A DNA stretch of 36,548 nucleotides from Candidatus Aenigmatarchaeota archaeon (GTDB lineage Archaea; Aenigmatarchaeota; Aenigmatarchaeia; QMZP01; QMZT01), in the NCBI GenBank assembly GCA_003663325.1, contig QMZT01000009.1, forward strand, positions 1 to 36,548. Direction: 5' to 3'. Both the position numbers and the translations under genes were made by a program. The notes under the pieces are model-generated. The model did no database searches, had not been told where the DNA came from, and saw nothing but the letters and a program-made list of their open reading frames with translations. Positions 1 through 36,548 of this stretch are shown here, piece after piece. Position 1 is the stretch's first letter, and each line of letters opens with the position of its first letter.

Positions 1-222
1 GCTGAAAGAAAACCAACAAATCACATAGTTATGGTCTTTGGACCATTAGAAGAAGGCTGCAATGGAATATATACAATGTTTCCTGGAAAGAACGCACCTC
101 CGTTGCCTGTTGGTAGGGAAACGCTGGAGGAATGGGGATATGAAGGTGAGGAGTTAGAGGAAGCATTAAAAGTAAACGAGGAATATAAGAAATTCTGGGA
201 AAAGCATGCATTTGTAGGATAA
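1..222 (+). CDS. C-terminal part of an unknown protein (truncated by window edge)
   Basis: The frame is open from base 1 (first codon GCT) to the TAA at 220-222, giving 73 residues; the real start lies outside the window. Visible pieces are HIVMVFGPLEEGCNGIYTMF, a Pro-rich PPLPVG stretch, and an acidic helical segment ending FWEKHAFVG. I do not recognise the family with confidence. The composition is that of a soluble globular protein. A radical SAM gene follows after 33 bases on the same strand. Confidence 0.7.
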   Translation, partial: AERKPTNHIVMVFGPLEEGCNGIYTMFPGKNAPPLPVGRETLEEWGYEGEELEEALKVNEEYKKFWEKHAFVG

Positions 223-255
223 AAACACATTAAGATTCTTAGCATTATATAAAAC

Positions 256-1260
256 ATGAAGGATTATTTCGGTGTGCTCTCAGGCAAGAAGCTTGCAAAT
301 TTCCTTGTGCTAAAATCCATACCTGTTGAGTTTAGCAGAGAAGAAGAGCTCAGTAAGTTATGGAAGTTGCATGATAAAAAAATGGGATTGTTTGAAAAGA
401 GGAAATATGAAAAGAGCTTAGGTAGTGTTGAAAGAAATTTACTTGATCTAAAGTTTGAGATTTCAAAAAAGCTTTTAGAGAGTTGTGTATTTTGTGAGAG
501 AAAATGCAGAGCTAATAGATACAAGCAAAGGGGATTTTGTGAAATTACCAATAAAAGCAGGCTTTCTTGCCAGTTCTTGCATTATGGCGAAGAAACCATA
601 TTAGTTCCGTCTCACACATTCTTCTTTATCGGTTGCAATTTCTATTGTGTTTATTGCCAAAATTATACTATATCAAGGCAAATTGAGAAAGGATTCGTAG
701 TTAGTGGCAAAGAGCTTGCGAATATGGTAAGGCCGGAGGCAAGGAATGTAAATCTTGTTGGTGGCGAGCCAACGCCTAACTTGCATACATGTATAGATAT
801 GCTCAGGCATATGAATATTAATAAGCCAATAATATGGAATTCAAATATGTTCATGAGCACAGAGGCTATGAAACTGCTTAACGGTTGCATAGATGTCTTT
901 CTTGCTGATTTTAAATATGGAAATAACGAATGTGCTGAAAGACTTTCAAAGGTTAGCTCGTATATGCAGATTGTAACGAGAAACCTTAGGATTGCGGAAG
1001 AATGTGGAGATTTGCTTATAAGGCACCTCGTGCTTCCAAACCATTTAGAATGCTGCACAGATAAAATATTCCAATGGCTTTCAAAAAATCTTAAAAAATT
1101 CACATTAAATGTGATGTTTCAATACAGGCCAGAGTTTGAAGCATTTGAGTATGAAGATATTGCAAGGTTTCTCAACGAAGAGGAGATTACCAAAAGTTTA
1201 GAGCTCATTAAAAAATACAAACTAGAGGGCAGGCTTGTTGAAAATTTTAAAATCTTTTGA
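256..1260 (+). CDS. Radical SAM protein, PflX-like (PFL-activase homologue, COG1313 type)
   Basis: A 334-residue protein. A Cys-rich pre-motif (CVFCERKCRANR, then GFC) precedes the SAM-cluster motif C-x3-C-x2-C in GCNFYCVYCQN at about residues 124-134. An LVGGEPTP segment follows, which matches the SAM-binding GGE motif. This order is typical of uncharacterised PflX/AmmeMemo-type radical SAM proteins that resemble pyruvate formate-lyase activating enzymes. The 4Fe-4S cluster would cleave S-adenosylmethionine to a 5'-deoxyadenosyl radical. The substrate is unknown, and no glycyl-radical enzyme is encoded nearby. The length is normal for the family and the gene appears intact. Confidence 0.85.
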   Translation: MKDYFGVLSGKKLANFLVLKSIPVEFSREEELSKLWKLHDKKMGLFEKRKYEKSLGSVERNLLDLKFEISKKLLESCVFCERKCRANRYKQRGFCEITNKSRLSCQFLHYGEETILVPSHTFFFIGCNFYCVYCQNYTISRQIEKGFVVSGKELANMVRPEARNVNLVGGEPTPNLHTCIDMLRHMNINKPIIWNSNMFMSTEAMKLLNGCIDVFLADFKYGNNECAERLSKVSSYMQIVTRNLRIAEECGDLLIRHLVLPNHLECCTDKIFQWLSKNLKKFTLNVMFQYRPEFEAFEYEDIARFLNEEEITKSLELIKKYKLEGRLVENFKIF

Positions 1261-1275
1261 CCAACTATATTATAG

Positions 1276-1405
1276 GCAGAGGTGGCCGAACGGCTAGGCG
1301 GTCGGCTGCAGTTGGCGATTAATGAGCTAAAGACGGTAAGGCGATAGCTGTGCTAGATGAGCTCGCAGTTACCGGCTCAAGGGGGTTCGACTCCCCCCCT
1401 CTGCT
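1276..1405 (+). tRNA. tRNA-Cys(GCA) with an anticodon-loop intron
   Basis: Acceptor stem GCAGAGG (1276-1282) pairs with CCTCTGC (1398-1404), and the discriminator is T1405; U73 is characteristic of tRNA-Cys. D-arm is 1285-1299, anticodon stem GTCGG (1301-1305) pairs with CCGGC (1372-1376), and anticodon GCA is 1308-1310. T-arm is GGGGG/CCCCC (1381-1397) with loop TTCGACT. The T-loop has C at position 59 where the three other tRNAs in the window have A, and this tRNA has no T-loop intron. CCA is not encoded. Confidence 0.95.
1312..1370 (+). other. Anticodon-loop intron of tRNA-Cys (59 nt, position 37/38)
   Basis: Splice sites are inferred from a bulge-helix-bulge: the central four-pair helix is CTGC (1306-1309) with GCAG (1365-1368). 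The 5' bulge AG|T spans 1310-1312 and the 3' bulge TT|A spans 1369-1371. Removal leaves a seven-base loop CTGCAGA. This is a canonical archaeal intron, unrelated in sequence to the T-loop introns elsewhere in the window. Confidence 0.88.
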
Positions 1406-1482
1406 TCGAAAATAATACCAGTCCAGAAGTATTCTAGACTAACTTCAATTTCTATTAATCTCCCTAAATAGTAGTTTATGTA

Positions 1483-1908
1483 TTATTCATTTAGTTCTAA
1501 AAGATATTTTTTCCCAACAGCCATATTATACCTATCCAAAAAATCCGTGCCAACTATCGATGGCATACCACCAGGTATCATAATTTTCTGTATCGCTGGC
1601 ACAGCAATATGTAAATTTGTCTTAAATGGTACATACTTGCTATTCTCATCCTTTAGCCATATCTCGCATTCACCAACACTATAAATTTTCAGTGGTATAA
1701 GTAAATTTATTTGTCTTACCATTGGTAAGTTTTTGGGTATCCTTAAACCCCTTAAATCACTCTGTGAGATAAAAGTAAAAGGAGAACCAGTATCAACTAT
1801 AGCACTTATCGCTCTTAATTTAATAAAACCACATGATCTGACAAGAAATGTTAATACACGCCTCTCTGCTCCTAACTTACGCATTTTAATAATTGGAAAT
1901 TTTCGCAT
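1483..1908 (-). CDS. Small retropepsin-like aspartic protease
   Basis: From the ATG at 1908 the protein has 141 residues. The motif AIVDTGSPFTFIS (catalytic Asp about residue 39 in D-T-G) is followed by a second half with IVGTDFLDRYNM, the usual layout of single-domain clan AA (retropepsin-like) proteases that act as dimers. A longer reading frame begins at 1959 but would overlap the upstream gene by 35 bases, so I prefer 1908, 16 bases after that gene's stop. No signal peptide is seen. The DUF5678-like gene lies immediately upstream on the same strand, and the two probably form an operon. Substrate is unknown. Confidence 0.75.
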   Translation of the reverse strand: MRKFPIIKMRKLGAERRVLTFLVRSCGFIKLRAISAIVDTGSPFTFISQSDLRGLRIPKNLPMVRQINLLIPLKIYSVGECEIWLKDENSKYVPFKTNLHIAVPAIQKIMIPGGMPSIVGTDFLDRYNMAVGKKYLLELNE

Positions 1909-1924
1909 CCGGACACATCCTGTC

Positions 1925-2176
1925 TTAAAACAATATAAGTTCTTCTTTGCTTGGTACAAACTCTACAACTGTCACTGCAGGATCAAGTCCCTTTTCCTTC
2001 ATCTCTTTAAGCAGTTCCTTTTCTGTTTTTGCAGATGCAACAACCCTTTTATTCTTTATAGCAATAAACATATCCCTGTATTTCTTCTTTAATTTGTTGT
2101 AGTTTCTCGAGAAAAACCTTACATCGCTATCAAATTGGTCAAAAACACGCATTTCTCCCTGCGTCAATAATTTCAT
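1925..2176 (-). CDS. DUF5678-like small protein
   Basis: An 83-residue protein from the ATG at 2176, preceded by a strong GAGGTG Shine-Dalgarno sequence. A GTG three codons earlier sits inside that site and is less likely to be the start. The core RDMFIAIKNKRVVASAKTEK is followed by ELLKEMKEKGLDPAVTVVEF and then VPSKEE. This resembles the short DUF5678 domain (a 'WIAIKDGKVVA ... ELL' pattern), whose function is unknown. It is placed directly upstream of a retropepsin-like gene. Family assignment is from memory of the pattern only. Confidence 0.7.
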   Translation of the reverse strand: MKLLTQGEMRVFDQFDSDVRFFSRNYNKLKKKYRDMFIAIKNKRVVASAKTEKELLKEMKEKGLDPAVTVVEFVPSKEELILF

Positions 2177-2326
2177 TATCACCACCTCTAATTAACTATT
2201 AAATCCCTATATATAAATATTGTTGTTCATTTGCCTGTCGTGCATAATAACATCCTTTCCTTTAGACGCATAGATTTTATTCCAAATCAATCTCAAATAA
2301 TAAGTTTAAAATATAAATTATAAATT

Positions 2327-4318
2327 ATGGAATATTCAAAGCTTGCTGATTTGTATGAAAGATTGGAGAAGGAGCCTGCAAAGCTAAAGAAGACGGAATA
2401 TATTGCAAACTTTATAGCCCAGACACCTTCTTCTATACTACCTGCTGTAATAATGCTTATCCAAGGCAAGTTATTTCCTCAGTGGTATGAGAAAGAGATC
2501 GGTGTAGCAAGCAAGATGATGGTAAAAGCTATAGCCCTTTCTACAGGGTTTAGCGAGGCATACATAATGGAAAGGTTTGCCAAGCTTGGTGATCTTGGGC
2601 TGGTTGCAGAAGAGCTTATAAAAAACAAAAAACAGGTAACACTTTTTCAAAAACCTTTAACTATAGAGCTAGTATATACCAACCTTAGAAAGCTGGCAGA
2701 GATAGAAGGAGCTGGGGCTCAGGATAGAAAGATGAACATAGTTAAGGAGCTAATAGCGTTTGCAAAACCAAAGGAAGCGAGGTATGTTGTAAGAACCGTG
2801 TTGGAAGAGCTAAGGATAGGCGTTGCTGAAGGCATAGTAAGGGATGCCATAGCAAAAGCATACTTCTGTGATATTTTATGGTTCGATGCCAGCATGAATA
2901 ACCCCAGAATAACGGAATTGATAAAATCATGCTCTAATGCTGTATTTATTTTTGAAAAAGGTACAAAGGAAAAATTGCTGGCAAGAGGTAAAGTAAGCAA
3001 GGACGAGTTTGAGAGATTTGAAAGGAACAACAAGGTAAGCGAGAAGAGTTTGGAAGAAATAAAGGGTATGAATGTGTGGAAAAAAGCATGCGGTGTTGAT
3101 TATATTATTTTAATGGATGAGAGGCTTGGCAACGAGCTTAAAGCCAATATTTTAGGAGCGATAGAATGGGCATGGTTCCTAAGACCGGATTATGGGGATA
3201 TAACGCTTGTTGCAAAAGAGAAGGGTATAGAAGGATTAAAGAACATAAAGATAGAGGTAGGTAAGCCCGTTTATGTTTTGCTCGCAGAGAAAGCACCCTC
3301 ATTACAAGAAGCATTGCAAGAGTATGAGCATGCAGCTATAGAATTTAAATATGATGGTATGAGGACACAGATACATAAAAAGGGAAACAAGGTTATGCTA
3401 TTTACCAGAAGGTTAGAAAACGTTACCAATGCATTCCCTGATCTGGTTGAGCTTGTTAAGAATAACATAAAAGCAGAAGAATGTGTTATAGAAGGTGAAA
3501 CCATAGGCATAGACCCGCAAACTTCTAAGCCTTTACCGTTCCAATACCTATCTCAAAGAATACATAGAAAGTATGATATACACAGATTGATAAAGGAAAT
3601 ACCAATACAGGTAAACCTTTTTGATATTATTTATCTGAATGGTGAGATGTTGTTTAACAAACCCTTTAGAGAAAGGAGAAAGATATTAGAGAGCATAACC
3701 AACATTATTCCGGGACAATTTCAGTTGGCAGAGCAGCTTATAACAAAGGATTTGAAGGAAGCAGAGGCTTTTTATAAAAAGGCATTAGAGATGGGTCAAG
3801 AAGGTGTAATGGTTAAAAATCTTGATGCTATTTATCAGCCCGGTAAAAGGGTTGCAGGCGGTTGGCTAAAGGTAAAGCCCGTGATGGAAACATTAGATTT
3901 GGCCATAACAGGCGCGCTATGGGGAACTGGAAAGCGCTCTGGATGGTTTGGCTCCTTCATACTGGCATGCAGAGATCAAAATACAGGGAAATTTCTTGAG
4001 TGTGGCATGCTTGGCACGGGAATAAAGGAAAAGAAAACTAATAAGGAGGATATAACGTTTAAAGATCTTACAGAGATGCTAAAGCCTTATGTGGAGCTGG
4101 AAAAGGGTAACGAGGTAAAAATAAGGCCAAAGATCGTTATTGAAGTAGCATATGAGGAGATTCAAAGATCCCCAAACTATTCCTCTGGCTACGCGTTAAG
4201 ATTTCCAAGGCTGATAAGGGTAAGATGGGACAAGGATGTAACAGAAATCGACACGCTGGAAAGGATAAAGTATTTATTTAGTATGCAACGAGGTAGAGAA
4301 AGTCCCACTAAAAGGTAA
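2327..4318 (+). CDS. lig: ATP-dependent DNA ligase (LigI type) with an internal insertion
   Basis: A 663-residue protein. The N-terminal DNA-binding region includes ELRIGVAEGIVRDAIAKAYF near residues 160-182. The nucleotidyltransferase motif I is EFKYDGMR with catalytic Lys341. Later motifs are EGETIG, FDIIYLNGE, EGVMVKN and WLKVKP, and the OB-fold region ends with RFPRLIRVRWDK. The enzyme seals nicks in replication and repair using ATP and transient lysyl-AMP. Archaeal relatives are usually around 560-610 residues; the excess here is a segment at about residues 185-280, between the DNA-binding and catalytic domains. An AT-rich tract (TTTAAAATATAAATTATA) just before the ATG suggests a near-leaderless transcript. 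Confidence 0.93.
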   Translation: MEYSKLADLYERLEKEPAKLKKTEYIANFIAQTPSSILPAVIMLIQGKLFPQWYEKEIGVASKMMVKAIALSTGFSEAYIMERFAKLGDLGLVAEELIKNKKQVTLFQKPLTIELVYTNLRKLAEIEGAGAQDRKMNIVKELIAFAKPKEARYVVRTVLEELRIGVAEGIVRDAIAKAYFCDILWFDASMNNPRITELIKSCSNAVFIFEKGTKEKLLARGKVSKDEFERFERNNKVSEKSLEEIKGMNVWKKACGVDYIILMDERLGNELKANILGAIEWAWFLRPDYGDITLVAKEKGIEGLKNIKIEVGKPVYVLLAEKAPSLQEALQEYEHAAIEFKYDGMRTQIHKKGNKVMLFTRRLENVTNAFPDLVELVKNNIKAEECVIEGETIGIDPQTSKPLPFQYLSQRIHRKYDIHRLIKEIPIQVNLFDIIYLNGEMLFNKPFRERRKILESITNIIPGQFQLAEQLITKDLKEAEAFYKKALEMGQEGVMVKNLDAIYQPGKRVAGGWLKVKPVMETLDLAITGALWGTGKRSGWFGSFILACRDQNTGKFLECGMLGTGIKEKKTNKEDITFKDLTEMLKPYVELEKGNEVKIRPKIVIEVAYEEIQRSPNYSSGYALRFPRLIRVRWDKDVTEIDTLERIKYLFSMQRGRESPTKR

Positions 4319-4362
4319 TGAATATTTATAAGTTTTTGCCCCAAATTAATAAAAGATTAAGA

Positions 4363-4393
4363 AATGTTTAAATATTAAAACATTAAAAATGTT
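4363..4393. promoter_or_regulatory. Candidate operator with three half-sites upstream of the TrmB gene
   Basis: AATGTTT (4363-4369), AAAACATT (4377-4384) and AATGTT (4388-4393) form two overlapping inverted repeats sharing the middle half-site; AACATT-AAA-AATGTT at 4379-4393 is a perfect palindrome. The site lies 39-69 bases before the ATG and overlaps TATA-like sequence. Autoregulation by the TrmB-type product is an inference. Confidence 0.45.
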
Positions 4394-4431
4394 AATAACA
4401 AAATATTAATAACAAAATTCGAGGTGTGAGA

Positions 4432-5214
4432 ATGGTTGCATCACAAGAGGTATTGGATGCATTGAAGAGTATAGGGCTTAATTTGTATGAAAGAAAGATT
4501 TATGTAGCGTTATTGGCAAAGGGTGTAGCTACAGCAGGGGAGCTTTCTCAAATGGCAAATGTTCCAAGATCAAGGAGTTATGATATACTTGAGAGCTTAG
4601 CTGAGAAAGGGTTTATTGTGATTCAGCCAGCAAAACCATTGAGGTATGTTGCCCTCGACCCCATGGATGCATTTGAGCGAACAAAGGAGAATCTTAAAAA
4701 GAAATATGAGGAAATGGCTGAGCGAATAGATAAGGTAAAATCCTCAGAGATTATGGAAGAGTTGGTAAGAATATATAAGGAGGGTATAAATATAGTTCAA
4801 CCATTTGAAATGACAGGTATGCTAAAGAGCAAGTACTCCATAAATCAGCACCTCTCAAACCTCTTTAAAAAGGCTGAGAATGAGATAAAGATTATAACCA
4901 CAAGTGAAGGGTTAAATGATCTTTATTCAACCCATTATAACACGTTGAAGCGGGTTGTAAAGAAGGGTGTAAAGATTAAGATATTGGCTCCATTTAATAA
5001 CACAAAACCCACGTCTGCATTTTCTGATATTGCAGAGATAAGGGATATAGAAAAGCCTTTAGGCAGGATAGTTGCTGTTGATGACAAGCACATAGTTATG
5101 GCATTAACAGATGAGTCAAAGGTCCATCATACACAAGATGTTGCCTTTTGGGCACAATCAGAGCACGTAGTAAAAAGCGTAGTTGAGCCACTATTTTATA
5201 ATTTCTGGAAATAG
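4432..5214 (+). CDS. TrmB-family transcriptional regulator
   Basis: A 260-residue protein from the ATG at 4432, placed five bases after a GAGGTG ribosome-binding site; an in-frame GTG at 4426 lies within that site. The N-terminal winged helix (about residues 5-75: LKSIGLNLYERKIYVALL, then VPRSRSYDILESLAEKGFI) is the TrmB DNA-binding domain. It is followed by a coiled linker and a C-terminal PLD-like/effector-binding domain. TrmB proteins usually control sugar uptake or metabolism, but no sugar transporter is adjacent, so the regulon is unknown. The upstream palindromes suggest autoregulation. Confidence 0.88.
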   Translation: MVASQEVLDALKSIGLNLYERKIYVALLAKGVATAGELSQMANVPRSRSYDILESLAEKGFIVIQPAKPLRYVALDPMDAFERTKENLKKKYEEMAERIDKVKSSEIMEELVRIYKEGINIVQPFEMTGMLKSKYSINQHLSNLFKKAENEIKIITTSEGLNDLYSTHYNTLKRVVKKGVKIKILAPFNNTKPTSAFSDIAEIRDIEKPLGRIVAVDDKHIVMALTDESKVHHTQDVAFWAQSEHVVKSVVEPLFYNFWK

Positions 5215-5251
5215 GTGTTAATCTTGATCTAAAACAATTAAATTATAACTT

Positions 5252-5542
5252 ATGGATTGGAAAGAATTTTTTAGAGCAACGAAAATAAAGGTAGTGGCGT
5301 TCTGTTTATTAATATTAATAGTTGGTGTGTTACCTACACCCCGTTTTCTGTATTATTTATACCATATTGGCTATGGTGTTGATTACAGCCCAATTATACT
5401 TCTCCCTGTCCTTACCATTATGGGCATTATTGCTCTAATATTTGGTAAGCTGAGTGTTCTATCTTTAATTTTGATGTTGCTAACTTTAATTCTCATTCTG
5501 GCTGTTACCTGGAGTTTATCATGCCTTATTACTGTGATTTAA
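5252..5542 (+). CDS. Small membrane protein
   Basis: A 96-residue hydrophobic protein with an MDWKEFFRATKIK amphipathic N-terminus and three probable transmembrane segments (about residues 13-31, 45-66 and 68-93). The initial 'WKEFFRPTK' style is common in small archaeal membrane proteins of unknown function. It overlaps the next gene by 22 bases. The two share a layout (basic lysine-rich N-terminus, long hydrophobic stretch, PLP/PTP turn), which suggests an old tandem duplication. Function not recognised. Confidence 0.65.
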   Translation: MDWKEFFRATKIKVVAFCLLILIVGVLPTPRFLYYLYHIGYGVDYSPIILLPVLTIMGIIALIFGKLSVLSLILMLLTLILILAVTWSLSCLITVI

Positions 5543-5832
5543 AGAAAGTTTTGCTTTTTATACTGGCCACAATTATCGTTTTAAGTGTTGTGCGTTTTGT
5601 ACATCGAGAGATCTCTGTACCCTTACCAATTTATAAAGGGGTATTCGGACCTTGCTCTTTTACACCTCCTCCTATGGTGATGGTGGATTGCATAACCTAC
5701 ACTGTTTTGTATCAGAACCTATTCTTGAATCTTATCATTTACTATATCCTCTCCTGTGCAATAGTTTGGATTTGTGGAAAGGTAAGATCGCAAATCCTGA
5801 TCATCAGTGAACATATTAAACCTAAGAAATAA
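5521..5832 (+). CDS. Small membrane protein, possible paralogue of its upstream neighbour
   Basis: A 103-residue protein. The start ATG at 5521 is preceded by GGAG at 5511-5514, which supports translation despite the 22-base overlap with the preceding gene. Two probable transmembrane segments (about residues 9-25 and 67-86) flank a short external loop with Pro and Cys residues (FGPCSFTPPPM). The C-terminus is basic (HIKPKK). Function unknown; probably cotranscribed with 5252-5542 and the Cys-rich gene downstream. Confidence 0.6.
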   Translation: MPYYCDLKKVLLFILATIIVLSVVRFVHREISVPLPIYKGVFGPCSFTPPPMVMVDCITYTVLYQNLFLNLIIYYILSCAIVWICGKVRSQILIISEHIKPKK

Positions 5833-5841
5833 ATACCGAAT

Positions 5842-6155
5842 ATGGTTAAAAATTACTATTTCATAGGTTTGGTTATAATTTGTGCAGTAGCGCGGTAGCG
5901 GTAGGATGCCTAATTACGAATGAAAAACTAATAGGTTATTCGGGATCTACTTGCACTGGCAACTACACAGTTTATTGCTATGACCCTAAAAACTTAAAAA
6001 AGACAAGCTATATTCCTTGTTCCTCCGATAATGATTGCTCTATCGATAATATGGAAAAATATTGCGCCCCTAATGGGCCCAGTCTTCTTAAGTGTATTGG
6101 AGCTAGATATTATTGTGGCGAGGATGGATATTGTAAAGGATGCACATGCCGTTAA
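5842..6155 (+). pseudogene. Cys-rich secreted/lipoprotein-like gene interrupted by a frameshift
   Basis: An ATG at 5842 opens MVKNYYFIGLVIICAVA, a good signal peptide, but this frame stops at TAG 5896-5898. The rest continues in another frame: AVGC (lipobox-like), then about 80 residues with some ten cysteines, including SSDNDCS, KYCAPNG, YYCGEDGYC and KGCTCR, ending at TAA 6153-6155. The switch point is the repetitive tract GTAGCGCGGTAGCGGTAGG (5887-5905). Removing two bases (GC or CG) or eight bases from it restores one continuous signal-peptide protein. It could be a real mutation, a slippage site or a sequencing error. Disulfide-rich extracellular function is inferred from cysteine content only. 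Confidence 0.55.
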
Positions 6156-6274
6156 TGCGACTGTGGGACCCTGCATAAAGGCTACAATTTGGATATGCTT
6201 AGGCTTTAGTTTTTATATTAAAGAAATAAAAAATATCTTGAGAGAATTTTTTGAAGATAGGGAGCGTGGTTTTG

Positions 6275-6913
6275 ATGCAAATAATGGATGAAGATATTGA
6301 AAGGCGTTTGAGAAATAAGTTTGAGAAAGAAATGGAAAGGGAGATTGAAATCGTTGTAATAAAAAGCGATAAGGAAGAGGAGTGCCAGCTATGTGGGCTT
6401 ACAATTGAACTCGTAAACAAGTTATCAGAGCTGAGTAATAAGATAAAGGTCAAGATATACGAGAAAAGCTCAGCTGCTGCAAAAAAATACAGCATCGAAA
6501 GGGTGCCTTCTATCCTTATAGACCCAACCAATTATAAGATAGTTTATACTGGAGCTCCTATAGGAGAGGAAGGATGGGCATTTATCGAAACTATGGTATT
6601 GGTTTCACAAGATGACAGCAAGCTGTCGCAGGAAGCAAGAGAAAAACTTAAAGAGCTTAAAGATGAGAGGCACATTGAGGTTTACGTAACGCCAACATGT
6701 CCTTATTGCCCTTTAGCGGTGCTCTTGGCAAATAAAGTGGCAATAGAAGGAAAGGGTAAGGTTAAAGCGGAGTGCATTGAGGTGCAAGAGAATATGGATC
6801 TAGCAATGAAATATAACATAAGAAGTGTACCCCAACAGATTATAGACGGCAAGGTTAGCTCTGTTGGTGTGCAGCCAGAGCTAAAGTTTGTTGAGGATGT
6901 GATAAGAGGTTAG
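6275..6913 (+). CDS. Protein disulfide oxidoreductase (PDO), two thioredoxin-fold units
   Basis: A 212-residue protein from the ATG at 6275; ATG 6284 is an alternative, and a TTG at 6251 is less likely. Two tandem thioredoxin folds each carry a CxxC: C37-QL-C40 in the N-half and C142-PY-C145 in the C-half. Cis-proline contexts are RVPSILID and SVPQQIID. This is the archaeal PDO/glutaredoxin-like layout of about 220-230 residues. PDO makes or isomerises intracellular disulfides and can be recycled by thioredoxin reductase, which is encoded 21 bases downstream. The N-terminal CQLC is less usual than the CPYC-like sites. Confidence 0.88.
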   Translation: MQIMDEDIERRLRNKFEKEMEREIEIVVIKSDKEEECQLCGLTIELVNKLSELSNKIKVKIYEKSSAAAKKYSIERVPSILIDPTNYKIVYTGAPIGEEGWAFIETMVLVSQDDSKLSQEAREKLKELKDERHIEVYVTPTCPYCPLAVLLANKVAIEGKGKVKAECIEVQENMDLAMKYNIRSVPQQIIDGKVSSVGVQPELKFVEDVIRG

Positions 6914-6934
6914 CATGAAAGGTAAGGTGGGATA

Positions 6935-7861
6935 ATGGAAAGTTATGATGTCCTTATTATAGGTGCTGGGGCTGCTGGCTATGTTGCAGGACTGTATGCT
7001 GCAAGATATAATTTAAAGACACTTATAATAGGGAAGGAGCCCGGCGGGCTAACAAATGAGGCATATGTTGTGGATAACTATCCTGGGTTTAAGGAAATCC
7101 CTGGCTCAGAACTTATGAATAAATTTAAGGAGCATGCAGAATCTTTTGGTGCAAAGATTACAAGCTTTGTTGATGTGGTTGAGATAAAAAAAGCTGGGAA
7201 TAGCTTTACAGCTAAAACGGAATCTGGGGAAAAAATAAGCGCAAAGGCAATCATATTCGCCAGTGGCACTAAAAAAAGGAGGCTGGGTGTGGAGGGGGAG
7301 GAAAGACTTATGGGCAGGGGTGTTAGTTATTGCGCAACATGCGATGGTCCATTCTTTAAGGATAAGGTAGTAGCTGTAGTAGGGGGCGGTAATTCTGCTG
7401 TAACATCAGCGATAATGCTTACAGAGTATGCGAAAAAGGTTTACCTAATACATCGCAGGAGCGAGTTTAGAGCTGTGCCTGTATGGGTTGAGAAGGCAAA
7501 AAACAATAAAAAGATAGAACTCGTTTTGAATGCAACCGTTCAGGAGATACTGGGTAAAGATACGGTAGAGAAAATAAGGATAAGACAAAATGGCAAGGAT
7601 AAAGAGCTTGGGGTAAATGGGATATTCATTGAGATTGGCTCCGTGCCTAACAGCGATCTAGCAAGGAGTATTGGTGTGGAGGTTGATGAAAGAGGGTATA
7701 TAAAGGTTAATATGGATATGAGCACAAATGTTGAAGGGGTTTATGCTGCTGGGGATGTAACAACGGGTTCAAATGGGTTTGAACAGATAATTACCGCTAG
7801 CGCTGAAGGGGCAATAGCAGCGGAGAGCGTATTTAATTATATAAAAAGAAAAGGCTACTAG
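6935..7861 (+). CDS. trxB: Thioredoxin reductase (NADPH, FAD)
   Basis: A 308-residue protein of standard length. FAD-binding GAGAAGYVAGLYAARY is near residues 11-26, the redox-active C133-AT-C136 is in SYCATCDGPFF, the NAD(P)H-binding GGGNSAVTSA follows, and the C-terminal FAD motif is YAAGDVTTGSNGFEQI. It reduces thioredoxin or PDO in the cytoplasm. Directly after the PDO gene and two genes before a thioredoxin, it forms a compact thiol-redox cluster. Confidence 0.95.
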   Translation: MESYDVLIIGAGAAGYVAGLYAARYNLKTLIIGKEPGGLTNEAYVVDNYPGFKEIPGSELMNKFKEHAESFGAKITSFVDVVEIKKAGNSFTAKTESGEKISAKAIIFASGTKKRRLGVEGEERLMGRGVSYCATCDGPFFKDKVVAVVGGGNSAVTSAIMLTEYAKKVYLIHRRSEFRAVPVWVEKAKNNKKIELVLNATVQEILGKDTVEKIRIRQNGKDKELGVNGIFIEIGSVPNSDLARSIGVEVDERGYIKVNMDMSTNVEGVYAAGDVTTGSNGFEQIITASAEGAIAAESVFNYIKRKGY

Positions 7862-7885
7862 CGCTTCATATAAAAATGTGAGAAC

Positions 7886-8284
7886 ATGCAGAATACAAAC
7901 TTGATAAAAGATTTTCTTTCAAGGCGTGTGTTTGCAGTGGTAGGAGTAAGTAGGGACAGGGAGAAGTACGGCTACAAGGTATTTATGGATTTGAGAAATG
8001 CTGGCTACAAGGTATATCCAATCAATCCAAACGCTGAAAGTATAAACGGTATTAAATGTTATAAAAATCTTTCATCTTTGCCAGAGAAGCCCGAAGTCGT
8101 TGAGTTTGTCGTCCCACCTAATGTAACACTTGAGGTTCTGAAGGAATGCAAGAGATTGGGGATAAGAAATGTATGGTTCCAGCCAGGTTCAGAGTCTAAA
8201 GATGTATTAGATTTTTGTAAACGTAATGGGATGAATGCTGTTCATGGCGTGTGTATAATAATTGAAAGAAAGGGTAGAGAATGA
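7886..8284 (+). CDS. CoA-binding (Rossmann-fold) protein, YccU/COG1832 type
   Basis: A 132-residue protein. The N-terminal VFAVVGVSRDREKYGYKVF and the segment NAGYKVYPINPNAESING form the CoA-binding nucleotide fold. VEFVVPPNVT, NVWFQPGS and HGVCIIIE complete the pattern of stand-alone CoA_binding_2 proteins. Such proteins bind CoA, possibly as protection against oxidation; location next to trxB fits a thiol-homeostasis role, but this is inference. Confidence 0.85.
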   Translation: MQNTNLIKDFLSRRVFAVVGVSRDREKYGYKVFMDLRNAGYKVYPINPNAESINGIKCYKNLSSLPEKPEVVEFVVPPNVTLEVLKECKRLGIRNVWFQPGSESKDVLDFCKRNGMNAVHGVCIIIERKGRE

Positions 8285-8285
8285 A

Positions 8286-8293
8286 TTTATAAA
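8286..8293 (+). promoter_or_regulatory. TATA box for the 8318 transcript
   Basis: TTTATAAA is centred about 28 bases before the ATG at 8318, two bases after the preceding stop codon. The spacing predicts a leaderless or nearly leaderless mRNA and so separates the thioredoxin pair from the trxB unit. Confidence 0.55.
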
Positions 8294-8317
8294 TTTTTGA
8301 AATAAAGAGATGGTAAT

Positions 8318-8689
8318 ATGATGGAGAAGATTTTCACGGGGAATAAGAATGGGAGCGTTGCGGAGTGGTGCAAGCAGAATAATATATCGCTTGCCCTTGC
8401 AAGGGACATACTGCATGTTATAGAAACGCCAAACGATATGCCGTTTTATATTGAGAAGATAATGGATAACTTCAAAAAAATAAACAAGAAGGCAAAGGAT
8501 AAGCTTAGAAATGCTATCATCAGGGTTCAGATAGAATGTAATCTAACAACGAGAAGTGATCCAATAAAGGTAAGCCAACAATACTATGTTGCTGAAGTGC
8601 TTGAAAAACTGCTCTATGGCAATAACTTGCTTATGCAGGAAGAACTTGAGATTGAAGAAGAGGCAAGAGGAAAAAAGAAAAAGAGGTGA
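8318..8689 (+). CDS. Unknown 123-residue protein
   Basis: The family is not recognised. The protein looks soluble and mostly helical (SVAEWCKQNNISLALARDIL, later VSQQYYVAEVLEKLL), with an acidic segment (EELEIEEEARG) and a strongly basic tail (KKKKR). A TATA box lies 25-32 bases upstream. The thioredoxin start codon follows four bases after its stop, and the thioredoxin ribosome-binding site lies inside its last codons, so the two are probably cotranslated. Confidence 0.7.
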   Translation: MMEKIFTGNKNGSVAEWCKQNNISLALARDILHVIETPNDMPFYIEKIMDNFKKINKKAKDKLRNAIIRVQIECNLTTRSDPIKVSQQYYVAEVLEKLLYGNNLLMQEELEIEEEARGKKKKR

Positions 8690-8693
8690 TAGG

Positions 8694-9077
8694 ATGGATG
8701 AGCTAGAAAGGATAAAAAGGGAGAAGATGGAAAAATTTATGAAAAAGGCGATATATCCAGACAAGCCTGTATTGCTAAGCGATAGGGATTTTAAGGAAAA
8801 TGTAAAGAAGTACGATGTAGTGGTTGTTGATATGTATGCTGAATGGTGCATGCCATGCAAGGTTATAGCACCTATCATAGAGGAGCTCGCGAAAAAATAC
8901 CATGGCAAGGTGGCTTTCTTTAAAATGGATATAGATAAAAATCCTCTAACAGCCATGGAATTTGGAGTAATGTCGATACCTACCCTGCTGATATTCAAAG
9001 ATGGGAAAATGGTTGATAGACTTGTGGGAGCATTACCCATAAATCTCATAGAGGAGCGAATAAAGAAATTCATTTAA
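8694..9077 (+). CDS. Thioredoxin with an atypical WCMPC active site
   Basis: A 127-residue protein from the ATG at 8694, six bases after AGAGGTG (8682-8688). The longer upstream reading frame is rejected because it runs antiphase through the preceding gene. A helical N-terminal extension (about 25 residues, Lys/Glu-rich) precedes a standard thioredoxin fold. The active site is AEWC52-MP-C55K, and the cis-proline segment is SIPTLLIFKDGK. Met replaces the usual Gly of WCGPC, which may alter redox potential. It is a likely substrate of the nearby thioredoxin reductase. Confidence 0.9.
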   Translation: MDELERIKREKMEKFMKKAIYPDKPVLLSDRDFKENVKKYDVVVVDMYAEWCMPCKVIAPIIEELAKKYHGKVAFFKMDIDKNPLTAMEFGVMSIPTLLIFKDGKMVDRLVGALPINLIEERIKKFI

Positions 9078-9086
9078 ACATCGATG

Positions 9087-9094
9087 CTTATAAG
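9087..9094 (+). promoter_or_regulatory. TATA box for scpB
   Basis: CTTATAAG is centred about 33 bases before the scpB ATG at 9124, predicting a start of transcription some seven bases before the coding region. Confidence 0.5.
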
Positions 9095-9123
9095 TTTTTC
9101 AAACTAAATAATATATTGATAGC

Positions 9124-9669
9124 ATGCCAAAAAGGATAATAGAGGCAGCACTTTTTATCTCCTCCAGGCCACTAAAGCTGGAGGAATTGGCAAAGATAGC
9201 TGGAATAGCATCACTTGGTCATGTTAAAGATTTATTGGAAGAGCTAAGAGAGGAGTATAGAGAAAGGGGAATAGAAATAGTTGAAGACGTGGATGGATGG
9301 TACATGCAGGTTAAAAATGAAATACTGCCAATGGTTGCTCATTTAACACCCTATTCGGATCTAAGCGAGGGGCATAGAAGAACGCTTGCTTTAATAGCTT
9401 ATAAAGAGCCCATAAAGCAATCAGAGATAGTTAGGTTGCAGGGCAACAAGGCATATTCCTATCTTAGATTTCTTGAAAATAAAGGCTTGATAAAAACAAA
9501 AAAGGTAAAGCGAACGAGATTAGTTTATTTAACAAAGGCATTTGAGCAATATTTTGGCGAGGATAAAGAAAGGATAAGAGAAAGGATAATAGCAGAGCTG
9601 GATAAAGAAACCATGAACAAGCTGGAGAATATTCAAACAGAAGGTGTTGATGCGAGCAATAACACATAG
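9124..9669 (+). CDS. scpB: Segregation and condensation protein ScpB
   Basis: A 181-residue protein with two winged-helix domains. The first runs ...EAALFISSRPLKLEELAKIA, then DLLEELREEYRERGIEIVED. The second contains RRTLALIAYKEPIKQSEIV and YSYLRFLENKGLIKTKK. ScpB dimers act with the kleisin ScpA and SMC in chromosome compaction and segregation. ScpA and SMC are not in this window. The acidic C-terminal tail is not conserved in the family. Confidence 0.9.
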   Translation: MPKRIIEAALFISSRPLKLEELAKIAGIASLGHVKDLLEELREEYRERGIEIVEDVDGWYMQVKNEILPMVAHLTPYSDLSEGHRRTLALIAYKEPIKQSEIVRLQGNKAYSYLRFLENKGLIKTKKVKRTRLVYLTKAFEQYFGEDKERIRERIIAELDKETMNKLENIQTEGVDASNNT

Positions 9670-9869
9670 ATTGCCAATAAGTCTATGAATATGAATAGAG
9701 TTAGTAATATGAAGCTGGATACGCTTATTTTACTTAATTGCAACACACACCTTGCATTGGCCGTATTGCTGCAATTTATGCTGGATCTTACCATACTCTC
9801 AAATATAAACAAAATCATAATAAAGGATACAAAAAATATCATGGTTGCGCAAATAAACAATATCCGCAT
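9633..9869 (-). CDS. Possible two-TM small membrane protein
   Basis: A 78-residue frame whose ATG (9869) lies two bases after the stop of the RNase P subunit gene on the same strand. Two strongly hydrophobic stretches (about residues 3-23 and 50-72) are separated by a polar loop. It fills the otherwise gene-free 9670-9871 interval but its last 37 bases overlap the convergent scpB gene. No recognised family and no clear ribosome-binding site. AT-rich DNA easily gives such hydrophobic frames, so this call is uncertain. Confidence 0.4.
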   Translation of the reverse strand: MRILFICATMIFFVSFIMILFIFESMVRSSINCSNTANARCVLQLSKISVSSFILLTLFIFIDLLAIYVLLLASTPSV

Positions 9870-9871
9870 AT

Positions 9872-10201
9872 TTATTTATTCTTTTTTTCTTTTATATAAG
9901 GATATCTCATGATATTTCCACACTCAAGGCATTTAACCACAACAGCTTGCTTATCCTTTCTTGTTCTTACCCTGCAATTTAATCCTGGTATAAGGAACGC
10001 ATGGCATCTTTTGCAAAACCTTCTTTTTAGATTTTTAGGTATAGGCACGTTGCAACGCATACCTATTTTTATCGCCAGCTCTATATACCTTTTTGCCCTT
10101 TCTGGCATGGTTTTGGCATATTTCTCGGCAAGACTAAACAATATCTCTATTCTCTCCTTTGCTATCCTTCTAACCTCTTTTTTATCATGCTGGGAATGCA
10201 T
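9872..10201 (-). CDS. rnp4: RNase P protein subunit, Rpp21/Rpr2 family (component 4)
   Basis: A 109-residue protein. A helical basic N-half (RIAKERIEILFSLAEKYAKT, then PERAKRYIELAIKI) is followed by a zinc ribbon: CKRCHAFLIPGLNCRVR (C-x2-C) and VVKCLECGNIMRYPY (C-x2-C). This is the archaeal RNase P component 4 (Rpp21) pattern. It supports the catalytic RNA in removing tRNA 5' leaders. Only 26 bases separate its start from the divergent carS start. Confidence 0.92.
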   Translation of the reverse strand: MHSQHDKKEVRRIAKERIEILFSLAEKYAKTMPERAKRYIELAIKIGMRCNVPIPKNLKRRFCKRCHAFLIPGLNCRVRTRKDKQAVVVKCLECGNIMRYPYIKEKKNK

Positions 10202-10227
10202 ATTTAACTTTTATCTAATACTATTAT

Positions 10228-10767
10228 ATGATTGATGTGTTTACCCTTATAGAGTCCATCTGGCTTATATTGCCAGCATATGCCGCTAACGGGTTGGTGC
10301 CGTTATTTAAAGGAAAGCATGTTATGGATGGAGGTAAAAAATTTATTGACAGGATGCGTTTATTCGGGGATGGCAAGACATGGGAAGGGTTTATAGGTGG
10401 TTGTGTTATAGGGGTTTTAATAGCTACGATTGAAATGTTAGCATTTCCGTACCTTCCTTTTGATCAATCACCAGTAACGCTTACAATCGTGGAGATGACA
10501 CCTTTGCTCGGCTTTCTTTTGGGATTTGGAGCAATGCTAGGTGATTTGATGGGAAGCTTTATTAAAAGAAGGCTTAAAATAGAGAGAGGAGGCAAGGCAC
10601 CATTACTTGATCAGCTTGATTTTTTAGTGGGCGCGTTGGCATGCTCAGCTCTTATTGTAAGGATAAAAATAGAATGGGTTGTATGGCTTTTTATTCTAAC
10701 ACCAATCTTTCATCTCATTGCTAATAGGATAGGATACCTGCTCAAGGTAAAGAGCGTTCCATGGTAG
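10228..10767 (+). CDS. carS: CDP-archaeol synthase
   Basis: A 179-residue membrane protein with about five transmembrane segments. Signature stretches are ANGLVPLFKGKHVMDGGKKF, then LFGDGKTWEGFIGG, GAMLGDLMGSFIKRR and GGKAPLLDQLDFLVGAL. The enzyme (CTP:2,3-bis-O-geranylgeranylglycerol cytidylyltransferase) activates archaeal ether lipids before polar headgroup attachment, which makes it an archaeal marker. The start is close to the TATA-like TTTAACTTTTATC, giving a near-leaderless transcript. Confidence 0.95.
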   Translation: MIDVFTLIESIWLILPAYAANGLVPLFKGKHVMDGGKKFIDRMRLFGDGKTWEGFIGGCVIGVLIATIEMLAFPYLPFDQSPVTLTIVEMTPLLGFLLGFGAMLGDLMGSFIKRRLKIERGGKAPLLDQLDFLVGALACSALIVRIKIEWVVWLFILTPIFHLIANRIGYLLKVKSVPW

Positions 10768-10820
10768 CTTATCGAGCTTAAATTAAAAATTATTAAATTT
10801 AGAAAAGAAATAATTTTTAG

Positions 10821-10958
10821 GCCTCGGTAGCTCAGCTGGTTAGAGCGCCACACTGGTAATGTGGAGGTCGCGGGTTCGAAGCAAAAAGGGGCACAGAAGC
10901 TTGCTTCCTCGTCCCTTCTTGTATCTTTCCCATGCAAGTGGAAATCCCGCCCGGGGCT
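10821..10958 (+). tRNA. tRNA-Thr(GGT) interrupted by a T-loop intron
   Basis: Acceptor GCCTCGG (10821-10827) pairs with CCGGGGC (10951-10957); discriminator is T10958. D-stem is GCTC/GAGC and anticodon stem CCACA/TGTGG (10848-10852, 10860-10864), with anticodon GGT at 10855-10857 in an uninterrupted loop. T-stem GCGGG (10870-10874) is followed by TTCGAA, then 64 foreign bases, then T and CCCGC (10946-10950). Without the insert the molecule is a normal tRNA-Thr; with it the T-loop would be destroyed, so excision is needed for function. Confidence 0.95.
10881..10944 (+). repeat. T-loop intron of tRNA-Thr, copy 1 of the shared 64-nt element
   Basis: The intron sits between tRNA positions 59 and 60. 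A relaxed bulge-helix can form: TTCG (10875-10878) with TGGA (10939-10942), bulges AA|G and AA|T. Two internal hairpins are visible: outer stem AAGGGGC/GTCCCTT (10886-10892 with 10911-10917) around a GAAGC-TT-GCTTC core, and CTTGTAT/ATGCAAG (10918-10924 with 10932-10938). The sequence is almost the same as in tRNA-Lys and tRNA-Met; the A-to-G change in the outer stem preserves pairing as G-U. Confidence 0.9.
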
Positions 10959-10973
10959 TTCATTTTATGTAAA

Positions 10974-11070
10974 GCGCAAGAGGGCTTCGGAAGCTTTGCT
11001 TTCTCGCCCTCTTACCGCACTATCTCTCATGAAAGCTTGGAAACCACGCTAGGGCTTTCATTTTATGTAA
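10974..11070 (+). repeat. Degenerate tandem copy of the intron plus tRNA-Thr 3' end
   Basis: After the tRNA comes a second unit that aligns with intron, tRNA 3' end and flank. It starts AGCGCAAGAGGGC (compare AGCAAAAAGGGGC), forms an eight-pair stem AAGAGGGC/GCCCTCTT (10978-10985 with 11006-11013) around GGAAGCTTTGCTTTC, and ends TTGGAAACCACGCTAGGGCT (compare the intron end and acceptor). The 19-base sequence GGGCTTTCATTTTATGTAA occurs exactly at 10954-10972 and 11052-11070, so the period is 98. It cannot form a tRNA because the 5' half is absent. Confidence 0.85.
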
Positions 11071-11138
11071 CATTTAAAAGCTTTATTAAGAAAATTTTAA
11101 ATTTTTTACTACTTAATAAAAAATACGTGAGTGGTATT

Positions 11139-11513
11139 ATGAGGAAACAAGAACAAAAAGAAGATAAAATAAACACGATCTTCCTAAACTTAAAAAGGGT
11201 TTTGATATGCTCTAACCCTAACAGGATATCAATACTACACTTATTGGCAAAAAGTCCAAACTACGAAATGCAAACAGAAAAGATAGCAAGCATATTAGGA
11301 ATAAGCCATAGAACAGCCTTGTATCACCTCGATCTATTGCATGAGTATGGAATAGTGGAGGTGAGGAGGTATAGAAAGAGGGGAAGCAGGCTTATGCGTT
11401 CCGTTTGGGGTCTAAAGCTTGATAATTTTGACGAGATTGAAAGCATATTAAAGATGAGCACAGAGATGGATACAACCAGGAACAACAAAAGTAAAATTGT
11501 ACAACCCGTTTGA
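11139..11513 (+). CDS. Winged-helix (ArsR-like) transcriptional regulator
   Basis: A 124-residue protein from the ATG at 11139; the open frame upstream runs through the tRNA/repeat region and is not coding. The helix-turn-helix is NRISILHLLAKSPNYEMQTE, then KIASILGISHRTALYHLDLL and HEYGIVEVRRYRKRGSRL, a DNA-binding domain with a basic wing. No metal-binding cysteine pair or ligand domain is evident, so the signal is unknown. An AT-rich promoter (TTTTAAATTTTTTA) lies 30-50 bases upstream. It converges with the PhoU/AbrB gene, the two stops being two bases apart. Confidence 0.82.
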   Translation: MRKQEQKEDKINTIFLNLKRVLICSNPNRISILHLLAKSPNYEMQTEKIASILGISHRTALYHLDLLHEYGIVEVRRYRKRGSRLMRSVWGLKLDNFDEIESILKMSTEMDTTRNNKSKIVQPV

Positions 11514-11515
11514 GT

Positions 11516-12502
11516 TTAAAATTGCATATCTATTACGAGTTCTGTAAGAGTATTTATATGGGAACCTATTTTCTTTAGATGGTATAACCATTCTAACTCC
11601 CTTTTAGTAAGGCTGGAGTAGTGCTTGTTAATGAGTGCTGTAATTTTCGCATCCTGCTCGTAGATATTTTTTGTTTTTTCCTGGGAGAATTTGTAGAAGA
11701 GGTCGATAAATCTCTCTATTTGCTCTTTATACGCCCTAAATATAGCTCTCATACCTTTGCTTGGTTTTTCTTTTGTATTTATCATATGCTTTGCAAGCAT
11801 TTTGAACTCATCTCCTATTAACTCTATAAAGAATATTATGCTATGCATTATTGGCGTTTTCCTAAAATTCTCATACCCGTTCTTATTCAAAACCCTTATA
11901 CAAAAGTCCTCGAACCTATCCAGATTTGTATCCACTATATGCATAAGCTTCAGCCTTTCTTTTTTATTATTAAACGCCTCTTCCATAATCTCGGCTTCAT
12001 CCTTAAGTATGATGAACATTCTTCTAAGTGCATTGTTAAACTCCTTGCAGCTTGTTTCTCCCAGCTCTTTTATAACACAAAAATGCTCTTTTTGGTCAAT
12101 TATCTCCACACCTACAAGTCTGTTAGAAATTGCTTGTACAATCTCCATTTGGCTCATTTCTATTTTGTTATCCTTGCTTCGTAGGTATTCAATGGTATCA
12201 TAAGAAAAGGAAGAATACATAGTTTTTTTGCTCCCCTCTATACCTTCGATCCTTATCTCATTATAACCAGCCCTGTATGCAGAGAGTATATACCGCCATA
12301 CAAGCCTTGCCGGTAAGCCGGAGATATTTAAAGTGATGCAAGATAGCTTGCTGGTATTCTTTTCTACAGTTATAATTAGCGATCTGTCCTTTTCGTGAAC
12401 ATCGATCTCATCCCCTGCCTTTACTCCATATCTTTTTGCCCATTTACTTGGAATGGTAATTGTGAGTGTATTATGGCCTTGTTTTATTACCTTTCTTTTC
12501 AT
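11516..12502 (-). CDS. AbrB/PhoU-domain regulator
   Basis: A 328-residue protein from the ATG at 12502, directly preceded by GGAGGT; the 69-codon upstream extension is rejected. Residues 1-48 form a SpoVT/AbrB-type swapped-hairpin DNA-binding domain (KVIKQGHNTLTITIPSKWAK, then YGVKAGDEIDVHE). The remainder is a helical PhoU-like region. Archaeal AbrB-PhoU fusions are annotated as phosphate-uptake regulators, but no Pst transporter is adjacent. The upstream region has several near-palindromic AATATATT-like words (12525-12580) that could be an operator. Confidence 0.82.
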   Translation of the reverse strand: MKRKVIKQGHNTLTITIPSKWAKRYGVKAGDEIDVHEKDRSLIITVEKNTSKLSCITLNISGLPARLVWRYILSAYRAGYNEIRIEGIEGSKKTMYSSFSYDTIEYLRSKDNKIEMSQMEIVQAISNRLVGVEIIDQKEHFCVIKELGETSCKEFNNALRRMFIILKDEAEIMEEAFNNKKERLKLMHIVDTNLDRFEDFCIRVLNKNGYENFRKTPIMHSIIFFIELIGDEFKMLAKHMINTKEKPSKGMRAIFRAYKEQIERFIDLFYKFSQEKTKNIYEQDAKITALINKHYSSLTKRELEWLYHLKKIGSHINTLTELVIDMQF

Positions 12503-12661
12503 GCTACCTCCACACCACTTCCGTAATACACGAATATAATCACTATATTCAATATCCAAATATTGTGTGAATATATTCATTATTGAGAAATAATATATAA
12601 ACCTTTGCACAATTTTTAAACAATTTTTACCCTTGCGCAATGAATTGCTGGAGGTGATAAA

Positions 12662-12880
12662 ATGAAAGATAGTGTTGTTATAAAAAGGTGCGGCTATTGT
12701 GGCAGGCAACTAAAGATTCCTGTGTATATCGCCGACCAAGTTGAGAAGGCACTTAGCATGAAAGATTATCCATATAAGCTAGACAGCCCGCTTATGAAGC
12801 AATACGAAGAGTTCTATGTAAGTAGTGCAGGTGGATTTTATTGCAGCAAAGAATGTGCGATTATGTTTACGGAGGATTAA
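12662..12880 (+). CDS. 72-residue treble-clef/TRASH-like zinc-binding protein
   Basis: The ATG follows a strong GGAGGTGAT site. Cysteine pairs RC-GYCGRQL near the N-terminus and FYCSKECAIMF near the C-terminus form a likely four-Cys zinc site of MYM/TRASH-like character, separated by a helical linker. It is divergent from the AbrB/PhoU gene. Possible roles are metal sensing or nucleic acid binding; none is proven. Confidence 0.75.
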   Translation: MKDSVVIKRCGYCGRQLKIPVYIADQVEKALSMKDYPYKLDSPLMKQYEEFYVSSAGGFYCSKECAIMFTED

Positions 12881-12903
12881 ACTCCTAATATTAATTTACA
12901 GAT

Positions 12904-14007
12904 TTATTCATACCTTATCGCTACCACAGGATCTAATCTTGCTGCTTGTCTTGCTGGCAATATACCAGCAAGCAAGCCTATAGTACTTGCAAATGCAACC
13001 GCTTCTATCAAAAGCTCAGGCGTTATTACAGCAATGGCTTTGGCGAGCATGTGGTTTATCAAGTAGACGGCAAAGAATGACATAGCTATTCCTATACCTG
13101 CTCCAATGATACTCATTATAATGGATTCGATCATTATCTCTCCAAGTACTTGCATATTGCTTGCTCCAATAGCCTTTATTATACCTATCTCCCTTCTGCG
13201 TTCTCTAACACTCATAATCATAACATTCATAATCACAATGCCTGCAATAAAAGCTGCCACACCACCTATCACAAACGTTAATATATTTAGTTGGGAAGTA
13301 AGCTTGTGTGCATACTTTCTTACATCTTCATCGCTTGCCGCCCTTATATCATCATACATACTGTTTATCTCCTCAGCTACACTCTTTGCATCCTCTACAT
13401 TCTCAGGCTTTATCATAACCATTGTGACTTCATCCTTCATATCTGCTATCTCTCTCGCCATATCTAAAGAAACCAAAGCAGCGTTATCATCTTCTGTGCC
13501 AGTTTTTTTAAAGATGCCAACAACCTCAAGCTTTATACCATTAAGGGTTATATAATCCCCAATCCCAAGCTTTAGCTTCTCGGCAATATCATGACCGAGC
13601 ATAACCTCGTATGCATCCCTCTCAATCTCCCTCCCTTCTTCAAACCCTACCTCTATCCCGGAGAACATATCAAAATGCTCCGGATCCATACCCATTACAG
13701 GACCAAAACCACTAACCCTTGTTATTATCACAGGTGCGACCTCCTCTACACCGGCTATATCCTTTAGCTCCTCAACAACACCATTATCAATCTTACTGAA
13801 CATGTAATTCTGAAAGCCGATACCCTTTTGCACAACCGTAATAAGACCGCTCATATACTTTAGATCATTCTCTATATTCTGTTCTATCCCTCTGGAGAAT
13901 GAACTCAACGTTATTACAAGAAATATTCCTATACCTATGCCTAAGATTGTTAACGCACTTCTTAAGTGATTTCTACCAAGCTCCCTTGCTACCATCTCAT
14001 ACAGCAT
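12904..14007 (-). CDS. ABC transporter permease, MacB/FtsX type (second of pair)
   Basis: A 367-residue permease. The N-terminal helix (LRSALTILGIGIGIFLVITL) is followed by a large extracytoplasmic MacB-like domain (about residues 40-240, with EEVAPVIITRVSGFGPVMGM). Three C-terminal transmembrane helices (from about residue 243) carry the coupling segment ERRREIGIIKAIGASNMQV. The protein ends DPVVAIRYE, typical of the family. It starts one base after the stop of its paralogue and is the last gene of the exporter operon. The pair would form a heterodimer powered by the ATPase at 15126-15806. Confidence 0.9.
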   Translation of the reverse strand: MLYEMVARELGRNHLRSALTILGIGIGIFLVITLSSFSRGIEQNIENDLKYMSGLITVVQKGIGFQNYMFSKIDNGVVEELKDIAGVEEVAPVIITRVSGFGPVMGMDPEHFDMFSGIEVGFEEGREIERDAYEVMLGHDIAEKLKLGIGDYITLNGIKLEVVGIFKKTGTEDDNAALVSLDMAREIADMKDEVTMVMIKPENVEDAKSVAEEINSMYDDIRAASDEDVRKYAHKLTSQLNILTFVIGGVAAFIAGIVIMNVMIMSVRERRREIGIIKAIGASNMQVLGEIMIESIIMSIIGAGIGIAMSFFAVYLINHMLAKAIAVITPELLIEAVAFASTIGLLAGILPARQAARLDPVVAIRYE

Positions 14008-14008
14008 A

Positions 14009-15121
14009 CTAATCCCTTATCGCTTCTATAGGGTCTATGGTTGATGCACGCCATGCAGGATAGAGTGAAAATACAAGGGCTAGCGATATGCTATAGATAA
14101 ATGCAAAGGCTGCAAGCTCTGGTGTTACAGAGGCTATGTTAAAGCCAGCAAGCACGTATTTATTTACAAAAGAGACCATCACACTTCCAGCTACAAGACC
14201 AGCGATACCAGCTATAATAGAAACTATAAGGGACTCCTCCAGCACCTCAATAATTATCCATAGTCTGTTTGCTCCTATAGCCTTCATTATACCTATCTGC
14301 CTCTTTCTTTCATGTACGGAGTTAAGCATGGTTATTATGATACCTATGGCAGCAACAATGCTTGCAACAAATCCTATACCGAGCGTGACTATGCTTACCG
14401 TTGATGTTATCTCGCTTGCCATCTTAAGCATATCCTGCGTTGTCAACGCTTGCATATCATCATACTCCTCCTCTATCTGATGCTTTATAGAGCTTGTATA
14501 TTTTATATCTGTGGGCTTGACAATAATCATTGTTGCCTTTCCCTTCATATCCAACACATCTTGAGCTACGGTGTATGGCATTGCAATAATATAATTCATA
14601 CCCTTTATTTCACCAGCCTCAAAAACACCTACGATATCAAGCTTCTTTCCATTTATTTCAATCTCATCACCAACACCAAGCTTTCTTTCCTCAGCTACGT
14701 TCTTTCCTATTACACATCCATATTCCTCATCATCATACCAACCACCATCCTTAAAATCTACATCTTCGATGTTAAACAAGGCTGCATCTTCAAAGTTTAT
14801 ACCTAGGATGGGAACAATCCCAAGATAGTTTGTTCTTACTACAGGGACTGCTAACTCAACACCATCCATACCTGCGATCTCATTTGCAATATCTTCATCT
14901 ATCTCCCTTATTTGGGGAGGTCCATAGGTTATATCTATATGTTTCATTACAATAATGGTATCAGAGCCCATCTGCTTAAGAGAGGAATGTACAATCTCTT
15001 TCATACCAGCGGATATTGAACCAAGCGCTACGATAGCCGTTATAGCTATTGCTATACCAAGCACCGTAAGAAATGTTCTTAGCTTATGTTCTGCTAAGTT
15101 TTTAAAAGCAATATCAAGCAT
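14009..15121 (-). CDS. ABC transporter permease, MacB/FtsX type (first of pair)
   Basis: A 370-residue protein with the same layout as its downstream neighbour: LRTFLTVLGIAIAITAIVAL N-terminal helix, extracytoplasmic domain, three C-terminal helices with ERKRQIGIMKAIGANRLW, and end DPIEAIRD. The two are clear but diverged paralogues. The gene begins four bases after the ATPase stop. MacB-type systems move or release substrates from the outer face of the membrane rather than driving classic transport. Confidence 0.9.
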   Translation of the reverse strand: MLDIAFKNLAEHKLRTFLTVLGIAIAITAIVALGSISAGMKEIVHSSLKQMGSDTIIVMKHIDITYGPPQIREIDEDIANEIAGMDGVELAVPVVRTNYLGIVPILGINFEDAALFNIEDVDFKDGGWYDDEEYGCVIGKNVAEERKLGVGDEIEINGKKLDIVGVFEAGEIKGMNYIIAMPYTVAQDVLDMKGKATMIIVKPTDIKYTSSIKHQIEEEYDDMQALTTQDMLKMASEITSTVSIVTLGIGFVASIVAAIGIIITMLNSVHERKRQIGIMKAIGANRLWIIIEVLEESLIVSIIAGIAGLVAGSVMVSFVNKYVLAGFNIASVTPELAAFAFIYSISLALVFSLYPAWRASTIDPIEAIRD

Positions 15122-15125
15122 GACA

Positions 15126-15806
15126 TCAATCTTCCTTCTCTATTTTGCCATCCCTTATATATACTCTTTTATTTGCTCTTGAAGCGATAGTTGGGTCATG
15201 CGTAACTATAACCAAAGTCTTCCCCATTTCCTTATTAAGGGATTCAAGCAAATCCATAACACCTTTACCTGTCTTACTATCCAAATTTCCTGTTGGCTCA
15301 TCAGCAAGTACAGCGCTCGGATTATTTATTAAGGCTCTGGCTATAGCAACCCTTTGTTGCTCACCACCAGATAGTTGATTGGGCTTATTGTAAAGCCTTT
15401 TCCCCAGACCAAAACGCTCAAGCAATTCCTTTGCCCTCTTACTTGCTATCCGTTTTGCTACACCATCGAGCCTCATGGGCAGCATCACATTTTCTAATGC
15501 ATTCAATGTATTTATAAGATTATAGGCTTGAAAAACAAACCCTATTTTACGCCTCCTTATCTCTGCGAGCTTCCCATCGCTCAGCTTTGAAACATCCATA
15601 CCATCAACATATACCTTGCCTTTGGTTGGGGTATCTAAGCATCCAAGAATATGCATAAGTGTTGACTTTCCAGAGCCGGAAGGACCAATGATTGCAATGT
15701 ATGAACCCCTTTTTATCCTTAAGCTTATTCCCCTTAACGCATGCGTTTTGACATTGCCTATGGAATATGTTTTCCATACGTTGACCGTTCTGAAAACCCA
15801 CGTCAT
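15126..15806 (-). CDS. ABC transporter ATP-binding protein, LolD/MacB type
   Basis: A 226-residue ATPase. Walker A is GPSGSGKST (residues 41-49), Q-loop VFQAYNL, signature LSGGEQQ (145-151), Walker B AVLADEP (165-171) and the H-loop VTHDP. The FRTVNVWKTY N-terminus and overall length match the COG1136 group that pairs with MacB-like permeases. It lies five bases after the CARDB gene and four before the first permease, so all four are probably one transcript. Confidence 0.95.
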   Translation of the reverse strand: MTWVFRTVNVWKTYSIGNVKTHALRGISLRIKRGSYIAIIGPSGSGKSTLMHILGCLDTPTKGKVYVDGMDVSKLSDGKLAEIRRRKIGFVFQAYNLINTLNALENVMLPMRLDGVAKRIASKRAKELLERFGLGKRLYNKPNQLSGGEQQRVAIARALINNPSAVLADEPTGNLDSKTGKGVMDLLESLNKEMGKTLVIVTHDPTIASRANKRVYIRDGKIEKED

Positions 15807-15811
15807 GGTAC

Positions 15812-16954
15812 CTATTTCTTTTCTCGCCTAAGCTTTATTATGTACGCAAGCTCTACAATAACCAAAATAAAGAGAGCGGTTAAAAGCATGCTATCATCTT
15901 CCTTGCCTTTCCCTTCAGCTCTACTCTTTATTACCAAATCCATATCTTTTATTACCTTTTCATTTCTCTCATTCATGTAACTTATATTGAGCTTTGCCTT
16001 TCCAAAATCAAAATTTTTGAACCTCACGGTTTTATGCCTGCTTGCCTTAAGCTCACTAATAACAGAAATGTCTCTTATCTCATTATCCTGTATTAAGCTT
16101 ATCTTTATTGCCTTTGCACTTGCCGTTCCAAGATTTTCAATATCAACCTTTAGCTCGTTATTATCAAGCTCATAGCTAAGCACATCTACAACAGGCTCCC
16201 CTCTTACAGGTATTCCGGATACAACATTGCTTTCATATTTATTCTTATTTTCATCCTCATAGCCTATATTTATCTCCGAATTATAGGTTTTATACTCAGC
16301 CTCCATATCAACACTAAACATGAACTCTAGCGTGTCTTCTTCGCCAATAGCAAGGCTATCTATATAGTACACACTACCAGAATAGACAGGTACTATGTAT
16401 TCGCTTTTAGATGAAAACGAGGCATCAATATGGTATGCCTTGCCGGTGCCATAATTCTTTATCTTAACACTCATCCTTACTATATCCCCAGGCTTTACCT
16501 GTTCTGGAGAAAGTTCCACGCCCTCAACAACAATTCTGGGCTTACCAGAAACCTCAATGGTAATGCTTTTACGTGTTTTTATATTGCTATTACCAGAAGA
16601 ATAGAGAAAATCAACCTCATAGCTCCCACTGGGTGCAAACTTATTAACTTTTAGCTTGTATGTCACCATCTTTGTTGATTTGGGTTCTATAGAAACAAAC
16701 CGCTCTGTTCTCTTTTCTCCCGGAACAAGGGTAAAGGGACTTTTCGGCTCTATTTGCAATGTCACATTTTCTGCCCTTCCATCACCATTATTGGAAAATG
16801 CTATCTCTATACTTACAATATCTCCGGGCTCAACAGGATAAGGCTCCTGCTTGTTTAGGCTTATTGTAAGGATTGGCGAAATTGTTTGTGAGCTTGCCAT
16901 TTGCGCTGCCGATATTAAAACAAATGCAAACATTAAAGCAAACACTCTCTTCAT
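15812..16954 (-). CDS. Membrane-anchored CARDB/NEW3-like extracellular protein
   Basis: A 380-residue protein with signal peptide MKRVFALMFAFVLISAAQMA. About three beta-sandwich repeats of the CARDB/alpha-galactosidase-NEW3 type follow (EPYPVEPGDIVSIEIAFSNN, VKPGDIVRMSVKIKNYGTG, LKVDIENLGTASAKAIKISL). A single C-terminal helix (LLTALFILVIVELAYIIKL) has a basic cytoplasmic tail. As first gene of the ABC operon it may be the periplasm-like adaptor for the exporter. That role is inferred from context. GGTGA just before the ATG is the ribosome-binding site. Confidence 0.82.
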   Translation of the reverse strand: MKRVFALMFAFVLISAAQMASSQTISPILTISLNKQEPYPVEPGDIVSIEIAFSNNGDGRAENVTLQIEPKSPFTLVPGEKRTERFVSIEPKSTKMVTYKLKVNKFAPSGSYEVDFLYSSGNSNIKTRKSITIEVSGKPRIVVEGVELSPEQVKPGDIVRMSVKIKNYGTGKAYHIDASFSSKSEYIVPVYSGSVYYIDSLAIGEEDTLEFMFSVDMEAEYKTYNSEINIGYEDENKNKYESNVVSGIPVRGEPVVDVLSYELDNNELKVDIENLGTASAKAIKISLIQDNEIRDISVISELKASRHKTVRFKNFDFGKAKLNISYMNERNEKVIKDMDLVIKSRAEGKGKEDDSMLLTALFILVIVELAYIIKLRREKK

Positions 16955-17063
16955 GCCTTCACCCTTTACTCACCTTTTACTCCTAAAGCCAAATAAATTT
17001 AAATTGAATTTTATATTAAAAAGCTTTAGAATTTATTTAAGTAGGATGGAATAAAATTAAATT

Positions 17064-19709
17064 ATGAGGGATAAAAGCGTCATAATAATATTTATTGCCG
17101 CAGTTTTTGTGTTTCTAAATGTTAGAATCGCTGCGTCCGATCTTGTTTGCACCACGAGAGAGGGAAGCTGTGCTGCTGGTGAGGTTGTTATATTTAAGCT
17201 CTCAGACAATGATCTTACCAATGATGCTGGCAATGCCATACCCGGGCCGCATGCCGAGCTCCCAACCCAAACTAATTACAAGTGGTTTGTATGTTGTAAA
17301 GACACCAGTGGCGTTTCTATTGGAAATGAATGCATACCTGCTGGGGGTAGGGAAAGGGTTGTTTTGTTTAATCTCACAAGCCCCACAAACGCACACGCTT
17401 GGCTTCCTAATAGCGGTAGTGGTGTTGGCTACCCTGTATGTATTTCATACGCTTCTGCCACAGCCAATTGTTACGCTACATCTGGTAGCTGTAACCCCGG
17501 TTATGAATGTATAGCTAAGCTAACAGCTGAGACAAATGCCCACATATCCAACTGTACCAGCGATTTTCCATATAGCATTTGTTGTTCATTAACACCAATT
17601 GCTGCACTACCCGTAACGCCGCTACAGATCGAATGGGTAAAGCCAAGCATAACTCCAATTGATGTTAAAGAAGGTGAAAACGTGGAGTTTGAGGTTTATG
17701 TAGTTAATAAATCAGCCCCCATAGCCAGAGTTCAGCTTCTAAGAGAAGAAGATGGTGAGGTAAAAATAATAAAGGATATGGAATTTGACAAGATGGAGGA
17801 GCATGGAGAGGAGAAGAGATGGCATTACACAGCCAGTATGAGCTATGATGATTTTAAGTGGGGTGATAATATAATGCTTGCAAATGTAACAGATAAAAAT
17901 GGTAACACACTGCGAACAGATAGCGAGAGGGTAATTATAAAGAAGGCAATAGAAATAAGGTATGAGAAGCCAACACCAGAGGATGGCAGCGTGCTCTATT
18001 CTGATAAGTTCATAATAAATGTCAGCGTTAAAAACTACACAGCAGAGATTGAAACCGTGAAATTTACAGTTACAGCAGAGATTAATAGTGTACCGTTTAA
18101 TTATGAGCCAACTATTAGTGGTGATAGGTACGATTTTGTAAAAGATGGTAGATTTTTTTACCATATAGAGCTTACATCACTCTCGCTTGGCACATATACC
18201 TTCAAAGCAAGCGCAACAGATAAGGATGGGTATAGTGATGAAACAGAGAAAAGAAGCGTAACCATATCAGGTATTGGCGGACTTTCTGTGGGAATAGATA
18301 TAGTACCGGTTGTTCAAGAAGATGACAGAAAATACACAAATGTGACAGAGGTTGATCTCAAGCTAACATATCAAGATGTTGATAATAAAAGATGTTATTT
18401 GAGGAATGATAGTATGGCATGGGAAGATATTCCCTGTGCTGATAGCTATTCAGGATGGGAATTGATTAATAAAGATGGTACGAGGACAGTTTGGTTTAAC
18501 GAAACAAATGGCACGCATGAAGGTATTGCAAGCGATTCCATAATTTTAGATAGAACGCATCCTTGGTCCTCGCTTTCTGCAGGCAGGGAATTGCATGATA
18601 TCTCTACAGATGGAACAAAAATAACCTTTTCTTTGTCTGGGGATGATCCACCACTTCCCGATGGCTCATACGGGGTGGGCATAAAATGCTACAATATCTC
18701 ATATAACTTTACCGATGGCACAACATGGTATGGATGGAGAGTATGGAATGATTGCGTAACAACCAACACAGAATTTGATTTAGAAGAATTTGCAAAAAAT
18801 ACCCTTGGTCCAGGGAAAACGGCAAATGATTTAGATGGCTATATATTTTTCTTCAAATCCGAGGCCATAGATAAATTGCTGAACAAGGAGAAAAAGAAAG
18901 GGTATGATGTGAAGAAAATAATATATGCTCCGAAATGCATAAAAACCTACGTAAAGACGGGATCTGACACTATTATTTCTAAGGAAGGCGGTATTGCAAG
19001 TGCAAGGTCCAAAGCAACGATAGTGGTAGAAAGTAGGCCAGGATGCACTCTTACTAATATAGAGATTAATTATACCGCACACCCTATACATGAGCCAAAA
19101 TCCAATTGGGAATGGGAACAGAGTTCATGTAGCGGGGCACCATGCTCAGTTGATGTTGGACCTTTTAATGAGGACATGGAGATTAAATACTACGTTAAGG
19201 CTAAAATTTCTTCAGGAGGTAAGGAGAAAAGTCCTCCCACAGCTCCAAATGATTTATGGTATTTCTATATGCTGTATCGTCCAATAGCAGAGTTTGAAGA
19301 GCATAATGTTGTTTTAAAGCTGGGGAGAAGGTATAATATCAGAATAAAGGTAAGGAATATACAGCCTGTTAGATCAGATATTAATGTTCAATTATCCTTG
19401 AGTAAGGGCAAAGGTCGTATTCAACAATATGTATATTTCCCTGATTCAACGAATTTTATAAGAACCGTAACATTAAATCCGCAAGAGGAAAAGGTAATAA
19501 ATGCAACATTCTATGCGAACAAAGAGGGTGTATACAGTATAGGATTGACTGCTTGGAGTCTAAGCAATCCTAATTTACAGGATAATGATATAATGAATAT
19601 AAAGGTTGTTATGTATAAGGAGCTGAGCGAGATAAACGTATATTCTCTCATGGTATTGTTCATCGCCTCATTAATAATCTTTGCCTTTATACACTCACGC
19701 TTATTTTAA
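17064..19709 (+). CDS. Large membrane-anchored surface protein with Ig-like domains
   Basis: An 881-residue protein. The N-terminal signal peptide (VIIIFIAAVFVFLNVRIAAS) precedes a Cys-rich region (about 30-175). Several Ig/fibronectin-like beta domains follow (e.g. IDVKEGENVEFEVYVVNK near 200). A repeat around residues 410-500 has the bacterial surface pattern WEL-KDGTRTVWF ... DSIILD. A late domain resembles a CARDB/NEW3 fold, and the protein ends with one transmembrane helix (VYSLMVLFIASLIIFAFIH) and a very short cytoplasmic tail. Many N-x-S/T sites would allow archaeal N-glycosylation. It is divergent from the ABC operon across a 109-base promoter region. Adhesion or cell-envelope function is inferred. 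Confidence 0.85.
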   Translation: MRDKSVIIIFIAAVFVFLNVRIAASDLVCTTREGSCAAGEVVIFKLSDNDLTNDAGNAIPGPHAELPTQTNYKWFVCCKDTSGVSIGNECIPAGGRERVVLFNLTSPTNAHAWLPNSGSGVGYPVCISYASATANCYATSGSCNPGYECIAKLTAETNAHISNCTSDFPYSICCSLTPIAALPVTPLQIEWVKPSITPIDVKEGENVEFEVYVVNKSAPIARVQLLREEDGEVKIIKDMEFDKMEEHGEEKRWHYTASMSYDDFKWGDNIMLANVTDKNGNTLRTDSERVIIKKAIEIRYEKPTPEDGSVLYSDKFIINVSVKNYTAEIETVKFTVTAEINSVPFNYEPTISGDRYDFVKDGRFFYHIELTSLSLGTYTFKASATDKDGYSDETEKRSVTISGIGGLSVGIDIVPVVQEDDRKYTNVTEVDLKLTYQDVDNKRCYLRNDSMAWEDIPCADSYSGWELINKDGTRTVWFNETNGTHEGIASDSIILDRTHPWSSLSAGRELHDISTDGTKITFSLSGDDPPLPDGSYGVGIKCYNISYNFTDGTTWYGWRVWNDCVTTNTEFDLEEFAKNTLGPGKTANDLDGYIFFFKSEAIDKLLNKEKKKGYDVKKIIYAPKCIKTYVKTGSDTIISKEGGIASARSKATIVVESRPGCTLTNIEINYTAHPIHEPKSNWEWEQSSCSGAPCSVDVGPFNEDMEIKYYVKAKISSGGKEKSPPTAPNDLWYFYMLYRPIAEFEEHNVVLKLGRRYNIRIKVRNIQPVRSDINVQLSLSKGKGRIQQYVYFPDSTNFIRTVTLNPQEEKVINATFYANKEGVYSIGLTAWSLSNPNLQDNDIMNIKVVMYKELSEINVYSLMVLFIASLIIFAFIHSRLF

Positions 19710-19710
19710 A

Positions 19711-19978
19711 AATGGCCCAACAGGATACCACTTTGCACATTTCTTTCCCTGAAGGCTTTCTTGAGGAAGTGCCAGCTCCCGTAAAGAAAGGCTTCATTGC
19801 ACATTTCTTTCCCTGAAGGCTTTCTTTGAGGAAGCAGGATTTCATATTTTTGGATTGAACCTTTTTAGGCAAGCGTTAGCTGCCGTAAAAAGGTTCATCG
19901 TAAAGAAAGGCTTCATTGCACATTTCTTTCCCGAGGGTTTCTTTGAGGAAGCGTTAGCTCCCGTAAAGAAAGGCTCAA
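19711..19978 (-). repeat. Array of degenerate T-loop-intron units downstream of tRNA-Lys
   Basis: Three related units are marked by TTGCACAT (plus-strand spelling) at 19733, 19797 and 19916. The first two are 64 bases apart, the same length as the intron in the neighbouring tRNA; the second contains a 55-base insertion that is itself another unit. In RNA sense the units share the core ACGGGAGCTAACGCTTCCTC or variants with the tRNA introns, but have a different outer stem (TTTCTTT/AAAGAAA). The distal end (19711-19740) is a degraded copy of tRNA-Lys 3' end plus intron end (19977-20008). No protein is encoded. Confidence 0.85.
19857..19896 (-). repeat. Nested hairpin unit with a fully exchanged stem
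   Basis: In RNA sense the ten-base arm AACCTTTTTA pairs perfectly with TAAAAAGGTT around CGGCAGCTAACGCTTGCC. Compared with the neighbouring units, CGGgAG...CTtCC has become CGGcAG...CTtgCC, a compensated base-pair change, while the apical AGCTAACGCT stays the same. It is preceded by AGGATTTCA, which resembles the tRNA exon/intron junction GGGATTTCCA, so it looks like a unit inserted into another unit. Confidence 0.75.
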
Positions 19979-19992
19979 TGGGCCCGGCGGGA

Positions 19993-20057
19993 TTTCCACT
20001 TTGCATGGGAAAGATGCAAGAAGGGACGAGGAAGCAAGCTCCCGTGTCCCTTTTTGC
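19993..20057 (-). repeat. T-loop intron of tRNA-Lys, copy 2 of the shared element (65 nt)
   Basis: Inserted between tRNA positions 59 and 60, after TTCGAA and before T60. It differs from the tRNA-Met copy by only a few bases, including one extra A in GCAAAGTGGAAA. Hairpins: AAGGGAC/GTCCCTT around CGGGAGCTTGCTTCC, and CTTGCAT/ATGCAAG with loop CTTTCCC. Splice helix TTCG/TGGA with bulges AA|G and AA|T as in tRNA-Thr. Confidence 0.9.
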
Positions 20058-20079
20058 TTCGAACCCGCGACCCCCAGGT

Positions 20080-20113
20080 GTCTCCAGATCATTGCCTTTG
20101 GCATCACAACACC
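20080..20113 (-). other. Anticodon-loop intron of tRNA-Lys (34 nt, position 37/38)
   Basis: Bulge-helix-bulge: CTCT (positions 32-35) pairs with GGAG (one G-U pair), 5' bulge TA|G, 3' bulge AC|A. Internally TGCC-AAA-GGCA forms a small hairpin. Splicing gives loop CTCTTAA. Not related to the T-loop element. Confidence 0.85.
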
Positions 20114-20222
20114 TAAGAGCCTGGTGCTCTAACCAGACTGAGCTACGGGCCCATTTAAAATAGTTTTTTGTTTGAAATTTTAAATATTGCTTTGTAAACC
20201 AAGCAGGATTTATTAGAAAAAG

Positions 20223-20678
20223 CTATTGTTTTACAATAAGCTTTGCCCTCTCCAAATCATATTTCCAAGTTTTTGGCAACTTCTTTGCCCTTTGATAGTA
20301 TTTAACAAGCCTCTTTATTTTTGATTCAACAAGCTCTAATGCATGCTTGGCATGCTTGTCTTTTTTCATTTTTTCCAGATGATTTGCTATATTAACAGCC
20401 TTTTTTAGCAAGTTAAGCAAATCCTCTGGTATTGAGGGATAATACCCATGCTCCTTCATAATATCGGATATTGTTTTGTTTGTTATCCCTTTAACAGAGG
20501 GTATTCCATACTGGTCCCTTAAAATAATACCTATTTTTGCTGAGCTGTGCCCTTCTTTAGCATACTTTATAACCAATTCCTCAACTTCTTTAGGTGTATA
20601 CCCAACCCAAGCGGTAGTTCTAAGCAAAGGTTTGTGTGAGCCTGATTTCCCTCTCCTTCTCGCATACATCCTTGCCAT
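20223..20678 (-). CDS. rps15: Ribosomal protein S15 (uS15), archaeal type
   Basis: A 151-residue protein with the archaeal/eukaryotic N-terminal extension ([20 protein letters not shown], then [20 protein letters not shown]). The S15 core contains [20 protein letters not shown] and later [19 protein letters not shown]. It binds 16S rRNA in the 30S platform. The start is immediately preceded by an inverted repeat. A shared symmetric TATA box (20713-20720) serves this gene and the divergent DUF59 gene. Confidence 0.96.
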
Positions 20679-20701
20679 AAAATTCCCTGTAAAGGAATTT
20701 T
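20679..20701 (-). promoter_or_regulatory. Inverted repeat abutting the S15 start codon
   Basis: AAAATTCC (20679-20686) and GGAATTTT (20694-20701) are exact inverted repeats with a seven-base spacer, ending directly before the S15 ATG. As RNA the stem would hide the GGGAAT region ahead of the start; as DNA it could be an operator, because the TATA position predicts transcription starting inside the repeat. Confidence 0.45.
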
Positions 20702-20712
20702 AGATAAAAACA

Positions 20713-20720
20713 TTTATAAG
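20713..20720 (+). promoter_or_regulatory. TATA box for the DUF59 gene (and, in reverse, S15)
   Basis: TTTATAAG is centred 28 bases before the ATG at 20745, predicting a leaderless mRNA. Read on the minus strand it is CTTATAAA, placed about 38 bases before the S15 ATG, so a single near-symmetric element may serve both directions. Confidence 0.55.
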
Positions 20721-20744
20721 ATTTTCTAACTAAAAACAAAAGTA

Positions 20745-21044
20745 ATGGCTGTGGTTAAAAGGGAAGATGTTTTGAAGGTTTTAGAAGGTGTAGTGGATCC
20801 GGAGATAGGGATTAATATAGTTGACCTCGGCCTAATATATGGTGTTGAGGTTAAGCAAGATGAGATAAAGGTAAGAATGACTCTAACTACGCCTGCATGC
20901 CCTTTAGCGAATAACTTTGTTAGAGAGGTAGAAGAGAGGCTGAGGGAAGCGTTTAAAACGAATGTGAATGTTGAGCTTGTCTTTGATCCGCCATGGACAC
21001 CGGAAAGGATGAGCAAAAAAGTAAGGGATATGGTAGAGCAATAA
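20745..21044 (+). CDS. MIP18/DUF59 family protein (Fe-S cluster assembly, SufT-like)
   Basis: A 99-residue protein with the typical start VLEGVVDPEIGINIVDLGLI, then MTLTTPACPLANNF with the conserved Cys, and VFDPPWTPERMS. This is a single-domain DUF59/MIP18 protein of the kind implicated in Fe-S cluster maturation. No Suf genes are adjacent. Several Fe-S enzymes, such as the radical SAM protein at 256-1260, could be clients. Confidence 0.92.
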   Translation: MAVVKREDVLKVLEGVVDPEIGINIVDLGLIYGVEVKQDEIKVRMTLTTPACPLANNFVREVEERLREAFKTNVNVELVFDPPWTPERMSKKVRDMVEQ

Positions 21045-21082
21045 ATAAAAATAAACGAAATCACAAAATCTCCCCATCTATA

Positions 21083-21205
21083 CTAAGCGTTTGTTATCTC
21101 TTTTACAGCTTCCTCAAAATTATAGAAAAGAACAACGGGGTGCGAGGCATAAATTATAACGTATCAGCTCTAACGTTTCCGCAAGCTGTGGAGCTAAAAA
21201 TGGAT
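21083..21205 (-). pseudogene. Possible gene remnant downstream of tRNA-Met
   Basis: On the minus strand one frame reads YVIIYASHPVVLFYNFEEAV, then KEITNA and stop (21083-21085), which looks like a protein C-terminus. A second frame just upstream reads FLAPQLAETLELIRYN. One frameshift near 21155-21165 would join them. There is no start codon or ribosome-binding site, and the family is not recognised. The piece fills most of the gap between the DUF59 gene and tRNA-Met. Confidence 0.3.
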
Positions 21206-21225
21206 AGAAGATGCCGGTGACGGGA

Positions 21226-21289
21226 TTTCCACTTGCATGGGAAAGATGCAAGAAGGGACGAGGAGGCAAGCTCCTGTGTCCCTTTTTGC
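21226..21289 (-). repeat. T-loop intron of tRNA-Met, copy 3 of the shared element (64 nt)
   Basis: Located between positions 59 and 60. Nearly identical to the tRNA-Lys copy; the differences fall in the inner hairpin (AGGAG-CTTGC-CTCCT here), where pairing is kept or improved. The outer stem AAGGGAC/GTCCCTT and second hairpin CTTGCAT/ATGCAAG are unchanged. Confidence 0.9.
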
Positions 21290-21311
21290 TTCGAACCCGT
21301 GACCTCCACGT

Positions 21312-21352
21312 TTCTTAGATATCATCTTTTCATCATCGCTCATATCGTATCA
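21312..21352 (-). other. Anticodon-loop intron of tRNA-Met (41 nt)
   Basis: Placed at 37/38 because this leaves loop CTCATAA. The expected central helix (CTCA with TAAG) has one mismatch, so the splice motif is relaxed. A perfect nine-base inverted repeat, CGCTCATAT/ATATGAGCG with spacer GATACG, pairs the anticodon region with the intron and would compete with the normal anticodon stem. Confidence 0.75.
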
Positions 21353-21456
21353 TATGAGCGTGGCGCTCTAACCAACTGAGCTACACCGGCATCGTTTTAA
21401 TATTTATTCGCTTTATTCTTATAAAATTAATATTGATTTTCAGACAAAAATTAAAT

Positions 21457-22503
21457 ATGAGATTTCTTGAAACAGAACATCATGAAGGGTTTTGCATTTA
21501 TAGAAATGGGCATGGGCCTGTATGGGTTTGTCCACATGCAGGTCCATCTATAAAAAGAATGGGCACTCGTGATTCTGGATCCGATGCTATTGCAAGCCTC
21601 TGTTGGTCAAAAACAGGTGGAACACTCATTATATCTAATACACCAAGAAACAGGGTTGTTGGGATAGATTTTAATAGGCATTTGCCACCAAAGGATATGG
21701 CATTAATCTTTTGGGATATAATGACCAGCAACAGCGAGAGGGCTGAATGGTATAGAAGCAACTACGCTTTTGTTGCAAAGAATGAGGAAGATTATGAAAG
21801 AAAGAGAAGTATCTATGAAGAATTCTGGAACAGCGTAAAGGGAGCTGGAAATATCATAATATTCATGCATACACAAAATACCACACTAAAAAACTTTCCA
21901 TCACTAATGGATGTTATAACATATAAAGGGGATGGTGTAGATAAAAACCTCGTTTCTGAAATCGTAGATGAGATAAATAATAAGTATGAGCTTATGTTCA
22001 AAAAAATGGAGAAACCCTACAAAAATGCTATATTCTTGGAGGAATTAAGGTTTATTAATGATGTGCTGAGGAAAAGGGGTGAATTTACGCTAGAGGCTGC
22101 AAAAAGATACAGTAAAGCAAGAGTTGTGAAAACGATCGGGGTAATAAAAAAATATGTAGACAGTGAGGCATATGAAGGCTTAATAGAAAGGTTTAATGAA
22201 AGGGAGTTTATGAAGGCTGTAATGCTTGTTTTAAGAAAAGATATCGCTCCCAAGGTTACGGTGGAGCTGAACTTCTTTGGTGATATGGCAAAGAAGATAA
22301 AGAAGCTCTTTGTATTTAAAAAGAATATAGTTATGGATATCGAGCTAAATCTCTTTTTGAATAAATGGTATCCCGACATAGCTGCTAGCATAGTGCTTCA
22401 TATACTTTCGAGGATAACCTCTATAGAGAGGTACAGGAAGCTTGCAATAAAACAAACAAGGATAACAAATTTTTTGGATAGAACGTCATCTATATTCTCT
22501 TAA
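21457..22503 (+). CDS. N-formylglutamate amidohydrolase-like protein (tentative)
   Basis: A 348-residue protein from the ATG at 21457, preferred to an in-frame TTG at 21433; a CTTATAAAAT box lies about 35 bases upstream. The N-terminal segment VWVCPHAGPSIKR, then TRDSGSDAIASLCW and later VVGIDFNRHLPP, resembles the PHaG ... D.NR pattern of N-formylglutamate amidohydrolase-like zinc hydrolases. The rest is helical and Lys/Glu-rich without further motifs I know. The role could be a distant amidohydrolase/peptidase. No histidine-degradation genes are nearby. Confidence 0.5.
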   Translation: MRFLETEHHEGFCIYRNGHGPVWVCPHAGPSIKRMGTRDSGSDAIASLCWSKTGGTLIISNTPRNRVVGIDFNRHLPPKDMALIFWDIMTSNSERAEWYRSNYAFVAKNEEDYERKRSIYEEFWNSVKGAGNIIIFMHTQNTTLKNFPSLMDVITYKGDGVDKNLVSEIVDEINNKYELMFKKMEKPYKNAIFLEELRFINDVLRKRGEFTLEAAKRYSKARVVKTIGVIKKYVDSEAYEGLIERFNEREFMKAVMLVLRKDIAPKVTVELNFFGDMAKKIKKLFVFKKNIVMDIELNLFLNKWYPDIAASIVLHILSRITSIERYRKLAIKQTRITNFLDRTSSIFS

Positions 22504-22531
22504 TATAAAGATACAAAGCTAAAATATATCT

Positions 22532-22957
22532 ATGGAAGCAAGCTATATGATAATTCTAACGCTGGGCATATTTTTTCTCTTTCTGGTATGGCTTGCATTT
22601 AAAATAGGAAAAAAGCTAGGTGCGTATGAATGTAAGCTTGAGTGGCAAGAAAGGATAGAAAAGATGAGAAAGGATATAGCAGATAAGCAAAGAGCTGGGA
22701 TAAAGGGCAAGGTTGTAGAGATTTTTGCACCCTACATTAAAGGATTCCCGTTCAGTGCAAGCGAGTGCAGGTTTATTGGGGACCCAATAGACTATGTTGT
22801 TTTTGAGGGTATGGATAGAGGCGAAATAAAGGATATATACTTTGTTGAGATAAAAACAAATAGCAGCAAGCTTAATAATAACCAAAACAGGATAAAGGAA
22901 TTAATAGAAAAGGGTAAAGTTAAGTGGTATCTCTTTAGGATGCAGGTAAAGGAATAG
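22532..22957 (+). CDS. Membrane-anchored Holliday-junction-resolvase-like endonuclease
   Basis: A 141-residue protein. One N-terminal transmembrane helix (MIILTLGIFFLFLVWLAF) is followed by a coiled basic segment and a PD-(D/E)xK-like core. Candidate catalytic residues are the Asp of GDPIDYVVF and the E-x-K of YFVEIKT. This is the pattern of Endonuc_Holl proteins (COG4741), archaeal nucleases related to Holliday junction resolvase by sequence but anchored to the membrane. Function in vivo is unknown. Confidence 0.75.
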   Translation: MEASYMIILTLGIFFLFLVWLAFKIGKKLGAYECKLEWQERIEKMRKDIADKQRAGIKGKVVEIFAPYIKGFPFSASECRFIGDPIDYVVFEGMDRGEIKDIYFVEIKTNSSKLNNNQNRIKELIEKGKVKWYLFRMQVKE

Positions 22958-23012
22958 AGATTAAAGGATAATTGCGCACATTTTTATACCAAATTATCTC
23001 AATTAAATATAT

Positions 23013-23300
23013 ATGACATTTCCTAAAGAGGTTTTAACCAAGACGAAATCAGGTAACATAGAGGTTAGAGTTTTTCTTAAGAGAGGTGAGTTTGTCCACT
23101 ATGGTTATATGGATGTGAAAACAAAGAAAATGTTAAATAAGGCAAAAATAATTTTGAAGTCAGAAAATGGCAAGGTGGAGTCGTATTTCATCATACCGCT
23201 CAAACAAAAAGATAAATTCCTCTTAATGAAAGAGAAGGAGCAGAAAACTAATATAAAGTTGTGGGATGGTAAAAAGAGTATATCGCTATGGGGAGATTAA
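23013..23300 (+). CDS. Unknown 95-residue protein upstream of KaiC-like ATPase
   Basis: Not recognised. It is a small, basic, beta-rich protein (SGNIEVRVFLKRGEFVHYGY, later KIILKSENGKVESYFIIPLK) that ends ISLWGD. Its stop codon is directly followed by the ATG of the KaiC-like gene, whose ribosome-binding site (GGGGAG) lies in its last codons, so the pair is translationally linked. It may be a partner or regulator of the ATPase. Confidence 0.65.
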   Translation: MTFPKEVLTKTKSGNIEVRVFLKRGEFVHYGYMDVKTKKMLNKAKIILKSENGKVESYFIIPLKQKDKFLLMKEKEQKTNIKLWDGKKSISLWGD

Positions 23301-23969
23301 ATGGAAAGAATAGCAAGTGGTGTGCCAGGTTTGGATGAGATCTTAGGCGGGGGTGTGCCTAAAAACCATATTGTGCTTGTTTCTGGAACATGTGGTACAG
23401 GAAAGACCATACTTTGTGGACAATTTATATATGAGGGTCTTAACAACGGGGAAAATGGTGTTTATTTATCTCTTGAAGAGCAACCAGAATCCATAAAGGA
23501 TAGCTTCTCACGATTAGGCATGAATTTTGACAAGTACGAGAAAGAAGGCAAGCTAACATTTATTAAGTATGATCCTTATCATGTAGAGGGTGTGTTTGAT
23601 ATATTGGAGAATACTATAACGGGGATAGGTGCTAAGAGGGTTGTTATAGACTCTATTTCTGCGCTAGGTATGCATATAAAGGATAAGGGCGAGCTAAGAA
23701 GGATGATCTTTAACCTCTCCCTTGTACTGAGAAAGATGGATACAACAACGGTGATGACTTCCGAGATCATTTATGGTCAGAGCGGTATTTCGAGATATGG
23801 TGTGGAGGAATTTGTAGCGGACAGCGTTATCGTGCTGTACTATGAGAAGAGCGAGCTTATGTTTTCCAGAACAATACAGGTATGGAAAGTTCGCGGTTCT
23901 AACCATTCAAAAAAGCTACACACGTATAAAATAACTAATAAAGGTATAGTCGTCTATCCAACAAAGTAA
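23301..23969 (+). CDS. KaiC-like RecA-superfamily ATPase (single domain)
   Basis: A 222-residue protein. SGVPGLDEILGGGVPKNHIV leads into Walker A GTCGTGKT (residues 29-36), then YLSLEEQPESIKDSFSRLGM with catalytic Glu residues, and Walker B RVVIDSISAL. The C-terminus includes RTIQVWKVRGSNHSKKLHTY, typical of KaiC/RadB-like archaeal proteins. Such single-domain KaiC homologues are common signal-related ATPases in archaea; roles are mostly unknown. It is coupled to the unknown small gene upstream. Confidence 0.88.
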   Translation: MERIASGVPGLDEILGGGVPKNHIVLVSGTCGTGKTILCGQFIYEGLNNGENGVYLSLEEQPESIKDSFSRLGMNFDKYEKEGKLTFIKYDPYHVEGVFDILENTITGIGAKRVVIDSISALGMHIKDKGELRRMIFNLSLVLRKMDTTTVMTSEIIYGQSGISRYGVEEFVADSVIVLYYEKSELMFSRTIQVWKVRGSNHSKKLHTYKITNKGIVVYPTK

Positions 23970-24437
23970 TCATATGTTCTTTTTCATGTTTATGAAGTAC
24001 TCCTCAAATCCAAATTTTTTGTAAAAATTCATTGCCGCTTTATTTTTTGCATATGAATCCAGCAAAACCCTTCTCACCCCATTCTTTTTAAACCATGCTA
24101 TTATCTCTTTAATAAGCATGCTGCCTATACCCTTATTTCTATATTCCGGTTTCACAAAAACCTCGCTTATATACCCTCTTTCTCCATACTCATAAACTAC
24201 AGGTGCCCTGATTATCTTCCCAGCAACAAAACCTATTATTCTTGAGCCATCTAATGCCACAAAAACCACATGCCTAGCTCTTGTTAAAAATGATCTTATA
24301 TACCTTCCATATATTTCCCTCAGCTCACCTATACCTTTCATATCTTTATCATATCTCTTTTCTTCTTCAACAAGCTCGAGCCATATATTAAAAAGTTCCT
24401 CTAAATCCCCAATACCAGCTTCCCTCACAACAACCAT
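23970..24437 (-). CDS. GNAT-family N-acetyltransferase
   Basis: A 155-residue protein. VREAGIGDLEELFNIWLELV begins the fold, and EVFVKPEYRNKGIGSMLIKE contains the acetyl-CoA-binding R/Q-x-x-G-x-G motif. NKAAMNFYKKFGFEEYFINM is the usual C-terminal signature. The substrate is unknown. Its stop codon directly abuts the convergent KaiC-like gene. Confidence 0.9.
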   Translation of the reverse strand: MVVVREAGIGDLEELFNIWLELVEEEKRYDKDMKGIGELREIYGRYIRSFLTRARHVVFVALDGSRIIGFVAGKIIRAPVVYEYGERGYISEVFVKPEYRNKGIGSMLIKEIIAWFKKNGVRRVLLDSYAKNKAAMNFYKKFGFEEYFINMKKNI

Positions 24438-24488
24438 GATTCAATTTTTGATAAATCGTTTAAAAAAATATAATGTAAATAGAATAGT

Positions 24489-24824
24489 ATGGTAAGGGTT
24501 GGTAGTATTTCAGAAGGTAAGGTAGAAGTTGAGGGCAAGATTTATTTTTCTGATCTCGAGCTGTATTGGGACGGGCGAATAAAACTTATAGAGAAGTTTT
24601 ATGTTGTTACGCCAAGCGATGTATTAAGGCTCGCTAAGGCAGGTGCTGAAATAATAGTTATTATTAGTGTTTTTGGTAATGTAAAGATAGAAGAAAGTGC
24701 AATGGAAATAGCAAAGAGCAAAGGGATTGATGTATTTATTGAAGACGCAAAAAAAGGCGCAAAGTTGTTCAATGCGTTTGTTGCTGACAATAAAAGGGTT
24801 GTAGCTCTTATACATACCTTATAG
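24489..24824 (+). CDS. Mth938-like domain protein (DUF498)
   Basis: A 111-residue protein. ISEGKVEVEGKIYFSDLELY, then VTPSDVLRLAKAGAEIIVII and IEESAMEIAKSKGIDVFIED match the small Mth938/DUF498 (AAMDC-like) alpha/beta fold. In such proteins a pocket of unknown ligand is conserved. It lies nine bases before the tRNA endonuclease gene, so the two are likely cotranscribed. A TTTAAAAAAATATAA promoter overlaps the divergent acetyltransferase promoter. Confidence 0.82.
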   Translation: MVRVGSISEGKVEVEGKIYFSDLELYWDGRIKLIEKFYVVTPSDVLRLAKAGAEIIVIISVFGNVKIEESAMEIAKSKGIDVFIEDAKKGAKLFNAFVADNKRVVALIHTL

Positions 24825-24833
24825 AGTGGTCTT

Positions 24834-26018
24834 ATGAAGATATTGTTTAGTAAAAAGAGTGGTTTGTGGGTAGAGGATAAGGAAGCAATAGAAAAATTAA
24901 GGAACGATTACTTCGGGGAAATAAAGAACGATAAACTTTTTTTGTTCCCAGAAGAAGCGCTATATCTCGTAGCATTTAGAAACTTTAAAGTATATGATAC
25001 CAATGGCATGGAGATCAATTTCAATAGCTTAGCAGCTTTTTACTCAAAAAAAGATAAAAACCTTTTCGTAAAGTTCAATGCATACAGGGATTGGCGTGAT
25101 AGGGGATTGGTTATAAGGAGATTTAATCCTGCTGTTAAGGGAAAACATGAGAAGAAAGTCACAGCTGTTTACCCCTCTGGCAATATACAATTAGAACCTA
25201 TAAAGTGGGAGGCTGTCTGGTACCCATACGCTCTTTTTTCCATTATAGAAGATAAGCAAAGCGTGGAGCTTTATGAAAGGTATTGGTTTGGACAATATGG
25301 GGTTTATAAGCAAAAAAGAGGAACCATGCTTAAACTCAACTTCCTCGAGACCATTTTCCTTGCTAAACACTTTGGCTTAAAGGTAAAAAATAGCGAAACG
25401 AATAAGATTACTAGCTGGAGAAGTATACTAAACTCTGTAGTAAAGAAGAGGGAGTATGCAAAGCAATTGTATGAGGTGTACGAGGATTGGAGGTTACGGG
25501 GTTATATAGTAAAAACAGGCTTTAAGTTTGGCTCTCATTTCAGGATATATTTTCCAGGTGCATCTCCCGTTAAAAAAGACAAATGGACGCATTCAAAGCA
25601 CGTGCTACATGTTTTTCCAAAGCAAGAAAGACTTCTCGTATCGGAGTGGGCAAGAGCGGTAAGGGTTGCACACGGTGTTAAAAAAACATTTATACTCGGT
25701 ATACCAGAAATGAAAAAGGAGGATTATATTTACTATGAACCACACTTCCTTGCATATAGAAGGAAGAAGGAGAGAAATATATGGGTAAGGGAAACACCAA
25801 AGGACAAGCCACGCTACCTTTTGGTTGCCCTTAATGAAGACGAGCATATAGGTGGTATAGAGCTTGCATCCCTTCTAAAGATTGCAAAGGATATGGGACT
25901 TGTGCTGGTACTTTCTATAACTGACAGGGAGACTGCGGTAACCTACTATATGCTAAAAAAGATAATATTGCCAGATTCAAAATTTGAATACTACGAGATA
26001 GAGTGGATGAAGCCATAA
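24834..26018 (+). CDS. endA: tRNA-splicing endonuclease EndA, three-unit (epsilon-2-like) form
   Basis: A 394-residue protein. An EndA N-domain-like unit (about 1-95, GLWVEDKEAIEKLRNDYF, ending YRDWRDRGLVI) is followed by a complete catalytic unit (about 125-295). That unit has YEDWRLRGYIVKTGFKFG and the triad Tyr239 (HFRIY), His253 (WTHSK) and Lys283/284 (GVKK). A third unit (about 298-394, HIGGIELASLLKIAKDMG) resembles a catalytic domain but lacks the triad. Homotetramer-type EndA is about 180 and homodimer-type about 300 residues; about 390 with this order matches the ARMAN epsilon-2 enzyme, known for broad substrate range. It is the obvious candidate for splicing the unusual T-loop introns here. 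Confidence 0.92.
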   Translation: MKILFSKKSGLWVEDKEAIEKLRNDYFGEIKNDKLFLFPEEALYLVAFRNFKVYDTNGMEINFNSLAAFYSKKDKNLFVKFNAYRDWRDRGLVIRRFNPAVKGKHEKKVTAVYPSGNIQLEPIKWEAVWYPYALFSIIEDKQSVELYERYWFGQYGVYKQKRGTMLKLNFLETIFLAKHFGLKVKNSETNKITSWRSILNSVVKKREYAKQLYEVYEDWRLRGYIVKTGFKFGSHFRIYFPGASPVKKDKWTHSKHVLHVFPKQERLLVSEWARAVRVAHGVKKTFILGIPEMKKEDYIYYEPHFLAYRRKKERNIWVRETPKDKPRYLLVALNEDEHIGGIELASLLKIAKDMGLVLVLSITDRETAVTYYMLKKIILPDSKFEYYEIEWMKP

Positions 26019-26033
26019 TTGACGGGTGTTCTT

Positions 26034-26969
26034 ATGAAGCAACCAATATTGCCGGGGAAATTTAAAGCAAGGTATGCAAGTTTGCTTGGAGAAGAGAATA
26101 AAATATTTCTTAAGTACTGCAAGATGCCTTTGAGAAAGAGCATAAGAATAAATACCATTAAAGCTAACGCCAAGGAAGTTGTTTCTGCACTCAAGGATAA
26201 AGGCTGGGAGTTAGAAAGAGTTCCGTGGTTCAAATATGGATATTGGGTAAAAAATGCTGATAAAGTAGCAATAGGCAATAGCTTGGAATATTTCCTTGGA
26301 TATATATATCCACAAGAAGCCGCAAGTATGCTACCGCCTATTATTCTAAATCCCAAGCAAGAAGATTTTGTACTTGATATGGCCGCTGCACCTGGAAGCA
26401 AGACCACACAGCTCGCTCAAATGATGGATAACAAGGGGTGTATAGTGGCAAATGATAAAGATACCAGCAGGATAAAGGCTTTGCGCTTTAATCTTGATGT
26501 TTGCGGGGTAGTGAATACTATTGTAAGCAGGATGGATGGTATATGGTTCAAAGAGCTTAAGGAAAGATTTGATCTTGTGCTTTTAGATGCGCCATGCTCT
26601 GGGGAGGGTGTAATAAGGAAGTCATGGAACGTGCTCTCGCGATGGAGTGTTAACATGATAAATAACTTAGCAGGGTTGCAGAAAGGATTAATAGGAGCTG
26701 CTATAGAAACCCTTAAGCCTGGAGGCGTATTGGTTTATTCTACATGCACCCTCGCACCGGAGGAAAATGAAGGTGTGATTGATTTTGCATTAAAAAAATT
26801 TGATAATATAAAGGTGGAGAAGGTAAGCGTTGAAGGGTTAAAATGGAGAAATGGTATAGAGGAGTGGGAAGGAAAAAGTTTTAATAGCGAGGTGAAAAAG
26901 ACCATGAGGATATGGCCCCAAGATAACGACACGCAAGCATTTTTCATTGCAAAGGTGAGAAAGTTATGA
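26034..26969 (+). CDS. RsmB/NOP2-family RNA m5C methyltransferase
   Basis: A 311-residue protein from the ATG at 26034 (a TTG at 26019 opens the frame). SAM-binding motif I is LDMAAAPGSKTTQLAQ. The two cysteines of the m5C mechanism are Cys188 in DAPCSGEGV and Cys238 in YSTCTLAPEENEGV. The protein methylates cytosine C5 in tRNA or rRNA; which target cannot be told. It lacks the C-terminal PUA-type domain of many relatives, and that domain is encoded by the next gene, which overlaps by four bases. Confidence 0.92.
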   Translation: MKQPILPGKFKARYASLLGEENKIFLKYCKMPLRKSIRINTIKANAKEVVSALKDKGWELERVPWFKYGYWVKNADKVAIGNSLEYFLGYIYPQEAASMLPPIILNPKQEDFVLDMAAAPGSKTTQLAQMMDNKGCIVANDKDTSRIKALRFNLDVCGVVNTIVSRMDGIWFKELKERFDLVLLDAPCSGEGVIRKSWNVLSRWSVNMINNLAGLQKGLIGAAIETLKPGGVLVYSTCTLAPEENEGVIDFALKKFDNIKVEKVSVEGLKWRNGIEEWEGKSFNSEVKKTMRIWPQDNDTQAFFIAKVRKL

Positions 26970-27412
26970 ATAGAGCAAAGATAATAAAATGGATGGAGCA
27001 AAGATTTGGAATAAACAGGGGTATTTTTAAGGGTTACGCGTTCATAATAAAAAATGGCAAGGTATGGTTAACCTCGCGCGAGGTTATGAACAGAGAGCTC
27101 AGGGGAATAAAGATCGAGTCTGTGGGTTTGCTTTTTGGTCGCTATTCGGAGAGGAAGGGCATATTTAAGCCAACAACCAATGCGTTACAAATTTTTGGTA
27201 AGTATGCAAGCAGAAATATAGTTGAGCTTAATGAGAGGGAAAGGGATGATTACCTTACTGGGTATGATTTAGAAAAGCAATGTGATGCAGGGGAAGGGTA
27301 TGTGATTATTAAATATAAACATCATGTACTTGGATGTGGGCTTTATAGAAATGGTATAATAAAGAACCAAATACCGAAGGCGAGGAGGCGCTACAGTGTT
27401 GAAGAGGTTTGA
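26966..27412 (+). CDS. Stand-alone methyltransferase-associated PUA-like protein
   Basis: A 148-residue protein. [20 protein letters not shown], then [15 protein letters not shown] and [20 protein letters not shown] match the Methyltranf_PUA domain usually found at the C-terminus of RsmF/NOP2-like m5C methyltransferases. The ATGA overlap with the methyltransferase gene indicates translational coupling. It probably acts as a separate RNA-binding subunit of that enzyme. An RNA-binding protein of other function is possible. Confidence 0.82.
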
Positions 27413-27809
27413 GTTACATAGCACGGTTGCTATTGTAGCAAAACATAAAGGCAAATATTTACTTGTAAAAAGGGCGAACAAACCATTTAAAGGGTATTGG
27501 GCTGTGCCCGGTGGCCACATTGATCCAGGTGAGAGTGCCTATGAAGCAGCTGTAAGGGAAGCAAAGGAAGAGGTTGGTAATGGTCTGCAATTGGAAAAAA
27601 GGCCAGCTTTTAGCTTTGTGCATGATGTCTATATTGCCCATCGCCACCATTGCCTTGTTTTCATGGCAAAGGTAAAGGATAGAGGGAAAATAAGGGCAGG
27701 GAGTGATGCAGCAAGGCTTGGCTTCTTTACCATTAATCAAATGAGAAGGATGAATCTAACAGATTACACATTACTTATAATAAACAAATTGTTAGAAAAT
27801 AAATTATGA
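27396..27809 (+). CDS. NUDIX hydrolase
   Basis: A 137-residue protein starting at GTG 27396, eight bases after GGAGG at 27383-27387, overlapping the previous gene by 17 bases. The Nudix box is complete (residues 40-61: G-x5-E-x7-REAKEE-x-G, in [15 protein letters not shown], then REAKEEVG), so a metal-dependent nucleoside-diphosphate hydrolase is expected. Substrate is not predictable from the sequence; MutT/ADP-ribose-like activities are typical. Confidence 0.93.
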
Positions 27810-28807
27810 GCCAAGTTGTAAAAGCAAAGGCTCCTGGCAAGATAATACTTTTTGGTGAGCATGCAGTGGTACATGGCAAAACAGGCATAGCTGCAGCAGT
27901 GAGTATGTACAGCGATACAGAAATAAGGCCTGCTAGCCATGGCTTCTTTTTCGATAATCTGGGATATAAAGTTATATGTGATAGGGATGATTTTTTGGAG
28001 GCACATGAAACTTTAAGGAAGGGGGTAAGCAAAGACGAGTTTTTGTCACTTTTTAAGAGCGATCGCACAATTGTGAGCAAATACCTGATAATGAAATTTC
28101 TTACCGAGCATGAACTTAAACTTAGACCAATGAAGATTACTATAAGGAGCGAGCTTAGGAAGGGTATGGGGGGCTCTGCATCAATAAACGCGTCTCTCAT
28201 CCTCGCTCTTGCAAGATTCTACAAAGTAACTATAGCATTGGATGAGATCTCAAGGTATGCCTATGCTGGTGACATTATATGCCACGGTGGTATGCCCTCA
28301 GGCATAGATAATACCACAGTGGTTTATGGGGGTTTTATAAAATTTAATAAAAGAAATGGCACCGCTCCGATAAGCATAAAAACAAAACTGCCCATAGTTA
28401 TAGGCGATACACTTGAGCCTGCAGCTACAGCTGTAACTGTTCCAAAGGTTACGGAGATGCTTAAAAAGAGCAGAAGGCACAAAGCACTAATGAATGAGAT
28501 AGGTAGCATATCCATAGAGGCAGCGAGGTGTATAAGGCGGGGAGATCTCGAGCGTCTTGGTAAGCTTATGAATAGAAATCAAGAAATACTGAGGGAGTTT
28601 AGTATATCAACCCCAAAGCTGGAAAGGCTTATAGACGCTTCTCTGAGAGCTGGTGCATTGGGAGCAAAGCTCTCGGGTGGTGGAGGAGGTGGTATAATGA
28701 TAGCGCTTGCAAGAGATAATAACAACAGGAAGAGCATAGCAAAGGCGATAGAAAAGGCAGGGGGAAAAGCATATATTGTGGAGCTGGGAGTTAAAGGAGT
28801 GGCTTAA
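27806..28807 (+). CDS. mvk: Mevalonate kinase
   Basis: A 333-residue GHMP kinase. The N-terminal [20 protein letters not shown], the ATP-binding [14 protein letters not shown] and the C-terminal [15 protein letters not shown] are all present. [15 protein letters not shown] contains the Asp used in mevalonate kinases. It phosphorylates mevalonate in the isoprenoid pathway that feeds ether-lipid synthesis (see carS). ATGA overlap with the NUDIX gene indicates coupling. No other mevalonate pathway gene is in the window. Confidence 0.94.
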
Positions 28808-29277
28808 GCTTTTTTGCCTTCCTCATTTATCTCGCCTTTTCTTATTCGTGTTGATGATATTCTTTTTCCATCGTATGCATTGACCATGTCCACTATCAAC
28901 ACATCCATTGTTTTTAACCCCTTCTTCCTTCTTTCCTTATTTATTTCCCTCGCCCTTCTTATTATATTCTTTTCATTACCAACCACTATCGCCTCTATTC
29001 TCTCATTTTTATCCACAAGCTCTTTGCTGTAGAAGCTGTTAAGCGTTACTATCCTGTACCTGCCTTTATATCCCCTTTCCAACAGATAATGCTCAAGCTT
29101 TTCTTTTCTCTTATCATAGCTCTCAACCTCTTTCCTGTATCTCTTTGCAAACTCATCACTTGTTAGCCCGATAATGCAAAATTTTGATACCGAAAATGCA
29201 AGATCTATTAATGCTTTATGACCTTTATGCAATCTGTCAAACGTTCCTCCAAAACAAATCTTATTATACTTAAACAT
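28804..29277 (-). CDS. coaD: Phosphopantetheine adenylyltransferase, archaeal type
   Basis: A 157-residue protein if started at ATG 29277; an in-frame GTG at 29289 is possible, as both have purine-rich upstream sequence. The nucleotidyltransferase motif is GGTFDRLHKGHKALI (HxGH), and the C-terminal ISSTRIRKGEI is the ISSTxIR motif. Joins ATP and 4'-phosphopantetheine to dephospho-CoA. The stop overlaps the convergent mevalonate kinase gene by four bases. Confidence 0.92.
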   Translation of the reverse strand: MFKYNKICFGGTFDRLHKGHKALIDLAFSVSKFCIIGLTSDEFAKRYRKEVESYDKRKEKLEHYLLERGYKGRYRIVTLNSFYSKELVDKNERIEAIVVGNEKNIIRRAREINKERRKKGLKTMDVLIVDMVNAYDGKRISSTRIRKGEINEEGKKA

Positions 29278-29360
29278 TTCCCCATGCACCTTCCCCGTAT
29301 CCTTTAAATCTTAGGTCGATATATTTAAGTATTTTGAGATTGAGCCACAAAAATCCCATT

Positions 29361-29370
29361 ATTTAAAAAT
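29361..29370 (+). promoter_or_regulatory. TATA box of the glycosylation cassette
   Basis: ATTTAAAAAT is centred about 25 bases before the ATG at 29390, so a leaderless mRNA is predicted. The following four genes overlap or nearly touch and probably depend on it. Confidence 0.55.
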
Positions 29371-29389
29371 TACCTGATAAATATAAATC

Positions 29390-30625
29390 ATGGAATGGAT
29401 GGACTACATTTACTTGGGGATGTATTGGTTTATGATCTATACCACCGTGCTCTTCATGCTAGTGTTTATAAAAAATAGAAAATACTTATGGCTGAGCCCA
29501 GAGGTAAAGGAGAAAAAGACAATAAGCTTTATCGTCCCAGCATATAATGAAGAAAAAAATATAGCAAGATGTATCGATTCTTTACTTTCTCTTGATTACC
29601 CAAAGGATAAAGTAGAGATATTTGTTGTTAATGACGGCTCCACAGATAGAACAAGAGAGATATGTGAGCGCTATGCTAGAGAGGGTAAGATAAAATTGAT
29701 AAATAAAAAGAATAGTGGAAAGGCAAGCTCAATAAACATGGTACTTCCTATGACAAAAGGTGAACTAGTTGCTGTGCTTGATGCCGATTCTGTTGTGAGT
29801 AAAGATTATGTTAATCATATGATAGGTTATTTTGAGGATGAGCGGGTGGCTGCAGTGACGCCTGCCATAAAACCACTTGATGCAAACAATATAGTTAAGA
29901 AGATTCAATGGGTTGAATATATGTTTCAAATATATTTAAGAAAGGCCTTTGATTTTTTCAAAGCCCAATATGTTATTCCTGGCGCAGGCAGTATTTATAG
30001 AGGGGATGTTATAAGAAGGCTTAAGTTTGATGAGAATGGTAATCTTACTGAAGATACCGAGATAGGGTTCAGAATGCATGAGAAGGGGTATGAGATAAGA
30101 AATTCTTTAAACGCAGTGGTTTATACTGATATACCAGATACATTTGGCTCTCTCGTAAAGCAGAGATTGAGATGGTATAGAGGCTACTTGCAGAATGTAA
30201 GAAAATATTCATATATGATATTAAACCGTAAATTTGGGAATCTGGGTATGTTTCTTATCCCAGCAAACTTTATATGGATAACCATACTCTTCCTGCTTGT
30301 TATACTCCCAGGTATAAATTTGGCAAATGACCTATACATCAGATATCTTAATTGGGCTGCTGTGGATTTCGAAATAATATGGCCTAGCTTTAATCCCGAT
30401 ACCATTTTCCTTTCCCTGGGCATGTACAATTATTACGGGGTGCTTTTTCTCTCGTTAACTTTCCTTACGCTCTTCATAGGAGCAAAGGCGTCGAAGGAGG
30501 AGCTGGGGTTAATAAAGAAGCGTGCACACTATTTTGCATATATATTCCTTTATCCAATGCTAATAACCTTTTTCTGGGTTTCAGCAACAATTCAGGAATT
30601 GCTTAAGGTGGAGAGAAAATGGTAG
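29390..30625 (+). CDS. Membrane GT2 processive-type glycosyltransferase
   Basis: A 411-residue protein. An N-terminal transmembrane helix (about 5-27) precedes the GT-A domain: IVPAYNEEKNIARCIDSLL, then VVNDGSTDRT, the DADS metal site, EDTEIGFRMHEKG and the acceptor motif QRLRWYRGYLQN. Three or four C-terminal helices follow. The D, DxD, TED, QxxRW set is that of cellulose/hyaluronan/poly-GlcNAc synthase-like enzymes, so it may polymerise or extend a surface glycan. First gene of a four-gene cassette. Confidence 0.9.
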   Translation: MEWMDYIYLGMYWFMIYTTVLFMLVFIKNRKYLWLSPEVKEKKTISFIVPAYNEEKNIARCIDSLLSLDYPKDKVEIFVVNDGSTDRTREICERYAREGKIKLINKKNSGKASSINMVLPMTKGELVAVLDADSVVSKDYVNHMIGYFEDERVAAVTPAIKPLDANNIVKKIQWVEYMFQIYLRKAFDFFKAQYVIPGAGSIYRGDVIRRLKFDENGNLTEDTEIGFRMHEKGYEIRNSLNAVVYTDIPDTFGSLVKQRLRWYRGYLQNVRKYSYMILNRKFGNLGMFLIPANFIWITILFLLVILPGINLANDLYIRYLNWAAVDFEIIWPSFNPDTIFLSLGMYNYYGVLFLSLTFLTLFIGAKASKEELGLIKKRAHYFAYIFLYPMLITFFWVSATIQELLKVERKW

Positions 30626-31299
30626 AATGGAAGATTTATTTGGCTGCAGGCGTAATAACAACAATAATATTCTCTATGGGTATTGTGTTCGGATTCTGGC
30701 TTAGTGGGGAAAAAGTACAACGCCTCAACGCTGATCTTGAATCCATTCTTAGAGAAAGCAAAAGCATGGAGTTGGAGATGCTTCTTATGAATACTTTAGA
30801 ATCAAACTTTACTTGTAGAGCAACACTTATTGAGCTTGATAAGATAACCCAGCGTGCCGCATATCTTGGTGACTTGCTAACAGTATACGAAAATTCGGAG
30901 CGTATGAAGGTTGAGGAATATAAAGAACTTAAAAAGGATTATACATACCTTCTCATAAGATACTGGCTTTTCTGGAAAAATGTAAAGAAAAGCTGTGGTA
31001 ACGTTAATCACGTCTTTGATATCCTTTATTTCTATTCAAATAAAAACTGCTCTACATGCATACAGCAAGGTGCAATACTATCACATTTCAAAAAGCTCTA
31101 TCCCAAAAACTTTATGATATTTGCTATAGATGGGGATATGGATCTTTACATCGTAAGGTTGCTGAAAGAAATATATAATGTTAAAAGCTATCCTGTTATA
31201 GTTGTTGGGGATAAAGAGTACCACAACTTTATGAGTAAGGCAGAGCTGGAGAATTTATTTTGCACAGAGTATAAAGAATTTTCGTTCTGTAAAAGATAG
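30619..31299 (+). CDS. Membrane-anchored thioredoxin-like protein with CSTC site
   Basis: A 226-residue protein starting seven bases before the end of the GT2 gene. A single N-terminal helix (about 6-28) anchors it. A helical region of about 100 residues is followed by a thioredoxin-like domain with NKNCSTCIQQGA (CxxC) and the cis-Pro segment VKSYPVIVVGDKEY. Orientation is probably with the domain outside, suggesting an extracytoplasmic thiol oxidoreductase. Its place inside a glycosylation cassette is unusual. Confidence 0.75.
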   Translation: MVEWKIYLAAGVITTIIFSMGIVFGFWLSGEKVQRLNADLESILRESKSMELEMLLMNTLESNFTCRATLIELDKITQRAAYLGDLLTVYENSERMKVEEYKELKKDYTYLLIRYWLFWKNVKKSCGNVNHVFDILYFYSNKNCSTCIQQGAILSHFKKLYPKNFMIFAIDGDMDLYIVRLLKEIYNVKSYPVIVVGDKEYHNFMSKAELENLFCTEYKEFSFCKR

Positions 31300-31313
31300 G
31301 AAAGGTTAAAAAT

Positions 31314-32033
31314 ATGAAAAGCGCATGCTATAAAAGCGTCTCAATTATTATTCCAACCCTGAATGAAAAAGATAATATAAAACCACTTTTTCTCGAGTTG
31401 AAGCGATATATTAGAAGCAAGTGGAATGTAATAATTGTTGATAGTAACAGCATGGATGGTACAAGAGAGGAAGCCCAAAAAGTAGGCATTCTGATGGGAA
31501 TTCCAGTAAAAGTTATCAATACAGGAAAGCTTGACTTAGGGAACTCTGTTGTGAAAGGATTTGGGTATGCTAAAGGGAAGATATTAGTGGTTATGGATGC
31601 TGATCTTCAGCATCACCCAAAATTTCTCCAGCAACTTGTTAATGGTATAGAAAAACTCAATTTTGATATTGTTATTGCCTCAAGGTTTGTAAGGGGTTCT
31701 GTAGTAGAGTTTTCAGCAATCAGAAAAATAAAGTCAATAGGCTTGCGTTACATTATTTATCTTCTTTTCCCGAAACTGTTTAGAATAAAAGACCCTGCAG
31801 CAGGTTTCTTCGCCCTAAAAAGGGGTGTTATAAAAGGTATTGCCCTTAAGCCTATTGGTTTCAAAATACTTCTGGAAATACTTATAAAGAGGAGATATAA
31901 AAGAGTTTTAGAAATACCTTTTGTTTTTAAAGAAAGGGTGAAGGGGGAAACAAAGGTTAATAAAAAACAGATAATAAAGATAATAAAACACTTATTAAAT
32001 TTGTTTATGTATAATTATTTTTATGTATCATGA
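31314..32033 (+). CDS. GT2 dolichyl-phosphate mannosyltransferase-like enzyme
   Basis: A 239-residue protein. VSIIIPTLNEKDNIKPLFLE starts the GT-A fold, IIVDSNSMDGT and VVMDADLQHHPKFLQQLV give the metal-binding DAD, and DPAAGFFALKRGV followed by FKILLEILIKR is the DPM1/polyprenol-phosphate glycosyltransferase pattern. It lacks C-terminal membrane segments. It likely charges dolichyl phosphate with a sugar that the next gene's enzyme can use. Confidence 0.88.
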   Translation: MKSACYKSVSIIIPTLNEKDNIKPLFLELKRYIRSKWNVIIVDSNSMDGTREEAQKVGILMGIPVKVINTGKLDLGNSVVKGFGYAKGKILVVMDADLQHHPKFLQQLVNGIEKLNFDIVIASRFVRGSVVEFSAIRKIKSIGLRYIIYLLFPKLFRIKDPAAGFFALKRGVIKGIALKPIGFKILLEILIKRRYKRVLEIPFVFKERVKGETKVNKKQIIKIIKHLLNLFMYNYFYVS

Positions 32034-33498
32034 GGCATTCAAATTATTAAAGGGCAGAAAATTAATTAAGATTTTTTTGCTCTTGCTGTTATTTTTAATC
32101 TCCTTTTTCGTAAGGTTTTTTCCTGTCAATCTTGGTTCACACTATTGGGATGAAGCCGTTTACCTTCAGCATGCAGAGATTTTTTCTGGACAAAGGTCAA
32201 TGGAAAAATTCAACGAGTTTGATATAAGACCACCACTTCTCCCTTTAATGATAAGCCTATCATATATAGTATCACATTCTATCATCTCAGCCCATTTCGT
32301 GGTTTCCATACTTTCAGCTCTTGGTATTATTGTTATTTTCTTTTTGGCTAAAGAGATATTTGATGAGGAAACAGCAGTCTTTTCATCATTGCTATATGCA
32401 TTAATCCCGCTCAATATAACACTTTCTCATGACATCCTTGTTGATTCATTTCTACCAACTTTTTGGGCAGCAAGTGCATTATTCGTTATAAAATCGGCTA
32501 AAACAGGAGAAAGGTTGCATAAGGTTCTCGCAGGCATTTTTATAGGCTTCTCGATATTAACAAAATTTACATCTTTATTGCTTGTTTTTCTCCCACTATT
32601 TGTATTCTTCTTTTCTAAAGAGAAGCGCGAGCGAACAGAAAGGAAATTTTTTACGTATTTCATTTCGTCCATAAAGGAAATGACATTGATAGTATGCTCA
32701 GCAATATTAGTAGTTCTTCCATATCTTGTATGGGTTGCGATACTATTTGGAAATCCTTTGTATACTTTTATAAATGCCTTTCTTGTTGTTAATCTCGATA
32801 TCCCAACATCATTTACTATATTATATACTCAGTTTAACAAAATATTCCCTGTGCTTTTTCTATTCGGTTTGTTCTTATTTATTTTAAATGCAGTTTTAGA
32901 AAGGAAAATTGATAGGTTTGTTGCCTCTATTGGTTTGTTCTCCCTTATCTTCTTCGTAACAATACATTTTGTGACCCATAAAGAAATAAGGTTTTTACTT
33001 CCAATAATACCTTTTTTAACGATTATTTCAGTAAACGGCTTCATAAGAGGCATTGTAGGAAGATCCAAAAAAGCTACAAAACTTATTTTCTTAATATTTT
33101 TCTTAATTATAGTCTTAGGCATTATCAGCACGAATCCCAAGCTAAAGCTTTTAACGAATGGTAATTTTTTTATTAACCCAACCTCAACAGCATACAATGC
33201 TGCTTTATGGCTCCAAAAAAATACCCTTCCAGATACTATAATATATACCAATACCCAATACCCAGTCCTTGCTTATTACTCCAACAGAACAATTATAGTA
33301 CTGCCTTTCTGGAGAAGTTTTCAAAATAACATAACAGAGGTCATGAACAGAAAAGGATATTATACCCTTTTCAGCGAAACAGCAAGGTCAAGAGAACCTA
33401 CAATAGATTTTGTGAAATCAGATAAAAGATTTACTTTAATAAATAAATTCGGAAATGGCAGGGATGAGGTGTTCATTTACGAGTACAACCCAATTTAA
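32023..33498 (+). CDS. GT39/ArnT-like membrane glycosyltransferase (PMT family)
   Basis: A 491-residue protein with about 11 transmembrane helices. Near the N-terminus SHYWDEAVYL contains the D-E acidic motif of the first extracytoplasmic loop in GT-C enzymes (PMT_2/ArnT), and FDIRPPLLPL is the next conserved segment. A C-terminal soluble domain follows the helices. Such enzymes transfer sugars from dolichyl-phosphate-sugar donors to proteins or lipids outside the membrane. It overlaps the DPM1-like gene by 11 bases, which fits donor synthesis and use being coupled. Confidence 0.88.
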   Translation: MYHEAFKLLKGRKLIKIFLLLLLFLISFFVRFFPVNLGSHYWDEAVYLQHAEIFSGQRSMEKFNEFDIRPPLLPLMISLSYIVSHSIISAHFVVSILSALGIIVIFFLAKEIFDEETAVFSSLLYALIPLNITLSHDILVDSFLPTFWAASALFVIKSAKTGERLHKVLAGIFIGFSILTKFTSLLLVFLPLFVFFFSKEKRERTERKFFTYFISSIKEMTLIVCSAILVVLPYLVWVAILFGNPLYTFINAFLVVNLDIPTSFTILYTQFNKIFPVLFLFGLFLFILNAVLERKIDRFVASIGLFSLIFFVTIHFVTHKEIRFLLPIIPFLTIISVNGFIRGIVGRSKKATKLIFLIFFLIIVLGIISTNPKLKLLTNGNFFINPTSTAYNAALWLQKNTLPDTIIYTNTQYPVLAYYSNRTIIVLPFWRSFQNNITEVMNRKGYYTLFSETARSREPTIDFVKSDKRFTLINKFGNGRDEVFIYEYNPI

Positions 33499-33538
33499 GC
33501 ATTAATAATTAAGGTAAATTAAGATAAATTATATTATT

Positions 33539-35188
33539 ATGGCTGTTGATGTTAAAGAAAGCCCGCTCTTTTGGGCGGATAAAATCGCTAGAGAAGTAAT
33601 AGATAGGAAGAAATTTAGGTATCTAGACAAACAAATACCAACATTTGATAAATTTGTTGTCAAAACCTCCGCATCTATCTCTGGTGTGCTACATATAGGA
33701 AGGCTTAGTGATACTATAAGAGGGGAGTCTGTTGTAAGGGCATTGATAGATAGTGGCGTTAAAGCAGAGCTTATATGGGTTGCTGAGGATATGGACCCAT
33801 TGCGCAAGGTGCCAAAAGGCGTGCCAGAAGGCTATGAAAAATATATCGGCATGCCTGTAACAGATATCCCTGATCCATTTGGCTGTCATAACTCTTACGC
33901 CGAGCATAATAAAGCTGAATATTTTAAGGTGATAGACCAATTTGTTGGGGTAAGGATGAAGAAATATTCAATGAGAGAGGAGTACAAAAAAGGCAGCTTT
34001 AGACCATATATAAAGAAAATACTTGAAAACATAGATAAGGTGAGAGAGATATTAAACAAGTACAGAACAACACCTCTTGAAAAAAATTGGAGTCCTTGGA
34101 CGCCTGTTTGTGAGAATTGCGGGAAGATAATAACACCCCGCATCATAGGGGTTGAGGAAGGAATTGTAAAATATGTATGCGAGGATTATGCATTCAAAAG
34201 TTATACGGCAAAAGGCTGCGGATATAAGGGAGATAATGATCCTTTAGAAGGTAATGGGAAGCTTATGTGGAAAAGCGAATGGGCTGCGCAATGGGCAAGG
34301 TGGAAAGTCGTGGCAGAGGGGGCTGGCAAGGAATACCAGGTACCTATGAGTGCATGGTGGGTAAATGCAGAAATTGTAGAGCATATACTTAGTTTCCCTA
34401 TGCCTGTACCAATATTTTACGAGCATTTGATGATAGATGGTGTTAAAATGTCTGCATCACTTGGCAATGTTGTATATCCTAAAGATTGGCTTGAAGTTGC
34501 GCCAGCAGAGCTTCTCCGCTTCCTATACAACAAGAAGCTCATGAAAACGAGAAGCTTTTCGTGGCGCTATCTACCTAATCTTTATGATGAATATGACAGG
34601 CATGCTGATGTCTATTTTGATAGGGTAAAGGTAGCGAATGAAAAGGAAAGGGAGCATATAAAGAGGCTTTTTGAGATCTCCCAACTTGGAAAACCAAAAG
34701 CCTGCGTAACTATACCATTCTCATTTGCTGCTATAATAGCCCAAATCCACAATCCTGCAAAGAGTTTAGATAAAGCCATAGAACTTTTAAGATTCACGGG
34801 CCACGTCGATAAGGTTGGCAAGGAGGATAAAGAAGAGATAAGAAAAAGGCTTATGTATGCAAGGAGGTGGGCTGAAAAATATGCTCCAGAGGATATGAAG
34901 ATAAGAATAAGAGAAAGTGTACCACCAAAGCTAATATGCTCACTTTCTGATAAGGAGAAAAACGCTATAAAGGTGTTTGCGAAAGACCTTGCAAAAGAAT
35001 GGAACGAGCAAAGCTTGCAGTATAGGATATTTGAAATAGCTAAGGAAAATGGCATTGATGTTAAGCGATTCTTCAAGATCTGTTATCAAATAATACTCGG
35101 TAAAGATTATGGACCAAAACTTGGACCCTTTATACTCGCTGTTGGAAAAGAAAAAATAATAGCGTTACTTTCTGAGGTTGGTTCGTAG
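33539..35188 (+). CDS. lysS: Lysyl-tRNA synthetase, class I
   Basis: A 549-residue protein. HIGR (residues 52-55, in GVLHIGRLSD) is the class I HIGH motif, and KMSAS is at about 303-307. A zinc-ribbon insertion is visible at CENCGKIITPR. The C-terminal half is the helical anticodon-binding region. Class I LysRS is found mainly in archaea and charges tRNA-Lys, one gene of which (CTT) lies 13 kb upstream with A73. Length normal. Confidence 0.96.
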   Translation: MAVDVKESPLFWADKIAREVIDRKKFRYLDKQIPTFDKFVVKTSASISGVLHIGRLSDTIRGESVVRALIDSGVKAELIWVAEDMDPLRKVPKGVPEGYEKYIGMPVTDIPDPFGCHNSYAEHNKAEYFKVIDQFVGVRMKKYSMREEYKKGSFRPYIKKILENIDKVREILNKYRTTPLEKNWSPWTPVCENCGKIITPRIIGVEEGIVKYVCEDYAFKSYTAKGCGYKGDNDPLEGNGKLMWKSEWAAQWARWKVVAEGAGKEYQVPMSAWWVNAEIVEHILSFPMPVPIFYEHLMIDGVKMSASLGNVVYPKDWLEVAPAELLRFLYNKKLMKTRSFSWRYLPNLYDEYDRHADVYFDRVKVANEKEREHIKRLFEISQLGKPKACVTIPFSFAAIIAQIHNPAKSLDKAIELLRFTGHVDKVGKEDKEEIRKRLMYARRWAEKYAPEDMKIRIRESVPPKLICSLSDKEKNAIKVFAKDLAKEWNEQSLQYRIFEIAKENGIDVKRFFKICYQIILGKDYGPKLGPFILAVGKEKIIALLSEVGS

Positions 35189-35215
35189 AAAATAGAATTA
35201 TTACTTTTCAGAACA

Positions 35216-36394
35216 TTAAAAGCATGTGAGAAAAAGCCATGCAGGGATGTAGAAAATCTTTAGATTATCAATATCCTCTTCTCTCATCACATCCTTTGTG
35301 ATAACAAAACCCCTTTCTATCTTAAAACGCTTCATAAATTTAATCATACCCTTGATATCCCTTTTCGCTATCTCGCTTTTATACTTGACCTCTATAGGTA
35401 TTATCCCATTCTCTGCTAGTACAATATCTACTTCATCTTTATTTGGCGTGCGCCAAAAATAAACATTTTTGTTTTTAATCCTTACATGCTGAAATACCAC
35501 GCTCTCAATAAACTTGCTTACAACCTCTTCTATATCAAGCACACTTTCATTATAATTGAGAAGGGCGAAGGCTATGGATGGGTGTGCTATATGAACTTTT
35601 TTGTTTTTCCTTAACTGCTTTGCAAAGCTACCGGAATAGTTAAACAGTATATCAAGAAGGAATGACCTCTGGAGATAGAAAATATAAAGCTTAGCTGTAT
35701 GATAGTTGACATTAAGTGTTTTTGCAAGCCCGCTTATATCAATCATATTTGAAGTGTTTTTGCATGCATACTCAAGTATTGAGTAAAGTACATCTCTACG
35801 TCTTGTCTCAAAAACGCTTGGTATGTCCTCAAATATTATTTTTTCTATGATGGAGCTTTTCACATACTCCCTTACAAATTCCTCATTTTCCTCTCTTGCT
35901 ATTTCCGGGAATCCTCTTAAAATATATTTGTTAAGCATATTCTCAAACATAGTAACCTTGTGCACAACCTCCTCATATATTTTCTTTAAAGAGCTGAATT
36001 CCATTTCCGGTCTTTTTATATCAATATTGTTCATTTCTAGAAATTCCTTGAATGATAACACAGGTACATAGAAATCAAATATTCTACCAGCCAGACTCTC
36101 TTTTGAGTTTTTTATTTGAAGCGATGCCGAGCCTGAAACAAAGAATTTTATATCTTCTCGGGTATCATAGAACCTCTTTACAATATCTTGCCAGTAAGGC
36201 ACCTTTTGAATCTCATCCAGAAATATGTATTTTTTACCCTCTTTGCTACACACAACCTTGAGGTAATAATTTATGATATCCTCCAAAACCTCAGGCTTTT
36301 GAGCAAGCAATTCATCGAAAAGGAAGTTTATTGCTAAAAGAGTTCTTAAATATTTCCCTGTGGGCGTAAAGAAATAAAAGTCATTTATACTCAC
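35216..36394 (-). pseudogene. AAA_14/DUF4143-type ATPase lacking its Walker A N-terminus
   Basis: A 392-residue frame from GTG 36394. INFLFDELL, then Walker B KYIFLDEIQKVPYWQDIVKR and sensor FFVSGSASLQIKNSKESLAG are the AAA_14 pattern. A long helical middle is followed by a DUF4143-type C-terminal part with the nuclease-like signature DEVDIVLAENGIIPIEVKYK. Relatives begin with about 60-70 more residues bearing GxRRxGKTT; here these are missing and other coding sequence (36381-36548) takes their place. TPTGKYLR at residues 10-17 is not a valid P-loop. Probably a 5'-truncated remnant; a functional ATPase is unlikely. Confidence 0.65.
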
Positions 36395-36548
36395 TCTTGC
36401 TTGTATACTCCGATTTCATAGCATACTCACTCTTTGCCTTATATTCTCCAAATTCTTGCATGGCTAAGCTTCTTGCGTATTTATCTTCTTTGCTTTCTTC
36501 ATAATCTTCCCCACCTTCTGTCTTTATCTCTGTCTCCCATGCCTCATA
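36381..36548 (-). CDS. C-terminal fragment of an E/K/Y-rich protein (window edge)
   Basis: On the minus strand the frame is open from the window edge for 55 residues to TGA at 36383-36381. It is rich in Glu, Lys, Tyr and Ser with a repeated S-E-Y motif (KSEYAMKSEYTSKSEYK). The start lies outside the window. It overlaps the first bases of the truncated ATPase frame by 14 bases. The composition suggests a helical charged protein. Family not recognised. Confidence 0.45.
   Translation of the reverse strand, partial: YEAWETEIKTEGGEDYEESKEDKYARSLAMQEFGEYKAKSEYAMKSEYTSKSEYK

Follow-up and report, generated by a model that had tools for sequence, protein, structure and literature searches.

The window analysed here is a 36,548-nt contig from an Aenigmatarchaeota genome (735 kb, 28 contigs, 82% complete). 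On its minus strand it carries a tRNA-Lys(CTT) gene with one intron in the anticodon loop and another in the T-loop, and behind the 3' end of this gene lies an array of intron-like units (positions 19978-19713). Coordinates of all features are given in Table 1. Closely preceding tRNA-Lys, and in the same orientation, is the gene for ribosomal protein S15 (20223-20678), and an 881-aa ORF without Pfam match (17064-19709) has an end that adjoins the array. Because the tRNAs of the window carry introns, they are missed by ARAGORN, which called none, and by Rfam, which placed one tRNA above its cut-off and scored tRNA-Lys 25.9 bits against a threshold of 29. Over the array region Rfam found no family at gathering score.

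Table 1. Features of the window at the tRNA-Thr, tRNA-Lys, tRNA-Met-like and EndA loci.
Feature	Position	Strand	Evidence
tRNA-Thr(GGT) 5' part, to TTCGAA	10820..10880	plus	sequence
tRNA-Thr T-loop intron, type II	10881..10944	plus	sequence
tRNA-Thr 3' exon and 14-nt trailer	10945..10972	plus	sequence
Displaced older T-loop intron behind tRNA-Thr, type III	10974..11043	plus	sequence
Displaced degraded tRNA-Thr 3' exon, trailer repeated	11044..11070	plus	19/19 identical over exon end and trailer
Degraded tRNA-Lys 3' exon TCCTGTTGGGCCA	19713..19725	minus	shuffle test, 0/1000
Array unit C, ending as the Lys-type T-loop intron end (TGCAAAGTGGTA)	19726..19795	minus	R1 72.6 bits
Array unit B, whole span with nested unit	19914-19798	minus	sequence
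Array unit B, 3' part	19798..19838	minus	sequence
Nested type IV unit, in apex of unit B	19839..19896	minus	R1 49.2 bits at 19834-19898
Array unit B, 5' part	19897..19914	minus	sequence
Array unit A, type I core	19917..19976	minus	R1 86.4 bits
tRNA-Lys(CTT) gene, two introns	20152-19979	minus	sequence reading
tRNA-Lys 3' exon TCCCGCCGGGCCCA	19979..19992	minus	sequence
tRNA-Lys T-loop intron, position 59/60, type II, 65 nt	19993..20057	minus	central helix UUCG/UGGA, 4/4 pairs
tRNA-Lys middle exon, ending TTCGAA	20058..20079	minus	sequence
tRNA-Lys anticodon-loop intron, about position 37/38	about 20080..20113 (boundary good to 1-2 nt)	minus	sequence
tRNA-Lys(CTT) 5' exon	20114..20152	minus	sequence; Rfam tRNA model 25.9 bits despite introns
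tRNA-Met(CAT)-like gene, anticodon-loop intron and type II T-loop intron (21226-21289)	21212..21390	minus	sequence
EndA tRNA-splicing endonuclease, epsilon2 type (predicted)	24834..26018	plus	4fz2/9w2k E 1.9e-98; PF01974, PF02778

The array consists of three related units, A, B and C, with a fourth nested in B, as a first-pass annotation of the sequence had described. The dinucleotide TT separates the tRNA-Lys 3' exon from unit A, which begins with intron nucleotide 1, two bases past the discriminator base, and shares 55 nt at 100% identity with a T-loop intron from another part of the genome, bearing out the claimed likeness of the units to tRNA introns. The computed folds of the array gave the hairpins that the annotation had outlined. 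Its 64-base period equal to the intron length was not recovered, as the spacing is 62 from A to B and 61 from B to C when the nested unit is left out, and the Lys intron is 65 nt long. At the distal end, the match of the degraded 3' exon and preceding intron end to the live tRNA-Lys copy scored above all 1000 shuffles, in agreement with what had been proposed for this end. The composite of unit B and its nested unit also occurs behind the C5 tRNA (89% over about 184 nt). Two tRNA-Lys orthologues from the same family were checked and the array was absent from both: that of G007 has no tail, and behind that of G004 lies a tail built from another type of intron.

Tails starting at intron nucleotide 1 were observed behind five tRNAs, a count that rests on inspected cases and not on a clean statistic, because matches from neighbouring tRNA genes contaminated the comparison of downstream and upstream sequence, and several had to be set aside. 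Four of these tails, behind the Lys, Pro, C5 and C10 tRNAs of the own genome, start with nucleotide 1 of a T-loop intron two bases after the discriminator, and the joins read TT^GAGCC or TT^GCAAAAAGG (here and below a caret marks the join or splice point). The fifth, behind tRNA-Lys of G004, reads TA^AAAGCG... and comprises two tandem 48-nt units. They belong to an unrelated T-loop intron type, and compensatory changes distinguish their hairpins. In a sixth tail, behind tRNA-Thr, a displaced intron lies between the 3' exon with its trailer and a degraded 3' exon that has this trailer again. No tail was seen behind the tRNA-Met(CAT)-like gene of the window. The 171 bp that are freshly duplicated in tandem at the C10 tRNA encompass the T-loop intron (98% identity), the intact 3' exon and the tail. 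In the T-loop intron on C26, a complete type II core is followed, still inside the one intron, by half of a type I core, the same stacking as that of A, B and C in the array. All genomes are draft metagenome assemblies, in which short repeats can be misjoined.

The array is not private to this locus: its units belong to a dispersed family of small hairpin introns, of which they are probably displaced copies. A blast search with the unit gave 13 places in the own genome, and a covariance model built from 22 copies, whose E-values are rough, matched 20 copies. All 20 are T-loop or anticodon-loop introns, lie in 16S or 23S rRNA, or form tails directly behind tRNA 3' ends, and near-identical introns occur in unrelated tRNA genes and positions. 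The model search detected the family in 20 of 41 genomes of the order and in 4 of 104 sampled members of the phylum outside it. When 84,980 species genomes were scanned with a pattern, ten stretches matched, all from Candidatus Aenigmatarchaeota, and viral contigs scanned with two patterns gave no family match. The intron family is largely confined to this Aenigmatarchaeota order. In relatives, the copies occupy D-loops, T-loops, 16S, 23S and one 5S gene as well as some protein-gene ends, and have inverted ends (AAGCCTTTCTTT/AAAGAAAGGCTT). Homologues with no tie to tRNA or intron sequence, which would count against the first reading of the array, are therefore marginal, since the copies in 16S, 23S and 5S genes read as introns and few sit at gene ends.

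Individual copies in relatives are placed in various ways. The copy at L159:26-93 (G013:C35) lies inside an apparent 5S rRNA gene; archaeal 5S introns look unusual. In the 23S gene of the same genome, one copy (L062:674-739) is antisense to the rRNA, and its ends nevertheless make a full bulge-helix-bulge (BHB) motif (GGAUCCU-UGAC-AA^C-AAAG...CUUU-GUUA-UA^A-GGGAUCC). A copy in G024 (L065:305-373, C44) is in frame in a P-type ATPase gene, as are Rickettsia palindromic elements in genes. Every copy listed for G033 (L140, L156, L169, L175) starts at or beside a protein-gene stop codon, and in two cases the genes are convergent. A search of this genome (74% complete) yielded neither EndA nor RtcB, although a tRNA with a T-loop intron is present. 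G021 (L168, L174, L172, L176) harbours very long nested and stacked composites, both in intergenic sequence and in tRNA T-loop introns, where they reach several hundred nt.

Compensatory change around a constant apex had been read from the tRNA introns, the array and its nested unit. The array alone gives no verdict on this point, since the outer stems of its type I units do not vary, whereas at the level of the family covariation of the hairpin is strongly supported. In 22 copies aligned by sequence only, 34 double-change cells were counted, versus 10.4 in shuffles and 7.7 under a tree-aware null in which each column evolved independently along the tree (0/1000); two pairs were individually significant. 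In 85 distinct copies aligned with the model, and so fitted to the structure beforehand, there were 212 such cells, versus 66 in shuffles and 40 expected under the tree-aware null (0/1000), and slid controls were far lower. Seven of the 16 pairs, mostly in the outer stem, remained significant on this null after Bonferroni correction. The covariance test that the first-pass annotation had proposed, run here as a custom R-scape-like procedure and not as R-scape itself, therefore does find significant pairs. Selection on structure, for splicing and/or spreading, stands for the family and is not visible on the array; as the array is one outcome of a mobile intron family found genome- and order-wide, selection is placed on the family. 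Overall, the initial observation is confirmed and its interpretation partly supported.

Judged by their junctions, the copies in RNA genes are marked as probable archaeal BHB introns and not as retained inserts. For several rRNA insertions the exact empty site was found in relatives, with zero-gap joins at several of them; the flanks of the 23S insertion of the own genome, for instance, are adjacent in G006 and G019. These empty sites fix the rRNA junctions, and the mature loop sequence fixes those of the T-loop introns, removal of which restores TTCRANT. Hand reading revealed a perfect BHB in the 23S gene of G013 and in the 16S genes of G015 (CGCUGG-UCAU-CA^A-AAGC...GCUU-GUGA-AG^U-CUAGCG) and G013 (GCCG-UG^U-AAGCC...GGCUU-CGGU-AA^A, the rejoined product being the usual intron-free sequence). 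When BHB motifs were scanned for automatically, against shuffled flanks, the method proved too permissive, yielding competing registers and many weak scores. Of 46 T-loop introns, most have all 4 pairs of the central helix; the inner helix is frequently weak, type II being an example, and resembles that of relaxed BHB motifs, which are known substrates of epsilon2 EndA (PMC4033280, PMC12397907). The predicted EndA of the window keeps a Tyr160-Lys161 pair in the alignment to 4fz2, and the own genome also encodes RtcB.

We consider it likely that the array is made of displaced T-loop introns from a mobile family of ~60-80-nt BHB introns, older introns having been pushed behind the tRNA. Each unit would contain a hairpin, conserved at the apex and covarying in the outer stem, and its ends would supply the intron side of the BHB. 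A broad-specificity epsilon2 EndA, together with RtcB, would remove it from RNA genes, so that insertions in essential RNA genes would be tolerated. New cores would land beside the 5' splice site of older ones, which gives stacking, or bring a copy of the tRNA 3' exon; the older intron would then stay behind the repaired tRNA, together with its 3' exon and whatever cores are stacked or nested in it, and decay. The family, its insertion sites and empty sites, the exact junctions, and the old introns with 3' exons downstream are established; splicing in vivo, copying into DNA and the source of a reverse transcriptase we infer.

As to how tails arise, RtcB may join an EndA-cut intron, which carries a 5'-OH and may or may not retain the 3' exon, to the 3' end of another pre-tRNA; the product would then be copied into DNA. 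Such mis-joining and copying appears to be the most likely route, to which we would give somewhat less than an even chance. No reverse transcriptase was found in the own genome (82% complete), nor was any association with the element seen across 41 incomplete genomes (reverse transcriptase in 2 of 20 genomes with the element, versus 4 of 21 others). The antisense copy in the G013 23S gene and the copies at protein-gene ends argue against a route through RNA only. Tandem copying from circular introns was rejected, as no head-to-tail GGAAA^GAGCC join between units was found in the inspected loci; the joins read TGCA-(TT or AT)-GA(A)GCC. The broader proposal, that excised introns, with or without 3' exon, move via EndA and RtcB onto the 3' ends of other pre-tRNAs or of introns and return to the chromosome as a copy, and that the tails record a gene-less mobile element driven by the splicing machinery, can be put forward only tentatively.

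The fresh duplication at the C10 tRNA raises the possibility, in our opinion a rather doubtful one, that no RNA step is involved, and that tails result from ordinary tandem duplication or unequal crossing-over of intron, 3' exon and trailer, followed by decay and intron conversion. The tails are homologous to T-loop introns and could pair with them. However, the first event would need a breakpoint exactly at intron nucleotide 1 in five tails, including one with an independent intron type; furthermore, the intron types before and behind the 3' exon differ, and the unlinked Lys and C5 tails have a common composite.

DNA transposition, in which the units would be MITE-like palindromes moved in trans by a Y1/HUH or other transposase, and splicing would let the insertions in RNA genes survive, seems unlikely. 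Neither a target-site duplication nor a common DNA target was seen, and Y1 transposase is absent from the own genome and present in only 8 of the 41 genomes, 4 of 20 with the element and 4 of 21 without. The inverted ends of the relatives' copies, the nesting of units, and the copies at gene ends, with the one in frame in the G024 ATPase gene, are consistent with such movement, as is the antisense copy in the G013 23S gene, although it is the only one found in RNA genes. Transposition would also leave unexplained the tails that start, behind tRNAs, at the exact splice-site nucleotide.

It is very improbable that the tails are remnants of a plasmid or virus integrated at a tRNA gene: at Lys, Thr and Pro the duplicated 3' exons look like attL/attR, and there is a precedent at tRNA-Thr of Caldiarchaeum (PMC3293823), but the inserts (~100-270 bp) are solely intron units with no integrase or element body between the 3' ends, the two patterns run on viral contigs gave no family match, and units of the same family sit in rRNA. 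Equally hard to credit is a functional small-RNA locus under selection, since, in spite of the family-level covariation, the array is absent at the G007 orthologue, unit B is broken by the nested copy, the distal 3' exon is decayed and no Rfam match was obtained.

Rickettsia palindromic elements and REP/MITE repeats are short mobile palindromes, some of which lie beside or inside genes. The units described here resemble the Rickettsia palindromes and REP-type repeats (PMC3733652) in being short mobile palindromes, but differ in being placed as spliceable introns in RNA genes, in a genome that has no Y1 transposase. Transposition of introns from tRNA to tRNA is known in Thermoproteales (PMC4090602, PMC4033280), its mechanism being described as unknown (PMC4090602). 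In contrast to those introns, the present ones belong to a DPANN phylum, have a hairpin core with conserved apex, are found also in 16S, 23S and 5S rRNA, and form stacked and nested cores as well as tails beginning at the exact intron start. The predicted EndA of the window is a full-length homologue (E 1.9e-98) of the epsilon2 enzyme of ARMAN-2, which has a broad substrate range (PMC12397907, PMC4033280), and also has the Tyr-Lys pair of the ARMAN-specific loop; it is encoded, however, in an Aenigmatarchaeota genome, beside a heavily intron-invaded set of tRNAs. The tRNA disruption model for Caldiarchaeum (Sugahara et al. 2012, PMC3293823) likewise involves intron gain and a duplicated tRNA piece near the gene, with a 1.8-kb recombinase element and a 5' fragment there, and intron units of about 60-270 bp and 3' exons here.

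In the literature that was searched, such introns are not described from Aenigmatarchaeota. New in the displaced introns reported here are the covarying core with conserved apex common to tRNA and rRNA genes, the stacking and nesting of cores, and the tails with exact joins. The spread of archaeal BHB introns has so far been inferred only from similar introns in different tRNAs. In this order the states of insertion can be compared directly: some sites are empty, others hold one intron or stacked or nested cores, and there are fresh tandem duplications as well as decayed introns that lie, with 3' exons, behind tRNAs. A tRNA end is joined exactly to intron nucleotide 1, and the same join recurs in a second genome where the intron is of an unrelated type; specific mechanisms thereby become testable, and the joining of units behind tRNAs is a rare clue to how such introns move. 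In these reduced DPANN genomes, one small hairpin family colonises tRNA, 16S, 23S and 5S genes, and standard tRNA and rRNA annotation will miss or misread many of the genes that bear such introns.
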